Shown here: positions 1 to 64,000 of the stretch, piece by piece | How the letters are laid out: the number at the start of each line of letters is the position of its first letter | How positions within the stretch are numbered: position 1 is the stretch's first letter | Source of the DNA: an uncultured Flavobacteriaceae bacterium | GTDB lineage: Bacteria; Bacteroidota; Bacteroidia; Flavobacteriales; Flavobacteriaceae | NCBI GenBank assembly: GCA_947487895.1 | Contig: CANKYF010000016.1 | Location: 1-64,000 of the forward strand | DNA length: 64,000 bases | Direction: 5' to 3' | Notes under the pieces: model-generated | The model's database searches: none | Told to the model about the DNA's origin: nothing | The model's input: only the letters and a program-made list of their open reading frames with translations | Translations under genes and position numbers: made by a program

Positions 1-16
1 ACAAACCATGGTTTGT
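1..16. repeat. 16-bp perfect palindrome at window edge
   Basis: ACAAACCATGGTTTGT reads the same on both strands. It lies at the very edge of the window, so its context is unknown. It may sit inside the end of an upstream gene. Confidence 0.5.
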
Positions 17-47
17 TCAGAGATTTAATATATTTAATCCTAGTTAA
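3..47 (+). CDS. Possible C-terminal tail of an upstream gene (partial)
   Basis: Frame 3 is open from the window edge to a TAA at 45-47 and would encode KPWFVQRFNIFNPS. The composition is protein-like, and a good bidirectional terminator follows at 91-114, as expected for a gene ending here and converging on the aspartate kinase gene. The piece is too short to identify. The other two forward frames also reach stops (28 and 66), so the frame choice is a guess. Confidence 0.25.
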   Translation, partial: KPWFVQRFNIFNPS

Positions 48-90
48 AACTGTAACGGTTATTTAGGACTAGTCAATAAATAAAAACAAA

Positions 91-114
91 AAGAGGGATT
101 AAATAATCCCTCTT
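91..114. terminator. Bidirectional rho-independent terminator
   Basis: A perfect 10-bp stem (91-100 pairs with 105-114) has a 4-nt loop, with a T-run on the plus side and an A-run before it. It can end the aspartate kinase transcript on the minus strand and any plus-strand transcript entering from the left. Confidence 0.85.
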
Positions 115-144
115 TTTTCTAGCAAAAACTTAAAATTTTAATGT

Positions 145-1467
145 TTAAATAGCGACTAACTCAAATAAATATTCATTTAGCTTCTGCAAAGTATCTACTT
201 TCTTTTCTGTATCAATTAATAACGAAATGTTATTTCTACTACCTCCATAAGAAATCATTCTAATATTTACATCTTTTAAAATTTGAAATAACTTAAAAGT
301 GTTTTTATGATCTACAATTGAGTGTCCTACTAAACATACTATACTTTGGTTTCTATCTACTTCTATGGTAGAGAATGTTTCTAACTCTTCAATTATCGCG
401 CCAAGGTTACTATCATCATCAATTGTTAAAGAAACTGCAACTTCAGATGTTGTAATCATATCTATAGAGGTCTTATTGGCTTCAAAAATCTCGAATACTT
501 TTCTTAAGAAACCATAAGCTTGAAGCATTCTCCCAGATTTTATTTTAATGGCAGTAATACCATCTTTGGCAGCAATAGCCTTAATACCACTTTCTACATG
601 ATTTTTACTAATTAAAGTTCCATGTGCTGGCGGATTCATTGTGTTTTTTAATCTAACAGGGATGCCATCTTTTCTAACTGGCAACACCGTTTGAGGATGC
701 AATATTTTTGCTCCAAAGTAAGCTAACTCTGCAGCTTCATCAAATGATAAATCTGAAATTGGCTTAGTACCTTCAACAAATCTAGGATCATTATTATGCA
801 TGCCGTCTATATCTGTCCAGATTTGCACTTCTTCAGCATTTATAGCAGCTCCAACAATGGTAGCTGTATAATCACTACCGCCTCGTTGTAAATTAGAAAC
901 ATCACCATTGCTATCTAAACAAATAAAACCTTGGGTGATATAAATATCGGCTTCTGGAGTAAATGTCAACACATTGTCTAATAAGCTTTTTATAGCTTCA
1001 CTGTCTGGTTCTTTAACCTCATTGATTCTCATAAAATCGAGAGCTGGGAGTAATTGAGAATTTACACCTTGCTGTTGTAAAAATTTATTAAACATAAATG
1101 TTGAAAGCAATTCACCTTGCGCTAAAATTTCATTTTCAACCACTTGAGAAAAAGATTTCTCTACACATTCATTTAAAAACTCAAAACGCTCAGACACATA
1201 TTCAGAAACAACTTCTTTTAAACTATTATCTATTATAAGCTCGTTTACAACATCAACATACTTATTATATAAATTATTTATTTCTGTAGAAGCCTCATTT
1301 TTATTTCCCTCAGAAATTTTACTTGCAATATTTACTAACGCATTGGTAGTACCAGACATAGCAGAAAGCACCACTATTTTTTTATCACCGTCATTAATAA
1401 TAGATTTAACATTGTTCATATTTTGAACAGACCCAACTGAAGTACCACCAAATTTTAAAACTCTCAT
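145..1467 (-). CDS. lysC: Aspartate kinase (monofunctional)
   Basis: Catalyses ATP-dependent phosphorylation of aspartate, the first step towards lysine, threonine, methionine and diaminopimelate; cytosolic. The protein has 440 residues, usual for a monofunctional aspartokinase. The N-terminal amino-acid kinase domain opens with KFGGTSVG (residues 5-12), the nucleotide-binding signature. QRGGSDYTA and WTDIDGM are further family motifs. The last ~140 residues form the regulatory ACT region (TTSEVAVSLTIDD), so feedback inhibition by lysine or threonine is expected. There is no homoserine dehydrogenase domain. It stands alone on the minus strand, divergent from an ACT-like gene, and ends at a strong terminator. 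The gene letter is a family guess; thrA/ask names are also used. Confidence 0.93.
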   Translation of the reverse strand: MRVLKFGGTSVGSVQNMNNVKSIINDGDKKIVVLSAMSGTTNALVNIASKISEGNKNEASTEINNLYNKYVDVVNELIIDNSLKEVVSEYVSERFEFLNECVEKSFSQVVENEILAQGELLSTFMFNKFLQQQGVNSQLLPALDFMRINEVKEPDSEAIKSLLDNVLTFTPEADIYITQGFICLDSNGDVSNLQRGGSDYTATIVGAAINAEEVQIWTDIDGMHNNDPRFVEGTKPISDLSFDEAAELAYFGAKILHPQTVLPVRKDGIPVRLKNTMNPPAHGTLISKNHVESGIKAIAAKDGITAIKIKSGRMLQAYGFLRKVFEIFEANKTSIDMITTSEVAVSLTIDDDSNLGAIIEELETFSTIEVDRNQSIVCLVGHSIVDHKNTFKLFQILKDVNIRMISYGGSRNNISLLIDTEKKVDTLQKLNEYLFELVAI

Positions 1468-1596
1468 ATAATATATTCTTAATTACCAATAGACATTAAC
1501 GCCTATTTATTTCATTTCCATTAATTTGAGGTAAAATTAAAATACAAACGTGGTTAAAACTTATTTTTACAAAAAATTGTTTACTTTTACACAAAT

Positions 1597-1612
1597 TGTT
1601 AAATATTTAACA
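1597..1612. promoter_or_regulatory. 16-bp perfect palindrome touching a start codon
   Basis: TGTTAAATATTTAACA is a perfect palindrome whose last base is the A of the ATG at 1612. A weak -7-like box (TACTTTTA, 1582-1589) lies just upstream, so a protein bound here would sit over the transcription or translation start. This could be an operator; chance in AT-rich DNA is possible. Confidence 0.35.
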
Positions 1613-2268
1613 TGAAGACGGTTTCTAATTGTGTAGAAGACATCTTAATTGCTCAACCTTATCTTGAAGAAGCATTATCTCGTAACATTATTAATTATAG
1701 TGCACTTGCTGTTGAACTTACTGAACCAATTAGCAAGATGCTTAAAAAGGATGTAAAGCCAGGCGCTATAATGATGGCACTTAGACGTTACAACCCACCT
1801 CCTACATTAGGTAATTCTATTAAGATGAAGCGAGTTATTCAAAATCTTGGAGATATAACTGTACGATCTAATTTAACTGATTTCACGGTTAAAAACTCAG
1901 AGACTTTAATTGATAATCATTCAAAGATACTTAACAGAATCAATAAAGAGAATAAATTGTTCTACACTTTTACTCGGGGCATTCATGAAAGTACGATTAT
2001 TATTTCTAGCAGTCTTGATGACTTTGTGAAAGAAAATTTAAAAAATGAAATGTTTTTAGCAGTACAAAATGGACTATCTGCCATAAGCATAAATCTACCT
2101 CAAGACAACTCTAAAATAGCAGGTTTATACTATCATTTTTTTAAAAGGCTAGCATGGGAAGGCATTGTACTTTATGAAGTACTTTCTACAACAAATGAGT
2201 TTACAATTTTAGTTGAAGATGAATACGTAGACAAAGCTTTTGCAGCAATAAAAAGAGTAAAATCTTAA
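1612..2268 (+). CDS. ACT-domain-like protein, function unknown
   Basis: This 218-residue cytosolic protein has no signal peptide. The N-terminal ~85 residues are helical and resemble a conserved flavobacterial region (SRNIINYSALAVEL, then MMALRRYNPPP). The C-terminal ~70 residues (GLSAISINLP, then LAWEGIVLYEVLST and FTILVEDEYV) have the beta-alpha-beta pattern and spacing of an ACT ligand-binding domain. It is divergent from aspartate kinase, an ACT-regulated enzyme, so an amino-acid-sensing or regulatory role is possible but not shown. No enzyme motif or DNA-binding motif is clear. The start is the only in-frame ATG near the domain start. Confidence 0.6.
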   Translation: MKTVSNCVEDILIAQPYLEEALSRNIINYSALAVELTEPISKMLKKDVKPGAIMMALRRYNPPPTLGNSIKMKRVIQNLGDITVRSNLTDFTVKNSETLIDNHSKILNRINKENKLFYTFTRGIHESTIIISSSLDDFVKENLKNEMFLAVQNGLSAISINLPQDNSKIAGLYYHFFKRLAWEGIVLYEVLSTTNEFTILVEDEYVDKAFAAIKRVKS

Positions 2269-2314
2269 CGTATTTAAAACATTCATTTTACCTTTACGCT
2301 TTACTTTTAAAAGT

Positions 2315-3094
2315 ATGGTATTAAAGTACAAAGGTATTGATGTTTTTTATACAGATGAAGGTAAAGGTAGAGCGATAGTATTACTCCATGGCTTCTTAGA
2401 AAATTCCAAAATGTGGAATGAATTCGTTACACCTCTTTCAAAAAAAAATAGAGTGATTACAATAGACCTTTTGGGTCATGGTAAAACGGGTTGTTTAGGA
2501 TATATACATTCTATGGAGCTTATGGCGGAAGTAGTTGAAATACTTCTTAAACACTTAAAAATTAGAAAGTCTATATTTATTGGGCATTCCATGGGAGGCT
2601 ATGTCTCTTTAGCATTTGCTGAAAAACATCCAGACAATGTTAAAGGACTTTGCCTATTAAATTCTACTGCAAGCGCAGATACACCAGAAAAGAAATTAAA
2701 CAGAGATAGAGGCATCAAAGCTGTTAAACAAAACCATAAGACATTTGTAAGACTAGGTGTTTTTAATCTTTTCTCTCCTAAAAACCAAAACATATTTTCA
2801 ACTGAAATTAAATCTTTAATTAAAGAATGCTTATCAACTCCATTACAGGGTATTGTAGCAGCATTAGAAGGAATGAAAATTAGAGAAGATCGAGAAGTAC
2901 TACTACACTTTTCTCCTTATAAAAAAATGATGATAATAGGCAAAAGTGACCCTGCACTTAATTATGAGGCTTTAATTTCCCAAACACAAAATACAGATGT
3001 TGAAATTATAGAATTTGAAGGAGGACATATGGGTTTTATAGAAAATAAAACAGAATGCTTGAACACAATAATGCATTTCATCGAAAATATATAG
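2315..3094 (+). CDS. Alpha/beta-fold hydrolase
   Basis: A 259-residue cytosolic hydrolase of the alpha/beta superfamily. Visible elements are the oxyanion-hole segment LLHGFLENSKMW (about residues 23-34), the nucleophile elbow GHSMGG, a candidate acid in GKSDP, and the catalytic histidine in GGHMGF near the end. The likely triad is therefore Ser-Asp-His. The substrate cannot be told: relatives include esterases, haloperoxidase-like and MhpC-type C-C hydrolases. It follows the ACT-like gene by 46 bp on the same strand, with a near-consensus -7 box (TACCTTTA, 2289-2296) 18 bp before the ATG, so it may have its own promoter. Confidence 0.85.
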   Translation: MVLKYKGIDVFYTDEGKGRAIVLLHGFLENSKMWNEFVTPLSKKNRVITIDLLGHGKTGCLGYIHSMELMAEVVEILLKHLKIRKSIFIGHSMGGYVSLAFAEKHPDNVKGLCLLNSTASADTPEKKLNRDRGIKAVKQNHKTFVRLGVFNLFSPKNQNIFSTEIKSLIKECLSTPLQGIVAALEGMKIREDREVLLHFSPYKKMMIIGKSDPALNYEALISQTQNTDVEIIEFEGGHMGFIENKTECLNTIMHFIENI

Positions 3095-3153
3095 TTATTC
3101 GTCGATTATTTAAACTATTTTTCGTAGGTTTAGTATCTCTTAACTTTATACCA

Positions 3154-3408
3154 ATGAAAAAACCTACTTTAACCCAAACCATGTATTGCTCTGTTTTTGG
3201 ACATAACTATCATGTGTCTAAAAAAGTGACTCGACACGTAAAAGAGTACACTTGCTCTCACTGCAAAAAGCAATTAACCACCAATAGTAACGGAAAATTA
3301 ATAGAATTGACACCTAAGTTTAAGGAAATAAATAGCATTCTAGAAAAAGTTCATAATGCCAGAGAGGAACGTTTAAGGAGAAAAACATCACTTTCATCGA
3401 TTTATTAA
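3154..3408 (+). CDS. Small zinc-ribbon-like protein, copy 1
   Basis: An 84-residue protein with the pattern Cys-x3-Gly-His followed about 20 residues later by Cys-x2-Cys (CSVFGH and CSHCKK). This CHCC set could bind one zinc. It resembles the short DUF1660-type 'C-x-x-F-G-H' proteins, but that assignment is tentative. Two paralogues occur at 3487 and 9486; copies 1 and 2 share HVKEYTC and the LTPKFKEIN stretch, so they arose by tandem duplication. The open frame extends back to 3055 inside the hydrolase gene, but similarity to copy 2 starts near 3154. The internal ATG at 3181 (MYCSVFGH) is also possible. Confidence 0.65.
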   Translation: MKKPTLTQTMYCSVFGHNYHVSKKVTRHVKEYTCSHCKKQLTTNSNGKLIELTPKFKEINSILEKVHNAREERLRRKTSLSSIY

Positions 3409-3486
3409 TGAGTCACCTATTACTTTCATCGAATTTTTATACATTTAGGATATCTCCCCAATCCCTAATTTTAATGGCTAAATTTT

Positions 3487-3729
3487 ATGAAAAACATTCA
3501 TTGCAAAGTATTTGGACATGATATCCGTCTAAGTAAAAATGTCACTTTCCACGTAAAGGAATACACTTGCAAAAACTGCAAAAAACAATTTACGACTAGT
3601 AGTAATGGTGAATTGGTTGAACTCACACCAAAGTTTAAAGAAATAAACGCGCTTTTAGAAAACATTCATAACAGACGCCTTATTAGAAGACAAAAATCGC
3701 ATCCTGAATTATTAGTGTTTAGGCATTAA
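3487..3729 (+). CDS. Small zinc-ribbon-like protein, copy 2
   Basis: An 80-residue paralogue of the preceding gene, with CKVFGH near the N-terminus and CKNCKK in the middle as candidate zinc ligands, then a charged, helical tail (LTPKFKEINALL). No signal peptide or membrane segment, so it is presumably cytosolic. Its last 11 bp overlap the 3' end of thiL on the opposite strand. Function unknown; a nucleic-acid- or protein-binding adaptor would fit a basic mini zinc ribbon. Confidence 0.7.
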   Translation: MKNIHCKVFGHDIRLSKNVTFHVKEYTCKNCKKQFTTSSNGELVELTPKFKEINALLENIHNRRLIRRQKSHPELLVFRH

Positions 3730-4765
3730 AATTTTTCCACCCTTGAGCTTTTAGCTCAATTTTTGTTTCAGCTCTAGTTATCAAATGAACACCATGCTCT
3801 TTTTCTCTCATAAAACCAATAACGGTTAAATTCGGGTTTGCCTTTATTTTAGGAAAGTCTTCTTGAGAAACTGTAAACAGCAATTCATAATCTTCTCCTC
3901 CATTCAACGCAACTGTTGTACTATCAATATTAAATTCTTCACATGTAGAAATAACTTGAGGATCTAAAGGAAGTTTATTTTCATATAAATCACATCCAAC
4001 ACCACTCTCTTTACAAATGTGAAGTATTTCAGAAGACAAACCATCACTAACATCAATCATAGAAGTTGGTTTAACTTCTAAATCTTCCAGCAACTTAACA
4101 ATATCTTTTCTAGCCTCTGGCTTTAATTGGCGTTCAACTATATAATTGTAAGGTTCTAAATCTGGTTGACTATTTGGATTCACTTTATAAACTTCTTTTT
4201 CTCTCTCTAAAACTTGTAACCCCATGTAAGCACCACCTAAATCTCCTGTTACAACTAATAAATCATTTGGTTTAGCGCCAGACCTGTAGACTTCTTTATT
4301 ATTTTTAACTTCTCCAATTGCTGTTACAGAAATTAATAATCCAGTCGTAGAAGAAGTGGTATCTCCTCCAACAACATCAACATTATATATTCTTGCTGCT
4401 GTTTCTATACCTGCATAAAGCTCTTCTAAAGCTTCTAAAGGATATCTATTAGACACCGCAATTGATACTGTAACTTGCGTTGCATTAGCATTCATTGCAT
4501 AAACATCAGACAAATTAACTACAACTGCCTTGTATCCTAAATGCTTAAGTGGCACATAACTTAAATCAAAGTGTACGTTTTCAACTAATAAATCTGTTGA
4601 TACAACAATCTTGTTTTGTTTAAAGTCTAAAACGGCCGCATCATCACCTATACCTTTTAAGGTTGAAGATTGTTTTATTTTAAAGTTTTTTGTTAAATGG
4701 TCTATTAAACCAAACTCACCTAAATCACTTAATTGTGTTCTTTGTTGATTCTTATCCTCTATCAT
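3719..4765 (-). CDS. thiL: Thiamine-monophosphate kinase
   Basis: Phosphorylates thiamine monophosphate to thiamine diphosphate using ATP, the last step of cofactor synthesis; cytosolic. The 348-residue protein belongs to the PurM/ThiL fold. GIGDDAAVLD (about residues 39-48) and STDLLVENVHF are the Mg-ATP/substrate motifs; VVGGDTTSS and DVSDGLSSE follow in the expected order. No other thiamine gene lies nearby. A -7 box (4770-4777) ends 4 nt before the ATG, which suggests a leaderless transcript. The 3' end overlaps a convergent small gene by 11 bp. Confidence 0.93.
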   Translation of the reverse strand: MIEDKNQQRTQLSDLGEFGLIDHLTKNFKIKQSSTLKGIGDDAAVLDFKQNKIVVSTDLLVENVHFDLSYVPLKHLGYKAVVVNLSDVYAMNANATQVTVSIAVSNRYPLEALEELYAGIETAARIYNVDVVGGDTTSSTTGLLISVTAIGEVKNNKEVYRSGAKPNDLLVVTGDLGGAYMGLQVLEREKEVYKVNPNSQPDLEPYNYIVERQLKPEARKDIVKLLEDLEVKPTSMIDVSDGLSSEILHICKESGVGCDLYENKLPLDPQVISTCEEFNIDSTTVALNGGEDYELLFTVSQEDFPKIKANPNLTVIGFMREKEHGVHLITRAETKIELKAQGWKNFNA

Positions 4766-4769
4766 GATG

Positions 4770-4777
4770 CAAAAATA
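4770..4777 (-). promoter_or_regulatory. -7 box of thiL promoter (leaderless)
   Basis: Minus strand TATTTTTG matches the Bacteroidota -7 consensus TAnnTTTG. It ends 4 nt upstream of the thiL ATG, so transcription should begin at or next to the start codon. No convincing -33 element was seen. Confidence 0.5.
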
Positions 4778-4792
4778 ATAGTTTTATTAGGT

Positions 4793-4800
4793 TAATTTTG
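4793..4800 (+). promoter_or_regulatory. -7 box upstream of the lipoprotein operon
   Basis: TAATTTTG matches TAnnTTTG. It would start a transcript near 4806 with a leader of about 70 nt before the ATG at 4879. It is the only exact match upstream of this four-gene operon. Confidence 0.45.
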
Positions 4801-4878
4801 CTACATTACAATTAGTTTTTAAAAGTGTATTAATAATATATACGCTTTTAAATTCGTTTTAATAAAAAATTGCGCTTT

Positions 4879-6180
4879 ATGTATTACTTTATTAATAAAA
4901 ACTATACCCGAATTTTATTTGGGTTAGTTGGCATCTGTACTATAATTTATTCATGTGAAAGAGATAATAATATTCCTTTAAATGAAAATTTAGTTATAAA
5001 TGAAGATTTAGTTATAAATGAAGATTTAGTTATCAATGAAGATGTATTAGTTCCTTGCCTCAATGGCTTTGCAGATGGCTACCCGTGTAATGATTATGAT
5101 TTAATGGCACATATTCCCATCGACACTTTTAATGCTGATGATGGAAATGATTGCTGGGGATGGGTAGATCAATCTACAGGAAAAGAATATGCTATTATGG
5201 GTCTAGACAATGGTGTTGGGTTTGTAGATATATCAGACGCTTTAAACCCAGTTTACTTGGGCAAGCTTCCTACTGCTACTATTTCTAGTCCGTGGAGAGA
5301 CATAAAAATATATAATGATCATGCGTTTATTGTAGCAGATAATAATGTTGGGGAAGATAGTCATGGTATGCAAATTTTTGACCTTACTAGATTAGGTAAT
5401 GTGGCAAATCCGCCTGAAAACTTTACAGAAGATCTTCATTTCACAGATTTTGGTAGAGCTCATAATATTGTTATCAATGAAGATAGTGGTTATGCTTATA
5501 TAGTTGGCGGCAATAGAAATGACACATATTCTGGTGGACCAATTTTTGTAAATATTCAAAATCCAACAGCGCCTGTAATAGAGGGAGGTTTTGGTTTAGG
5601 AGGTTATTCTCATGACGCTCAAGTAGTCACTTATAATGGTCCCGATTCAGATTATACTGGGCAAGAAATTTTTATTGGCAGTAATGAAAATGAAGTCCTA
5701 ATTGTGAATGTTTCTGATAAAACTAACCCAACTATAATTTCTAGAATAACCTACAGCGATGTAAGATATGCGCACCAAGGTTGGTTTACTTCAGATATGA
5801 AATATTTTATATTAGGTGATGAATTAGATGAATTAAGACTGGGAATTGATAGTAAAACTATAGTCTTTGATTTCACAGATTTAGATGATCCTAAATTTCA
5901 CTTTAATTATTTTGGCCCTACTACAGCCATAGATCATAACGGCTATGTTAAAAACAATAATTTCTTCTATGCAAATTACAATGCTGGAATGCGCGTTTTA
6001 GATATTTCAGATATTAATAATAGTTCATTTACTGAAGTTGGATATTTCGATACCTATCCTGACAACGACAATACGGCTTTTGATGGTGCTTGGAGTGTAT
6101 ATCCTTACCTACCTAGTGGAAATATTATTATTAGTGATGTAACCAACGGGTTGTTTGTTGTTAGGAAAAGTGGTTCATAG
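4879..6180 (+). CDS. Choice-of-anchor-B / LVIVD-repeat lipoprotein
   Basis: A 433-residue lipoprotein. The hydrophobic N-terminus ends in a lipobox-like IIYSC followed by acidic residues (ERDN), suggesting export to the outer membrane, possibly the outer face. Next comes an in-frame repeat of the hexapeptide NEDLVI (4981-5052), then a beta-propeller of LVIVD type (GVGFVDISDA, GMRVLDISDI) typical of choice-of-anchor-B proteins. Histidine-rich strands (RAHNIVINED, YSHDAQ, YAHQGW, IDHNGY) are in the family pattern and could bind metal or ligand. I start at ATG 4879; the frame extends to a TTG at 4870, which is less likely. It is first in a four-gene operon with MbnP/MbnH-like genes. Confidence 0.82.
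   Translation: MYYFINKNYTRILFGLVGICTIIYSCERDNNIPLNENLVINEDLVINEDLVINEDVLVPCLNGFADGYPCNDYDLMAHIPIDTFNADDGNDCWGWVDQSTGKEYAIMGLDNGVGFVDISDALNPVYLGKLPTATISSPWRDIKIYNDHAFIVADNNVGEDSHGMQIFDLTRLGNVANPPENFTEDLHFTDFGRAHNIVINEDSGYAYIVGGNRNDTYSGGPIFVNIQNPTAPVIEGGFGLGGYSHDAQVVTYNGPDSDYTGQEIFIGSNENEVLIVNVSDKTNPTIISRITYSDVRYAHQGWFTSDMKYFILGDELDELRLGIDSKTIVFDFTDLDDPKFHFNYFGPTTAIDHNGYVKNNNFFYANYNAGMRVLDISDINNSSFTEVGYFDTYPDNDNTAFDGAWSVYPYLPSGNIIISDVTNGLFVVRKSGS
4981..5052 (+). repeat. 18-bp in-frame tandem repeat (NEDLVI linker)
   Basis: Three near-identical 18-bp units (4981-4998, 4999-5016, 5017-5034) are followed by a degenerate fourth. They encode NENLVI, NEDLVI, NEDLVI, NEDVLV between the lipidated cysteine and the propeller. 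Slippage would change linker length without breaking the frame. Confidence 0.9.
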
Positions 6181-6189
6181 TCTCTTACT

Positions 6190-7539
6190 ATGTTTACAAT
6201 CGAAAAAAAATACAGCCCTATACTAGTTATACTTTTTACGTTTTTAATTTTTAATTGTTCTGGTACAGATACTCCTAAAACACCTAGTCTTCTAGATAAA
6301 GAAATTGATTTTGTAAAAACACTCGGTGGTTCTAAAAATGAAAGTGCTAGGTCCATAATAAATACCACAGACGGTGGTTATGCTGTTTTAGGATATGCTC
6401 AAAGTATGGATGGTGATCTGAATAATAAAACAGATGAATCTTTTGATTATTGGTTGCTAAAATTTGACACAAACAACAACCTATTATGGCAAAAAACCTA
6501 TGGAGGAAGTGATGATGATAGAGGCAACAGTATTATTGAAACACAAGATGGCGGTTTTGCTATTTTAGGATCAAGTAAAAGTAGTAATGGAGATGTATCT
6601 ACTAATAATGGCTTTAATGATTTCTGGATCATTAAAACAGATACCTCTGGAAATATTTCTTGGGAAAAATCGTTTGGTTTTTCAGGTGCTGATGATGGCA
6701 TCTCAATAATTCAAACAAATGATAATGGGTTTCTTATTACTGGCGTTCTTGATGTAACAGCTTCTAACGGTCAAGGAAACACAAAGCAAATTACAACTAA
6801 GCGACATGCTGGAGGAGATTATTGGGCTATAAAACTAGATACTAGCGGCAATATAGAATGGAGCAAATTCTTTGGTGGCACTTTTACAGACACATCATAT
6901 GGAGTTGTTCAAACCAATGATAACGACTATATTCTCGTTGGCTCTTCAGATAGTGAAGATGTAGATATTAACAATAACAAAGGGGTCTATGATTTTTGGG
7001 TCATTAAAATTTCTGAAACAGGAAGTTTACTTTGGGAAAAATCTTTTGGAGGATCTCAAGCAGACGAAGCCAGAGGAATTACCAAAACCAACGATGGCAA
7101 CTTTATGATAATTGGCGATACCAGAAGTAGCGACAAAGATGTTTCATCTAATAATGGTGCTGCCGATTTTTGGATCATTAAAATGTCTAGTAACGGAAAT
7201 TTAATCTGGGAAAAAACGTTTGGAGGCACTAGTTTTGATGCAGCACGATCAATCACAAAAACACTAGATGGTGGTTTTGTCATAACAGGTAACTCTAGAA
7301 GCTCAGATATAGATGTTGATAGTAACAATGGTCAAAACGATGCTTGGATCATTAAAATAGATAATCTTGGTAACCTTCAATGGGAAAAAAGTGTTGGCGG
7401 CACCAGTGTTGATTTAGCTTATGGCGCTATAGAATTAAATGACGGCTCCGTAATTGTAGTTGGAGATTCAAGCAGTTCAGATCTAGACATTATAGAAAAT
7501 AAGGGGTTCACAGATGCCTTAATTTTTAAAATAAAATAA
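6190..7539 (+). CDS. Seven-repeat beta-propeller lipoprotein
   Basis: A 449-residue protein with an N-terminal signal ending in a lipobox (LIFNC, Cys24). From about residue 40 to the end there are seven repeats of 50-66 residues. Each starts K-x-x-GG and continues with SI-x-x-T-x-DGG, a short G/S-rich strand, a DV-x-x-NNG loop, DFWIIK, and GN-x-x-WE. Seven blades predict a closed propeller with DxD-type loops that may bind calcium. I do not recognise an enzyme active site. It begins 9 bp after the previous stop and 9 bp before the MbnP-like gene, so the four genes are surely co-transcribed; a surface scaffold or partner role is inferred. Confidence 0.75.
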   Translation: MFTIEKKYSPILVILFTFLIFNCSGTDTPKTPSLLDKEIDFVKTLGGSKNESARSIINTTDGGYAVLGYAQSMDGDLNNKTDESFDYWLLKFDTNNNLLWQKTYGGSDDDRGNSIIETQDGGFAILGSSKSSNGDVSTNNGFNDFWIIKTDTSGNISWEKSFGFSGADDGISIIQTNDNGFLITGVLDVTASNGQGNTKQITTKRHAGGDYWAIKLDTSGNIEWSKFFGGTFTDTSYGVVQTNDNDYILVGSSDSEDVDINNNKGVYDFWVIKISETGSLLWEKSFGGSQADEARGITKTNDGNFMIIGDTRSSDKDVSSNNGAADFWIIKMSSNGNLIWEKTFGGTSFDAARSITKTLDGGFVITGNSRSSDIDVDSNNGQNDAWIIKIDNLGNLQWEKSVGGTSVDLAYGAIELNDGSVIVVGDSSSSDLDIIENKGFTDALIFKIK

Positions 7540-7548
7540 ATTACTTTC

Positions 7549-8313
7549 ATGGATAGGATAGCCTCAATATTACTTGTTTTTTCATTACTGTTTTCATGTA
7601 GTTCTGATGATGAAAAAGTCAAAGATGTAACTATAAATTTAAATTTTTCTCATGTTTGGGATGGTGAATCTGTTTCTAATACAGATTTCAATACCATTAA
7701 ATTTACAAATGCTAATGGAGAAGAATTAAGTATTGAAAGGCTTAGATACCTTATTTCAGATGTCACTTTAAAAACTGTAAACGGAGCATCAATTGTAATT
7801 GATGCTTATAACTTAGTAGATGTTACTAACAATACAAATCTAAATTTCACACCTTCAACGACCATTTCAGAAGGAACATATTCTAGCTTATCATTCACAT
7901 TTGGTTTTAAAAACGAAAAGAATATTGATGCTGCTTATCAAGATTTAAATTCGGTATCTTTTGGAGTTCCTGCAATGCTTGGTGGAGGCTATCATTACAT
8001 GCAAATGGATGGGAAATTTATAAATAACTTAGACCAAGAACAGGGTTATAATTATCATGCCATTAGAGCTGCAGACAACCCTGGAGCCAATCCTACATTT
8101 CCGCAAGACACTTTTTTTAAAGTTGACCTCGGTTCTGTAACTGTTTCTGGAGATACCACTTTTAATATTGAAATGAATATTGCCGAATGGTTTAAAACAC
8201 CCCATACTTGGGATTTAAACGTTTTAAATCAGGCACTCATGCCAAATTCTTCTGCTCAAATAATTATGCATGATAACGGACAAAGCGTATTCAGCTTAAA
8301 ATCTACTAATTAA
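7549..8313 (+). CDS. MbnP-like copper-binding lipoprotein
   Basis: A 254-residue lipoprotein with lipobox LLFSC (Cys17) followed by SSDDEK, which resembles the flavobacterial surface-export signal. The body matches the MbnP family: an opening beta strand LNFSHVWDGE (residues 31-40), IERLRYLISDVTL, GTYSSLSFTFG, and a C-terminal AEWFKTPHTWD with a final strand IIMHDNG. In studied MbnP/CorA proteins a partner di-haem enzyme oxidises one tryptophan to kynurenine, which then helps bind copper with histidines. W37 beside H35, and the C-terminal HTW, are candidates; I cannot say which is modified. The next gene encodes that type of partner. Confidence 0.8.
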   Translation: MDRIASILLVFSLLFSCSSDDEKVKDVTINLNFSHVWDGESVSNTDFNTIKFTNANGEELSIERLRYLISDVTLKTVNGASIVIDAYNLVDVTNNTNLNFTPSTTISEGTYSSLSFTFGFKNEKNIDAAYQDLNSVSFGVPAMLGGGYHYMQMDGKFINNLDQEQGYNYHAIRAADNPGANPTFPQDTFFKVDLGSVTVSGDTTFNIEMNIAEWFKTPHTWDLNVLNQALMPNSSAQIIMHDNGQSVFSLKSTN

Positions 8314-8320
8314 TAAATTA

Positions 8321-9379
8321 TTGAAAAATTGGGTCTTATATATCTGTTACTTCTTCATTTTCATTTGCTTTTCTTGTTCAAATGAAACAATAGATAATTA
8401 TAGTCCAACGCCAAGTCCTTTAGAAATTCCGCAACTATTTCAAGAGAAAATTTTAGCGCCTGTTATACCAATTGATAATCCGCAAACAGTTGAAGGCATA
8501 GCTCTAGGGAAAAAATTGTTCTTTGATCCTATTCTATCTGCAAACCAAACACAAGCCTGTGCAGATTGTCACGCTCCAGAAAATGCATTTACAGACAATG
8601 ATAGGTTTAGTGATGGTATAAATGGTATTTTAGGCATTCGCAATTCTATGCCTCTTTTTAATTTAGCCTGGAATTATGATGAAAAATTCTTTTGGGATGG
8701 CAAATCTTTTAGCTTAGAGCAACAAGCATTCTTACCTGTTGTAGATATCAATGAAATGGGAGATACTTGGCAAAACGTTGAACAAAAACTTCAGAATCAC
8801 TCAGAATATCCCGAGTTATTTAATCAAGCCTTTGGAACTTCTCAAATTGATTCTATTTTGGTTACAAAAGCCATTGCTCAATTTGAACGAACACTAATAT
8901 CAGCAAATTCAAAATTTGATAAATTCCTTTTAGGAGAAGCTAGTTTAACTCCTGAAGAGCAAAACGGTTTTAATGTATTTATGGATGAAAACAGAGGTGA
9001 TTGTTTTCATTGTCATGGTAGCGAAAACAATCCGTTGTGGACAGATAATTTATTTCATAACAATGGTTTAGACTCAGAATTCTCAGATTTAGGACTTGGA
9101 GCCATTACTGGAGATCCCGCAGATAATGGAAAATTTAAATCCCCTTCACTTAGAAATTTAGCCTTTACAGCACCCTATATGCACGATGGTAGATTTTCAA
9201 TCTTAGAAGACGTTATTAATCATTATAGTGAGGGTTTGCAAAACTCGCCAACCATTGACCCCCTTATGAAAAAAGTAGCGCAAGGAGGTGTTCAATTAAC
9301 GGAAAAGGACAAAGCAGATTTAAAAGCTTTCTTATCAACACTGTCAGATTTAGACTTCATAAAAACCTTTAAAAATTAG
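8321..9379 (+). CDS. MbnH-like di-haem cytochrome c peroxidase family lipoprotein
   Basis: A 352-residue periplasmic or surface lipoprotein of the CcpA/MauG superfamily. It has two CxxCH haem c sites, CADCH (80-84) and CFHCH (228-232), plus the family motif PYMHDGRF. The N-terminus has a lipobox-like CFSC (Cys19) with NETID behind it. The start is TTG at 8321, only 7 bp after the MbnP-like stop: no ATG occurs until about residue 110, well past the signal and first haem. Placement directly after an MbnP-like gene argues for an MbnH-type tryptophan-oxidising role rather than plain H2O2 detoxification. That is inference from family and context. Confidence 0.85.
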   Translation: MKNWVLYICYFFIFICFSCSNETIDNYSPTPSPLEIPQLFQEKILAPVIPIDNPQTVEGIALGKKLFFDPILSANQTQACADCHAPENAFTDNDRFSDGINGILGIRNSMPLFNLAWNYDEKFFWDGKSFSLEQQAFLPVVDINEMGDTWQNVEQKLQNHSEYPELFNQAFGTSQIDSILVTKAIAQFERTLISANSKFDKFLLGEASLTPEEQNGFNVFMDENRGDCFHCHGSENNPLWTDNLFHNNGLDSEFSDLGLGAITGDPADNGKFKSPSLRNLAFTAPYMHDGRFSILEDVINHYSEGLQNSPTIDPLMKKVAQGGVQLTEKDKADLKAFLSTLSDLDFIKTFKN

Positions 9380-9390
9380 CAATCAAGACA

Positions 9391-9404
9391 TTAACATTTG
9401 TTAA
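9391..9404. promoter_or_regulatory. TTAACATTTGTTAA inverted repeat near a -7 box
   Basis: Arms TTAACA and TGTTAA flank a 2-bp centre, immediately upstream of the -7 box at 9406. The same 14-mer occurs at 18105-18118 upstream of the DUF3078 gene's -7 box, with different spacing. It could be a shared operator or coincidence in AT-rich DNA. Confidence 0.35.
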
Positions 9405-9405
9405 T

Positions 9406-9413
9406 TATTTTTG
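9406..9413 (+). promoter_or_regulatory. -7 box of the third zinc-ribbon gene
   Basis: TATTTTTG matches TAnnTTTG; it would give a leader of about 65 nt before the ATG at 9486. Confidence 0.5.
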
Positions 9414-9485
9414 CGAAATGTGGTTTTTCAACATTAAATCGTGAAAGAATTTTAGTAACTTAAGACTACTAAAAAGCCTAAGAAC

Positions 9486-9701
9486 ATGAAATCTAAAACA
9501 ATTACTAATTTATATTGTTATGCCTATGGGCATAACTACCATCGTTTGGAAAAAGCAGGTCCAAATACTCCAGAATTAATTTGTAAAAACTGCAAAAAAC
9601 AGTTCATGTATAACGAACATGGTGAAATAGTTGATTTTGAAACTAAAAAGAACAAAAGAACCACTATACCTAATAATTTTAAGCACCTGTATATAAGATA
9701 A
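9486..9701 (+). CDS. Small zinc-ribbon-like protein, copy 3
   Basis: A 71-residue paralogue of the genes at 3154 and 3487. It keeps the candidate zinc ligands (CYAYGH and CKNCKK) and the following NxxGEIV motif, but the loop between them has diverged and the tail differs. It sits alone between the MbnH-like gene and the SUF operon, with its own promoter-like box. No signal peptide. Function unknown. Confidence 0.7.
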   Translation: MKSKTITNLYCYAYGHNYHRLEKAGPNTPELICKNCKKQFMYNEHGEIVDFETKKNKRTTIPNNFKHLYIR

Positions 9702-9814
9702 TTGTAACTATCAATATTTCTAACAGAACTATTTACACTACAACCCTATTTGCCATAACTAAAAGGCTATAATCTCTCCTATAATCATTCAAAAATAGTT
9801 GTTTCTAAAACAGC

Positions 9815-9829
9815 ATAAGTATAACTTAT
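9815..9829. promoter_or_regulatory. Inverted repeat upstream of SUF operon (distal)
   Basis: ATAAGT and ACTTAT are separated by 3 bp, a perfect 6-bp inverted repeat. It lies 55 bp upstream of the SUF -7 box and next to a second inverted repeat at 9833-9865. A possible regulator site. Confidence 0.35.
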
Positions 9830-9832
9830 AAA

Positions 9833-9865
9833 ACCATATAATAATATAATGTTAGGTTATATGGT
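9833..9865. promoter_or_regulatory. Inverted repeat overlapping the SUF -33 region
   Basis: Perfect 9-bp arms ACCATATAA (9833-9841) and TTATATGGT (9857-9865) have a 15-bp centre. The right arm covers the expected -33 region of the promoter whose -7 box is at 9884. A dimeric repressor bound here would block the SUF operon. The regulator is unknown; no Rrf2/IscR-type gene is in the window. Confidence 0.45.
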
Positions 9866-9883
9866 AATCCCTGACTTATATTG

Positions 9884-9891
9884 TATATTTG
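9884..9891 (+). promoter_or_regulatory. -7 box of the SUF operon promoter
   Basis: TATATTTG matches TAnnTTTG. It predicts a start near 9896 and a leader of about 34 nt to the ATG at 9930. Confidence 0.6.
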
Positions 9892-9929
9892 CAGTCAATT
9901 TAGCGCAAATCTAAATTAAAATATAGGGT

Positions 9930-10259
9930 ATGATCAAAGTTTCAGAAACAGCAAAGAAAAAAGTAATAGAGCTTATGACCGACGATGGTTTTAATGCTTC
10001 TACTGATTTTGTTCGTGTTGGCGTAAAAAGTGGAGGTTGTTCTGGTTTATCTTACGATTTAAAGTTTGACAAAGAGCAACAAGATGGAGATAAAGTGTTT
10101 GAGGATAATGGCGTAAAAATCATTGTAGACAAAAAAAGTTTTTTATACTTAATAGGGACTACTTTAGAATATTCCGGAGGATTAAACGGAACTGGGTTTG
10201 TATTTAATAATCCAAATGCCAATAGAACATGCGGTTGTGGCGAATCGTTTTCACTTTAA
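9930..10259 (+). CDS. sufA: A-type iron-sulfur carrier (SufA/IscA family)
   Basis: A 109-residue carrier that accepts nascent Fe-S clusters and passes them to apoproteins; cytosolic. It has the three conserved cysteines: one in SGGCSGLSY (about residue 39) and the pair in the C-terminal CGCGESF. Length is typical of the HesB/IscA family. It is first in the SUF operon, 19 bp before sufB. The sufA name rests on context, since sequence alone does not separate SufA from IscA or ErpA. Confidence 0.92.
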   Translation: MIKVSETAKKKVIELMTDDGFNASTDFVRVGVKSGGCSGLSYDLKFDKEQQDGDKVFEDNGVKIIVDKKSFLYLIGTTLEYSGGLNGTGFVFNNPNANRTCGCGESFSL

Positions 10260-10278
10260 TTTTTAAGAGAGAGCAAAT

Positions 10279-11727
10279 ATGTCTAAATATACTGAAGACG
10301 ATTTAAGAGAAGAACTAAAAACCAAAGAGTACGAATACGGTTTTTATACAGATATAGAATCTGAAACATTTCCTAATGGTTTAAATGAAGATATAGTTAA
10401 AGCCATTTCTAAAAAGAAAGAAGAGCCAGAATGGATGACTGAATGGCGTTTAGAAGCTTTTAGAATATGGAAAGACATGGAAGAGCCGGAGTGGGCAAAT
10501 GTAAATTATGAAAAACCAGATTTTCAAGGTATTTCTTATTATTCTGCACCAAATAGCAAGCCTAAATATGATAGTATAGACGAAGTTGATCCTGAATTAT
10601 TAGCCACTTTTGATAAACTAGGGATCTCTTTAGATGAACAAAAGAAATTAGCAGGAGTAGCAATGGATGTTGTTGTAGATTCTGTTTCTGTAGCAACTAC
10701 ATTTAAAGAAACCTTAGCAGAACAAGGTATTATTTTCATGAGTATTTCAGAAGCTATTAAAGAGCATCCTGAATTAGTAAAAAAATATATAGGTACAGTA
10801 GTACCTCAAAAAGATAATTTCTATGCAGCATTAAATAGTGCTGTATTTAGTGATGGAAGTTTCTGTTATATTCCTAAAGGCGTTAGATGCCCAATGGAAT
10901 TATCTACTTACTTTAGAATTAATCAAGCAGGAACAGGACAATTTGAAAGAACATTAGTCATCGCAGATGAAGGCAGCTATGTTAGTTATCTTGAAGGCTG
11001 TACAGCACCAAGCAGAGATGAAAATCAGTTACATGCTGCAGTTGTAGAATTGATTGCTTTAGATGATTCTGAAATCAAGTATTCAACAGTACAAAACTGG
11101 TTTCCTGGTAATGCTGAAGGTAAAGGTGGTGTTTTCAATTTTGTTACTAAACGTGGTTTATGCGAAACAAATGCTAAAATCTCTTGGACACAAGTTGAAA
11201 CTGGAAGTGCTGTTACGTGGAAATACCCATCATGTGTATTAAAGGGAAATAATTCTGTTGGAGAATTCTACTCAATTGCTGTAACCAATAACTATCAACA
11301 AGCAGATACTGGTACTAAAATGATTCACTTAGGTAAAAACACTAAGTCTACTATCATTTCAAAAGGTATTTCTGCAGGAAAATCTCAAAATTCATATCGT
11401 GGTTTGGTTCAAATAAACTCTAGAGCAGAAAATGCACGTAACTTTTCACAATGTGATAGTTTATTAATGGGTAATGAGTGCGGTGCACATACGTTCCCTT
11501 ATATAGAAGCTAAAAATCAAACAGCTCAGATAGAGCATGAGGCTACAACTAGTAAAATTGGTGAAGACCAAATATTCTATTGTAACCAAAGAGGTATTGA
11601 TACAGAAAAAGCCATTGCATTAATTGTGAACGGATTTAGTAAAGAAGTATTAAATAAACTCCCAATGGAGTTTGCTGTTGAAGCACAAAAATTATTAGAA
11701 ATAAGTTTAGAAGGAAGTGTTGGTTAA
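10279..11727 (+). CDS. sufB: Fe-S cluster scaffold subunit SufB
   Basis: A 482-residue SufB, the scaffold subunit on which the cluster is built within the SufBC2D complex. Family segments are visible: [27 protein letters not shown]-type region near residues 190-215, YLEGCTAP, and the C-terminal [12 protein letters not shown] plus [15 protein letters not shown] with ligand residues. Full length. It is followed after 44 bp by sufC, the operon's ATPase gene. Confidence 0.97.
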
Positions 11728-11771
11728 TCCAGAAATTCCTTTAAAAAATATAAATAACGAAGCCAATAAGT

Positions 11772-12524
11772 ATGTTAAAGATAGAAAACCTACACGCAGG
11801 TGTTGAAGATAAAAGTATTTTAAAAGGTATTAACTTAGAGGTTAAACCTGGTGAAGTTCATGCTATTATGGGACCTAACGGATCTGGTAAAAGTACCTTA
11901 TCGTCTGTAATTGCTGGTAAAGAAGAATATGAAGTATCTGAAGGAAACATCGTTTTTGAAGGTGAAGATATTGAAGAGTTAGCTGCTGAAGAAAGAGCTC
12001 ATAAAGGCATCTTTTTATCGTTTCAGTATCCAGTTGAAATTCCTGGTGTGTCTGTAACTAACTTTGTTAAAACTGCTATTAACGAAACTAGAAAAGCAAA
12101 AGGATTAGAAGACATGCCTGCTAAGGATATGTTGAAGTTAATTCGTGAAAAATCAGACCTTTTAGAAATAGATAGAAAGTTTCTATCACGTTCTTTAAAT
12201 GAAGGCTTTTCTGGCGGAGAAAAGAAGCGTAATGAAATCTTTCAAATGGCTATGTTAGAACCTAAACTAGCAATTCTTGATGAAACAGATTCTGGTTTAG
12301 ATATTGATGCGCTTAGAATTGTTGCTAACGGTGTAAACAAACTTAAAAGCAAAGACAACGCAGTTATTGTAATTACACATTACCAAAGGTTGTTAGATTA
12401 CATAGTACCAGACTTTGTACATGTTTTACATAATGGTAAAATTGTAAAATCTGGAACAAAAGAATTGGCTCACGAGCTTGAAGAAAAAGGATACGACTGG
12501 ATTAAAGACGAAGTTAACGTTTAA
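11772..12524 (+). CDS. sufC: Fe-S assembly ATPase SufC
   Basis: A 250-residue ABC-type ATPase that drives the SufBCD scaffold; soluble, not a transporter. Walker A is GPNGSGKST (about residues 34-42), the Q-loop lies in SFQYP, the signature is FSGGEKKR, Walker B is LAILDETDSGLD, and the switch histidine is in VITHYQRL. The ETDSGLDID variant is typical of SufC. It is separated from sufD by a 97-bp gap that is almost wholly a palindromic element. Confidence 0.97.
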   Translation: MLKIENLHAGVEDKSILKGINLEVKPGEVHAIMGPNGSGKSTLSSVIAGKEEYEVSEGNIVFEGEDIEELAAEERAHKGIFLSFQYPVEIPGVSVTNFVKTAINETRKAKGLEDMPAKDMLKLIREKSDLLEIDRKFLSRSLNEGFSGGEKKRNEIFQMAMLEPKLAILDETDSGLDIDALRIVANGVNKLKSKDNAVIVITHYQRLLDYIVPDFVHVLHNGKIVKSGTKELAHELEEKGYDWIKDEVNV

Positions 12525-12535
12525 TGTTAATACAA

Positions 12536-12618
12536 TTTGTCATTCCTGCGAAAGTAGGAATCCAAAAAAAGGTTTAAGTTAATATTAAAAAGATTCCTGC
12601 CTTCGCAGGAATGACAAA
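12536..12618. repeat. 83-bp REP-like inverted repeat between sufC and sufD
   Basis: Two 27-bp arms (12536-12562 and 12592-12618) are inverted copies with two mismatches, flanking a 29-bp AT-rich centre. Each arm is itself a small hairpin (ATTCCT with AGGAAT; CCTGC with GCAGG). This looks like interspersed palindromes of the 'GTCATTCCTGCGAA' type. In RNA it would form a large stem between two co-transcribed genes. Confidence 0.85.
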
Positions 12619-12621
12619 AAT

Positions 12622-13935
12622 ATGAGTTTAAAAGAAAAATTATTATCGTCTTTTATAGTGTTTGAAAACCAAGCAGAAGTAGATTCTTATGTAAATGAGG
12701 TTAGAAACGAAGCTATAAAAACCTTTGAAGAAAAAGGATTCCCAACAAAAAAGGACGAAGCTTGGAAATATACTTCTCTAAATAAAATTTTAAAAGAAGA
12801 TTATAGTGTATTCCCAAAACAAGAAAATGCTCTAGAATACAAAGACGTTAAAAAATATTTCATTCATGATATAGACACTTATAAAATCGTGTTTATTGAT
12901 GGCAAGTATTCATCTCATCTTTCTGAGACCACACATGATGGTATAGATGTATGTCTAATGTCTGCTGCTTTAACCAAGCCAAAATACAGATTGGTAATAG
13001 AAAACTATTTTAATAAAGCATCAAACAAAGATAGCCTATCATCTCTTAATACAGCATTTTCTAAAGAAGGGGCATATATACATATCCCTAAAGGAAAAGT
13101 TGTTGAAAAGCCAATTCAAATCATTCATTTCTCAACAGGAGATGAATCTTCAACCATGTTACAACCACGTAACTTAATAGTTGTTGAAGAGAATTCGCAT
13201 GTACAAATTATAGAACGTCACCAAAGTTTAACTAGTAACCCCGTTTTAACTAATAGTGTTACAGAAGTTTTTGCTAAAAAACGCGCTATAATAGATTATT
13301 ATAAAATACAGAACGACACACAAGCATCTTCTTTAATAGACAATACATTTATTAAACAAAAACAAGAAAGCTTTGTATCTGTTCACACCTTCTCTTTTGG
13401 TGGTAAGTTAACCCGCAATAATCTTAACTTTTACCAAGAAGGAGAGCGTATAGATTCTACACTTAAAGGAGTTACTATTATTGGTGATAAACAACATGTA
13501 GATCACAATACACTGGTACATCATATAGAACCAAATTGCGAAAGTCACCAAGACTACAAAGGTATTTTTGCAGATAGTTCTACAGGCGTATTTAATGGTA
13601 AAGTAGTAGTAGAAAAAGAAGCGCAAAAAACCAATGCATTTCAAGCTAATAATAATATTTTAATTAGTGACAAAGCTGCCATTAATACGAAACCTCAATT
13701 AGAGATTTTTGCAGATGATGTAAAGTGTTCTCATGGTTGTACCATTGGTCAGTTAGATGAAAGTGCATTATTTTACATGCGCTCTCGCGGAATTCCAGAA
13801 AAAGAAGCTAAAGCACTTTTAATGTATGCATTTAGTAACAACGTTTTAAGTTCGGTTAAAATACCAGAAATTAAAGAACGAATTACTAAAATTATTGCCA
13901 AACAATTAGGTGTTAATATTGGTTTCGATTTATAA
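12622..13935 (+). CDS. sufD: Fe-S cluster assembly protein SufD
   Basis: A 437-residue SufB paralogue that completes the SufBC2D scaffold; needed for iron entry in studied systems. The N-terminus has the helical KKDEAWKYTSLNKIL motif, and the beta-helix core ends with the family block KCSHGCTIGQLDESALFYMRSRGIPEKEA (positions near 375-405 by reading), containing the conserved cysteine and histidine. Its ATG begins 4 bp after the REP-like repeat, so translation could depend on that structure. Confidence 0.95.
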   Translation: MSLKEKLLSSFIVFENQAEVDSYVNEVRNEAIKTFEEKGFPTKKDEAWKYTSLNKILKEDYSVFPKQENALEYKDVKKYFIHDIDTYKIVFIDGKYSSHLSETTHDGIDVCLMSAALTKPKYRLVIENYFNKASNKDSLSSLNTAFSKEGAYIHIPKGKVVEKPIQIIHFSTGDESSTMLQPRNLIVVEENSHVQIIERHQSLTSNPVLTNSVTEVFAKKRAIIDYYKIQNDTQASSLIDNTFIKQKQESFVSVHTFSFGGKLTRNNLNFYQEGERIDSTLKGVTIIGDKQHVDHNTLVHHIEPNCESHQDYKGIFADSSTGVFNGKVVVEKEAQKTNAFQANNNILISDKAAINTKPQLEIFADDVKCSHGCTIGQLDESALFYMRSRGIPEKEAKALLMYAFSNNVLSSVKIPEIKERITKIIAKQLGVNIGFDL

Positions 13936-13942
13936 AATATTC

Positions 13943-14014
13943 AGAAGCTATTTCCTGCTATTCGCTGTTTCTTTTTCTCGTTCCTCAAAAAAGGATGCCG
14001 CTACTATCAGGGCT
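13943..14014. repeat. Interspersed flavobacterial repeat between sufD and sufS
   Basis: This 72-bp stretch has higher GC than its surroundings and starts with AGAAGCTATTTCCTGCTATT. A shortened copy with 16 of 17 matching bases occurs inverted at 37636-37652. It resembles interspersed repeats I recall from other Flavobacteriaceae. It fills most of the sufD-sufS gap. Confidence 0.6.
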
Positions 14015-14025
14015 AATAAACAACT

Positions 14026-15240
14026 ATGTTAAACGTTGAAGACATCAGAAAAGATTTTCCCATTCTTTCAAGAAAAGTAAATGGTAAGCCTTTAGTATAT
14101 TTTGATAATGCTGCAACATCGCAGACACCTCAACAAGTAATAGATGCTATAGTAGATTATTACTCTAACTACAACGCCAATATTCATAGAGGTGTACATA
14201 CGTTGAGTCAGGAAGCTACAGACTTGTATGAACTGTCCAGACAAAAAGTACAAGCACATTTCAATGCAAAACATAGCTACGAAATCATTTTCACATCAGG
14301 TACAACTCACAGTATTAACTTAATTGCAAACGGGTTTTCTTCATTACTCAAAAAAGGTGATGAAATCATAGTTTCTGCCTTAGAACACCATAGTAACATT
14401 GTTCCTTGGCAAATGTTATGTGAGCGCACAGGTGCTTTATTAAAAGTCATTCCAATGAATGATGATGGAGAATTGGTAATGTCTGAATACGATAAATTAT
14501 TATCTAAAAACACAAAACTGGTATTCACCAATCATATTTCTAATGCTTTAGGAACCATTAATCCTATTAAATATATTATTGAAGAAGCGCATAAAGTTGG
14601 TGCCGCTGTTTTAATAGATGGTGCACAGGCTTGCCCACATATTAAACCAGATGTACAAGCTCTAAATGTTGATTTCTATGTGGCTTCTGCTCATAAAATG
14701 TGTGGTCCAACCGGCATGGGAATGCTCTACGGAAAAGAAGAATGGCTAAATAAATTACCTCCTTATCAAGGTGGTGGTGAAATGATTGCTGAAGTTTCTT
14801 TTGAAAAAACCACGTATGCCGATTTACCTCATAAATTTGAGGCAGGAACTCCAAACATTGCTGGAGGCATTGTGTTTGGAACTGCCATAGATTATATGAA
14901 CAGTATAGGTTTTGATGCTATTGCAGATTATGAAAATGAATTACTAGAATACGGCACACAGAAACTTTTAGAAATTGAAGGTTTAAAAATTTACGGAACT
15001 TCAAAACACAAAACATCGGTACTGTCATTCAACTTAGAAGGTATTCATCCTTATGATGTAGGTTCTATTCTAGATAAATTAGGAATTGCTGTTAGAACAG
15101 GTCATCATTGTGCGCAACCTATTATGGATTACTACAAAATACCTGGAACTATCAGAGCTTCATTCGCTTTTTACAACACCAAAGCAGAAATTGATGCTTT
15201 AGTTGAAGGTGTTAAAAAAGCTAAAATGATGTTGTCTTAA
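14026..15240 (+). CDS. sufS: Cysteine desulfurase SufS
   Basis: A 404-residue PLP enzyme that takes sulfur from cysteine and hands it to SufE for cluster building. The PLP lysine is K224 in SAHKMCGPTG. The catalytic cysteine is C362 in RTGHHCAQPIM, typical of group II desulfurases with a SufE partner. The N-terminal FPILSRKVNGKPLVYFDNAATSQ-type region and EHHSNIVPWQ match the family. It is in the SUF operon; sufE lies two genes downstream. Confidence 0.97.
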   Translation: MLNVEDIRKDFPILSRKVNGKPLVYFDNAATSQTPQQVIDAIVDYYSNYNANIHRGVHTLSQEATDLYELSRQKVQAHFNAKHSYEIIFTSGTTHSINLIANGFSSLLKKGDEIIVSALEHHSNIVPWQMLCERTGALLKVIPMNDDGELVMSEYDKLLSKNTKLVFTNHISNALGTINPIKYIIEEAHKVGAAVLIDGAQACPHIKPDVQALNVDFYVASAHKMCGPTGMGMLYGKEEWLNKLPPYQGGGEMIAEVSFEKTTYADLPHKFEAGTPNIAGGIVFGTAIDYMNSIGFDAIADYENELLEYGTQKLLEIEGLKIYGTSKHKTSVLSFNLEGIHPYDVGSILDKLGIAVRTGHHCAQPIMDYYKIPGTIRASFAFYNTKAEIDALVEGVKKAKMMLS

Positions 15241-15254
15241 CAACAACGCCCTTT

Positions 15255-15407
15255 TGTCAACCTGAACTGTCATACTGAGTGTCACATTGAGCTTGTTGAA
15301 ATGCGCAATCGAAGTGTTGTTTCAGGTTCTCATAATTCATTGCAATCAAAAGGAAAAGATTCTGAAATACTGAAATAAATTCAGCACATGCAAATTCAGA
15401 ATGACAG
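15255..15407. repeat. Composite palindromic repeat remnant
   Basis: It contains TGTCACATTGAGCTTGTTGA, a degenerate relative of the element at 16306-16382, and then a stretch built on ATTCTGAAATACTGAAA and TTCAGAATGACA that forms hairpins. It fills most of the 229-bp gap after sufS. No promoter box was found in it. Confidence 0.6.
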
Positions 15408-15469
15408 TAAATTTCAAATATTTGGCCTCTTTTTTGTACTTTCAGAATTGAAAATTAAATTAGCTTAAG

Positions 15470-16267
15470 ATGAAACATATCTTAATACTTTTTAGCATGG
15501 TGGTTTTACGTTGTTGTTGGGGGCCATCAAATCATCAATTAATGTTAGATTCTCAAAATCAAAGTTCAGTTTTGAAAGACTTAAATGGTAAATACAATAT
15601 TCTTAAATTAAACAATGAAGATGTTTCTTCATATAATTTAAACATCAATTTTAAGAAAGAAATGCAACAAGTGTCTGGATTTTCTGGTTGTAATCGCTTT
15701 TTTGGTTCTTATTCGCAATCAGAAAACAAATTAAGCTTTGGTCAAATAGGTTCTACAAAAATGTTATGTGTTGATGAGAAAAGCAATATTGAAATAGTGC
15801 TTTTAAAAGCTTTTCAAAAAGCCAATTCAATTATATTTAATGGTAATGGGTTTTCAATGTTTCAGAATAAAAAGCTATTACTTATTGCTGATAAAGAAGA
15901 AACGATCAATAAAAATATATCTTTTGAGTATTCCGCTTTTTCCCGCAACCTTTTCCAGGTTATAAAAGTAAATAGCAAATCAATTTCAGTTCAAAAAGCA
16001 AGAAAAGGAAACCTAACAAGAATAACTTGTACAAAAGAACAGTGGGAGAAACTTCTTAATAGCTGTAAACATGTTAACTTCGATAACATATCCAATTTAA
16101 AAGCACCCTCTGAAAAACGCTTTTTTGATGGAGCAGCTATTGCTAAACTAAAAGTCATAGTAGATGGTAAAACATATGAAACACCAAGTTTTGATCATGG
16201 GAATCCGCACCCAGACATAGCCAATCTTGTTAAAGAAATCCTATCATTAGCTCAAAACATTGAATAG
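15470..16267 (+). CDS. META-domain lipoprotein or secreted protein
   Basis: A 265-residue envelope protein. The signal-like N-terminus contains RCCWG, a possible lipobox cysteine. Residues about 35-140 are a META/HslJ-type domain, shown by LNGKYNILKLN, VSGFSGCNRFFGSYS and the downstream LC and F-x-x-A pattern. The last ~110 residues are a second domain (KARKGNLTRITC; PSEKRFFDGAAIAKLKVI) that I do not recognise. It separates sufS from sufE, and repeats flank it on both sides, so it may be an insertion into the SUF locus rather than part of the pathway. Function unknown. Confidence 0.7.
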   Translation: MKHILILFSMVVLRCCWGPSNHQLMLDSQNQSSVLKDLNGKYNILKLNNEDVSSYNLNINFKKEMQQVSGFSGCNRFFGSYSQSENKLSFGQIGSTKMLCVDEKSNIEIVLLKAFQKANSIIFNGNGFSMFQNKKLLLIADKEETINKNISFEYSAFSRNLFQVIKVNSKSISVQKARKGNLTRITCTKEQWEKLLNSCKHVNFDNISNLKAPSEKRFFDGAAIAKLKVIVDGKTYETPSFDHGNPHPDIANLVKEILSLAQNIE

Positions 16268-16282
16268 CAACTATTCTTGTTG

Positions 16283-16290
16283 TATTTTTG
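16283..16290 (+). promoter_or_regulatory. -7 box before sufE
   Basis: TATTTTTG matches TAnnTTTG, with TTG a few bases upstream. It could start a second SUF transcript covering sufE onward, with a leader of about 105 nt holding the palindrome at 16306-16382. Confidence 0.45.
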
Positions 16291-16305
16291 CTTAAAATTA
16301 TACGT

Positions 16306-16382
16306 TGTCAGGTTGAGCGCAGTCGAAACCAATTTTCATAGACAACATTTACTGTTACCTTTCGACTGCGCTCAAAGTGACA
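16306..16382. repeat. Palindromic element upstream of sufE
   Basis: Arms of 23 bp (16306-16328 and 16360-16382) share the core GAGCGCAGTCGAAA in inverted orientation, with a 31-bp centre. It is the intact form of an interspersed element whose remnants are at 15255 and 24069. In RNA it would form a long stem ending 20 nt before the GTG start of sufE. Confidence 0.85.
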
Positions 16383-16401
16383 GAACTTAAAATTTGACAC
16401 A

Positions 16402-16824
16402 GTGACGATTGAAGATATTCAAAATGAAATAATAGACGAATTCTCAATGTTTGAAGATTGGGAAGAACGTTACCAATATATGATCGATTTAGGGAAAGAA
16501 TTACCCTTAATTAACGACCAATACAAAACCGATAATAATATTATTAAAGGTTGCCAAAGTAAAGTTTGGGTTCATGCAGAAATGAAAGATAACAAATTAG
16601 AATTTACTGCCGATAGTGATGCTATTATCACAAAAGGTATTATTGCAATTTTAATTAGAACATTTTCAAATCAGCACCCAAAAGACATCATTGATGCAGA
16701 TACTAGTTTTATAGACGAAATTGGATTAAAAGAGCATCTATCACCAACTCGCGCCAACGGACTTGTGAGTATGGTAAAACAATTAAAAATGTATGCAATA
16801 GCGTACCAAACACAGTTAAATTAG
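16402..16824 (+). CDS. sufE: Sulfur acceptor SufE
   Basis: A 140-residue partner of SufS that accepts persulfide sulfur and boosts the desulfurase. The catalytic cysteine is C51 in KGCQSKVWV, and the helical surroundings (DWEERYQYMIDLGKELP) match the family. The start is GTG at 16402; it gives the usual N-terminus and no ATG fits better. A palindromic element ends 19 bp upstream, so translation may be affected by RNA structure. Confidence 0.94.
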   Translation: MTIEDIQNEIIDEFSMFEDWEERYQYMIDLGKELPLINDQYKTDNNIIKGCQSKVWVHAEMKDNKLEFTADSDAIITKGIIAILIRTFSNQHPKDIIDADTSFIDEIGLKEHLSPTRANGLVSMVKQLKMYAIAYQTQLN

Positions 16825-16896
16825 TTGATTTGTTGAATCGTGTAATCGTAAAATCGATTAAACAATTAAACAGATAAACGATTAAACATTAGAAAC
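16825..16896. repeat. ATTAAAC-rich repeat leader
   Basis: The gap is built of repeated ATTAAAC/AATCG words. Its last part, TAAACGATTAAACATTA (16875-16891), is identical to the sequence at the same distance (5 bp) before the hppD start codon (37517-37533 on the minus strand). This is a possible shared leader or a dispersed short repeat. Confidence 0.6.
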
Positions 16897-17223
16897 ATGA
16901 GTGACACAACTATAGATGCAAACGCATTAGGCGAAAAAATAGTAAACGTTTTAAAAACCATTTATGATCCTGAAATTCCGGTAGACATCTATGAATTAGG
17001 ACTCATATATGATGTTTTTGTAAACGAAGATTATGACGTTAAAATCTTAATGACTTTAACTACTCCTAATTGTCCAGTAGCTGAAACATTACCTCTAGAA
17101 GTAGAAGAAAAGGTAAAGTCTTTAAATGAGGTGAAAAACGCTGAAGTAGAAATTACTTTTGATCCACCTTGGACACAAGACTTAATGAGTGAAGAAGCTA
17201 AGTTAGAATTAGGAATGCTTTAA
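16897..17223 (+). CDS. DUF59/MIP18-family Fe-S maturation protein
   Basis: A 108-residue protein of the MIP18 (DUF59) family. It has the family start YDPEIPVDIYELGLIYD and the TTPNCPVAE motif with a conserved cysteine. Relatives (SufT, the N-terminal part of Mrp/ApbC) help mature Fe-S proteins; this fits its place right after sufE. It lacks the extra N-terminal region of some SufT proteins, so I leave the symbol empty. It is followed after 9 bp by the YciI-like gene. Confidence 0.88.
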   Translation: MSDTTIDANALGEKIVNVLKTIYDPEIPVDIYELGLIYDVFVNEDYDVKILMTLTTPNCPVAETLPLEVEEKVKSLNEVKNAEVEITFDPPWTQDLMSEEAKLELGML

Positions 17224-17232
17224 ACAATTATC

Positions 17233-17520
17233 ATGTTTATAGTTGAACTTACTTATAAGGTCCATCTCTCTCACGTTGACTTGTATCTTGAAGCTCATGT
17301 ATACTATTTGAATGAACAATATGAATTAGGAAATTTTATTGCTTCAGGTAGAAAAGAACCTAGAAACGGAGGGGTTATATTATCTAAAATATCCAATAAA
17401 GAGGAATTGCTAGCAATTATTAAAAAAGATCCTTTTAATAAGCATAATTTAGCCGATTATAAGCTAATAGAATTTATACCAAGTAAAGTTGGTAAAGGAT
17501 TTGAAAATTTAATAGCCTAG
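17233..17520 (+). CDS. YciI-like protein
   Basis: A 95-residue cytosolic protein of YciI-like (dimeric ferredoxin-like) fold. Family signs are VDLYLEAHVYYLNEQYELGNFIASG with a conserved histidine, and KDPFNKHNLADYKLIEF. YciI members have ill-defined catalytic or binding roles. Tight spacing (9 bp before, 5 bp after) shows it is in the SUF operon; whether it acts in Fe-S biogenesis is unknown. Confidence 0.8.
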   Translation: MFIVELTYKVHLSHVDLYLEAHVYYLNEQYELGNFIASGRKEPRNGGVILSKISNKEELLAIIKKDPFNKHNLADYKLIEFIPSKVGKGFENLIA

Positions 17521-17525
17521 AACCT

Positions 17526-18032
17526 ATGGCAGATGAAATCATAAATCGCGTTGCAAATAGCAAACTAGTTACTTTAGATCTTGAGGATTTTTATCCTGAA
17601 GGTAAACGTGTAATGTTTGATATTAAAGATTGGTTATTTGAAGGGTTTGTTCTAAGAGAAAAGGATTTTAGAAACCATGTTTCAAAATTCAATTGGGATC
17701 AATATCAAGATGCTTATGTTGCTTTAACTTGCAGTACAGATGCTATTATTCCTGGGTGGGCATATATGTTATTAACTGTACACTTAGAGCCTTATGCTAA
17801 AAAAGTAGTAGTTGGTGATTTAGAAACTCTTGAAACTTCTGTTTATCAAGATATCATTAATGATGTAAACATTGAAGAGTACAAAGACAAACCTATCATT
17901 ATAAAAGGCTGTTCAAATAAGCCTGTACCTCAAAATGCATACATATTGCTTACTAACAAGCTAAAACCTATAGCTAAATCTATTATGTATGGAGAAGCTT
18001 GTTCTTCAGTACCTCTTTATAAAAACAAATAA
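17526..18032 (+). CDS. DUF2480 family protein
   Basis: A 168-residue cytosolic protein of the Bacteroidota-specific DUF2480 family; EGKRVMFDIKDWLFEG, VALTCSTDAIIPGWAYM and GCSNKPVPQNAYILLT are characteristic. It has cysteines in ALTCS, KGCSNKP and GEACSS, which might carry a cluster or persulfide, but this is speculation. It is the last tightly packed SUF-operon gene, 5 bp after the YciI-like gene. Confidence 0.88.
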   Translation: MADEIINRVANSKLVTLDLEDFYPEGKRVMFDIKDWLFEGFVLREKDFRNHVSKFNWDQYQDAYVALTCSTDAIIPGWAYMLLTVHLEPYAKKVVVGDLETLETSVYQDIINDVNIEEYKDKPIIIKGCSNKPVPQNAYILLTNKLKPIAKSIMYGEACSSVPLYKNK

Positions 18033-18104
18033 TTTATTGTGACTTTGTAATTATTAAAGGGTCAAAAAACATGTTAATTGTGGTTTTTCTAAAACCTAAT
18101 TCTA

Positions 18105-18118
18105 TTAACATTTGTTAA
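18105..18118. promoter_or_regulatory. TTAACATTTGTTAA inverted repeat
   Basis: Identical to the 14-mer at 9391-9404. It sits 8 bp upstream of the -7 box at 18127-18134. Confidence 0.35.
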
Positions 18119-18126
18119 AATTAATA

Positions 18127-18134
18127 TATATTTG
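18127..18134 (+). promoter_or_regulatory. -7 box of the DUF3078 gene
   Basis: TATATTTG matches TAnnTTTG and gives a leader of about 20 nt before the ATG at 18158. It implies separate expression from the SUF operon. Confidence 0.6.
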
Positions 18135-18157
18135 ACCTCATTAAAAAACTAATTACA

Positions 18158-19084
18158 ATGAAAAAACTACTATTTTTTGCTGTTTTATGTCTTAGCATTT
18201 CTATGGTAAATGCCCAGACAAAAGAAGAACTACAAGCAAAAAAATCTGAAAAACAAGCTGAAGCTGATGCTGCCCAAGCTGAAGCCGACAAATTACAAGC
18301 GCAAATTGACGCACTACCAGGTTGGAGAGTAGGTGCATTTGGAACCATAGGCGGAAGCTTATCTGGATTTAATAATTGGTATGCTCAAGGCGCTCCAAAT
18401 AATAACTCTGGAAATATAGGTTTTACAGTAAATGCCTATGCTAATCTAATTCAAGAAAAATTCTTTTGGAGAAATGCTTTAACTACAAACTTAAACTGGG
18501 TAAAATTAGATAACAAAGATGTTGATACAGATAATGATAGTTTTGAACCGACTACTGATGTGTTTAATATTTCATCTCTTTATGGTAGAAACATTGCTAA
18601 AAATTTAGCAGCTTCTGCTTTATTAGAGTACAGAACTACATTATTAGATAACTTTAATGATCCTGGGTACTTAGACCTTGGTGTTGGTGCTACCTGGACA
18701 CCTATCACAAACCTAGTTGTTGTTATACACCCGTTAAACTACAACTTTGTTTTTGCTGATAATGATGCGGTTTTTGATTCATCTATGGGTGCTAAAATTG
18801 TAGCAGACTACTCAAGACAAATAGGTGCTATTAACTTTAAAACAAACTTCTCTACATTCCAAAGTTATAAATCTGGTGATTTATCAAACTGGACGTGGAC
18901 GAACTCTTTTAGCTATACGCTTTGGAAAATGATTGGAGTTGGTTTTGATTTTGGTTTACGTAGCAACAAACAAGAAGCATTAAATTTTGCATTAGCGCAA
19001 GATCCAGCTACAGCTACAGGGTTTGATGATGTTGATAACGATTTACAAAGCTATTGGACATTTGGTCTAAGCTATAAATTTTAA
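18158..19084 (+). CDS. DUF3078 outer-membrane beta-barrel protein
   Basis: A 308-residue envelope protein. The signal peptide ends at VNAQ (about residue 20). A short, alanine/glutamate-rich coiled coil follows (AEADAAQAEADKLQAQID), then the DUF3078 body with repeated amphipathic strands (GNIGFTVNAYANL, FFWRNALTTNLNWVK, NLAASALLEYRTTLL) and a C-terminal aromatic strand ending YKF, typical of outer-membrane barrels. It is last before a bidirectional terminator. Its role is unknown. Confidence 0.85.
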   Translation: MKKLLFFAVLCLSISMVNAQTKEELQAKKSEKQAEADAAQAEADKLQAQIDALPGWRVGAFGTIGGSLSGFNNWYAQGAPNNNSGNIGFTVNAYANLIQEKFFWRNALTTNLNWVKLDNKDVDTDNDSFEPTTDVFNISSLYGRNIAKNLAASALLEYRTTLLDNFNDPGYLDLGVGATWTPITNLVVVIHPLNYNFVFADNDAVFDSSMGAKIVADYSRQIGAINFKTNFSTFQSYKSGDLSNWTWTNSFSYTLWKMIGVGFDFGLRSNKQEALNFALAQDPATATGFDDVDNDLQSYWTFGLSYKF

Positions 19085-19100
19085 TAAATCTACTTTGAAC

Positions 19101-19138
19101 AAAAAAGGGTTCTAATTTAAAAATTAGAGCCCTTTTTA
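19101..19138. terminator. Bidirectional terminator between DUF3078 and hflX
   Basis: A 12-bp stem (19107-19118 with 19121-19132, one G-T pair) is flanked by an A-run and a T-run. It can end both converging genes. Confidence 0.9.
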
Positions 19139-19157
19139 ATTTATTAATATTATATCA

Positions 19158-20372
19158 CTACATATCTTCATAATTATAATCTGGGTACAAGAAATGGTTA
19201 TAAGGAAAGCGTGTTATGTGAATTTCACGAACCTCATCATAAACACGTTTCTTAAAATCTTCAAGATTACTTTTATTAATAGCTGAAATAAATAACGCGT
19301 TATTACCTACCTTATTCATCCAAGTCCTTTTCCATTCATCTAAAGAGTAATTTGCCTTTGTTCTTTCAGTAACCAAATCATCTTCATCTATTGGTTCTTG
19401 TTTATAAGCATCAATTTTATTGAAAACCATAATAGTTGGTTTATCGCTACTTTTTATTTCACCTAAAATTTTATTGACTGAAGCAATATGTTCCTCAAAG
19501 TTAGGATGAGATATATCAACCACGTGTAGCAACATATCAGCTTCCCTTACCTCATCTAAAGTACTTTTAAAACTATCTATCAATTGTGTAGGTAGCTTTC
19601 TAATAAAACCTACCGTATCACTTAATAAAAAAGGTAAGTTTTGAATCACTACTTTTCTAACAGTTGTATCTAAAGTTGCAAATAGCTTATTTTCAGCAAA
19701 TACTTCGCTTTTGCTAATCACATTCATTAAAGTAGACTTACCCACATTGGTATAACCAACTAATGCCACACGTACCATTTTACCACGGTTACCACGTTGT
19801 ACAGCCATTTGCTTATCAATAGTCTTTATTTTAGATTTTAGTAAAGCTATTTTATCACGCACAATACGTCTATCTGTTTCAATTTCCGTCTCACCAGGAC
19901 CGCGCATACCGATACCTCCTTTTTGTCGCTCAAGGTGTGTCCACATACCTCTTAATCTTGGTAATAAATATTCACACTGAGCTAATTCTACCTGAGTTCT
20001 TGCGTAACTGGTTTGAGCACGTTGTGCAAAAATATCCAGTATTAAATTGGTTCTATCTAATACCTTTACGTTAAGTATTTTACTAATATTACGTTCTTGA
20101 GCAGCAGATAATTCATCATCAAAAATAGCAGTCCCTACTTTGTTTTCTTCAATAAATTGGCGAACATCTTCCATTTTACCAGAACCAATAAAAGTTTTAG
20201 AATTTGGCATGTCCATTTTCTGCGTAAAACGTTTTATTACTTCTCCTCCTGCTGTATAAGTTAAAAACTCTAGCTCATCTAAATATTCTTTAGATTGGAT
20301 TTCATCTTGATCTTTAGTAATAATTCCTATTAAAACTGCTTTTTCTAAGGCAATATTTTTCTTTTCTATCAT
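19158..20372 (-). CDS. hflX: GTPase HflX
   Basis: A 404-residue ribosome-associated GTPase; in other bacteria it splits stalled ribosomes under stress. The N-terminal HflX domain carries SGKMEDVRQFIEE and the glycine-rich GGIGMRGPGETEIETDRR. The G domain has P-loop GYTNVGKST, switch segment FATLDTTVRK, DTVGFIRKLP and NKID. Length is normal. It is monocistronic, with a consensus -7 box 17 bp upstream and a shared terminator downstream. Confidence 0.95.
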   Translation of the reverse strand: MIEKKNIALEKAVLIGIITKDQDEIQSKEYLDELEFLTYTAGGEVIKRFTQKMDMPNSKTFIGSGKMEDVRQFIEENKVGTAIFDDELSAAQERNISKILNVKVLDRTNLILDIFAQRAQTSYARTQVELAQCEYLLPRLRGMWTHLERQKGGIGMRGPGETEIETDRRIVRDKIALLKSKIKTIDKQMAVQRGNRGKMVRVALVGYTNVGKSTLMNVISKSEVFAENKLFATLDTTVRKVVIQNLPFLLSDTVGFIRKLPTQLIDSFKSTLDEVREADMLLHVVDISHPNFEEHIASVNKILGEIKSSDKPTIMVFNKIDAYKQEPIDEDDLVTERTKANYSLDEWKRTWMNKVGNNALFISAINKSNLEDFKKRVYDEVREIHITRFPYNHFLYPDYNYEDM

Positions 20373-20388
20373 AAATCTATATAATGGA

Positions 20389-20396
20389 CAAAGTTA
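20389..20396 (-). promoter_or_regulatory. -7 box of hflX
   Basis: Minus strand TAACTTTG matches TAnnTTTG and ends 16 nt before the hflX ATG, so the leader would be only about 12 nt. Confidence 0.55.
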
Positions 20397-20447
20397 CATA
20401 ATTACAACTACATTAATTTTTATACTTTTAAGGTCAATTTTTGATTT

Positions 20448-21416
20448 ATGAATGATTTATTTGAGAATATTCCTGTTCAAGACAATATGCAAACTGTTGC
20501 GTTTTACAATCTTGAAAATTTGTTTGATTTAGAAGACGACGAGCATACTAATGATAATGATTTTCTACCAACTTCTGCCAAAAAGTGGACCCAGAAACGT
20601 TATGATAATAAACTGCGAAAACTTGGTTTTGCTATTTCTAATATTGGAAGGCGAGAAACAGGAAAACATCCTGCAATTGTTGGTTTAGCCGAGGTAGAAA
20701 ATGCCAAAGTTATTGAAGACCTCATAAAATCTAAACATTTAGAAGGTTACAAGTATGATTATGTACATTATGAATCTCCTGATGAGCGCGGTATTGATGT
20801 TGCTCTGATATACGACACCAATACTTTTGAAGTCACAAATTCTGAAGCTTTTAGTGTGCTGCTAACTGATGAAGACGGATTACCTGATTACACCAGAGAT
20901 ATTCTGTTGGTAAGTGGACATCTAGATAACGAACCTATGCATGTTATAGTAAACCATTGGTCATCAAGACGCGAAGGCACTGAAGAATCTGAACCTAAAC
21001 GTATCGCTTCTTCAGAAAAAGTGGGAGACATCATTTCTTCTTTAAAAACTGAAAATGAAGACGCTAAAATTATAATTATTGGTGATTTTAACGATGAACC
21101 TCATAATAACAGCATTGTAAGATTGGTTCAAAATTATAGCTTGTACAATCCTTTTGAAACGTTACGCTCTTACAATAGGGGCACAGTAAGCAGATATAAA
21201 CAGTGGAGCATATTTGATCAAGTATTTTTTACTTCTAACTTTTTTAAAAGTTCTAAAGACCAATTTGAATATTACAATGCCAACATTTTTGATGAAGACT
21301 TTTTAAAGATTTTCAAAGGAAAATTCAAAGGCTCTCCTTTTAGAACTTATGCTGGTAAAAAGTATAAAGGAGGTTATAGTGACCATTTTCCTGTGTATGC
21401 TATTTTTAAGAGGTAA
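20448..21416 (+). CDS. Endonuclease/exonuclease/phosphatase family protein (no signal peptide)
   Basis: A 322-residue protein of the DNase-I-like (EEP, MnuA-like) superfamily. The catalytic framework is present: FYNLENLFD, GLAEVEN (metal-binding glutamate), RGIDVALIY, VNHWSSRR, IIGDFNDEP and the C-terminal SDHFPVYA histidine. No signal peptide is visible, so it seems cytosolic, unlike its secreted paralogue at 27062. It should cleave phosphodiester bonds in DNA or phospho-compounds; the substrate is unknown. Confidence 0.87.
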   Translation: MNDLFENIPVQDNMQTVAFYNLENLFDLEDDEHTNDNDFLPTSAKKWTQKRYDNKLRKLGFAISNIGRRETGKHPAIVGLAEVENAKVIEDLIKSKHLEGYKYDYVHYESPDERGIDVALIYDTNTFEVTNSEAFSVLLTDEDGLPDYTRDILLVSGHLDNEPMHVIVNHWSSRREGTEESEPKRIASSEKVGDIISSLKTENEDAKIIIIGDFNDEPHNNSIVRLVQNYSLYNPFETLRSYNRGTVSRYKQWSIFDQVFFTSNFFKSSKDQFEYYNANIFDEDFLKIFKGKFKGSPFRTYAGKKYKGGYSDHFPVYAIFKR

Positions 21417-21422
21417 AGCAAG

Positions 21423-21875
21423 TTATTCTTTACCTTTTTTACTATTTAATAATTTATCGATATTTGGAAACTCGTCACTAATTATTTTATAATCCCTTTT
21501 CCCATCATTATTATTATCACCATATTCTAGTCCTGCCATTATAAAACCTTTAATATCTTTTCGATCATCATGACTAAGTTTTTCCAGAAGTTTTATAAAT
21601 TCATTTTCACCTGTTTTATAAATAATTTGTGTAATCACAAATCCCAAATCATGACAAACTTCACCAGTACATCCAAAATCATTCAACCCTATTAGCGCCT
21701 TTGGGCTTTTGTCTAAAGTTTGTTTTACCAATCTTTTCAGTTTTATATTTCTTTGTTCTCCTTGAGTATGCAAACTTTCAGGGATTATTACTCCATCTAC
21801 TTCATTCTTATTACATGACGTGAAAAGAGTTATCAATACTAAAAATTTTATGATCTTACTTTTTGAAAATACCAT
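21423..21875 (-). CDS. Small lipoprotein, function unknown
   Basis: A 150-residue lipoprotein with a clear signal and lipobox (LFTSC). The mature part has a Cys pair in DFGCTGEVCHDLG that may form a disulfide, and a DNNNDGKRDY loop that resembles a calcium-binding DxDxDG motif. I do not recognise a family. It ends 6 bp from the convergent EEP gene. Its neighbour at 21979 is also a small lipoprotein on the same strand. Confidence 0.6.
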   Translation of the reverse strand: MVFSKSKIIKFLVLITLFTSCNKNEVDGVIIPESLHTQGEQRNIKLKRLVKQTLDKSPKALIGLNDFGCTGEVCHDLGFVITQIIYKTGENEFIKLLEKLSHDDRKDIKGFIMAGLEYGDNNNDGKRDYKIISDEFPNIDKLLNSKKGKE

Positions 21876-21978
21876 GACTTATTGTTTTACGGTGATATTA
21901 AAATACAAAAATTAACCCATATTCGTAAAACCCATTAAAAGATTTTTCATATAATAGATTGTATTTAAACACCATACA

Positions 21979-22500
21979 TTAAAAACATGCTTCTTTACCA
22001 TAAGGATTAGATTCATGATCTATTGTAAAATTGAATGTTTTCCCATCTTTTTTCCTGGTATATTCTACATAATCCCAAATCCCAGAATGCGTTAGTTTAT
22101 AAGTACCATTATGTTGCCCTTTATAAATCTCGCTATAGTATTTTATAATAGTAGGTTTAGCTCCACCATTTATAGTTTCTTCTTTACCAAACACTAAATT
22201 TATGGCTTCCTTTTGTCCTTTATATTTTACTTGTAATGCTTTATTAGTTTCTGTATAACTCACCCAAATCATTCTGGATGATACTTTATCATCTTTAAAA
22301 CAAATATAATGGTGTACAGTATCACTACTCTTTCCTCCTTCTACAACCTTCTCTTTTTTTGATTGATTTATAGAGTCTAAAGCTTTTGCTTTAGAAACAG
22401 TATTAACTTGCTTTTCAGGTGTACTGTTGTTTGCTTTTTCTTTACATGAAAACAGCATGATAGATACTGTTATAAGAATTGTAAAATATTTATTTTTCAT
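21979..22500 (-). CDS. Lipoprotein, function unknown
   Basis: A 173-residue lipoprotein. I start at the ATG at 22500 (MKNKYFTIL), which puts the lipobox MLFSC in the normal place; the frame extends 51 bp further to another ATG (22551). After a Ser/Thr/Lys linker the mature part reads like a small beta-rich domain (HHYICFKDDKVSSRMIWVSY; KLTHSGIWDYVEYTRKKDGK). No family recognised. It lies downstream of the DUF5689 gene and may be co-transcribed (63-bp gap). Confidence 0.6.
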   Translation of the reverse strand: MKNKYFTILITVSIMLFSCKEKANNSTPEKQVNTVSKAKALDSINQSKKEKVVEGGKSSDTVHHYICFKDDKVSSRMIWVSYTETNKALQVKYKGQKEAINLVFGKEETINGGAKPTIIKYYSEIYKGQHNGTYKLTHSGIWDYVEYTRKKDGKTFNFTIDHESNPYGKEACF

Positions 22501-22563
22501 CTGTTTTTTTAATTGCCTTATAAAAATACTTCTATTTGAGATGAATCGCAATGGTATATAAAC

Positions 22564-24000
22564 TTAATTAGTGTAATCAATACTCACATCATCCAATTCA
22601 TAAACACCATCAAAAGATTCTTTATCTCCTCCTGTATATTTAAATGCTATGTGAATAGTTCCTGATAAGCAGGATAAATCTACATTTCCAGAATTAAACC
22701 AAGTCACAAAAGAATCTGAATCTTTTACCACATAACCATCCGCTAAAATTTTCCAAGTAGCTAATGTTATATTAGTTTCAGTTCCATCCCAATCATCTGA
22801 AACTAACACCTCCATAAAACTACTATCAGCTCTACTGTTAGAGGTTTTAAATCGAAGGGTTTCACCATCTTGAGTATCTAAATTAATTTCAGGAGTAATT
22901 AACCAACCTACATTTTTAATATCTCCAGAACTAGCCGATTGAAACCTTGCAGAACGTCCTAAAGATGCATTAGTTGATGTTGAAGACCAAGCTTCCCAAC
23001 CTTCAGTACCTACTTCAATATAGTTAGTCCAACCATTCCCTTCTATTAATCTATTGTTGCGTTGAGATTCAAAATCTTCAAAAAATAAATTTTCAGAACC
23101 ATATGATTCTGCTATTCCACAGGAAAACTCTAGAGGATCACATCTTTCGGTAGAATCAAGGTTTACGCCTGTTGAACTTAATGGCAAGATTACATTAAAC
23201 TCATCTCTAAAATCTCTACTAAGAATACCTGTTACAGTCCCCTTTCCTTGAGGTACTAACAACGATTTAAAATCTGAAAACGTACTGGTCTGCATGATTA
23301 CCTGAATACCTGAATCACAACTTTCTAACAAACGTAACCCATCAAACTCATCAAAAGATTCACTAGCAAAAGTTGCTCCTAATTCAAATCTATTTAATTG
23401 CATGTTTTCTAATTGAACAAATGTGTTTTCATCAGCTTCAGTTACATCTTCTAAACTCACTATTTTAGGTTGAATTTCTAAAACTTCAGGACTTCTAATA
23501 ACAATATCTTTAAATTCTGTAGCCTGAATTTGCTTCACATTTATAGCATCTCCTTTTCCTATAGTAATAACCCCATTCATTTCACCAATGGTTAATCCAT
23601 TTAGTTTTATAAATACCTTTTGTCCAAACTGATATATATCAGATAAATTACTCTGGTTAACATCTATTTTAAAACCAAGTCTAGGATCATTATCAGGGTT
23701 ACTGTCATCTATCTTATTTTGGATAATCAATTCCTTAAAAAAATTTCCCGATTTATCAGATGATACCACATAACCTTCAAGATAAACGTCATCAGTAATT
23801 ACAATTGTAGAATTACCACCATTTACTGCCTGTTCATATAAAGATTTAATCGCTTTAAATGTAGTAATTTGGTTTTGCGGAATCTCTGGCTCTGAAATAG
23901 AGGTGTCAGGTATTTTAAAGTTATCATCTTTAGTACAAGATCCTACCAGTACTAATATAGTGATACTAAAAACCAGTTTTATTTTATTGATTTTATTCAT
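22564..24000 (-). CDS. DUF5689 / choice-of-anchor-J lipoprotein
   Basis: A 478-residue lipoprotein with lipobox VGSC (Cys22) and TKDDN behind it, a surface-export-like signal. Residues about 50-260 are a DUF5689 OB-fold-like region (VYLEGYVVSSDKSGNFFKELIIQN; KVFIKLNGLTIGEMNG). OB-fold domains of this sort precede the nuclease domain in some extracellular nucleases. Residues about 300-478 are a choice-of-anchor-J, jelly-roll-like domain (FFEDFESQ; GWLITPEINLDTQ). It sits downstream of a TonB receptor, separated by a repeat. Confidence 0.82.
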   Translation of the reverse strand: MNKINKIKLVFSITILVLVGSCTKDDNFKIPDTSISEPEIPQNQITTFKAIKSLYEQAVNGGNSTIVITDDVYLEGYVVSSDKSGNFFKELIIQNKIDDSNPDNDPRLGFKIDVNQSNLSDIYQFGQKVFIKLNGLTIGEMNGVITIGKGDAINVKQIQATEFKDIVIRSPEVLEIQPKIVSLEDVTEADENTFVQLENMQLNRFELGATFASESFDEFDGLRLLESCDSGIQVIMQTSTFSDFKSLLVPQGKGTVTGILSRDFRDEFNVILPLSSTGVNLDSTERCDPLEFSCGIAESYGSENLFFEDFESQRNNRLIEGNGWTNYIEVGTEGWEAWSSTSTNASLGRSARFQSASSGDIKNVGWLITPEINLDTQDGETLRFKTSNSRADSSFMEVLVSDDWDGTETNITLATWKILADGYVVKDSDSFVTWFNSGNVDLSCLSGTIHIAFKYTGGDKESFDGVYELDDVSIDYTN

Positions 24001-24068
24001 TTGTATAGTTTTATCTTTTAAGTGATCATTGCAAGGAATGAAACAATCTCGTCTTTATAATTAAACAG

Positions 24069-24163
24069 ACTGCCACGGTCGTTCTACTTCGACTATGCAT
24101 TTCGACAGGCTCAATGTGACACTCAGTGTGACACTCAGCAACCTCTTCCTCACAGTGATGTCA
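24069..24163. repeat. Degenerate interspersed repeat with 12-bp tandem unit
   Basis: This region contains TTCGACAGGCTCAATGTGAC, a relative of the palindrome at 16306, and two adjacent 12-bp units GTGACACTCAGT/C (24116-24139). It occupies the gap between the TonB receptor and the DUF5689 gene. No terminator is visible in it. Confidence 0.65.
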
Positions 24164-24170
24164 TGAATTT

Positions 24171-26972
24171 TTAAAATCTTAAGTTTAAATTCATAAAATA
24201 AGTCGTACCTCTTCCATACCAATATTTTGAACCAAAAACTGGTGTTTCTAGAGCTTTATCACCTCTAAGTTCTCTGTAATTAGCATTTCTTCCTTGTTCA
24301 AAACCACCTGTTTTATAGACTTCATCTAAAAGATTGTTCACGCTTGCAAATAATCCCACATAGTATTTTCCAACTTTCCATGATTTACCTCCTACCAAAT
24401 TAATTACCATATAATTTTTAAAACGTTCTTGTTGCAATAATTCTCTGGTTAAAGCTTCGTCATAATCATTAAATACATTGCCATCAAAATCTGTATTAAA
24501 ATTGGATGATCTGGTTAGCGGACTCACATCTATATAAGTGTTTTCGAAAAAATTGGCTGTAGCTCCAAACCACCAAAATTCTGGATCTCTATATTCAAAC
24601 CCAACCGAATAAGCACTTTGTGGTCCTGAAGCCAATTTGTAATTCTCTAAATATGACACTCCAAAATCTTTAAATCCATCAACAAAACCTGCTTCTATAG
24701 ATTCTTGATCTGGTTCAGTTGACAGGAATAAATTAGGGTTATTATCATATATAAATTGCCCAACAGACGCGGCACCTTTCAACTTAATACTTGAAGTTAC
24801 TTGAGCTTCAATACCTAATTCTATTCCTGCATGTTTTTTAGTTATACCCTGTAGAACCTCTTGAACAAATACTTGATTGTCTCCTCCTATACCATCGGCA
24901 AAAAAGAAAGAAATCTCATTGGCATCTGTAATTTTCGTAACATATCCAGTAGCTTTTGCCTGTATTATAGGAGATCTAAAAATATAGCTTACATCTGCTG
25001 ATATTATTTTTTCTTCTGAAATATTAGGTACTATATTGTGATTTTCTCTAGAATTAAAAAATGTATTTTGAATAGTTGGTGCTCTTAAAATATACCCTGC
25101 ATTAAAGTTAATTAGGTTCTTGCCTGACAATTTGTAAACAGCTCCTGATTTTAGGCTTAAGCCTGTAAAAGACAGTTTTTGGCCTTTGCCTAATGAAGCA
25201 TCTGGAAATCCACCATTTTGGTACAATCCTTCTCTTTGATATTGGAGCTGTTTCACACTAGCTGAGATATAAAAATCTATTTTCTTATAGGTGAATTGTG
25301 CTTGAGCAAAAGCACTTAATTCATTTGCCAAAATATTGTAATGGTACTTAAACTTATCACCTTCACTTACAAGTCTATTAGGATTTAACAAATCATTTTG
25401 AGCTTCATCAATAGTACTTGCAAACCCATCAATATCTAAATATGTTGAAGCGCCCAGAAGATCTAAGACACTAGCAAAATTCTCAGATTTCAAATTTTTA
25501 TACCCTACATAGGCTGTTAGTTCAACATTATCATTTAATGTTTTATTTAAAATTGAATTTATAGTGAGTTGCGTGTCATCAACCCTGTCTTCATATAATG
25601 CATAAATGGCGTTTCCACCGTTTTGGGAATTGCTAATATTGGCTTCATAAAGTGCATTCCAATTAATTTGTCCGTCATTTTGAAAATCTTTAAAAGCACC
25701 ATATGCAAATTGCAAATCATTAGGAAAGTTCCTTTCAAAATAACTAGGCAGTTTTTGATAATAGGTTGGACTAGGGTTAGCACCACCACCCATAGGGAAA
25801 CCGCTCACTAAATCTGTGCCATTATAGTCTAATCTACTATTTCCCACCTTACCAAATTGATAACCTAAATTGGTTTGTAATGACGCTTTACTATTTACAT
25901 TCCAATAATGATTTAACAATACAATTGGTTCATTAACTTCTTTAATTCTAGAATTTCTTTTCTTTCCATCTTGGTATCCCCAATATTCATTATATGTTAT
26001 ATCTTTTAAATCATAAACTTCTTGCGTATTTGGAGACGATTTGCCTCTTCGATTAGGCGTATAGATAGTAGTGAGATTAAAACTATGTTTATCATTAATC
26101 TTCTTTTCTACGGAAGCAAAAAATGAATTAGAATTATAACTTGTTGCATCTTGAAAACCTTCATTACCCCAACGCCTACCAAACGAAATAGTGTAAGCCC
26201 AATTATTTTTAAGTAACCCCGAAGCATACGTAGCCATAAGTCTATTGGTATAACTTCTATTGGACGACGAATATGTTATTCTTCCGCCAGATCTAGATTC
26301 AGAAGGTCTTACATTAATGTTTACGCTTCCTAAAACTCCTCCAAAAGCCACCGTTGAAGGTGAAAACCCTGTAGCCAATTCTTGATGTCTCAACACATCA
26401 TTTATACCTCCCCAATTACTCCATTGCGGTCTTCCGTTATAAGCTTTATTCATTTCAGTACCATTTATTAAAACTGAGCTGTTGTTAGAATCTAAACCTC
26501 TTATTCTGAAAAAAGAAGAACTAAACTCAAAGGCAGCAGTTCTTTGAAATACATCTAAAGAAGACGCTAAAAGACCTGAAATGTTATCTGCACCACTTGT
26601 GTCATCATTCAATTCATCATCTGAAAGTGTAATTGTAAACAAGTCTTCTATTTCAGAGGCATCTCTTTCTAAAGTCATATCTGAGATATTGATTGTCTGT
26701 TCTTCATTTACAACTATAGGAAATCGTTTTGTGAGGTATCCCTTTTTAGAAATTACTAAGGTTTGCTCACCTAGAGGAATATTTTCTGAGAGTTGAAATT
26801 CACCAAGTGCATTGGTCAAAGTTTTTAAGTTGGTTTCTTTAATGTGAATCAAAACTCCTTCAATTGGTTTTAACATCAAATCTTCCTTTACACTACCAAT
26901 TATCATCGTGCTTTGAGCAAAAAGAGAAATATTGCAAAAACATAAAAATGAGAGAAAAAACGTTTTATCCAT
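24171..26972 (-). CDS. TonB-dependent receptor (carboxypeptidase-regulatory-like N-terminus)
   Basis: A 933-residue outer-membrane transporter. The signal peptide ends at LFAQ. Residues about 22-105 are a carboxypeptidase-D-regulatory-like domain (GSVKEDLMLKPIEGVLI). The plug follows (FRIRGLDSNNSSVLINGTEMN, GRPQWSNWGGIND), then a 22-strand barrel ending in an aromatic strand FMNLNLRF. The substrate is unknown. Neighbours (EEP nuclease divergently upstream, DUF5689 lipoprotein downstream) suggest DNA, nucleotide or phosphorus scavenging. It and the receptor at 28646 share the WSNWxGxND plug motif. Confidence 0.9.
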   Translation of the reverse strand: MDKTFFLSFLCFCNISLFAQSTMIIGSVKEDLMLKPIEGVLIHIKETNLKTLTNALGEFQLSENIPLGEQTLVISKKGYLTKRFPIVVNEEQTINISDMTLERDASEIEDLFTITLSDDELNDDTSGADNISGLLASSLDVFQRTAAFEFSSSFFRIRGLDSNNSSVLINGTEMNKAYNGRPQWSNWGGINDVLRHQELATGFSPSTVAFGGVLGSVNINVRPSESRSGGRITYSSSNRSYTNRLMATYASGLLKNNWAYTISFGRRWGNEGFQDATSYNSNSFFASVEKKINDKHSFNLTTIYTPNRRGKSSPNTQEVYDLKDITYNEYWGYQDGKKRNSRIKEVNEPIVLLNHYWNVNSKASLQTNLGYQFGKVGNSRLDYNGTDLVSGFPMGGGANPSPTYYQKLPSYFERNFPNDLQFAYGAFKDFQNDGQINWNALYEANISNSQNGGNAIYALYEDRVDDTQLTINSILNKTLNDNVELTAYVGYKNLKSENFASVLDLLGASTYLDIDGFASTIDEAQNDLLNPNRLVSEGDKFKYHYNILANELSAFAQAQFTYKKIDFYISASVKQLQYQREGLYQNGGFPDASLGKGQKLSFTGLSLKSGAVYKLSGKNLINFNAGYILRAPTIQNTFFNSRENHNIVPNISEEKIISADVSYIFRSPIIQAKATGYVTKITDANEISFFFADGIGGDNQVFVQEVLQGITKKHAGIELGIEAQVTSSIKLKGAASVGQFIYDNNPNLFLSTEPDQESIEAGFVDGFKDFGVSYLENYKLASGPQSAYSVGFEYRDPEFWWFGATANFFENTYIDVSPLTRSSNFNTDFDGNVFNDYDEALTRELLQQERFKNYMVINLVGGKSWKVGKYYVGLFASVNNLLDEVYKTGGFEQGRNANYRELRGDKALETPVFGSKYWYGRGTTYFMNLNLRF

Positions 26973-27061
26973 AGAAAAATAAACATCAAATATTTCAGAA
27001 ATGTAAACTAATTCTTAATAAAAATCAAAAAATGTACTATTTTTAATTAATATTTATTCCA

Positions 27062-28117
27062 ATGAAACTTTCAAAACATCACCTCTTTATAGTATTTTTT
27101 CTCTTAAATATTCCCATTCAAGCACAAGAAAAGACCTTTAAAATTCACACCATAGCCTTCTATAATTTGGAGAATTTATTTGATGCCATAGATGATCCTA
27201 AAAAACTTGATGAGTATAGTCCTATAATGGAAATAAAAACAAATAGAGAAGACGTGTACAAAAAGAAGATTAAAAATATGGCTCGTGTAATTGCCGATAT
27301 TGGTTTTGACACTTCTAAAAATTCTCCAAGTATTATTGGTTTATGTGAAATTGAAAACAAAATTGTTTTAGAAGACTTGGTAAATGACACTTCTCTTATA
27401 AAAAAAGATTACGGTATTATTCATTTTGAAGGACCTGATGTAAGAGGTATTGACGTAGCTCTTTTATTCCAGAAAAAAGCATTTATACCTTTAAATTCTA
27501 GTACGTTTGAACTAAAGATATACGATAATGAAAATCAAAAACGAATTTATACAAGAGATCAGTTATTAGTTAGTGGCCAGTTGGAAGGTGAATTAATTCA
27601 TATAATGGCAAATCATTGGCCATCAAGGCGCGGTGGTGAAAGTAGAAGTAAGACTAAAAGAATTGCAGCTGCCAAATTAAATAAACACATTATTGATTCT
27701 CTTCAAAATAACAATCCTTATGCTAAGATTTTTGTAATGGGCGATTTAAATGATAATCCAACAAACTCTAGTATAAAGAAGGTTTTAAAAGCTAAGGAGA
27801 AAAAAAGTAAAGTTGGTTTAAAAGGGATTTACAATCCTTTTACCAAATTTTACAAAAATGGTTTAGGAACTACAGCTTATAGAGATTCATGGAGCTTATT
27901 TGACCAAATTATGATTACAAAACCCTTGATTGATAAAAACTATGATTCTTTTAGATTTTATAAAGCAGGTATTTATAATAAAAACTACCTCATCACCAAA
28001 AAAGGAAAATATAAAGGTTATCCTCTAAGAAGTTTTTCTAATGGTAGTTTTAACAATGGTTTTAGTGACCATTTCCCAGTTTATTTACAAGTAATAAAAA
28101 AGGTTAGTTTACCCTAA
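27062..28117 (+). CDS. Secreted endonuclease/exonuclease/phosphatase family protein
   Basis: A 351-residue secreted paralogue of the gene at 20448. The signal peptide ends at IPIQAQ (about residue 21). The EEP framework is complete: FYNLENLFD, GLCEIEN, RGIDVALLF, ANHWPSRRGG, VMGDLNDNP and SDHFPVYL. It is expected to hydrolyse extracellular or periplasmic phosphodiesters, most simply DNA. It is divergent from a TonB receptor and overlaps a convergent membrane-protein gene by 9 bp. Confidence 0.88.
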   Translation: MKLSKHHLFIVFFLLNIPIQAQEKTFKIHTIAFYNLENLFDAIDDPKKLDEYSPIMEIKTNREDVYKKKIKNMARVIADIGFDTSKNSPSIIGLCEIENKIVLEDLVNDTSLIKKDYGIIHFEGPDVRGIDVALLFQKKAFIPLNSSTFELKIYDNENQKRIYTRDQLLVSGQLEGELIHIMANHWPSRRGGESRSKTKRIAAAKLNKHIIDSLQNNNPYAKIFVMGDLNDNPTNSSIKKVLKAKEKKSKVGLKGIYNPFTKFYKNGLGTTAYRDSWSLFDQIMITKPLIDKNYDSFRFYKAGIYNKNYLITKKGKYKGYPLRSFSNGSFNNGFSDHFPVYLQVIKKVSLP

Positions 28118-28546
28118 CCAAGTTCCCCAAGGAATTCTAGATAGTAACAATACTAAAGCAATGGTATAGAAAATGGCTATCTTTTTTAATTTGGCAGTAG
28201 AAGTCAATAGTTTTTTATGCTTAGAGTATCCTACAGTTATTAAAGCAACCGCCAAAATATTTACAAATGGGTGCTCTACTAAATACAACCTTGCTAAGCT
28301 ATTACTCATTACACCTCCACCCAATTCTCCCCAAAGACTAAATCTTGGTGATACAAAATAAAGAATAACACCTATTAATAATTGTACATGAGACAAGATT
28401 AATGTGAACAACGATATTCTAAAATCTTTGGCACTATATTCCTTTCCTCCAACTGTTTTAATTATAGCATTAAAAACTGCAATTATTAAAATTATTAGTA
28501 CTAAATATGCCCAATAAGAGTGTAAAGAAAGTATAACTTCGTACAT
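28109..28546 (-). CDS. Four-helix inner-membrane protein
   Basis: A 145-residue protein with about four transmembrane helices (SYWAYLVLIILIIAVF; LFTLILSHVQLLIGVIL; VNILAVALITVGY; KIAIFYTIALVLLLSR). I start at ATG 28546 (MYEVILSLHSYW); the frame reaches back to 28573. Histidines in SLHSYW, LSHVQ and EHPFVN are placed near helix ends and could bind haem; similar flavobacterial proteins are often labelled 'cytochrome B', but that is uncertain. It overlaps the convergent EEP gene by 9 bp. Confidence 0.65.
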   Translation of the reverse strand: MYEVILSLHSYWAYLVLIILIIAVFNAIIKTVGGKEYSAKDFRISLFTLILSHVQLLIGVILYFVSPRFSLWGELGGGVMSNSLARLYLVEHPFVNILAVALITVGYSKHKKLLTSTAKLKKIAIFYTIALVLLLSRIPWGTWLG

Positions 28547-28600
28547 GATTATATATTTTTTAGATGTCATCAAAAATAATGAATTTAATCTATAAAAAAA

Positions 28601-28619
28601 CCGCTTCTTTTAGAAGCGG
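28601..28619 (-). terminator. Terminator of the second TonB receptor
   Basis: An 8-bp stem CCGCTTCT/AGAAGCGG has a 3-nt loop and is followed on the minus strand by a run of seven T. It lies 27 bp after the receptor stop. Confidence 0.9.
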
Positions 28620-28645
28620 CTCATATTTTAAACTTATTAAGTTTA

Positions 28646-31375
28646 TTAGAATTTGTAACGCAAACTAAAATTCCATGTTCTACCTAAGCCAAAGTAACCT
28701 TGATTATCATCTGCAATACCATTATAAACTCTTCCGTTAGAAGCATAAGTACCAGCAGAAGCATCATCTGGATCAACTAAATCACTTGCTTTTATGTTTG
28801 TTCTTAATTCAGAAAGGTACACTTTGTAAAAAACATTATTCACATTAAGTCTCATATTAAGAGAGTTTTGCTTATCCTTTCCTAATAACATTTTGTATGA
28901 TATCCCCATGTCAACGATATCATATGATGGTAATTTTAAGTTTTCTTTTACGGCGCCTACATCAGCATATAAGTTATCATAATATCTGTAGTCTGCATCA
29001 ATAGAAAATCTTTCTGCTATTCTATAATCTACACTTAAACCAGCAGTGAATTGGGCTGCATCACCTACTTTACCTCCATCAAAATCAGCATTATCAGTAC
29101 TAATTACGTTTTGTTCCTCATCTGTAATTTGAGTTACTCCATTACCTTTAAATACCCAGTCGCCAACCGAAACAAAACCACTAAGTCTAAGGTCTTTTGT
29201 TGGTCTAGCTGTAAAGTCTACTTCAACTCCAGTATGTACTTGTTGTACACCAAAATTTGTACTAAATTGTAATTGATCATTTACAATGCTTGAAGAAGTT
29301 ACAACCCTATCTTCCCAAGAGGTTCTATATAAGTTTAAGTTTGCTGAGAAAGATGGGCTCTTAAAGCTATAGCCTGCTTCTAAACCTAAAATCTTCTCAT
29401 TTTCTGTTAAAGGATTCACCAAATTTGTAAAGTTTAAGTAAATATTATCATGGTAAGGCTGACGTGAATAATAGCCAGCATTAACATATACCCTGTTATC
29501 TTCATTGATAATTAAACTACCGCCTCCTTTAACGTTAAATCCAAAATTATTTATTTTTTCAGAATCTACGCCATCAGTAATTCCATCAGGAAGCGGAGTA
29601 CCAGTCCATTGAGATGAAGTACCGTCTATTAAAGATTGGTCTGCATATTGAAAGTGGTCAAAACGTTGGTGAAATTGATTAGATGCTGCTCCTTGAAAAA
29701 ATGCAGTAAAATTATCATTAGCATATTCTAATTGCGCAAAAACACCTCCGTAATTAATGCGCTCATCGTTACTATAAGCTATTTTATCATCCTCTTTCAC
29801 TTTTTCAAATAAAATGGCCCAAGGGTCTGCATCTAAACTGTAATCTGTAATTACATTTTTGTATGTTCCAAAAGAACCATAGGTTTGATGCCCATTATTT
29901 TGGTCTCTTAATCTGATGTTTTCTTGCCAAGTATTTAAACCATGGAAATTTTCAACAATTCTAAAGTGCTCACCGTAATATGTTCTTAAATCAAACCCAG
30001 CATTTAATGTTAAATTTTCATTTAATTGCTTCTCTAAGTTAGATACTAAACCATACCAACTGTGTAAGTTCATAGAAGATCGTGTAACATAAGCTGGTTG
30101 GCTACCAAAATACACTCCAGCGCCATTATTTACTTGCGCATTTTGCGCATAAATGGCATCGTAATCAATTCTTCCATCTGCTGTTCTTATACGGTTACCT
30201 CTATTTCCAGTTCCGCCACCACGTCCCCAAGACGCATATAATACTGTAGATAAATTAGTGGTTTCATTAATATTGAAATCCCAGTTTAGATTAGCTACTG
30301 GTTTATGATAAAAATTTCTTCTTTCAGTCATGTACTCACCTTGATAAGTTCCCCAGTTATTATTGTATCTTCTACCATATTGTAAATACGAAGAAATATT
30401 TTTAGCAAAATTTTGATCATGATACTGAGGCGCCCCTGTAATTAAAAAGTTAAAGTTATGTCTGTCATTAGGTGTGTAACCTACAGAAATAAAATAAGTT
30501 TGTCCTTGTCCAAAATTACCCTCATTATAACCATCTCCTTGCCAATGAGATAACATAAAGCTACCTCCCCAACCTTTTTCATTTCTTCCTGTGTTATAAG
30601 CTAAAGTTGTTTTAAGATAATTATTATTAGCAACACCAGTATAGGCAAATCCGCTTTCTTTTTTGCTTGTTGTTTTTGTTACAAAGTTAACAGTACCACC
30701 AACAGATGATATTGCTAGTTTAGAAGCTCCTAAACCACGCTGTATTTGTACTGCACTAGCAATGTCATTCATACCTGACCAATTCGACCAGAACATTTTG
30801 CCATCTTCCATACTATTAATTGGCTGTCCATTAATAAGGAATGCCGTATTATCTTGTTGAAAACCACGAACAGCCATTCTCGTATCTCCAAAACCTCCTG
30901 AAGCACCCGCAACATAAACTGAGGGAGTGTTTACTAGTGTCATGGTAATATCTTGCGTACCTATTTTCTTTTGAATTTCTGCAGCTTTTATTGTAGATAC
31001 AGCTACTGGCGTTTTTCTATCATCAGCCAAATCAATAATTCCGGTACCAACAATTACTATTTCTTCTAATGAATTATCTGGTGAAATTGTAATGTTTCCT
31101 ATATTAGTATCTCCGCTAAAAGTTAAAGTAATTGTTTCATAGCCTACATAAGAAATAACGATACTTCCTGAAGAGGCTTGAGTAGTTAAGGTAAATTTTC
31201 CATCAAAATCTGAAGAAACGCCATTTGTAGTTCCTTTTTCAATGATATTAGCTCCAGGAAGTGGTGCATTTAAATCTGAATCAATTACAACTCCTGTGAT
31301 TGTACTTTGTGCAAAAATAGTTGTGGTTAACAAAAATCCCGCAACTATTAATAAATAATGAGTAGTTTTTTTCAT
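28646..31375 (-). CDS. TonB-dependent receptor with carboxypeptidase-like domain
   Basis: A 909-residue outer-membrane receptor. The signal peptide ends at IFAQ (about residue 23). Residues about 24-110 are a CarboxypepD_reg-like domain (GVVIDSDLNAPLPGANII). The plug has AVRGFQQDNTAFLINGQ and FWSNWSGMND, and the barrel ends in FSLRYKF. The substrate is unknown. No SusD-like partner is adjacent. A -7 box at 31406 and a terminator at 28601 make it a single-gene unit, and it need not belong to the nuclease cluster. Confidence 0.9.
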   Translation of the reverse strand: MKKTTHYLLIVAGFLLTTTIFAQSTITGVVIDSDLNAPLPGANIIEKGTTNGVSSDFDGKFTLTTQASSGSIVISYVGYETITLTFSGDTNIGNITISPDNSLEEIVIVGTGIIDLADDRKTPVAVSTIKAAEIQKKIGTQDITMTLVNTPSVYVAGASGGFGDTRMAVRGFQQDNTAFLINGQPINSMEDGKMFWSNWSGMNDIASAVQIQRGLGASKLAISSVGGTVNFVTKTTSKKESGFAYTGVANNNYLKTTLAYNTGRNEKGWGGSFMLSHWQGDGYNEGNFGQGQTYFISVGYTPNDRHNFNFLITGAPQYHDQNFAKNISSYLQYGRRYNNNWGTYQGEYMTERRNFYHKPVANLNWDFNINETTNLSTVLYASWGRGGGTGNRGNRIRTADGRIDYDAIYAQNAQVNNGAGVYFGSQPAYVTRSSMNLHSWYGLVSNLEKQLNENLTLNAGFDLRTYYGEHFRIVENFHGLNTWQENIRLRDQNNGHQTYGSFGTYKNVITDYSLDADPWAILFEKVKEDDKIAYSNDERINYGGVFAQLEYANDNFTAFFQGAASNQFHQRFDHFQYADQSLIDGTSSQWTGTPLPDGITDGVDSEKINNFGFNVKGGGSLIINEDNRVYVNAGYYSRQPYHDNIYLNFTNLVNPLTENEKILGLEAGYSFKSPSFSANLNLYRTSWEDRVVTSSSIVNDQLQFSTNFGVQQVHTGVEVDFTARPTKDLRLSGFVSVGDWVFKGNGVTQITDEEQNVISTDNADFDGGKVGDAAQFTAGLSVDYRIAERFSIDADYRYYDNLYADVGAVKENLKLPSYDIVDMGISYKMLLGKDKQNSLNMRLNVNNVFYKVYLSELRTNIKASDLVDPDDASAGTYASNGRVYNGIADDNQGYFGLGRTWNFSLRYKF

Positions 31376-31405
31376 AATGAAGATTAATTAATTGAATTAG
31401 TCTTG

Positions 31406-31413
31406 CAAAACTA
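31406..31413 (-). promoter_or_regulatory. -7 box of the second TonB receptor
   Basis: Minus strand TAGTTTTG matches TAnnTTTG and predicts a leader of about 25 nt before the ATG at 31375. Confidence 0.5.
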
Positions 31414-31473
31414 CTCTCAAAACAAAGTGTAAATATTACGGAAATATTAAGAAAAGAATAACACTTTAAAAGT

Positions 31474-31511
31474 AAAAAGGGTGATAATACATTAAAATTA
31501 ACACCCTTTTT
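31474..31511. terminator. Terminator after pgi
   Basis: A 15-bp stem with one mismatch (31474-31488 with 31497-31511) has an 8-nt loop and T-runs on both sides. It lies 31 bp after the pgi stop on the minus strand. Confidence 0.85.
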
Positions 31512-31541
31512 CTTTTTTATTTATTACAATAAGACAAGATC

Positions 31542-33161
31542 CTATCTATAATTTTTATAATAATTCAACAAGTTAAGAGTGGATGAATCATGCTCATTTG
31601 TTGACGAATTGTTAAATTCTTGTAAAATTTTTGATGCTAGTTGTTTCCCTAGTTCAACACCAAATTGGTCATAGCTAAAAATATTCCAAATAACACCTTG
31701 TACAAAAATCTTGTGTTCATACATTGCTATTAACTTACCTAAACTTTTAGGCGTTAACTTTTCTATAAAAATGGTATTTGTTGGTTTGTTTCCTTCAAAT
31801 ATTTTAAACGAAATAATATCTTTTTGAGTACCCTCATCAATGACTTGACTCTCTGTTTTCCCATTTAAAAGCGCTTCCGTTTGTGCTAAAAAGTTTGAAA
31901 TTAATTTATCTTGATGGTCTTGATTACCATGTAAAGACTTTGCAAAACCTATAAAATCTGCGGGTATTAACTTGGTCCCTTGATGAATTAGTTGAAAAAA
32001 TGCGTGTTGCGAATTTGTTCCAGGTTCTCCCCAAATTAAAGTCCCTGTTTGGTAATCTATAAAATCTCCATTTCTATCAACGCTCTTACCGTTACTCTCC
32101 ATAATACCCTGTTGCAAGTATGTAGCAAATTGGTTTAAATATTGAGAGTATGCTATAATAGCCTCACTTTCCGCATTAAAAAAATTATTGTACCAAATAC
32201 TCAACAAACCTAAAACTACAGGGATATTTGATTCAAAATCTTCGTTTTTAAAATGCTCGTCCATAGCATTTGCTCCTTCTAGCAAGCTTGCGTAGTTTTC
32301 ATAACCCACTGCTAAACTAATTGAAAGTCCTACAGCACTCCATAAAGAAAAACGCCCCCCAACCCAGTTCCACATTGGAAAAATATTATTGGGGTCTATA
32401 CCAAAATTCTTAACAGCTTCTAAATTTGTAGACACAGCCACAAAGTGCTTAGCTATGTCTTCTTGTGAAGCAGATTGTAAAAACCACTCTTTTATGGTAT
32501 TTGCATTAGATAGTGTTTCTTGTGTTGTAAAGGTCTTAGACACTACTACAAATAATGTAGTTTCTGGGTCTAAGTTTTTAATAACTTCGTTTACATGATC
32601 TCCATCTACATTACTAACAAAATATGTTGTTAAATGATTCTTGTAATATTGAAGTGAATCTACAACCATTGCTGGTCCTAAATCTGAACCACCAATACCT
32701 ATGTTTACTACATGTGTAAACGCCTTACCTGTGTACCCTTTTTTGTCTCCGCTTACTACCTCATTGGTAAACGCTTTTATTTTTCTTTTTACATTATAAA
32801 TTTCTGGAATAACATTCACTCCATCTACATTCACAACCGCAGATTCAGGAGCTCTCAATGCCGAGTGTAATACCGCTCTACCTTCTGTTTTATTGATGAT
32901 ATCTCCTGAAAATTGACTTTGAATTGCTTCTTTAAGCTTTACATCATCAGCTAATTCTAATAAATATTTAAAGGTTTCTTCTGTGATTCTGTTTTTAGAA
33001 ACATCTACATAAAAGTCTTCCCATTTAATGGTAAATTTATTCGCTCTATCATGATCTTGAGCAAATAAGTCTTTCATATGTATATTGTTAACTTCTTGGT
33101 AGTGCTTCTGAAGCTTTTTCCAAGCCTCAGTTTGTGTAGGGTTGATTGTTGGCAACGACAT
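31542..33161 (-). CDS. pgi: Glucose-6-phosphate isomerase
   Basis: A 539-residue enzyme that interconverts glucose 6-phosphate and fructose 6-phosphate; cytosolic. Family motifs include [24 protein letters not shown] (phosphate binding), [26 protein letters not shown] (catalytic region) and EHKIFVQG near the end. Length is as in the E. coli enzyme. Its ATG overlaps the stop of the M23 peptidase gene by one base (TAATG), so it is translationally coupled to a cell-wall gene. A terminator follows. Confidence 0.96.
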
Positions 33162-34492
33162 TAGTTATAATTCTGTGTAATAAGATTAGTGTTTGTGTTT
33201 ATTGTGTCTTTTTCAATAATTACCTCTTCTTGTTCAAAAGAAATTTCATCTAATTGAATTTTTATAGGCTTTATAAAGTCTAAATATTTTGTTTTAAGTG
33301 AGTCTGAAATTGGTTTAGCTTCCGGTAATTTTTGTCTAAATGGATCTACTTGCCTTCCGTTCACCCAAAAACGATAACATACATGCGGCCCTCCTGTATT
33401 TCCTGTCATACCAACCCAACCAATAACATCACCTTGTTTTACAAATTGTCCCACTTTCGCATTACGCTTTCTCATATGTAGATATTGGGTTTCATAAGTA
33501 GCATTATGTCTAATTTTTACATAATTCCCATTTCCTCCTCTTCGTTCAGATTTAGTAACCGTTCCATTCGCAGTAGCCATAATGGGTGTACCAATTGGAG
33601 CTGCAAAATCAGTTCCTTTGTGTGCACGAACTTTGTATCCATAAACAGCTATTCTTCGTCTTAGATTATAACGAGAAGAGATTCTACTAAATTTCACAGG
33701 GGCTTTCAAGAATGCACGTCTTAAGTTTTTAGCATCTTCATTAAAATAATCGATGACACCTTTAACAGAATCTGTCTCAAACTGAAAGGCATAAAAAGGC
33801 TCGGTATTATGTTCAAAATAAGCTGCTTTTACATCATGTATTCCACCGTAAATAGAATCGTCTATATATTTATCTGTGTAAATTACTTTAAATCTATCCC
33901 CCTTTTGTAAACGCCTAAAATCTATAGTCCAAGCATAAATATTATCAGCTAACAAATTAGTTAAAACAGCACTTACGCCTTTATTATCTATTGTTTCTGA
34001 AATGCTACTTGTTATAACACCTGTTACAGTTTTTTGAATGTATTTTATAGGTTTTCTACTTTTAAAGGCATGAATAGAATCTTTAAAATTAATAACCACA
34101 TACTCTTCTTTATTGGGTTGATAAATAAAAGATTCTGGTATTTCTAATGAGTCTTTAGAGCATAAAAGGGTGTATGGTTTACCAACTTGAAGTCTTCTTA
34201 TATCAAAAGTATCTTTAGCTTTTTCTGCTATATGAAAGATTTTAGGATATCCTATTTTATTACGTTCTAGAATATCACCAAAGGTATCACCGTTTTTGAT
34301 GGTATCTCTTTTTACCACATAATTATTCAAATTAAAACCAAACTCATAAATCTCTTTTGGTTTTTTAACCTCAACAATCTCTTCTACTTCTAAGACTTCT
34401 TTTTTATCTTCTTTACAAGCACTAAAAAGACATAGTGCTAATACTAGTATTAAATATTTGTTCCCCAATCTTCTATCTCTTTTTTGGTCCAT
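33161..34492 (-). CDS. M23-family peptidoglycan endopeptidase lipoprotein
   Basis: A 443-residue lipoprotein (lipobox FSAC, about Cys26). Residues about 55-110 resemble a LysM or OapA-like wall-binding segment ([14 protein letters not shown]). The C-terminal M23 domain has [14 protein letters not shown] (zinc histidine and aspartate), GNYVKIRH and the catalytic YLHM histidine, all intact, so it should cleave peptide cross-links. The start lies 43 bp inside the TDO-like gene; it is kept because the signal peptide needs it. It is coupled to pgi downstream. Confidence 0.9.
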
Positions 34493-35373
34493 AATTCTGG
34501 AAAAAATATTCTTTTTTGGTATTTAGGATGCATATATTTTACCCACTCACTACCCCCAGTAGCTTCAGCAGTTTTGCCTCCAATCTTTAAATAATGATTA
34601 GCAGTATTGTAATGAGCCATAACCCATTTAACATTTACTGTATAATCATAATGACGCATTGCCTTAATCAATTCTTTATTATCCTGAATTGTTTTAGGCA
34701 GACTCTTAAATTTAGACCAAAGATTATTTTTTCTATAAAATTTGCTAAATCTAAGAAACTCTTCTTTATATCTTTCTTCAAAAACTGTTAAAGTATAGGT
34801 TTTTTTTCCTGTTTTAAAGTCTTTTCCAGCTGCTTGCCAATATAAATACTCAAAAGCCTCATCATAAGAAGCTTCTTTATTAAATGATTCTCTAAATCTT
34901 TTATCTATTAGATTTATAAGTTCTGTTGAAGCAAATTCTATTTTTCTGTATTGGGCACTTTGAAATCCACTAGCTGGAATTAACGTTTGCCTAAATTGAT
35001 TATATTGTTCTATACTCATACCATCTTTCATAATACTGAAGGATGATGTAAGTACATCAAAATAACGACTTATACGCATTATTTTATCTGTAAAAACAGT
35101 ACCATCAATAGACTCACTTTTAGCTACTTGATCTATTTCAGAAAGAATCATTTTGAACAAAAGCTCTGTAACCTGATGGTACATGATAAACACCATCTCA
35201 TCTGGAAAATCTGTTCTAGGTAATTGTAAATTTAGTAATGCGTCTGTATGAATGTAATCCCAATAAGTGATGGGTTTACTATGTAGAAGTCCTTCTAAAT
35301 GATCTTCTAAATCTTGATCTATTGCTTGGTATTTCTCATTAAGTTGGTTAGTAATGTCTTTATCTAAACCCAT
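34450..35373 (-). CDS. Tryptophan 2,3-dioxygenase family protein
   Basis: A 307-residue haem dioxygenase-like protein that in its family opens the indole ring of tryptophan to N-formylkynurenine. The N-terminal part shows ITYWDYIHTDALLNLQ and FIMYHQVTELLFKMIL, the latter including the conserved active-site histidine; SASFQS-like SGFQSAQYRKIE is also present. It differs from standard KynA at several places, so function is likely but not certain. It overlaps the preceding DUF3108 gene by one base and the following M23 gene by 43 bp. No other kynurenine-pathway gene lies here. Confidence 0.85.
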   Translation of the reverse strand: MGLDKDITNQLNEKYQAIDQDLEDHLEGLLHSKPITYWDYIHTDALLNLQLPRTDFPDEMVFIMYHQVTELLFKMILSEIDQVAKSESIDGTVFTDKIMRISRYFDVLTSSFSIMKDGMSIEQYNQFRQTLIPASGFQSAQYRKIEFASTELINLIDKRFRESFNKEASYDEAFEYLYWQAAGKDFKTGKKTYTLTVFEERYKEEFLRFSKFYRKNNLWSKFKSLPKTIQDNKELIKAMRHYDYTVNVKWVMAHYNTANHYLKIGGKTAEATGGSEWVKYMHPKYQKRIFFPELWTKKEIEDWGTNI

Positions 35374-36152
35374 TAATTTTTAACTACTATTTGAAAAGGA
35401 TGTTTTAGCCCTTTAAAAGCGTCTAAATCTGCTCTTAAAGATCCCACAGCTAAATCTGCTTTGATACGCAAAGGTACTTTATTTTTATCTTTTGAAACCC
35501 ATAGTGTTAAACTTTCTTCTTCTTTAAACACACGCCCCGCCATTACATATGGTCTAAATTTTAAAGATTCTACTTTACCAAAATCTGTATTTATTACTTC
35601 TTCGCCTAAATATTTAAGTTTAAAACCATAATTTTCTTTATCAAAAAACATATCTATTCTAACCTCATCACCAATTTTTAAACCATCTGTATGTAAATTA
35701 TCTCTTAAATAATAAAAAGTAGATACCATATCTTGAATATTAGGTCTGGTATCAATCACAGATTTTTCATTATGTTTTTTATCATTCACATAAGCCTTAT
35801 TGTTGGCTTGGTCAAAATCTATTTCAATGTTTTTAGTATACCCACCTTCATTAATATTTCTAATAAACTTATACGGCATTAAGGTACTTTTATCAAAATA
35901 GCTTTCGTATTGGTCTTCTACCTTAAAAAACCATTTAATCATACCAGTAGTCCAACCTTTTCCAACCACATGATACACATCTTTGTCTCCTAATTTGGTA
36001 TCTGTAACTGTTAGGGTTGCATTTCCTGCTTTTAAAAAGTTACTATAACTCATTTTGAATTGGAACCATTCACCATCTCCAAATGAAGGTTCTTGTGAAA
36101 AGGACATCTGAAATGCCCCTATTGCGAATAATATAAGTAGTAGTTTTTTCAT
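35373..36152 (-). CDS. DUF3108 periplasmic protein
   Basis: A 259-residue exported protein with signal peptide MKKLLLILFAIGAFQMSFSQ. The DUF3108 body is beta-rich: GEWFQFKMSYSNF, GWTTGMIKWFFKVED, YESYFDKSTLMPYKFIRNI, DMVSTFYYLRD and LTLWVSKDKNKVPL. Family members are thought to handle lipophilic envelope compounds, but the role is unknown. It is first in the operon DUF3108-TDO-M23-pgi, with a -7 box at 36229. Confidence 0.88.
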   Translation of the reverse strand: MKKLLLILFAIGAFQMSFSQEPSFGDGEWFQFKMSYSNFLKAGNATLTVTDTKLGDKDVYHVVGKGWTTGMIKWFFKVEDQYESYFDKSTLMPYKFIRNINEGGYTKNIEIDFDQANNKAYVNDKKHNEKSVIDTRPNIQDMVSTFYYLRDNLHTDGLKIGDEVRIDMFFDKENYGFKLKYLGEEVINTDFGKVESLKFRPYVMAGRVFKEEESLTLWVSKDKNKVPLRIKADLAVGSLRADLDAFKGLKHPFQIVVKN

Positions 36153-36228
36153 CTTGTCTTGGGTTATGTAATTAACTTCTTTAGCACATTTTTTATTGCC
36201 TTTTCTATAGAAATTACAATTACTATTC

Positions 36229-36236
36229 CAAAAATA
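36229..36236 (-). promoter_or_regulatory. -7 box of the DUF3108-TDO-M23-pgi operon
   Basis: Minus strand TATTTTTG matches TAnnTTTG and predicts a leader of about 70 nt. A near-palindrome TAACAAAaaTTTGTTA lies about 40 bp further upstream. Confidence 0.5.
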
Positions 36237-36295
36237 TAAAAAAAGTTCTTACAGCTTTTATTAATAAGAAGTTCTTAACAAAAATTTGTTACACT

Positions 36296-36325
36296 ACAAA
36301 AGCCACCTTTCTTGATGGCTTTTGT
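36296..36325 (-). terminator. Terminator of hppD
   Basis: Perfect 10-bp arms (36296-36305 and 36316-36325) have a 10-nt loop, 26 bp after the hppD stop. Confidence 0.8.
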
Positions 36326-36350
36326 TGATAAATACTGCTTTTTAATGCTT

Positions 36351-37511
36351 CTAGAGCGTTCCTCTTTTGGCTTGTTCTCTTTCTATTGACTCAAATAGTG
36401 CTTTAAAATTTCCAGCTCCAAAACCTCGCGCTCCCATACGTTGAATAATTTCAAAAAATAACGTTGGTCTATCTTCAACTGGCTTTGTAAATATTTGAAG
36501 TAAGTAGCCTTCTTCATCGGCATCTATCATTATCCCTAGCTTTTTAAGAGTTTCTATATCTTCTCTTAATTCATGATTATGCTCTAATAGTCGTTTTGGA
36601 ACTGCTTCATAATAAGTATCCGGTGGTGTAGATAAAAATTCAACTCCTCTTAGTCTCATACCTTCAACTGTTTTTACAATATCATCTGTTGCAACTGCAA
36701 TATGTTGTACACCTGCTCCTTCATAAAAATCTAAATATTCTTCAATTTGAGATCTTTTTTTACCTTCGGCAGGTTCATTTATTGGAAATTTTATACGCCC
36801 ATTACCATTACTCATTACTTTACTCATTAAAGCAGAATACTCTGTGTGTATCTGTTTATCATCAAAAGACAAAAAGTTCTCAAACCCCATAACATCTTCA
36901 TACCACTTTACCCAAGTATTCATTTGTCCCCAACCTACATTGCCTACCATGTGATCTACATATTTTAAACCTAGTGGTTCTGGATTATAATCTGACTCCC
37001 ATTCCACAAAATCTGGCATAAATACACCATTGTAATTTTTGCGTTCTACAAACATGTGTACTGTTTCCCCGTAAGTATAAATACCTGACTTTACAATTTC
37101 ACCATGTTGATCCATTTCTACCACCGGCTCTAAATAAGATTTAGCGCCTCTTTTTGTGGTTTCGTCATAGGCTTTTTTAGCATCTTCTACCCAAAGCGCA
37201 ATAACCTTCACCCCATCGCCATGTTTTACAATATGGTTATTAATAGGGTTTTTAGAGTTTAGAGGTGTTGTTAACACCAAACGTATTTTATCTTGTTTTA
37301 ACACATACGAAACGGTATCTACACTACCTGTTTCTAAACCCTTGTAGGCATAAGATTGAAATCCAAATGCTGTTTTATAAAAATGTGCTGCTTGTTTTGC
37401 ATTACCTACATAGAATTCTACATAGTCTGTTCCTAAAAGTGGCAGAAAATCTTGTGCCCCTTCAAATATTTTTTCTAAACCGTAGTTTACTGATTCTATA
37501 TCTTTATTCAT
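36351..37511 (-). CDS. hppD: 4-hydroxyphenylpyruvate dioxygenase
   Basis: A 386-residue Fe(II) enzyme that converts 4-hydroxyphenylpyruvate to homogentisate in tyrosine breakdown. Two vicinal-oxygen-chelate domains are visible. The iron ligands fall in KYVDHMVGNV (His), GVQHIAVATDDI (His) and TLFFEIIQRMG (Glu). The C-terminal GFGAGNFKALFESIEREQ is the family lid region. Length is typical. hmgA, the next enzyme, lies upstream on the same strand with a 146-bp gap of repeats. The 17 bp before its start codon's last 5 bases match the leader of the DUF59 gene. Confidence 0.96.
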   Translation of the reverse strand: MNKDIESVNYGLEKIFEGAQDFLPLLGTDYVEFYVGNAKQAAHFYKTAFGFQSYAYKGLETGSVDTVSYVLKQDKIRLVLTTPLNSKNPINNHIVKHGDGVKVIALWVEDAKKAYDETTKRGAKSYLEPVVEMDQHGEIVKSGIYTYGETVHMFVERKNYNGVFMPDFVEWESDYNPEPLGLKYVDHMVGNVGWGQMNTWVKWYEDVMGFENFLSFDDKQIHTEYSALMSKVMSNGNGRIKFPINEPAEGKKRSQIEEYLDFYEGAGVQHIAVATDDIVKTVEGMRLRGVEFLSTPPDTYYEAVPKRLLEHNHELREDIETLKKLGIMIDADEEGYLLQIFTKPVEDRPTLFFEIIQRMGARGFGAGNFKALFESIEREQAKRGTL

Positions 37512-37516
37512 GATTT

Positions 37517-37533
37517 TAATGTTTAATCGTTTA
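37517..37533 (-). repeat. 17-bp leader identical to that of the DUF59 gene
   Basis: On the minus strand it reads TAAACGATTAAACATTA, 5 bp before the hppD ATG. The same sequence lies 5 bp before the ATG at 16897. See the corresponding finding. Confidence 0.7.
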
Positions 37534-37585
37534 GTTATTTAGACTAATTATAGTCAACATTGGAGTCGTTTGTTGAACTTTTTCT

Positions 37586-37612
37586 AAGATGCTGAAACAT
37601 GTTCAGCATGAC
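37586..37612. repeat. Short hairpin repeat
   Basis: ATGCTGAA and TTCAGCAT arms surround a 5-nt loop. It is related to the TTCTGAA...TTCAGAATGAC part of the repeat at 15255-15407 and lies in the hppD-hmgA gap. Confidence 0.6.
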
Positions 37613-37635
37613 TAGCAAAAAGCAACTACTTAAAA

Positions 37636-37652
37636 CAGGAAATAGCTCCTGA
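37636..37652. repeat. Truncated copy of the sufD-sufS repeat
   Basis: The reverse complement, TCAGGAGCTATTTCCTG, matches 13941-13957 at 16 of 17 bases. CAGGA and TCCTG ends can pair, so it may act as a weak terminator just after hmgA. Confidence 0.6.
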
Positions 37653-37657
37653 AAAAT

Positions 37658-38815
37658 TTATTCTAACCAAGATTTATGGTAATCTTCATCGGATATTTTC
37701 ATAGCTTCTTCTGTTACCTTAAGTGGTTTAAAAGTATCTACCATAACTGCTAATTCTTGGGTATCTACCTTTCCTATACTTCGTTCTGTTGCCCCTGGAT
37801 GAGGACCATGAGGAATACCTGCTGGATGTAAAGAAATATGACCTGCTTCTACATCATTCCTACTCATAAAATCACCATCTACATAATACAACACCTCATC
37901 TGAATCTATATTACTATGATTATAAGGTGCTGGTATTGACTGCGGGTGATAATCATACATTCGTGGCACAAAACTGCACACTACAAACGCATCTGTTTCA
38001 AAGGTTTGATGTACTGGTGGCGGTTGATGAATTCTACCTGTTATCGGTTCAAAATCGTGAATCGAAAAAGCGTAAGGATAATTATAGCCATCATAACCAA
38101 TCACATCAAAAGGATGGGAGGCGTAAACCATTTCTATAATATCACCTTGCTTCTTTACTTTTATTAAAAAGTCTCCATTCTGATTATATGTTTCTAATTC
38201 TTGAGGTCTTCTTATATCACGTTCACAAAAAGGTGAATGTTCTAATAATTGCCCAAACCAATTTCTATACCGTTTAGGCGTGTAAATTGGCCTATGAGAT
38301 TCTACAATAAAGAGCCTATTGTCTTCTGTATCAAAATCTATTTTATAAATAACACCTCGTGGCACTAGCAGATAATCTCCGTACTTAAAATCAAGATTTC
38401 CCAACATGGTTCTTAATTTTCCTGTTCCTTTGTGGATAAAAATTAATTCATCTGCATCTGTGTTTTTATAAAAATAATCTTTGGTAGATTGTTTGGGTGC
38501 CGAAAGTACTATGGCACAATCGTTATTTACTAAAACTGTTTTCCGGCTTTCTAAAAAATCGTTTTCCGGTTTTACTTGAAACCCTTTAAAACGATATGAT
38601 TTTATATTGTTTTCTAATGTGATTTTTGGCTTTACACTATATTGTTTTTTAATTTCTTTTACCTGTGTTGGTCTTTGTTCGTGGTAACTGTTAGTTGACA
38701 TACCATCAAAACCTATGGTGCCAAACAATTGTTCATAATACAGGCTACCATCTGGTTTCCTAAATTGAATATGGCGTTTATGTGGAATATTTCCTAGTTT
38801 GTGATAAAAAGGCAT
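37658..38815 (-). CDS. hmgA: Homogentisate 1,2-dioxygenase
   Basis: A 385-residue enzyme that opens the ring of homogentisate to maleylacetoacetate. It is shorter than the ~430-residue proteobacterial and animal enzymes, as in many Bacteroidota. Visible features are ELIFIHKGTGKLRTMLG, GDYLLVPRGVIYKID, and the C-terminal iron-site region with SEVLYYVDG-like DEVLYYVDGDF and HPAGIPHGPHPG. With hppD it forms a tyrosine-degradation pair; maleylacetoacetate isomerase and fumarylacetoacetase are not in the window. I found no clear promoter box upstream. Confidence 0.92.
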   Translation of the reverse strand: MPFYHKLGNIPHKRHIQFRKPDGSLYYEQLFGTIGFDGMSTNSYHEQRPTQVKEIKKQYSVKPKITLENNIKSYRFKGFQVKPENDFLESRKTVLVNNDCAIVLSAPKQSTKDYFYKNTDADELIFIHKGTGKLRTMLGNLDFKYGDYLLVPRGVIYKIDFDTEDNRLFIVESHRPIYTPKRYRNWFGQLLEHSPFCERDIRRPQELETYNQNGDFLIKVKKQGDIIEMVYASHPFDVIGYDGYNYPYAFSIHDFEPITGRIHQPPPVHQTFETDAFVVCSFVPRMYDYHPQSIPAPYNHSNIDSDEVLYYVDGDFMSRNDVEAGHISLHPAGIPHGPHPGATERSIGKVDTQELAVMVDTFKPLKVTEEAMKISDEDYHKSWLE

Positions 38816-39064
38816 TTTTGTACTAATATTAAAGATTAAAAATATAAGTTTTATAGCTATACAGCTCTACCTATCAGCTATATAAATATACAAAAACGCA
38901 GCCTATTCAGGATTTCTCTTGATAAGATAATGTAAATGAAGTAATAAGTCTTTCCAGAATAATTTCATCAGGATAAATATACAATAAATTAAAAACTTGC
39001 ATTATTTAATGTTTTTGTTATATTTAATGTAATTCTCACTTCTATATAACTATAACTTATAGCA

Positions 39065-40519
39065 ATGAATTTTAAAATAGCTTGGTGTTCCCTCTCATTA
39101 ATCTGTTGTTTGTTTTCTTTTTCGCAAAGCAATAATTCAGCATCGTTTGAATATTTTGGCCCTTACAAAGTATTTATAAATGGGAATACTCTTTTAAAAC
39201 CAAAAAAACAAAAATCTGCTTTAGACAACACCCTTAAAAACGAAGATGTAACACTTTACCATGTTGATGCTGATAAAGAGAAAAAAACATTTTCTTCTAG
39301 CTCAACCTCTGTAAATATACCTGAGAATGTAGAAATTGAAAAAGCCATGGTTATTTGGGCTTGTAATTATAATTTGTGTTTTATTGATGAAGAAAAAGGG
39401 AAAAAATTAGACAAAATTCCTTTAGAAAAAAAAGATGAAAATGCTTTAAAATTAAAAATGCCTTTTTATAATGATTATGTCACTATAGAACCTGAAACAT
39501 TGGTTGATAATTCTATGTCTACCTCTATATTTGCGTCAAACTTGTACGACCCTAGTGTTTTTACTTTAGACATCACACAAACACTTAAAAACCAAGATAA
39601 TGTAAATGGCGAATATTGGCTAGCTAATTATAACACTATTCAAGGGCAAACATTTGAAGGCCTTAGTGGTGGCTGGAGTATTTTAATTATATACAAAGAC
39701 CCTAATCTTGAAAACAGCTTAATAAGTGGCTCTATTGGTTATACTGAAATTAGCTCAAACTCTACTGCATTACTTAACTTTCCCAATAAAAAAAATAACG
39801 TTAATACTAAAAACCAAATTCCATTTTCATTATCTATGTTTACTTTGGGGGGAGACCCAAACGAAGGCAACGAACGTTTCTTCTGGTCTAATGATACTTA
39901 TAAAAACGTCCCCATAACCTTTGAAAACAGGGATGAATCTGACTTTTTAAAGAGTGCTATTGATAATTTTGGAGGAAGACAACCAAGACTTAAAAATAAC
40001 TTTGGTGTAGACCTTTTTAATGTTGAAAGCTATATCCCTGCTAATTTTTTTCAAACTAACAATCAAATCCAAATTGGCATTGATTCTGATAATGATTCAG
40101 AAAAAATGCAAGTAATCTACTCTGTTATAGAAATCCCTGTACCCAAAGTCCTAGAGCCTATAAACAATAATGATTTTAATATCGACTCTGCTTCTCAAAA
40201 CCAAATAACTTTTGATAAAGATAGTGATGTAAAAGAAGAAGATGAGTTTGTTATAAGATCATACAAAGTTCCAACAATGGAATCTGGTTATTATCTGGTA
40301 AATGGTGTTTTTGCTAAACAAAGAAATAGGATAAATTGGATAAAGCATCTCAAAAAAATATCTGAATATAGTGTTAACTATTTTCATAACCCTACCAATA
40401 AATATGATTATATATTCTGCCATTACACTAAAGATTTAGTTGAAGCAAAAGTAAAAGTCGCAGATATGAGGAAAAAAGGTGATTTTGAAGAAAGCTGGAT
40501 TTTAGAGGTTACAAAATAA
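39065..40519 (+). CDS. Secreted protein with SPOR-like C-terminus
   Basis: A 484-residue exported protein with signal peptide ending CLFSFSQ. The large middle part is beta-rich (KAMVIWACNYNLCF; EGLSGGWSILIIYKDP) and resembles surface-adhesion domains often found in flavobacterial secreted proteins. The last ~80 residues (ESGYYLVNGVFAKQRN; NKYDYIFCHYTKDLVEAKVKV; ESWILEV) look like the SPOR-like module at the end of flavobacterial OmpA-type and gliding-associated proteins. No enzyme motif. It stands alone, 3 bp from the convergent patatin gene. Function unknown; a wall- or envelope-associated role is inferred. Confidence 0.6.
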   Translation: MNFKIAWCSLSLICCLFSFSQSNNSASFEYFGPYKVFINGNTLLKPKKQKSALDNTLKNEDVTLYHVDADKEKKTFSSSSTSVNIPENVEIEKAMVIWACNYNLCFIDEEKGKKLDKIPLEKKDENALKLKMPFYNDYVTIEPETLVDNSMSTSIFASNLYDPSVFTLDITQTLKNQDNVNGEYWLANYNTIQGQTFEGLSGGWSILIIYKDPNLENSLISGSIGYTEISSNSTALLNFPNKKNNVNTKNQIPFSLSMFTLGGDPNEGNERFFWSNDTYKNVPITFENRDESDFLKSAIDNFGGRQPRLKNNFGVDLFNVESYIPANFFQTNNQIQIGIDSDNDSEKMQVIYSVIEIPVPKVLEPINNNDFNIDSASQNQITFDKDSDVKEEDEFVIRSYKVPTMESGYYLVNGVFAKQRNRINWIKHLKKISEYSVNYFHNPTNKYDYIFCHYTKDLVEAKVKVADMRKKGDFEESWILEVTK

Positions 40520-40522
40520 GTT

Positions 40523-42760
40523 TTAAAACCAAAACCCTAGTGTAAAATACCAAATACCCTTTTTTCGTTCTGGTGAATAACTGTACTTAGCTTGAATTGG
40601 CCCAACAAACGTATCTATGGCATACCCTAAAGCGTAACCTCTATGATCTGGTAAAGAAAGCCATTCTCCCGTTTCAAAAATATCATCATTAATATTTGTC
40701 CAATTCGCTTCAAATGTAAGATGTTGTTTTTTAAACAGTTCATAGTCTAATCCTGCATAAGCTAACAAATAACTATTACCTGTAAGAGAAATAAAATCAT
40801 GCCCTAAAAAAGGGATAAAATTGTTTATTAAGTCATTACCATAACCGCCTAGAGCAAAATCTAAAGTTTGTGTAGATTTATCTCCTAATTTAAATCCTCC
40901 ACTGGCTTTTAAATTCAGAGCTAATTTATTCGACAAGCTCATCGCATATCCCAAATCTGCTTTAGTAATAGAAAACCCATCGAATTCTTTATTAAAATCT
41001 GAAGCAAACAAATACCAATGTATATCACCATTAAAATAGACGCCTTTTTTAGGGAAATATTTATCATCATAGGTATCTAGTTTTAAATTTCCGAAAAGAC
41101 TAAAATAATCTGTGTTTTCAAATAGAAAATCTTCATCTTCATCACCAGTGGCTAAAGTTTCAGAACTAATTTCTAACCGTTTGTGTTCAGCCCCTAAGCT
41201 AAGTGCAAAATCTTTTCTAAATAATGTCTGTAAATAAAACTGATTGGTCTGGTCTTGTAATTCAATATCTATTTTATTTAAACCTGTTGCATCAATTTCA
41301 GATTCATTCAATAATAATTGCGCATTTATATTTCTATGAAATTCGTTATATCTAGATCGTAAACCAATACTCCAATAAAATCCTTTATCTATTAAATACT
41401 CAAAATTATACCGTACATTATCTCCTAAAACTATATCTAAAGATGCAATATCATTATTAAAGAATAACTGTTTTTTAGTTGCATTTACCAGTGCTCCACT
41501 TTTATACAAACCATCATAATGCAAACCAAATTTTAAAAAAGCACTAGTTTTTGCTTCCTTTAAATTAGTGTGAAAATCATAACCCTCTTTATCTTTTGAT
41601 GTTTTTAACCTGTATTCTAAAGCATCAAAATTGTTTGTAGCAACTAAACTATTTACCCCTTTGGCAAATCTTTCATAACTAATTTTTTCGTCTTTCTTAA
41701 GCTTTAATTTTCCTAAAACATAAGATCTTGTATATCTACTTAGTCCTTCAAAATTAATATCACTAATAGAAATACTGTCTTTAATAATTGGTTTAGTTAT
41801 ATACTCTGAAGTTCTTTTTGTTAATCTTTTTAACTGACTCAATCTTTCAATTCCGGCTAATTCTCCTAAGTCTATTAATTCATTAACAGCATCAAAAGAC
41901 ACTAAGTTATAGTTAGATATATCTGGTTTTATATAGATGTCTGTCTTTTTAGACTTCACCCCCATATCTTTTATGGTTCTAAAATTGTTGATTTGCAGAA
42001 GTACATCTGGCGCTGAAGTCAACTCAGTTCTATCCATAAGGCTATCTTGCACATCAATCCCAATAATAATATCCATACCCTTGGCTCTCAATTCATCTAT
42101 AGGGTAATTATTTACAACACCTCCATCTATTAAAATTTGATTATTTATTTCTACAGGCTGAAACAGACTAGGCAAAGCACCACTAGCCATAACGCTTTGG
42201 GTGAGATTTCCTTTTTCTAACATCACTTGCTTACCCGTTTCAATATTTGTTGCAATACAGAAAAACGGAATAGGTAATTTGCTAAAATCCTCAATTTCAT
42301 TTACATGAAGCTGTAACTTCAAAAGCATATTATATGCATTATGACCTCTAGATAAAGCTGATGGTAGTTGCACCTTAAAATTATCGAAAGGTAATTTTAC
42401 CACATACTTTTCTTCATCATTACGTTCAAAAAAACCTTTAGAGGCACGTGGTAGATTGTCTGTTATAATACTTTCAAAATCTGCAATTTTAAAAATAGAG
42501 TCTAATTCTTCACCTGAATATCCAGATGCATATAAAGACCCAATAATGGCTCCCATACTTGTGCCTGCAACATAATCTACTTTAACTCCTAAACTATCAA
42601 TCACTTTTAGAGCACCAATATGTGCTAAACCTTTGGCACCTCCTCCACTTAATACCAAACCTACTTTTTGGTCATTTTTATCAAACGAGTTATTTTGCGC
42701 TTTCGCGGAAGTGAAAACGAGGAATAATAGGAGTGATATGGTAATTGTTTTTTGTTTCAC
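40523..42760 (-). CDS. Patatin-like phospholipase with outer-membrane barrel
   Basis: A 745-residue exported protein of the PlpD-like type. The signal peptide ends TSAKAQ. The patatin domain has the oxyanion loop GGGAKG (39-44), the nucleophile Ser68 in GTSMG, and the catalytic DGGVVNNYP. A POTRA-like segment follows (about residues 320-400) and then a 16-strand Omp85-type barrel ending LGFWF. It should be a serine lipase displayed or released at the cell surface. The start is GTG at 42760, overlapping the upstream lipoprotein stop (GTGA). Confidence 0.9.
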   Translation of the reverse strand: MKQKTITISLLLFLVFTSAKAQNNSFDKNDQKVGLVLSGGGAKGLAHIGALKVIDSLGVKVDYVAGTSMGAIIGSLYASGYSGEELDSIFKIADFESIITDNLPRASKGFFERNDEEKYVVKLPFDNFKVQLPSALSRGHNAYNMLLKLQLHVNEIEDFSKLPIPFFCIATNIETGKQVMLEKGNLTQSVMASGALPSLFQPVEINNQILIDGGVVNNYPIDELRAKGMDIIIGIDVQDSLMDRTELTSAPDVLLQINNFRTIKDMGVKSKKTDIYIKPDISNYNLVSFDAVNELIDLGELAGIERLSQLKRLTKRTSEYITKPIIKDSISISDINFEGLSRYTRSYVLGKLKLKKDEKISYERFAKGVNSLVATNNFDALEYRLKTSKDKEGYDFHTNLKEAKTSAFLKFGLHYDGLYKSGALVNATKKQLFFNNDIASLDIVLGDNVRYNFEYLIDKGFYWSIGLRSRYNEFHRNINAQLLLNESEIDATGLNKIDIELQDQTNQFYLQTLFRKDFALSLGAEHKRLEISSETLATGDEDEDFLFENTDYFSLFGNLKLDTYDDKYFPKKGVYFNGDIHWYLFASDFNKEFDGFSITKADLGYAMSLSNKLALNLKASGGFKLGDKSTQTLDFALGGYGNDLINNFIPFLGHDFISLTGNSYLLAYAGLDYELFKKQHLTFEANWTNINDDIFETGEWLSLPDHRGYALGYAIDTFVGPIQAKYSYSPERKKGIWYFTLGFWF

Positions 42761-43203
42761 TTCTTTAAGAATAATAGTCTTTCTCCAGTATCAGGATCTG
42801 AAAAGAAATACCATAACTGATAATTTTCTCCTTTTTTATAAACTTCTAAGTTTTTAAACATTTTATCATTAAAACTTAATTCTATTTGTACAGACCTATT
42901 TTGATTGATTATTTTCCAGTTTCCTTTCGATACTTCATTCTCTATTACATTATTGAACAAATCATAAGATGAATTTAATTCAAAAGTACTATCAGGATTA
43001 AAGATTATGGTAATACTATCTTTTTTTATACTTGATAAATATTTATACGAATGATAATCAATTCCCCAATTTCCGGTAATTGCCTTTGGAGATACATTTA
43101 TATCTTTGGTTTTTACATTTCTGTCTATTGAACCAAATCCATTACAAGAAACTAACAACATTATTTTAAGAGAAAGAATAAGTCTTAAAGCTCTTTTCAT
43201 CAT
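42757..43203 (-). CDS. Small lipoprotein in uvrC operon
   Basis: A 148-residue lipoprotein. I start at ATG 43203 (MMKRALRL), 8 bp after uvrC ends; the longer frame to 43269 would overlap uvrC and lacks a normal signal. The lipobox is LLVSC. The mature part resembles a small lipocalin-like beta domain (AITGNWGIDYHSYKYL; GNWKIINQNRSVQIELSF; YQLWYFFSDPDTGERLLF). No family assigned. It overlaps the patatin gene by 4 bp. Confidence 0.65.
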   Translation of the reverse strand: MMKRALRLILSLKIMLLVSCNGFGSIDRNVKTKDINVSPKAITGNWGIDYHSYKYLSSIKKDSITIIFNPDSTFELNSSYDLFNNVIENEVSKGNWKIINQNRSVQIELSFNDKMFKNLEVYKKGENYQLWYFFSDPDTGERLLFLKK

Positions 43204-43210
43204 TAAATAA

Positions 43211-45010
43211 TTAATTATTGTTCCCATGATAATAATTATAAACCTTTTCAGCCCTAGAATTGCCAACAACCGCCTCTAATTCGTCTAACTTAGCATTGGC
43301 TACACGTTTGGCAGATTTAAAATGCTTTAATAACTCTACCACCGTTTTTTCTCCAATACCTGGTATGGTTTCTAACTCTGTATTCAACGCACTTTTACTA
43401 CGTTTATTTCTATGATGCTCAATACCAAAGCGGTGTGCCTCATTACGTAATTGCTGTATAATTTTTAAGGTTTCGCTTTTTTTATCTAAATATAAGGGAA
43501 TTGGATCATTTGGGTAATATAATTCTTCTAAACGTTTTGCTATCCCAATTATGGCTATCTTTCCTCTCAGTCCCAAAAGATCTAAACTTTTAAGCGCGGA
43601 TGATAATTGACCCTTCCCACCATCAATGACAATTAATTGTGGCAAAGGTTGCATCTCATCTAATAATCTTTTGTATCTACGGTGTACTACTTCTTCCATA
43701 GAAGCAAAATCATCAGGGCCTTCAACCGTTTTAATATTAAAATGACGATACTCTTTTTTACTTGGTTTTCCGTTTTTAAACACCACACAGGCAGCTACTG
43801 GGTTAGTTCCTTGAATATTAGAGTTATCAAAACATTCAATATGTCTAGGTTCTTCAGATAAACGTAGGTCAGCTTTCATTTGTGCCATAATTCTATTGGC
43901 ATGCCTATCGGGATCTACAATTTTATCTTGTTTAAAACGCTCCATTCTGTAGTATTTCGCATTGCGAAGTGATAAATCTAAAATGTGCTTTTTATCTCCT
44001 AGTTTAGGCACAGTCACTTTTATATTTTCGCCTAAATCAACTTCAAAAGGCACATAAATTTCTTTAGAGTTTGAATGAAAACGTTGTCTAATTTCGGTAA
44101 TTGCCAATTCAAGAAGTTCTTTATCAGATTCTTCTAACTTCTTTTTAATTTCTAAGGTATGAGATCTTATAATAGAACCGTAAGACAGTTGTAAAAAGTT
44201 TACATAACCATAAGTTTCATCACTCATAATAGAAAATACATCTACATTACTAATTTTAGGATTTACGATTGTAGAACGTGCTTGGTAGTTTTCTAAAACC
44301 TCAATCTTTTCTTTTATTTTTTGAGCTTCTTCAAACAACATATCTTTAGCCAATTGTTTCATTTGCTTTTTAAATTGTTGTAAAGAGTCTTTAAAATTAC
44401 CTTTTAGAATTTGCCTAATGGCTTTAATATTTTCGTTGTATTGTGTTTCTGTTTCATTGCCTTCGCAAGCTCCTTTACAATTTCCTAAATGGTATTCTAA
44501 ACAGACTTTGTATTTACCTGCTTGAATTTTTGCTTCAGCTAAATCGTAGTTACAAGTTCGCAAAGGATATAAACCTTTTATTAAATCTAATAATGTATGA
44601 ACGGTTTTTACACTTGTGTAAGGGCCAAAGTATTCACCGCCACCTTTAAAAACACGTCTTGTTGAAAATACTCTTGGAAACCGTTCTTTTTTAATGCAAA
44701 TCCAAGGGTAAGACTTATCATCTTTCAATAAAACATTATATCGTGGCTGATGTTTTTTAATAAGATTGTTCTCAAGCAAGAGTGCATCAGTTTCGGTTTC
44801 TACAACAATGTGCTTTATATTGGCAATTTTTTTAACCAAGACTCGTGTTTTCCCATACTCGTGGTTCTTGGTAAAATAAGAGCTTACTCGTTTCTTTAAA
44901 TTTTTAGCTTTTCCAACATAAATAATTGTTCCGTTTGTATCGAAATATTGATATACTCCAGGTGAGTTTGGTAAGGTTTTAAGCTGAATATCTAATGGTG
45001 TGTCACTCAT
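43211..45010 (-). CDS. uvrC: Excinuclease ABC subunit C
   Basis: A 599-residue nucleotide-excision-repair nuclease that makes the dual incision with UvrAB. The N-terminal GIY-YIG domain has SPGVYQYFDTNGTIIYVGKA. A UVR segment follows (QAKIQ... MKQLAKDMLFEEAQKIKEKI). The UvrC RNase-H-like domain shows CFDNSNIQGTNPVAA and LIVIDGGKGQLSSA, and the helix-hairpin-helix is IPGIGEKTVVELLKHF. I start at ATG 45010; the codon before it is GTG (45013). The -7 box ends 5 nt upstream, so the mRNA is probably leaderless. Confidence 0.95.
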   Translation of the reverse strand: MSDTPLDIQLKTLPNSPGVYQYFDTNGTIIYVGKAKNLKKRVSSYFTKNHEYGKTRVLVKKIANIKHIVVETETDALLLENNLIKKHQPRYNVLLKDDKSYPWICIKKERFPRVFSTRRVFKGGGEYFGPYTSVKTVHTLLDLIKGLYPLRTCNYDLAEAKIQAGKYKVCLEYHLGNCKGACEGNETETQYNENIKAIRQILKGNFKDSLQQFKKQMKQLAKDMLFEEAQKIKEKIEVLENYQARSTIVNPKISNVDVFSIMSDETYGYVNFLQLSYGSIIRSHTLEIKKKLEESDKELLELAITEIRQRFHSNSKEIYVPFEVDLGENIKVTVPKLGDKKHILDLSLRNAKYYRMERFKQDKIVDPDRHANRIMAQMKADLRLSEEPRHIECFDNSNIQGTNPVAACVVFKNGKPSKKEYRHFNIKTVEGPDDFASMEEVVHRRYKRLLDEMQPLPQLIVIDGGKGQLSSALKSLDLLGLRGKIAIIGIAKRLEELYYPNDPIPLYLDKKSETLKIIQQLRNEAHRFGIEHHRNKRSKSALNTELETIPGIGEKTVVELLKHFKSAKRVANAKLDELEAVVGNSRAEKVYNYYHGNNN

Positions 45011-45015
45011 CACTT

Positions 45016-45023
45016 CAAAGGTA
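45016..45023 (-). promoter_or_regulatory. -7 box of uvrC (leaderless)
   Basis: Minus strand TACCTTTG is the full consensus. Five nucleotides separate it from the uvrC ATG, so the transcript should start at or within the start codon region. Confidence 0.6.
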
Positions 45024-45110
45024 TATTAAAGTTTCAAGTATTTAAAGTTATAAATGTCTTAAGTTTATTATATTTATTTTCAAATATTTTTAAGATATAG
45101 TATAACCTAA

Positions 45111-45118
45111 TAACTTTG
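45111..45118 (+). promoter_or_regulatory. -7 box of rimK
   Basis: TAACTTTG matches TAnnTTTG and predicts a leader of about 30 nt before the ATG at 45154. It likely drives rimK, the M14 gene and the cyclo-ligase gene. Confidence 0.6.
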
Positions 45119-45153
45119 AGCACTAGTAGCTAAGTGCGCTTTTAGTAATTTAT

Positions 45154-46029
45154 ATGAACATAGTTATTCTTTCTAGAAATGCCAATCTTTATTCTACCGC
45201 AAGGTTAATAGAAGAAGGCGAGAAAAGAGGTCATGAAATAGAAGTTATAGACCCGTTAAAATGTGATCTCATTATTGAGAAAGAAAAACCCACTATTTAC
45301 TACCAAGATCGCTACCTTGATTATGTAGATGCTATAATTCCAAGAATTGGCGCATCAGTCACTTTTTTTGGTAGTGCAGTGGTTAGGCAATTTGAAATGA
45401 TGAATGTATTTACATCTGTTACTTCAGATGCTATAATTCGTTCTAGAGATAAATTACGAAGTTTTCAAAGGCTTTCAAAAGCAGGAATAGGAATGCCAAA
45501 AACAGTATTCACCAACTATTCTAGAGATATTGAAAAAGTACTATCTCATGTTGGAGGCACCCCTGTAATAATTAAACTACTAGAAGGCACTCAGGGTTTA
45601 GGTGTGGTTTTAGCAGAAACTAAAAATGCTGCAGAATCTGTTCTTGAAGCTTTTAATGGGTTACAAGCCCGCGCACTTATACAAGAATATATTGAAGAAG
45701 CTAAAGGTGCAGACCTAAGAGCTTTAGTAGTTGACGGACATGTAGTAGGGGCTATGAAGCGACAAGGCAAAGAGGGTGAGTTTCGTTCTAATTTACATAG
45801 AGGTGGTACTGCTAAAATTATAAAGCTTAGTGAAGCCGAAATAAAAGTAGCTATGAAAGCCGCAAGAGCATTAAAATTGCCTGTTTGTGGTGTTGATATG
45901 CTACAATCTAAAAGAGGGCCATTACTTTTAGAAGTTAATTCAACCCCTGGACTAGAAGGTATTGAAACAGCCACGGGAAAAAATATTGCAAAAAGTATTA
46001 TTACATACATTGAAAGAAACAGACGTTAA
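45154..46029 (+). CDS. rimK: RimK-type ATP-grasp ligase
   Basis: A 291-residue enzyme; E. coli RimK adds glutamates to the C-terminus of ribosomal protein S6 (300 residues there). The ATP-grasp features are in order: [38 protein letters not shown] (ATP lid), [20 protein letters not shown] and [24 protein letters not shown] (metal site). Cytosolic. The substrate in this group may be S6 or a different peptide. The following gene encodes a possible reverse-acting M14 enzyme. Confidence 0.9.
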
Positions 46030-46053
46030 GTCTAAAATTGATTGATTTGATTT

Positions 46054-47031
46054 ATGAGTACAGAAAAAAAGACTTTAACAATTCTTAATGAAACTATTGC
46101 TCCAGGCGAAAGCAAAGAGGTGAATTTTGATGTTGCTAACCTGCATACCTCAACGCCTGTAAATATTCCAGTAATAATTGAACGTTCTAAAAAAGAAGGG
46201 CCAACCATATTGTTTACAGCTGGCATTCATGGTGATGAAGTAAACGGTATTGAAATTGTACGCCAACTCATTGCTAAAGGTATTAATAAACCAAAACGTG
46301 GTACTATTATTTGTATGCCAGTTATTAATGTTTTTGGTTTCATAAATTTAAAACGAGAATTTCCTGATGGAAGAGATTTAAACCGTGTATTCCCTGGAAG
46401 CCAAAAAGGATCTTTAGCCAGTAGGGTTGCTTACAAACTTATAAATGATGTATTACCACATGTAGATTATATTTTAGATTTCCATACAGGTGGTTCTGGT
46501 AGATTTAACGCACCCCAAATTAGGGTTGCTGAAGGTGAAATAGAATTAAAACAGCTGGCAAAAATATTTGGAGCTCCTTTTGTATTGTACTCCAAAAATT
46601 TAAATAAATCTTTTAGAAACACATGCTATAAACTTAATAAACCTCTCTTACTTTTTGAAGGTGGAAAATCATTCAATATAGATGATGTAGTTACCAATTC
46701 TGGTGTAAATGGTGCAAAACGTATTTTGAAACATTTTGGTATGTTAAATTCCAACTTTAAGGCTTCATCACCAAAAAAGGACTGCGTATTCATTAAAGAA
46801 AGTAAATGGGTTAGAGCCAAATATTCTGGCATGTTTAAACCTACAATTTCGTTAAATTCTAAAGTTCAAAAAGGAGATCCATTAGGCAATATTACAGATC
46901 CATACGGTAAACTAAATTATTTTGTAAAATCACCAAATGCTGGTTATGTAATTAATGTTAATGAAGCCCCAATTGTATATCAAGGAGATGCTCTATTTCA
47001 TATTAGCACAAAATTAAATGACAAAAGCTGA
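46054..47031 (+). CDS. M14-type succinylglutamate desuccinylase/aspartoacylase family protein
   Basis: A 325-residue zinc hydrolase of the AstE/AspA group within the M14 fold; cytosolic. Zinc ligands are in AGIHGDEVNGIEI (His, Glu) and ILDFHTGG (His). PDGRDLNRVFPG is the substrate-binding motif. The C-terminal ~90 residues form a beta-rich tail (GDPLGNITDPYG; GYVINVNEAP). Next to rimK (24-bp gap) it may act on glutamylated products. It overlaps the next gene by 14 bp. Confidence 0.87.
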   Translation: MSTEKKTLTILNETIAPGESKEVNFDVANLHTSTPVNIPVIIERSKKEGPTILFTAGIHGDEVNGIEIVRQLIAKGINKPKRGTIICMPVINVFGFINLKREFPDGRDLNRVFPGSQKGSLASRVAYKLINDVLPHVDYILDFHTGGSGRFNAPQIRVAEGEIELKQLAKIFGAPFVLYSKNLNKSFRNTCYKLNKPLLLFEGGKSFNIDDVVTNSGVNGAKRILKHFGMLNSNFKASSPKKDCVFIKESKWVRAKYSGMFKPTISLNSKVQKGDPLGNITDPYGKLNYFVKSPNAGYVINVNEAPIVYQGDALFHISTKLNDKS

Positions 47032-47584
47032 ATTAAGAAAAAAATATAAAGCACTTCGAAAGAATTTATCTTTTGAAACTATAGAAGATTATAGTATCTC
47101 AATTGCAAATCAGCTTATAAAAATGCCTATTTGGGAGCATTCTTTTTATCATATTTTTCTATCTATTGAAGAACAAAAAGAGGTAAATACAGATTATATT
47201 TTGAGTATTCTTTCTGGTAAAGACAAAAATATTCTAGTTTCAAAAAGCAATTTTGAGACAAATACCATGACTCATTTTTTACTCACGGATAGCACAAAAA
47301 TCAAAAAGAATCATTACAACATTCCAGAACCAGTTGATGGTATTGAAATTACAGATGATAAAATAGATGTTGTTTTTATTCCTCTTTTAGCTTTTGATAA
47401 AAAAGGTAATAGAATTGGGTATGGCAAAGGGTTTTACGATCGTTTTTTAGCCAATTGTAAACCAGAAACTATTAAAATTGGATTATCGTTTTTTGAAGCC
47501 GAAGAAGAAATAAGCCACGTTTTAGAAAGCGATATTCAACTAGATTTTTGCGTGACGAACTACCAAATACACTCGTTCAAGTGA
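47018..47584 (+). CDS. 5-formyltetrahydrofolate cyclo-ligase
   Basis: A 188-residue enzyme that returns 5-formyl-THF to the folate pool as 5,10-methenyl-THF, using ATP. The family motif RIGYGKGFYDRFL lies at about residues 131-143, and the N-terminal KAELRKKYKALRKNLS helix is characteristic. Length is typical. It is last in the rimK operon and overlaps the M14 gene by 14 bp. Names fau/ygfA are used for relatives. Confidence 0.93.
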   Translation: MTKAELRKKYKALRKNLSFETIEDYSISIANQLIKMPIWEHSFYHIFLSIEEQKEVNTDYILSILSGKDKNILVSKSNFETNTMTHFLLTDSTKIKKNHYNIPEPVDGIEITDDKIDVVFIPLLAFDKKGNRIGYGKGFYDRFLANCKPETIKIGLSFFEAEEEISHVLESDIQLDFCVTNYQIHSFK

Positions 47585-47684
47585 TGTATTTTGTCGATTA
47601 AATGTAATTTTATTTGCAACTATCATTAAGTTTTTGTTAAGTTTACAGCAGTTACTCTCAAATCTCTCAATAACTTAAAGTAAA

Positions 47685-49136
47685 ATGCTATTATCTAAAG
47701 TACTCGACAAGAAGACAGTAGGCAATATTGATATTGACTATTGGAAATTAAAAGACAATGATGAAATCATTTGGTCTGAAGCTTTCCTTTCTAGACTTGG
47801 TTATTCCAACGTTAATGAAAAAATAGATTTAGATTTCTTTTTAAATAATCTAATACATAAAGAAGATTACAATCAATTCAAAAATAATTTTTTTGCTTTT
47901 GTTAGAAATGGCAACGATTTTAGGCAAAGTATACTTATTAAGTCTCAAAAGGGTAAGTACAAGGAATATGTTTGTAACACAAGAAATAATCTTTCACTAG
48001 AACTAGGTACTAATTCTAAATTTATTTTATTTAGTAAACGAAAGATAAAAACCAGTAAAAAAGTAAAAACCTACAAGTTTTACTTTAAAGAAACGTCTGA
48101 AATGACAAAAACTGGCAACTGGTATATTGACTTTTTAAAACAGAAAACTTATTGGGATCATCAAACTAGAAGAATTTTAGAATATCCTGAAGACTACATA
48201 CCTTCGCTTAAAAAAGCACTACAGTATTACCCAACAGAACACCATGAACTAGCCAGAAAAGCTTTTTTAAGATCTGCTTTAGATGGGAAGTCTTTCGACA
48301 TTGAAATTAAAATGCTCACCAAAAACAAAAGAGAATTTTGGGTAAGAGCCATGGGTAAACCTGTATTTAATAACAATCAAGAAATCATAGGATTAAGAGG
48401 TGTGTTTCAAGATATTGATGCTTCAAAAGCAAAAGAGTTAGACTTGCTTAGAACCTCAAATATTATAGCTTCTCAAAACAAAAGACTTTGCAATTTTGCC
48501 CATATAGTATCTCATAATTTAAGATCTCATGCAAGCAATTTAACATTAATTACAGAGCTTTTAAACTCATATAAAAACCCTGAAGATAAACTAGAACTTA
48601 TGAACAATTTCACTGATATTGCAAAAAGTTTAAATGATACAATTGAACACTTAAATGAAGTAGTTACCATACAAAACAGTATAAACAAAAGTAAGTCTTC
48701 GGTGAACTTCAATAATATGTTAAGTCAAGTTTTAATCTCTATTAGCCAAATAGTTGTTAATGAAAAAGCAAAAATAAATTGCGATTTCACGAGATTAGAA
48801 TCTATTGAATATATTCCTGCTTATTTAGAAAGCATCCTATTAAATTTAATCACCAATGCTATAAAATATAAACATCCAGATAGAGACCCTATAATAAACG
48901 TTACTAGTTATGTAGAAAATTCTAAACAAATTTTAGAAATATCAGATAACGGTTTAGGAATAGATTTGGAAAAATATGGTGAAAAGATTTTTGGAATGTA
49001 CAATACGTTCCATTACAATAAGGATGCCGTAGGCATAGGTCTTTTTATTACAAAAAACCAAATAGAAGCCTTACGTGGGGAAATTAAGGTAGAAAGTGAA
49101 GTAGATCAAGGAACAACTTTTAAAATATACTTCTAG
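47685..49136 (+). CDS. Soluble PAS-domain sensor histidine kinase
   Basis: A 483-residue kinase with no membrane segment. It has two PAS-like regions (about 20-125 and 140-255; the second shows GNWYIDFLKQKTYWDH and WVRAMGKPVFNNNQEIIGLRGVFQDI). The phospho-acceptor is His277 in IVSHNLRSHASN. The ATPase domain has N box LLNLITNAIKYKHP, G1 DNGLGID, and G2 GIGLFIT. It probably senses a cytosolic signal. The single-domain response regulator starts 1 bp after its stop, so they form a pair. Confidence 0.92.
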   Translation: MLLSKVLDKKTVGNIDIDYWKLKDNDEIIWSEAFLSRLGYSNVNEKIDLDFFLNNLIHKEDYNQFKNNFFAFVRNGNDFRQSILIKSQKGKYKEYVCNTRNNLSLELGTNSKFILFSKRKIKTSKKVKTYKFYFKETSEMTKTGNWYIDFLKQKTYWDHQTRRILEYPEDYIPSLKKALQYYPTEHHELARKAFLRSALDGKSFDIEIKMLTKNKREFWVRAMGKPVFNNNQEIIGLRGVFQDIDASKAKELDLLRTSNIIASQNKRLCNFAHIVSHNLRSHASNLTLITELLNSYKNPEDKLELMNNFTDIAKSLNDTIEHLNEVVTIQNSINKSKSSVNFNNMLSQVLISISQIVVNEKAKINCDFTRLESIEYIPAYLESILLNLITNAIKYKHPDRDPIINVTSYVENSKQILEISDNGLGIDLEKYGEKIFGMYNTFHYNKDAVGIGLFITKNQIEALRGEIKVESEVDQGTTFKIYF

Positions 49137-49137
49137 C

Positions 49138-49557
49138 ATGCAGCAAAAACCAACCAAAAAACTAGCCTGCATCATAGATGATGATTTAATTTATACGAAT
49201 TTAATTAAAAGAGTAATTGAAAATAATGAACTTTGTAGCGAACTTTTAATTTTTAATAATGGCAAACAAAGTATAGATTATTTTGAATCGTCTTTAGAAA
49301 GTCTAGATGCTAAAAGTATTCCAGAAATTATTTTCTTAGATTTAAACATGCCTATAATGGATGGCTGGGAGTTTTTAGAACGCTTTTCAAAAATTAAGAA
49401 TAAGTTTAAAAAGAAAATTTCTTTGTATGTGGTGAGTTCATCTATTAATCCAAGTGATATTAATAGAGCTAAATCATCACCAACAGTTCAAAATTATTTT
49501 ACAAAACCCTTAAATGTTAACAAGCTAGAACAAATTTTTTTGAGGAAGAGTGGTTGA
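49138..49557 (+). CDS. Single-domain response regulator
   Basis: A 139-residue receiver-only protein. The acidic pair is in CIIDDD, the phosphorylated aspartate is D68 in IIFLDLNMP, the Ser/Thr switch is in YVVSSS, and the lysine is in YFTKPL. No output domain exists, so it likely acts by binding a partner or in a phosphorelay. It is co-transcribed with the kinase at 47685. Confidence 0.92.
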   Translation: MQQKPTKKLACIIDDDLIYTNLIKRVIENNELCSELLIFNNGKQSIDYFESSLESLDAKSIPEIIFLDLNMPIMDGWEFLERFSKIKNKFKKKISLYVVSSSINPSDINRAKSSPTVQNYFTKPLNVNKLEQIFLRKSG

Positions 49558-49575
49558 TTCTATTTTAAAAATCTA

Positions 49576-51456
49576 TTACTCTTGGCAATTCTCGCAATAG
49601 GTGTTTTTTAAATACTCGTTTTCTAACAATTGAAATGTCACACCTCCTTTTTCTATGGCATTAAACAATTTACAGTAGCGAGCTTTATTAATATTAATAG
49701 CATTGAGCATTATTGTTCTATAGTTTGTTTGGTTTGTAAGCTCTTTGTTTATTAGAGTAAGGTTTAAATAATAAAATAATAAATTTTCATCTACATCAAT
49801 ACTTTTAGCTTTTTCCTCAAGTAAACCTACCGAATAATTGGTGTTTGCATAATAACTGAAAAACTGAGCTAGACTTAAATAATCATAATCAGATAAGGAG
49901 ACATTATTATAATTTTTGTTGATAAAAGAAACTGAAAGATCCTTTCCTTTAAAATCTCTTTGTCTCATAAAATTTTCAGATTTAATAATATGAAAATTAA
50001 TCATCATTCTAGAAATTAATGATGTATCAATGCCATAATTTTTTAAAGCACTAATTTCATTTTCAAGTTTAGTTTCATTTACTTGAATAGCTTTATAACG
50101 CCAGAGTATGATTTTTACAGCAGCTAAGTTATATTTCACCTCCCCACTATTTGGAACCAGTTTTTCTAGCTCTTGTAATTCTTTATAAACTACCAAACCT
50201 TGCCTGACACTTACCATAAATCTAATGGCAGAATTTTTATTGAAAATTTTAGCGAATTTTGCCTGTTTAGGTATATTCATTTTTCTAAGAATGCTTGGGG
50301 AGACTTCTTTACCTTTAACCTTCTCCAAAATGGAATTTTGAAGTTCATTAGCTTCTTGAAGCTTTTCTTTGCTAATTGCATCATTAAACTTATTAAGCAA
50401 TTCATTTGGAGTCATCCCAATATACTTATCTTTCTTCTCAAGACTTAATTCCACTAATGCCTTTCTATGATGTTTTAAAATTGGTTCAAGATCTCTGGAA
50501 ACAGTGCCTACGATTTTAGATTTTACTTCACTCTTACTCAAAGTGCTCATACTACTATACTTGGTTCCTTTGATATCATTAAAAAAATCCACCCAATTCT
50601 CAGAAGAACTTATTTCGGTTTTAATCGTTGGTTTTTGAAAAGTCTGCAATGCTTTAGCTATAGTATTGGCTCGTTGCTTTTGTAATTCTATATTACGCTT
50701 TAAACTTCCTTCTATAGAAGCATAAGCCTTAATTTTTATAGCCTTTATATTAAAATCTGTTAAATGTAATGAATCATACAAAGGAGCCATATCATCATGA
50801 GAGTACTCAGATTTATTTTTTTTAAATGGAATACTAAACTTTAATGTCTTATTCTTTAGTGTATAACCTTCATTAGAGTTTGGTTTTATTTCTTTTACAT
50901 CATAAGTTATCTCATCTAAATACATTCCCATATTTAACAAATCCCAAGAATAGGCTTCTAAATTATAGATAACTTGATATCTACACATGTTCTTATTACT
51001 TAAAAAAAGGATATTATATTCTAAATCAGAATTTAAAAGCCCATTTGGTATTTCACCTACTAAAACTCTAAATTGTTGTTCATTAATAGGTTTTAATCCA
51101 TTTCTTAACTTAACAGCATACACAGGCTCTAAAAGCACCCCTTTTATTTGTGATTTTTGGGCTTTCTCATTACAATCATATCTGTTTTTTCTAACAATAT
51201 CAATAGCAATACCGTCTCCATTATTTTTAAACAATGTATTAAACCATTGTTGATCGTTAATTTTAAAATAGATATTTGAATTTTCTCTCTCAACAGAAAA
51301 CCGAACTTCTTTTGGTTTTTGTCTAAAAATATTGGTGCATTGTTGACATATTTGATCTCTATTAGCTTTTGGAAATACTATATCAAAAGTATTTTGAGCA
51401 TTTAAATTGCTAAAACTAAGCAGAAGCAAAACTACGTGTAAAAACCTGAATTTCAT
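49576..51456 (-). CDS. Large exported protein with OmpA-like and helical-repeat regions
   Basis: A 626-residue exported protein with signal peptide ending LNAQ. A CxxC (CQQC) lies at about residue 38 and another (CENC) three residues from the C-terminus. The middle has an OmpA-like wall-binding stretch (IKIKAYASIEGSLKRN followed by LQKQRANTIAKALQ, about residues 240-270). The second half is helical and TPR-like (SGEVKYNLAAVKIILWRY; YDYLSLAQFFSYYA). I do not recognise the whole. It might be an envelope scaffold with paired cysteines at each end. It converges on the response regulator gene. Confidence 0.55.
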   Translation of the reverse strand: MKFRFLHVVLLLLSFSNLNAQNTFDIVFPKANRDQICQQCTNIFRQKPKEVRFSVERENSNIYFKINDQQWFNTLFKNNGDGIAIDIVRKNRYDCNEKAQKSQIKGVLLEPVYAVKLRNGLKPINEQQFRVLVGEIPNGLLNSDLEYNILFLSNKNMCRYQVIYNLEAYSWDLLNMGMYLDEITYDVKEIKPNSNEGYTLKNKTLKFSIPFKKNKSEYSHDDMAPLYDSLHLTDFNIKAIKIKAYASIEGSLKRNIELQKQRANTIAKALQTFQKPTIKTEISSSENWVDFFNDIKGTKYSSMSTLSKSEVKSKIVGTVSRDLEPILKHHRKALVELSLEKKDKYIGMTPNELLNKFNDAISKEKLQEANELQNSILEKVKGKEVSPSILRKMNIPKQAKFAKIFNKNSAIRFMVSVRQGLVVYKELQELEKLVPNSGEVKYNLAAVKIILWRYKAIQVNETKLENEISALKNYGIDTSLISRMMINFHIIKSENFMRQRDFKGKDLSVSFINKNYNNVSLSDYDYLSLAQFFSYYANTNYSVGLLEEKAKSIDVDENLLFYYLNLTLINKELTNQTNYRTIMLNAININKARYCKLFNAIEKGGVTFQLLENEYLKNTYCENCQE

Positions 51457-51529
51457 AGATATGGGATTTTCATGATTGATAACTTAAAGATAATCAAATC
51501 ATTTAAAGAAGAAAAGACTTACGCAGAAA

Positions 51530-52150
51530 CTAGTTTTTTGGGAACGCTTTTTTATTAAATACAATAAGCATTATAAAACCAGTACTAATTGCTACATCGG
51601 CAATATTAAAAACAGGTTCAAAAAAGGTAAAATATTGACCTCCTTTAAAAGGTACCCATTCTGGTAAACGACCACTCCACATAGGAAAATATAGCATATC
51701 TACTACTTTTCCGTGAAGCAAACTATCGTAACCTCCTTCTTGGGGTAAAAATGAGGCTACTTCTAACGCACTATCGTTAAAAAAGATACCATAAAAGACA
51801 GAATCTAAAATATTACCCAGAGCCCCTGCAAAAATTAAAGCAATGGCTAAAATTAAAACTCTAGGTCTATTGTTTTTAGTAACATTATATAGCCAGTAAC
51901 CAATACCATAAATAGCCACAATTCTAAAAAGAGTTAAAGCAACCTTAGCGGTTCTATCATCTATAAACGTTAAAAAGTCACTAATTTTTGTACCCCAAGC
52001 CATGCCATCGTTTTCAATAAAATATATTTGAAACCAATTGAAAATTTTTATACTCTCTTGAAGTTGAAAATGCGTTTTTACGTATACCTTACTTATTTGA
52101 TCTATAAGTAAAATAATAACAATAACGACAATAGATTTTTTTAACGACAT
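51530..52150 (-). CDS. lspA: Signal peptidase II
   Basis: A 206-residue inner-membrane aspartyl protease that removes lipoprotein signal peptides; apt in a window rich in lipoproteins. It has four helices. The catalytic aspartates are in GNILDSV and FNIADVAIS. It is longer than the ~160-residue enterobacterial protein because of an insert of about 40 residues between the two catalytic motifs, usual in Bacteroidota. It follows the dksA-like gene with a strong hairpin in the 69-bp gap. Confidence 0.95.
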   Translation of the reverse strand: MSLKKSIVVIVIILLIDQISKVYVKTHFQLQESIKIFNWFQIYFIENDGMAWGTKISDFLTFIDDRTAKVALTLFRIVAIYGIGYWLYNVTKNNRPRVLILAIALIFAGALGNILDSVFYGIFFNDSALEVASFLPQEGGYDSLLHGKVVDMLYFPMWSGRLPEWVPFKGGQYFTFFEPVFNIADVAISTGFIMLIVFNKKAFPKN

Positions 52151-52165
52151 GTAACCATACTAAAC

Positions 52166-52198
52166 AAAAACGTCTCGAAGTAATGACGAGACGTTTTT
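52166..52198. terminator. Perfect hairpin between dksA-like gene and lspA
   Basis: A 12-bp perfect stem (52166-52177 with 52187-52198) has a 9-nt loop and ends in T-runs on both strands. It would stop or reduce read-through from ileS and the dksA-like gene into lspA. No separate lspA promoter box was found. Confidence 0.8.
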
Positions 52199-52219
52199 AA
52201 ATTTTTATAAAAGAATAAA

Positions 52220-52600
52220 TTATTTCTGCATGTTTTTAGCCTCAATACTTAATGTAGCATGAGGTACTAGCTCTAAACGCTTTTTGTTAATTAACTTACC
52301 AGTAACTCTACAAACACCGTATGTTTTATTCTCAATTCTAATAAGTGCATTTTTCAAATCTCTAATAAACTTTTCTTGACGAATAGCTAATTGCGAATTA
52401 GATTCTTTACTCATTACCTCACTTCCTTCATCAAAAGCTTTAAAGGTTGGTGCTGTATCTTCTGTACCATTATTATGATCGTTCATATACGCACTTTTAA
52501 TAAGTTCTAAATCATGTTGAGCTTTATCTATTTTCTCTTGGATTAAAGCTCTAAATTCTTCTAATTCAGCATCTGAATATCTTGCACTTGTAGATCCCAT
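52220..52600 (-). CDS. DksA/TraR-family protein lacking zinc cysteines
   Basis: A 126-residue coiled-coil protein of the DksA/TraR family, which act on RNA polymerase through its secondary channel. The N-terminal half is a helical hairpin (DAELEEFRALIQEKIDKAQHDLELI; LRDLKNALIRIENKTYGVC). The C-terminal finger normally holds four cysteines; here only the first (GVC) remains, and the others are replaced (RVTGK, SIEAK). It is therefore a zinc-free form. It starts 3 bp after ileS and is in its operon. Confidence 0.87.
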   Translation of the reverse strand: MGSTSARYSDAELEEFRALIQEKIDKAQHDLELIKSAYMNDHNNGTEDTAPTFKAFDEGSEVMSKESNSQLAIRQEKFIRDLKNALIRIENKTYGVCRVTGKLINKKRLELVPHATLSIEAKNMQK

Positions 52601-52603
52601 ATT

Positions 52604-55600
52604 TTAATGTTTTTCTATAAATAATTTGGTATTTATATCATCAAAAGCTATTTCAATACCATTATCTAATTTATCAATTATTTCAAGTTCATTAGCCAAC
52701 GTTTCCGTTTTTATATAAGCTATATTAGAGTCTATAGCATTCACTATATGCTCATCTTTTTGAAGTTTTACATCAATTCTGTCTGTAACTTCAAACCCTG
52801 AATCTTTACGTAAATTTTGAATTCTATTGATAAGTTCTCTTGCAATACCTTCGCTTCGTAAATCATCAGTTATGGTTACATCTAGGGCAACGGTTAAAGC
52901 GCCTTCATTTGCTACTAACCAGCCTTCGATGTCTTGAGATGTAATCTCTACATCTTCAAGCCCTAAAGTAATATTTTTTCCATTAATAACAAGCTCTAAA
53001 TTCCCAGTTTGTTCAATTTTTTTAATATCCTCTGCACCAAACTCTCTAATAGCATTTGCTATTAACTTCATATCTTTACCAAAACGTGGCCCTAAAGCTT
53101 TAAAATTAGGCTTAATTTGTTTTACTAAAATATCTGAAGCATCTTCTAAAAGCTCAACTTCTTTAACATTAACTTCATGCTTTATTAATTCTGAAACTGC
53201 TAATATCTCTTCCTTTTGTTGTTTAGTATCAATAGGAATCATTATTTTTTGAAGTGGTTGACGCACTTTTATCTTTTCTTTAGCTCTTAACGATAATACT
53301 AAAGATGATATTGTTTGCGCATTCTCCATTTTTCGTTCTAAACTCTTATCTACAAAACTTTCATTAAACACAGGGAAATCTGCTAAATGAACACTCTCAA
53401 AAGATTCTTTTTTGGTGATAGCATTTAAATCTTGATATAATTTATCCATGTAGAAAGGCGCTACTGGCGCTCCCAATTTAGCAACTGTTAGCATACATGT
53501 ATAAAGCGTTTGGTAAGCCGAAATTTTATCTGCTTGATAATCTCCTTTCCAGAAACGTCTTCTACTTAAACGTACAAACCAGTTGCTTAAGTAATCTTGC
53601 GTAAAATCAGATATGGCTCTGGCCGCTTTTGTAGGCTCATAATCTGCATAATACTCGTCTACTTTTTGTATAAGCGTATGTAGTTCAGACAATATCCATC
53701 TATCTAATTCTGGTCTTTCAGCTAAAGGAATATCAGCTTCAGAATATGTAAAATTATCTAAATTGGTATACAAACTGAAGAACGAATACGTATTATAAAG
53801 TGTCCCGAAGAACTTACGCTTTACTTCTTCAATACCTTCTAAATCAAATTTTAAGTTATCCCAAGGATTTGCGTTACTAATCATGTACCAGCGTGTAGCA
53901 TCTGGACCATATTTTGCCAAAGTCTCAAATGGGTCTGCAGCATTGCCTAAACGCTTAGACATTTTTTGTCCGTTTTTATCTAACACTAATCCGTTAGATA
54001 CCACGTTTTTATAAGCAACAGAATCGAACACCATAGTACCAATAGCATGAAGTGTATAGAACCAACCACGTGTTTGGTCTACACCTTCTGCAATAAAATT
54101 AGCAGGATAAGTTGTTCCTTCATCAATTAGCTCATTATTTTCAAACGGATAATGCCATTGCGCATAAGGCATAGAGCCAGAATCAAACCAAACATCTATT
54201 AAATCACTCTCACGCTTCATAGGTTTTCCAGATGGGGATACTAGAGTAATTTGATCTACTATGTTTTTATGCAAATCTAACTTCGCATAGTTTTCATCAC
54301 TCATATTACCTACCTCAAAATCGGCAAAAATATCGGCTTCGAGAACCTCAGCCGCCATTGCTTTTTCCATTTCAGTTTTTAATTCTTCAACAGAACCAAT
54401 ACAAAGGGCTTCTTTACCATCTTCTGTTCTCCAAATTGGTAATGGGATACCCCAATAACGAGAACGTGACAAGTTCCAATCGTTAGCATTTGCTAACCAG
54501 TTACCAAACCTACCTTCACCAGTACTTTTAGGTTTCCAGTTAATAGTTTGGTTTAACTCAAACATTCTGTCTTTTACATCTGTGACCTTAATAAACCAAG
54601 AATCTAACGGGTAGTATAAAATTGGTTTATCTGTACGCCAGCAGTTTGGATAACTGTGTTTATATTTTTCAACCTTAAAGGCTTTATTTTCTTCTTTTAA
54701 CTTAATAGCTATTTCAACATCTACAGAACGCTCAGGTGCTTCACCATCATTATAATACTCATTCTTAACATATTTGCCTGCTAGTTCTTTTAATTCTGGA
54801 CGAAATTTACCTTGCAAATCTACAAGAGGCACTAAATTATCATTATCATCTTTAACTAGCATTGGTGGTACTTCTGGTGTAGCTTGTTTTGCAACTAATG
54901 CATCATCCGCACCAAAAGTAGGTGCTGTATGCACTATACCTGTACCGTCTTCGGTAGTTACAAAATCTCCAGAAATAACTCTAAATGCATTTTCAGGATT
55001 GTCATTCGGTAACGCATAGGGCAGTAATTGCTTATAAGTGATATCTACTAAATCTGCTCCTTTAAATTCTTTTACTATAGCATATGGAATCTTTTTATCT
55101 CCAGATTTATAAGCATCTAATTCTGAAATCGTTTCTACCTGATTGAACTTACCAGCAAATTGTTTTGCTACTAATGGTTTTCCTAAAACAACATTGATAG
55201 GTTCAAACGTATATTGATTAAAGGTTTTAACCAGTACATAGTCTATTTTTGGACCAACCGTTAAGGCTGTATTACTTGGTAATGTCCAAGGTGTAGTAGT
55301 CCAAGCTAAAAAGTGAATTGTTCCTTCGTTTTGTAAAAACGCTGGCAAAGATTCTTCTTTTGCTTTAAACTGGGCTATAACTGTAGTATCTGTTACATCC
55401 TGATACGTTCCTGGCTGATTTAACTCATGTGAACTTAATCCTGTACCCGCTTTAGGCGAATAAGGTTGGATGGTATACCCTTTGTATAAAAGATCTTTAT
55501 TATAAATCTGCTTTAATAGCCACCAAACGCTTTCCATATATTTTGGTTCATAGGTAACATATGGATCATCCATATCTACCCAATAACCCATTTTCTCTGT

Positions 55601-56008
55601 AAGGTCATTCCAAACATCTGTATAACGCATTACAGCTTTTTTACAAGCCGCATTATATTCTTCTACAGAAATAGTTTTACCAATATCTTCTTTGGTAATT
55701 CCTAATTCTTTTTCTACACCGAGTTCAATAGGAAGGCCATGCGTATCCCACCCAGCTTTACGTTTTACTTGATACCCTTTTTGGGTTTTATACCTACAAA
55801 AAATATCTTTAATAGCACGTGCCATTACGTGATGAATACCAGGTAATCCATTTGCAGAAGGAGGTCCTTCAAAAAACACAAAAGTGTCTTTACCTTCTTT
55901 TGAAGTTATACTTTTATCAAAAATATTATTTTCCTTCCAATATTGCAGTATTTCATTAGCTACATTTGGTAAGTCAAGTCCTTTATATTCAGGAAATTTC
56001 ACGCTCAT
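52604..56008 (-). CDS. ileS: Isoleucyl-tRNA synthetase, type 2, with GIHH signature
   Basis: A 1134-residue class I synthetase. It joins isoleucine to tRNA-Ile and edits valine. The long form and N-terminus (EGPPSANGLPGIHH) fit the eukaryote-like IleRS2. The usual HxGH motif is replaced by G57-I58-H59-H60 (genomic 55829-55840). The KMSKR motif is intact (GQKMSKRLGN). The editing domain and the anticodon-binding C-terminal part are full length. IleRS2 enzymes resist mupirocin, and the GxHH form has been linked to much stronger resistance. It is first in the ileS-dksA-like-lspA operon. Confidence 0.96.
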   Translation of the reverse strand: MSVKFPEYKGLDLPNVANEILQYWKENNIFDKSITSKEGKDTFVFFEGPPSANGLPGIHHVMARAIKDIFCRYKTQKGYQVKRKAGWDTHGLPIELGVEKELGITKEDIGKTISVEEYNAACKKAVMRYTDVWNDLTEKMGYWVDMDDPYVTYEPKYMESVWWLLKQIYNKDLLYKGYTIQPYSPKAGTGLSSHELNQPGTYQDVTDTTVIAQFKAKEESLPAFLQNEGTIHFLAWTTTPWTLPSNTALTVGPKIDYVLVKTFNQYTFEPINVVLGKPLVAKQFAGKFNQVETISELDAYKSGDKKIPYAIVKEFKGADLVDITYKQLLPYALPNDNPENAFRVISGDFVTTEDGTGIVHTAPTFGADDALVAKQATPEVPPMLVKDDNDNLVPLVDLQGKFRPELKELAGKYVKNEYYNDGEAPERSVDVEIAIKLKEENKAFKVEKYKHSYPNCWRTDKPILYYPLDSWFIKVTDVKDRMFELNQTINWKPKSTGEGRFGNWLANANDWNLSRSRYWGIPLPIWRTEDGKEALCIGSVEELKTEMEKAMAAEVLEADIFADFEVGNMSDENYAKLDLHKNIVDQITLVSPSGKPMKRESDLIDVWFDSGSMPYAQWHYPFENNELIDEGTTYPANFIAEGVDQTRGWFYTLHAIGTMVFDSVAYKNVVSNGLVLDKNGQKMSKRLGNAADPFETLAKYGPDATRWYMISNANPWDNLKFDLEGIEEVKRKFFGTLYNTYSFFSLYTNLDNFTYSEADIPLAERPELDRWILSELHTLIQKVDEYYADYEPTKAARAISDFTQDYLSNWFVRLSRRRFWKGDYQADKISAYQTLYTCMLTVAKLGAPVAPFYMDKLYQDLNAITKKESFESVHLADFPVFNESFVDKSLERKMENAQTISSLVLSLRAKEKIKVRQPLQKIMIPIDTKQQKEEILAVSELIKHEVNVKEVELLEDASDILVKQIKPNFKALGPRFGKDMKLIANAIREFGAEDIKKIEQTGNLELVINGKNITLGLEDVEITSQDIEGWLVANEGALTVALDVTITDDLRSEGIARELINRIQNLRKDSGFEVTDRIDVKLQKDEHIVNAIDSNIAYIKTETLANELEIIDKLDNGIEIAFDDINTKLFIEKH

Positions 56009-56082
56009 TTAACTTAATTCTTGTAAGGTTGCGAATTTAAGAATTTATCCTGAAATGCTAAGTTTTTAAATATAAAAAAAGC

Positions 56083-56099
56083 CAAAACATAATGTTTTG
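56083..56099 (-). terminator. Terminator of the first giant gene
   Basis: CAAAACA and TGTTTTG arms with a 3-nt loop are followed on the minus strand by a T-run. The sequence closely resembles the terminator at 60589-60619 of the paralogous gene. Confidence 0.7.
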
Positions 56100-56141
56100 A
56101 CTCTTTTCTGATTTTTGGTTGATATTTAAGGGGTTGGTTGA

Positions 56142-59100
56142 TTAATTCACTATAATTTTCTTTGAGATAACTTGATTGTCTGCTGTTCTTAAATAAGCTA
56201 CATAAGCTCCTGAGGCTACTTTTGGTAATTCTATACCTTCTTCTAACACTGCATTTGGTATTCCATAGACCTCTAAAACTATTTGTCCTGTAATACTTAC
56301 TACAGCCATTTTTACTACAGGCGCCTCTAGTTTCTTTACATGTATTGTTCTATCTTTATTTAAATAGTAAATAAAGTTTTTATCTATACTAGCTTCTTCT
56401 ATACTTAATGATTGTTGTTCTGACTGAAATACTATCTCAAAACGTTCATTAAACTTACCTTGTTCTGATGAAAAACTATAAGCTAAATTACTTCTTAAAT
56501 CAAAATAGTCACCTGTAAGATTATCTCTTAAATATACTTCTTCAGAATCTTCAAAATTTTCGATATCAGACAATTTGACTTCAAATGTATTTTGCCCTGA
56601 TGATTTAAAATTTAATGGCACAACTTTCTCTTGGGTCAATTCCCCATAGGCTTGTATGTTGAAGTTATCGCCTTCCAAACTCAGATTTAAATCATTGTTA
56701 TTAGCCTCACTACATTTAGCATCATAACCATAATCATAAGCATCTGATGTAGCTTCACTAAAGCCTAACAGCAACTCTCTTCTTGTTTCGGGTCCAGATA
56801 CAGCATTAAACTCTAAACGTAATTTTTTGATTACAGTAGATTGGTTACTTTCCGTTTTTGATACTGAGCTCCCTTTTGATTTACCATTTGCATTCTTAAA
56901 AAACACAGAGCCATTATCAAAATTTCCATCTGCATCTTCTTCTAAAATAAATACACGTTGAGAATTATTGAACTCTACATTACCATCAGCTATTATTTCT
57001 GTAATAAATCCTTGACCAATTGGTAAGTATTTTGAAGGCACTAATGTACCATCTTGTGAACCATTGTGTGCACCACTACGACCAACAAACTGGTATGCTC
57101 TTGTTGCCCCCATTTTATTTACTTGGGCGTACCCTCCTTCATATTGATCTAAATAATGAGAAGATCCACTCCATTGTTGCCAAAGTTGTAATGTACCACC
57201 TATAACTCCAGCATTATCATCTATAAACTTAGAAATATCTAAAGCAGATGGATACGGGTTTCCTAAAAGATAACTTGTTCTTGATATATCAGCAACAGAT
57301 CCAGGCCCTCCTACATCTGTTACATTCACTAATATAGTACCGTTATTGGGTTTACCTTCGAATATATATTGTTGTTCACTTGATGGTATTCCTGTTCCTT
57401 TTTGAGTGTAACCCTCTCCTGGTTTTAAATTTGCGGATGTTGAAATTCGTGCCCAATCGTCATAGGTTCTTCCGTTTTTAAAAGTATACAACCAATAAGT
57501 ACTTATGCTTCCATTACCATTATACTCAGATGTAAATTGACAAGTAAGCCCAGAATCATCTTTTAACATCCCTAAACTAAAAGGTGTATTATTTACATTA
57601 TTACCAGAACCATTATTATCTGTTAATGTGGTTGTTCCTAGTTCTCCTACTGGGGACGACCAATAATTATACCAGTAGATATTAGGTGTACCTTCTTGTC
57701 TTCTTAAGGTTTTACCATTTATAGAAGTAACTAAATCACTATTAACTGTTTGAACTAACTGTGAATCATTCATTAAATCTAAAGTACCGTTAAGTTCAAA
57801 ATACCAATTGTTCTTAACTAAATTGTTACCATTTACAGTAAGTGTACTTCCGCTATCTATAATTAAACCAGATGTTTTGAGTGATGAATTTAATATGATA
57901 TCATTATTTATTTTAACAATACTATACTCTGTAGAAGCAAAAACATCTGTGTTTAAATCATCTCCATGTAACCAAGATGATTTATCTGATACATTTCCAT
58001 CTAAAATAGTTTCGTATGGCATTGGTGCAGTTTGCTCCATAACCGTAGTAATATTATGCAAGTCTGCTCTATGAGAATTACTAGAATAATCTGAAGTATA
58101 ATTATTCTTAATATCCGTCATAGGATAGTAAGCCATTAAATTAGACCATGAAATTGACTGAGATGTTACACTATCTACTACTGGCTTAGGTACAACTGAA
58201 CCAGCAACAAGTCCAGAACTTGAAACTATTTCTTGATAAATGATTTTTTGCAACTGACTTTCTGTTAAAGCGGAATTAAATACTCTAACCTCATCTATGT
58301 TTCCTTTAAATAATTTTGAATGATCTGTACTGCTCGCTCCAATAGTAAACTTCTCTGTAGATGTATTAATTGCAGATGACAATGATGCCCCATTACGAGT
58401 AGCTAACTGTACCCCATTTATATACCCTTTTAATTTTGCTGTTGACAATGAACTATCAAAAACTAAAGTGATATGTGCCCAAATATCTCGATCTAGTGCA
58501 TGAGCGCAATTCATCACTGCACCATTAACTTCCATTTTAACATGTCTAGAGTTCAGTACTTCAATATTTAAATCACCAAAACTTAATACATAAGAAGAGT
58601 TTGTAAAACTATCATCTAATTTCACCCAGGCCATTATTGTTAACTCTGTATAGCCAGATATATCTAAATCTGAATTTACATAATCATCAACACCATCAAA
58701 GTCTATTGTAGCACTTGGTGGTGGATTAGGAGTAAATATATCTCTAAAGTCTAAATCTCCACCTGAGTTTAAGTCACCATCTCCATCTGGTAATATACTT
58801 AAATCTGTAGGATCTTCTATGTCTTCATTAACATCCCAAACTACATCATTTGTTCCAGTAGTTTCAAACACATTGTCTAATCCATCTGCATCGTCATCTA
58901 AATTTACGATAACATTTACCATCCCATTTTCTTCAATATCAGGAATGGCATCATTATCAGAATTTAAATCAATAAAATCTGGTGTATTATCACCATCTGT
59001 ATCTACTGGCGAAATCCCAGATCCATATGCTGTATCTATTCCATTAGTACTTATAGTATTTGTAGGCAAAATATAGCTTAAAGTAGCTTGCCCTTCTACA

Positions 59101-60350
59101 TTATCTGGTATGCCATCATTATCACTATCGATGTCTAAGTGATTAAACTTTCCGTCTCCGTCAAAATCTTCACCTTGTACTATGTTAAGAGCATTTGCAT
59201 TAAACTCTAAGAATTCACATTGGGTAAACGACATTCCAAACTGTCTTGTAGCACCATATGTTCCTGTTTTGATTGCCTGCATTCTCATAGTAAACGAGTT
59301 ACCTATGAATTGATAATAAGCTCTAAGTACTTTTAATGTAGAAAACCCTGGTCCTTCTTGTAGACCGGAAGCACTAATTTGAATATCTCCTCCTCCTAAA
59401 TCAACTGTCTCTAAAGACGTTGGATTTTCAGTACCATAAGCAGCTACATCATTATAAACAACAGATTCTTTTAATCCGCCACTGCCATCACAATCCCAAG
59501 TAATACCATTTATTCTAAAAATCTCAGTTGATGGTATTGTTGTACCTCCATTTACAATAGTAAATTTAAAAGTTGCTCCAGGTGTACCAGTATATGCAGC
59601 ATCAAAAGATAGTTCTGTTTGCAGATATGTGGGATTATCTATTGTGTCATTATCAAAATTTGCAATTGAAGCTCCAGTAAGCTCTATAATTTCCATTAAA
59701 ACATCATAACCTTGAATAGAATTACTAAATCTGTAAACGGCTCCAACTGTTCCAATAGTTCCAGTACTTACCGTAGCATCATAAGCACCATTTTCAAAGG
59801 CTAATTCTGGTAAGGTACATTGAAATCTATTTTCTCCTAAATTTTCTATTCCATCAGTCATACCATCACCATCATCATCATAATCTAAGTAGTCTACTAT
59901 ACCATCAGAATCTGTATCTAATAAACCATTACACGTAGCATCTCCTCCTGAAACATTAAAATATAGCGTTTGCCCTGAGGTGCTTGCGCTACTTCCATCA
60001 TTATTTATAACTTCAACCCCGGCTACAACTACAGAAATAGAACTTGATCCTTGCCAACCATCGTTGGCAAAATCATATAATCTAACATAATAATTATTAC
60101 CGTTTGCAACACAGCCTAAATCATATTTAGACCCATATCTATCAGTAACTCCTTGTTGAGAAGAGACATAACATTGATTATCATCACAAATTGTAGCAAT
60201 TAAATCATTAGCTGTGTTATATAATTCCACTTTGTTTTCATAGGCATTATCTGGCCATCGAACGGTAATTTGTACATCAGAATTTTGTGAAAAGAAAACG
60301 TTTGTTACCAAAAGCATCAATAAAAAACTTGGATATAAATTAGTTTTCAT
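56142..60350 (-). CDS. Giant secreted LamG / thrombospondin-3-like protein, T9SS type A
   Basis: A 1402-residue secreted protein. Signal peptide ends VFFSQ. Order of parts: an N-terminal beta domain ([18 protein letters not shown]), DxDxDG calcium-binding repeats of thrombospondin type 3 style at about 145-165 and 395-480, a LamG domain at about 545-710 ([36 protein letters not shown]), a long conserved region ([45 protein letters not shown]), and a C-terminal T9SS type A sorting domain ending in SKKIIVN. It should be exported by T9SS and fixed to or released from the surface, perhaps as an adhesin or glycan binder. The gene upstream is its paralogue. Confidence 0.85.
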
Positions 60351-60662
60351 AACTATAGACTTGGGTAAAAGACAATTAATTAAAGTGTTTTATTTATTCA
60401 AAGCTTAATTTGTAAACAATTACAAATCAATATGCGGACATGTGATTACTGATTAAAAAACCAGACCTAATATCTAAGCACTTAACAAAACACGTTAAAA
60501 CGTCGACAAAAAACAAATAAAATAGACGAAATGCACATATTTTTAAGAAATGATCTAAATTTTTAATAAAACAAAGGTTTTTACATGCAAAAAGTCAAAA
60601 CATAGTGTTTTGACTTTTTCTAGGGTTTTGGTTGGTTAAATTAGAGATTGAAATTGGTTGGG
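60351..60662. other. 312-bp intergenic region between the giant paralogues
   Basis: It holds the terminator of the upstream gene at 60589-60619 and otherwise AT-rich sequence. No exact TAnnTTTG box on the minus strand and no small ORF were found, so the promoter of the 56142 gene is not located. Confidence 0.6.
60589..60619. terminator. Strong bidirectional terminator of the second giant gene
   Basis: A perfect 14-bp stem (60589-60602 with 60606-60619) and 3-nt loop include A-run and T-run ends. It lies about 44 bp after the gene's stop. Confidence 0.9.
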
Positions 60663-63600
60663 TTAATTGATTATTATTTTTTTTGTAAGCACTTGACTAT
60701 CATTAGTTCTAAAATATACTATGTATGCTCCAGAGGCTACATTAGGTATTTCTATACCACTATTTAAATCTTGACTTGAAATATTATTTAACTCCATGAT
60801 TATTTTTCCAGATATACTTATCACAGACATTCTTGTTAACGAGCTACTTAACTTCTTGACATATAATCTACGCTCATCACCCAAGTAGTAAATAAAATTT
60901 TGATCTGTTAGAACATTATCAACACTTAATGATTGCTGTTCAGATTGAAATACAATCTCAAAGCGTTCATTAAATTTACCTTGTTCTGAATTAAAACTAT
61001 ACGGTTCGTTACTTCTTAAATCAAAGTAATCTCCTGTTAAATTATCTTTTAAATATATTTCATGAGTTTCATCAAAATTTTCTAGTTCTGTAAGTAGAAT
61101 TTCGAAAGAGTTTTGGCCAGAAGATTTAAAATTTATTGGTATAACTTTATTCTCAGTTAACTTACTATAAGCTTGAATGTTCATATTCTTACCATCCAAA
61201 TTTAAGTTTAAATCATTATTATTAACCTCATTACACTCAGAATCAAATCCATAGTCAAAACTATCTGAAGTATTTTCACTAAAACCTAATAACAATTCTC
61301 TTCTAGTGTCTGGCCCTGTTACTGAACTAAACTCAATACGCATCTTTTTAAAAGAATTAGATTCTTGGCTTGCTGATTTTGAGGTTTTTATTGACTTAGA
61401 CTTTGTGTTTTTTAAAAAAACAGAACCATTATCATAACTGCCATCTGCATCTTTTTCTAATACAAATACACGTTGCGAATTGTTAAATTCTACATTTCCA
61501 TCAGCAATAATTTCTGTAATAAACCCTTGCCCAATAGGCAAATATCTAGAAGGCACTAAAGTTCCTTCTTGTGAACCATTGTGAGCTCCACTTAAGCCTA
61601 CAAATTGATATGCTCTCGTTGAACCAAGTTTATTTACTTGGGCATAACCACCGTTATATTCGTTCAAATTATGAGATGAACCACTCCATTGTTGCCAAAA
61701 TTGTAAAGTACCATCTATAACGCCTGTATTATCATCTATAAATTTATGTATATCTATTGATGACGTATACGGATTACCTAATAAGTAACTGGTTCTAGAC
61801 ACATCTGGCACTGAACCTGGACCACCAACATCCTGAACATTAACTAATATAGTTCCATTATTTGGCTTGCCTTCAAATATATATTGTTGTTCCTTAGAAG
61901 TCACTCCTGTACCTTTTTGTGTATAACCAACTCCTGGTTCTATATTGGAGTTTGCTTTTAACCTTACCCAATCCCAATATGTTTTTCCATTTTTAAACGC
62001 ATATAACCAATAAGTACTAATATTACCATTAGCAGTATAAGCAGATGTAAATTGACAATTAAACCCAGATTCATCTTTTAATAGTTCTAGACTAAAATTT
62101 GAATTATTAGGATTGCCCGAAGCACTATTATTATCAACTAAAGTGCTTACTCCAGTGGCACCCGTAGGAGACGACCAGTAATTATACCAATATGCATTTG
62201 GTGTGCCTTCTTGACGTCTTAAGGTTTTACCATCGGCAGAGGTTACTAAATCGCTCGTAGATGTTTGAATTAGTTGTGAATCGTTCATCAAATCTAATGT
62301 TCCATTAAGCTCTAAATAACCCGTATTTTTAATTAGATTATTTCCATTAACTGTTAATGTATTTCCGTTGTCTATAATTAAGCCATAGGTTGATATAGAA
62401 TTTGAGATAGTAACATTATTTTCAATTTTAATAATACTCCATTCTCTTGAACTTGGCAATTCTTCAATATCCCAAACATTTCCATACTCCCAAGCATCTT
62501 GTATATTCCAATTACCATCAGAAAATGTTTTATAAGGCATTGGAGCCGTTTGCTCCATAACTGATGAAATATTATGCATTGTTAAATCGTTACTGTTTTG
62601 AGAGTAATCTTCAACTTGATTTGCAGCTATATTTGTCATAGGATAGTATGCTATCAAACTACTCCAAGACACTTTTTCTTTACTAGTAAAATCAATAATG
62701 TCTTTAGGAATAACAGCTCCTTTTATAGTACCTGAATTTTCTTTAATTTCTTGATAAATCATGGTTTGAATTTGAGAATCTGTTAACGACTCATTAAAAA
62801 CTCTAACCTCATCAATTTCACCTTTAAAGTATTGCCTACCCATAATTGAGCTAGAAATTCTACCTACCTCGAAATCTCCCGTCCAGTTGGAAGTTGGAGA
62901 AATAATAGCACCCTTTAAAATAGAATTAGTTTCTGTATCAATTATTTCACCATCTATATAAATAGCTAGTGTTCCAGTTTTAGAAGAAAAAACGGTTGTA
63001 ACATGATGCCATTCTTCAAAATTTATTTTATCAGCTTCAACACTATACGAATACTCAGAAGGTGTAGTAATTTCAAATTTAACGGTATTACCATTATCAG
63101 TATAAAGTCTACAACCAAAGTCTTCTCCTAAAATGGTTGTTTCATCATCGTTATTATTATCCGTATCAATTTTAATCCAAGCCATAATAGTTAATTCTTC
63201 TAAGCCATTTAAAATACTATCTCCTCCTAAATAATCGTTTACACCATCAAAATCTATTGAAGCTGATGATGGATATACAATAACCTGAGCTGTATCTCGA
63301 TAATCTAGATCACCTCCTGAATTAACATCTGAATCCACATCAGGTAAAATAGATAAATCTGAAGGGGCTTCAATATCTTCATTTACATCCCAATTGGCAT
63401 CGTTTGCACCATTAGTTTCAAAAGCATTATCTAGACCGTCATTATCATCATCGGCAGATAGAATTGTATTAGACATGCCATTTTCTTCAATATCATTATA
63501 ATCATCATTATCACTATTTAAATCTACATAATCATAAATTTTATCTAAATCGGTATCTTCAGGTAAAATTCCTGTTCCGTAATTATTCCACAATCCAGCA

Positions 63601-64000
63601 TAATTTCCAGAAGTATTTACGGCACCACTTGGCAATATATATCCTAAAGTAGTTTGGGCTTCAATATTATCTGGAATACCATCATTATCACTATCTAAAT
63701 CTAATTTATTAGCTAATCCGTCATTATCAGTATCAATAAATAAAGGAATGTCGCACACACTATTAAATCTAACTTTTTGTGTGTTATTTAGAGCTCCAGT
63801 AGATGCCGAAAAACCAAAGAAAACTAAATTATTTCCTCCAAAGTAATTATTTATTAAATCTCCTGTATAGGTTCCCGCCAAAGTATTCCCTACATAATAA
63901 CTTATGGTGTTTTTTGAAGCATCCCAATTTATTATAATTGTATGCCAATTGCCATTTTCTAACTCTCCTAAATACGTTGCAGATGTTAATAAACCTACAC
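60663..64000 (-). CDS. Giant secreted lectin/LamG protein, T9SS type A (5' end missing)
   Basis: The reading frame is open from the stop at 60663 to the window edge, so the true start lies beyond 64000. The TTG at 63881 is only an internal leucine codon. The N-terminal part seen here looks like an L-type (legume-like) lectin: GNWHTIIINWD before it and FFGFSASTG within. Then come thrombospondin-3-like DxDxDG repeats, a LamG domain ([29 protein letters not shown]), the shared conserved region ([16 protein letters not shown]) and a C-terminal T9SS type A domain ending TKKIIIN. It is a tandem paralogue of the 56142 gene over its C-terminal part. Confidence 0.85.
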   Translation of the reverse strand, partial: VGLLTSATYLGELENGNWHTIIINWDASKNTISYYVGNTLAGTYTGDLINNYFGGNNLVFFGFSASTGALNNTQKVRFNSVCDIPLFIDTDNDGLANKLDLDSDNDGIPDNIEAQTTLGYILPSGAVNTSGNYAGLWNNYGTGILPEDTDLDKIYDYVDLNSDNDDYNDIEENGMSNTILSADDDNDGLDNAFETNGANDANWDVNEDIEAPSDLSILPDVDSDVNSGGDLDYRDTAQVIVYPSSASIDFDGVNDYLGGDSILNGLEELTIMAWIKIDTDNNNDDETTILGEDFGCRLYTDNGNTVKFEITTPSEYSYSVEADKINFEEWHHVTTVFSSKTGTLAIYIDGEIIDTETNSILKGAIISPTSNWTGDFEVGRISSSIMGRQYFKGEIDEVRVFNESLTDSQIQTMIYQEIKENSGTIKGAVIPKDIIDFTSKEKVSWSSLIAYYPMTNIAANQVEDYSQNSNDLTMHNISSVMEQTAPMPYKTFSDGNWNIQDAWEYGNVWDIEELPSSREWSIIKIENNVTISNSISTYGLIIDNGNTLTVNGNNLIKNTGYLELNGTLDLMNDSQLIQTSTSDLVTSADGKTLRRQEGTPNAYWYNYWSSPTGATGVSTLVDNNSASGNPNNSNFSLELLKDESGFNCQFTSAYTANGNISTYWLYAFKNGKTYWDWVRLKANSNIEPGVGYTQKGTGVTSKEQQYIFEGKPNNGTILVNVQDVGGPGSVPDVSRTSYLLGNPYTSSIDIHKFIDDNTGVIDGTLQFWQQWSGSSHNLNEYNGGYAQVNKLGSTRAYQFVGLSGAHNGSQEGTLVPSRYLPIGQGFITEIIADGNVEFNNSQRVFVLEKDADGSYDNGSVFLKNTKSKSIKTSKSASQESNSFKKMRIEFSSVTGPDTRRELLLGFSENTSDSFDYGFDSECNEVNNNDLNLNLDGKNMNIQAYSKLTENKVIPINFKSSGQNSFEILLTELENFDETHEIYLKDNLTGDYFDLRSNEPYSFNSEQGKFNERFEIVFQSEQQSLSVDNVLTDQNFIYYLGDERRLYVKKLSSSLTRMSVISISGKIIMELNNISSQDLNSGIEIPNVASGAYIVYFRTNDSQVLTKKIIIN

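Follow-up and report, generated by a model that had tools for sequence, protein, structure and literature searches.

A four-gene operon at positions 4879-9379 (+ strand) of the window, the 64,000-nucleotide stretch of DNA from an uncultured Flavobacteriaceae bacterium analysed here, is real and strongly conserved. It encodes two repeat lipoproteins followed by an MbnP-family lipoprotein and an MbnH/MauG-type di-haem lipoprotein. Sequence comparison indicates that many marine flavobacteria keep this cassette in one usual slot, and that the MbnP partner here has lost the Trp that is modified elsewhere. With moderate confidence, we explain the locus as a surface-anchored metal/redox lipoprotein complex with an eroding kynurenine site.

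The four genes lie on one strand with gaps of 9, 9 and 7 bp, which confirms the lipoprotein operon proposed in an earlier sequence-only reading. Sequence inspection finds a lipobox-like Cys in all four proteins (and in 23/23 gene 3 and 23/23 gene 4 homologues of type A, one of two lineages described below), bearing out the lipoprotein signals assigned in that reading. The acidic residues that it placed right after the Cys are there in a looser sense (CERDNN, CSGTDT, CSSDDE and CSNETID in genes 1 to 4, respectively). From the signal sequences, the proteins may be located at the cell surface. The cassette contains no copper transporter or chaperone genes, no transport or phosphate genes, and no methanobactin or methylamine dehydrogenase genes.

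Conservation was surveyed in 199 Flavobacteriaceae genomes, one per genus. Homologues of gene 2 (at least 38% identity, among the matches listed) are present in 99 genomes, with gene 1 directly upstream at at least 92 of the 99 loci and MbnP directly downstream at 67. The cassette gene order is also kept in 72/80 loci of a further locus set. Chance is thus ruled far out as the source of this order, and its conservation, which the sequence-only reading had put forward as a check, favours a real system. The same reading had the operon built around the MbnP/MbnH pair, a claim we reject: 32 of the 99 gene 2 loci lack an adjoining MbnP, and 31 of these 32 still have a choice-of-anchor B gene upstream. 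Only three of the 32 genomes concerned contain an MbnP anywhere. Because these loci do without MbnP/MbnH, and because two MbnP/MbnH lineages share the slot, the constant core is the pair of genes 1 and 2.

The two lineages, types A and B, are separated in a tree of MbnH (41 rows, a subset of those with at least 57% identity or adjoining an MbnP; support 100/100), and both occur downstream of gene 2 in the slot. Type B is represented there by six pairs, which form a single clade (95/99). Non-cassette type A pairs nest among the cassette ones, so that this tree fits either direction, gain or loss. In a tree of gene 2 (a subset of 52 rows), loci that have MbnP/MbnH separate from those that lack it (99/94), and within the MbnP/MbnH-bearing branch the two types interchange. 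Outside the cassette, small C-x-GKC proteins adjoin 8/9 type B and 2/7 type A-like MbnP/MbnH pairs (the two tested match no Pfam family). None occurs in the 29 fetched cassette stretches, so the MbnP/MbnH pair here is without its usual company.

Gene 1 (cB; 4879..6180, +) starts at ATG 4879, the mechanical ORF start being the in-frame TTG at 4870, and encodes a choice-of-anchor B lipoprotein (TIGR04312, 543 bits, cut-off 100), a family for which we know of no function. Its propeller fold is established from the family and from a structural model (pLDDT 88.2), whose best PDB match (5hrm, E 1.4e-12) is the phosphotriesterase of Sphingobium TCM1; the next unrelated match has an E of 9.5e-9. This match is remote, with 14% identity and an rmsd of 7.0. 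The seven equivalent repeat positions of gene 1 hold His at four and Trp at three. The four His (H198, H248, H302 and H356, numbered from TTG 4870, with codons starting at 5461, 5611, 5773 and 5935; 5461..5937, +) are invariant in 69/69 fetched Flavobacteriaceae homologues and keep their positions in 34/34 rows that include class-level homologues. Gene 1 would bind a metal through these residues. Since they are also invariant in other families of the class, this metal need be neither copper nor dependent on gene 4. The best 50 fold matches of gene 1 include no copper propeller like SELENBP1 (PMC10362175).

Gene 2 (SBBP; 6190..7539, +), the constant partner of gene 1, encodes a repeat lipoprotein with no family over its cut-off, the best being NF047494 (LipL53 SBBP propeller) at 60.5 bits against 400. 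Of the two beta-propellers claimed earlier, that of gene 1 therefore stands, and that of gene 2 is only probable. Outside Flavobacteriaceae, a nearly full-length SBBP homologue occurs in G412, at 38% identity.

The TCM1 enzyme is described, in the title of a paper cited in PMC11656708, as a seven-bladed propeller with an embedded binuclear metal centre. Gene 1 might be read as a metal-dependent hydrolase of phosphotriesterase- or lactonase-like type with gene 2 as its partner, in an operon that scavenges a nutrient and in which MbnP/MbnH supply or protect the metal or are merely co-transcribed. The enzyme is the top fold match and also the top, insignificant match in a profile sequence search (E 0.26), and an H302-x14-D-E pattern is invariant among gene 1 homologues. 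We nevertheless consider this reading unlikely, given how distant the match is, the mere 1.8 bits of the stretch that aligns H198 to a His of the 5hrm chain, and the fact that the cassette contains no genes for transport or phosphate; the resemblance is a fold match.

Gene 3 (7549..8313, +) encodes a member of the MbnP family (PF20243, 94.2 bits, cut-off 27). Its model (pLDDT 89.9) has the MbnP fold, matching 7l6g with probability 1.00 (E 2.1e-8, TM 0.59, rmsd 5.8); like that of gene 1, this fold match is remote (13-14% identity for the two). The PDB name of 7l6g is 'metallo-mystery pair system four-Cys motif protein', and the family of that name has the number TIGR04052, according to an excerpt of PMC3621798; gene 3 matches nothing in NCBIfam at E 0.01, TIGR04052 included. 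No gene 3 relatives were found in viral contigs. Manesis et al. (2021) are said to have found that the first Trp of the MbnP WxW motif becomes kynurenine. In a profile-profile alignment, the Trp oxidised by Methylosinus MbnH falls on residue 138 of gene 3 (7960..7962, +), which is Phe; residues 138-140 read FGV in place of WxW. The sequence suggests that no kynurenine forms at this position, and W37 and the C-terminal Trp, proposed earlier as kynurenine marks, are not at the known site. Position 138 is Trp in 54 and Phe in 7 of 61 type A homologues (window included), and Phe in 10/80 loci of the further set (counted by eye, and overlapping the 61). Trp138 has been lost on at least two branches. 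The full WxW is present in only 11/61 cassette type A MbnPs, versus 7/7 in the related L316-L328 group, and by eye in the alignment in all six in-slot type B MbnPs. Five other residues (H149, H170, W221, M231 and Q237) are kept in 61/61. Of these, His149 (7993..7995, +; also 7/7 in the L316-L328 group) is a candidate metal ligand, and His170 (8056..8058, +) lines up with the His in the xHxGS of type B MbnPs.

Gene 4 (8321..9379, +; TTG start) encodes the di-haem protein (PF03150, 189 bits, cut-off 25.6), whose closest solved relative is the Methylosinus MbnH 6e1c (E 3.9e-49). It scores under the cut-offs of both the MbnH family (TIGR04039, 243.2 bits against 362.85) and the MauG family (TIGR03791, 189 bits against 444). 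The sequence features tested for the MbnH/MauG type are nevertheless present in 58/58 homologues: the two haem-binding motifs CADCH (C80-H84; 8558..8572, +; C80, C83 and H84 each 58/58) and CFHCH (C228-H232; 9002..9016, +), Trp125 (8693..8695, +), which we take to be the inter-haem Trp position of the superfamily, and Tyr302 (9224..9226, +), presumably the Tyr haem-ligand position of MauG/MbnH, which aligns with the Tyr of YSEG in 6e1c. Together with the family and fold matches of gene 3, these features uphold the earlier identification of an MbnP-like and di-haem MbnH-like pair. Conservation is highest in gene 4, at 57-79% identity among the listed type A homologues, and genes 1-3 range lower.

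The intact MbnP fold and MbnH residues, the first Trp kept in 54 of the 61 type A homologues and the WxW of the in-slot type B MbnPs would all agree with a copper site as in Methylosinus: MbnH would oxidise a Trp in this MbnP, giving kynurenine, and the propellers would act as docking partners. The Phe at 138 of this very protein and the erosion of WxW in most cassette MbnPs make this improbable, and they weaken the sole established copper link. The evidence supports the copper proposal only in part. Repeated loss of Trp138 could also mean that MbnP/MbnH is decaying in this lineage, the copper role of MbnP being lost and MbnH left as a plain peroxidase. We give this little credence, since gene 4 shows the highest conservation in the operon and keeps its tested catalytic positions, and the five residues of gene 3 are invariant. 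A further reading, which we hold only as a long shot, has the Trp-oxidising chemistry of MbnH retargeted to Trp221 of type A MbnP or to aromatics of the propellers; a switch of the enzyme to a different residue would then explain why WxW erodes although the enzyme itself remains intact. What speaks against this reading is that Trp221 and the ring of repeat positions in gene 1 are kept also where WxW is intact or MbnH absent. If true, the cell surface would carry a protein-derived metal/redox cofactor of a new kind.

The usual cassette site is between thiL (3719..4765, −; TIGR01379, 322 bits), the divergent upstream neighbour, and the suf Fe-S operon (sufA-like, sufB, sufC, sufD and sufS; 9930..15240, +), which lies downstream and outside the cassette. 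This location was absent from the sequence-only reading. The matches listed include a sufB for 76 of the 99 gene 2 loci, and in 71 of these it lies on the same strand, 0.5-7.0 kb further downstream, as would suit a role of the cassette with suf in Fe-S cluster assembly or peroxide defence. That role is doubtful, and we do not accept the adjacency as a functional link: thiL and sufA are also neighbours without the cassette (no more than 1.5 kb apart in 18/19 measurable gene 2-free loci, from 20 fetched of 74 with sufB among the matches listed), cassettes occur away from suf (G135, G035 and G177; L273 and L289 have no suf gene in the 6 kb flank), and a promoter-like site of its own precedes suf. 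This site (TATATTTG, 9884..9891, +, a pattern match before sufA and separate from the cassette) recurs in 43/47 cassette loci (8.2 in letter shuffles) and 17/19 gene 2-free loci (4.0), in counts based on shuffles that keep letters only and on mechanical gene starts, and including one misparsed interval (L163, 10,949 bp) and one empty interval (L220). A candidate cassette promoter of the -7-like pattern TAnnTTTG (4793..4800, +) starts 86 bp upstream of the ATG of gene 1; between thiL and gene 1 in relatives the signal is weak, with 16/46 loci against 10.3 in shuffles. The link between cassette and suf seems to reflect a slot within a conserved block of genes.

We return to the surface-anchored metal/redox complex. 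The cassette would be an operon separate from suf, whose products may form a lipoprotein complex at the outer membrane, probably exposed at the surface. At its core would be the repeat lipoprotein pair, choice-of-anchor B and SBBP, with an MbnP/MbnH module attached in one branch of the tree of this pair. Gene 1 would serve as a metal-binding propeller, its four invariant His occupying equivalent positions of the repeats. Gene 4 would be a MauG/MbnH-type di-haem oxidase that uses peroxide to act on a partner lipoprotein, and gene 3 would be the metal-binding MbnP partner. As the Trp-to-kynurenine site is Phe here, either the conserved His/Met of gene 3 hold a metal with no kynurenine involved, or the residue that gene 4 oxidises is one other than position 138. 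The proposed role is surface capture or handling of copper or a metal like it.

To our knowledge, everything known of MbnP/MbnH function comes from methanotrophs. Here the pair appears as an exchangeable add-on to two repeat lipoproteins, in an arrangement spread over a large marine family. The natural series of WxW (kynurenine site present), WxV (half present) and FxV (Trp lacking), with the enzyme kept, makes the need for kynurenine and other roles of MbnH directly testable. The analysis also draws attention to the choice-of-anchor B family, which is widespread and has four invariant His, and on whose function we found no paper in the open-licence literature. Neither these His positions nor the operon are described in the open-licence literature searched, which agrees with the earlier reading, to which no characterised system of this composition was known.

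Among known systems, gene 1 is a clear member of the choice-of-anchor B family, and its likeness to the TCM1 phosphotriesterase is one of fold. MauG, which acts in methylamine dehydrogenase maturation, belongs to the same di-haem superfamily as gene 4, but gene 4 falls under the MauG cut-off and the cassette has no methylamine dehydrogenase gene. The MbnP/MbnH pair of Methylosinus trichosporium (7l6g, 6e1c), for which GenProp0940 is named (PMC3621798, in part), shares with the cassette the adjacent genes, the MbnP fold, the di-haem enzyme family and the Tyr at the ligand position. It differs in that the cassette has Phe138 and no WxW, an MbnH under the TIGR04039 cut-off, a place behind two repeat lipoproteins and no methanobactin genes. 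The cassette may also be likened to MopE/SACCP and CorA/CorB of methanotrophs, in which, according to an excerpt of PMC3912023, a surface-associated copper protein is co-transcribed with a di-haem peroxidase-like protein; CorA, a precedent for our preferred explanation, is there a surface Cu(I) protein with kynurenine, and CorB is reported mainly in the periplasm. According to PMC3621798, the sequence of MbnP shows no marked similarity to those of MopE or CorA. The MopE and CorA systems also differ from the cassette studied here in having the kynurenine site.

The window holds four genes on one strand, spaced by 9, 9 and 7 bp as the sequence-only reading had described: gene 1 (4879-6180; choice-of-anchor B, TIGR04312, 543 bits), gene 2 (6190-7539; a repeat protein matching no curated family above cut-off, its best profile being a LipL53-type SBBP propeller model at 60.5 bits, versus a cut-off of 400), gene 3 (7549-8313; MbnP, PF20243, 94.2 bits) and gene 4 (8321-9379; a di-haem CCP/MauG protein). 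Gene 4 is closest to MbnH (TIGR04039, 243 bits, below the cut-off of 362.85), and its best solved relative is the di-heme enzyme 6e1c, which we take to be the Methylosinus MbnH. The lipoprotein signals claimed for the four proteins are also present, each having a lipobox-like Cys. In fetched homologues from type A loci (the MbnP/MbnH lineage close to gene 4), scored by a loose pattern with mechanically assigned start codons, this Cys occurs in 23/23 for gene 3, 23/23 for gene 4, 22/23 for gene 2 and 22/34 for gene 1.

One set of 199 Flavobacteriaceae genomes, with each genus represented once, was searched for every cassette component. Gene 2 homologues (identity ≥38%) are found at 99 loci in 99 genomes, with a choice-of-anchor B gene within 700 bp upstream at no fewer than 92 of them and MbnP within 600 bp downstream at 67. 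MbnP gave 110 matches in 99 genomes, including 61 of type A, where the MbnH next downstream shares 57% identity or more with gene 4. Gene 2 lies directly upstream of 60 of these 61 pairs, and the remaining one ends at a contig edge. Type B, the lineage distant from gene 4, accounts for 42 matches without gene 2 (MbnH identity 36-47%) and for six inside the cassette; in one in-cassette pair (genome G179), 4 kb of other genes separates MbnP from MbnH. One further match is a fragment from the split locus of genome G124. The order choice-of-anchor B, SBBP, MbnP, MbnH, whose conservation the sequence-only reading had left to be checked, recurs in 72 of 80 publicly titled loci from isolates and metagenome-assembled genomes (Algibacter, Flavivirga, Hyunsoonleella, Winogradskyella, Bizionia and others). 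Six of the other eight are pairs outside the cassette, while the sequence of L321 ends just upstream of MbnP and L276 is broken by a contig end, with suf present.

The core of the cassette is the propeller pair, gene 1 and gene 2. The operon had been proposed to be built around MbnP/MbnH, a description contradicted by the 32 of 99 gene 2 loci that lack an adjoining MbnP. Choice-of-anchor B lies upstream in 31 of these 32 and suf genes lie downstream in 20 of the 22 fetched, and MbnP occurs at all in only 3 of the 32 genomes. In the gene 2 tree (52 rows), loci with and without MbnP/MbnH separate (support 99/94), and among those with the pair types A and B interchange, with at least two changes forced. 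The MbnH tree (41 rows) contains two lineages (100/100), with in-cassette type B forming a single clade (95/99). Pairs of both MbnP/MbnH lineages thus occupy the slot behind gene 2, an argument that propellers and pair are functionally linked. At locus L167, MbnP and MbnH are separated by genes for a sensor kinase and a LuxR-type response regulator (9256-12668).

The usual position of the cassette is between thiL and sufA-sufB-sufC-sufD-sufS. Where sufB is among the matches listed, it lies on the same strand 0.5-7.0 kb downstream at 71 of 76 gene 2 loci; the exceptions are G124 and G170, ended by contig edges, and G135, G177 and G035, which are truly distant from suf. For MbnP without gene 2, again in genomes with sufB among the matches listed, 2 of 34 lie within 12 kb of sufB, one being the split G124 locus. 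Where a genome lacks gene 2, thiL and sufA still lie at most 1.5 kb apart in 18 of 19 measurable loci. The motif TAnnTTTG, the flavobacterial -7 element, precedes sufA in 43 of 47 cassette loci (versus 8.2 in shuffled sequence) and in 17 of 19 gene 2-free loci (versus 4.0); the window has such a promoter-like site, a pattern match, at 9884. Because sufA has its own site with or without the cassette, the suf operon looks independently transcribed, and in our reading the cassette occupies a slot within a conserved block of genes, an adjacency that is no proof of common function. Three small window ORFs flanking the cassette (3154-3408, 3487-3729 and 9486-9701) are mutually alike by eye and have the pattern GH-x(3)...C-x2-CKKQ in common; relatives of the 3487 ORF recur close to thiL in many fetched loci. 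In L127 (genome G035), the cassette lacks MbnP/MbnH, and in place of suf it is adjoined by a protein with cytochrome c and c7 domains and by a large protein, TAT-like by eye.

Four histidines of gene 1 (H198, H248, H302 and H356, numbered from the TTG at 4870) are invariant in 69/69 fetched Flavobacteriaceae choice-of-anchor B proteins and in 34/34 aligned sequences, five from cassettes and 29 class-level, where D317, E318 and N357 are also invariant. Judged from sequence, they fall at equivalent places of successive repeats, and the other three such places hold W96 (32/34), W142 (33/34) and W408 (34/34). For the gene 1 model (pLDDT 88.2), the top match is 5hrm, the phosphotriesterase of Sphingobium TCM1 (14% identity, rmsd 7.0, E 1.4e-12), with the next unrelated fold at E 9.5e-9; the sequence match of gene 1 to 5hrm is insignificant (E 0.26). 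By the title of a paper cited in PMC11656708, the TCM1 enzyme has a seven-bladed propeller fold and a binuclear metal centre, and we infer a putative metal site in gene 1. Because choice-of-anchor B is common in the class (119/198 genomes), the four histidines are not cassette-specific. In L163, L169, L170 and L171, gene 2 is preceded by a tandem array of 3 to 5 choice-of-anchor B genes.

In work by Manesis et al. in 2021, the kynurenine of Methylosinus MbnP reportedly forms at the first Trp within a WxW motif. The WxW of the type B flavobacterial MbnP profile aligns to the WNW of 7l6g at an E no better than 0.032, and alignment of this profile with that of type A (99.8% probability) puts the first WxW Trp at residue 138 of gene 3. 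Of the 61 type A MbnPs, window included, 54 carry Trp at this residue and 7, among them the window protein, carry Phe, and the full WxW is retained in 11; the motif is intact in 7/7 related pairs (L316, L319, L321, L325-L328). In the overlapping 80-locus set, read by eye from printed rows, 68 have Trp, 10 have Phe and 2 have another residue or are unreadable. On a quick tree lacking support values, parsimony requires at least two losses of Trp138, that of the window being separate from that of a clade of six. We infer that kynurenine at the usual MbnP position would be impossible in the window strain. In MbnH, both CxxCH motifs, W125 and Y302 are kept in 58/58. The gene 3 model has the MbnP fold (pLDDT 89.9; E 2.1e-8, TM 0.59 and rmsd 5.8 to 7l6g), and H149, H170, W221, M231, Q237 and N243 are invariant in 61/61 gene 3 proteins.

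Small C-x-GKC proteins occur near pairs outside the cassette (8/9 type B, 2/7 type A-like) and in 0/29 fetched cassette stretches, and no known copper genes lie within the cassette; both absences count against a simple copper reading. The C-x-GKC proteins (112-141 aa) stand beside the outside pairs of L172-L178, L181, L319 and L325, and a Pfam search of two of them matched no family. The open-licence papers listed on MbnP/MbnH, kynurenine, MauG/di-haem and LVIVD yielded no description of an operon of this kind, nor was any open-licence paper found on choice-of-anchor B, alone or with cytochrome c peroxidase, or on the metallo-mystery pair; this silence is a weak argument for novelty. In the proposed mechanism, the four proteins would form a lipoprotein complex at the outer membrane or surface, in which the gene 1 protein would hold a metal, the gene 3 protein would bind metal, and the gene 4 protein would use peroxide to oxidize a partner. 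Among known systems, CorA/CorB offers a precedent for a copper protein at the surface that is partnered by a di-haem protein (PMC3912023).
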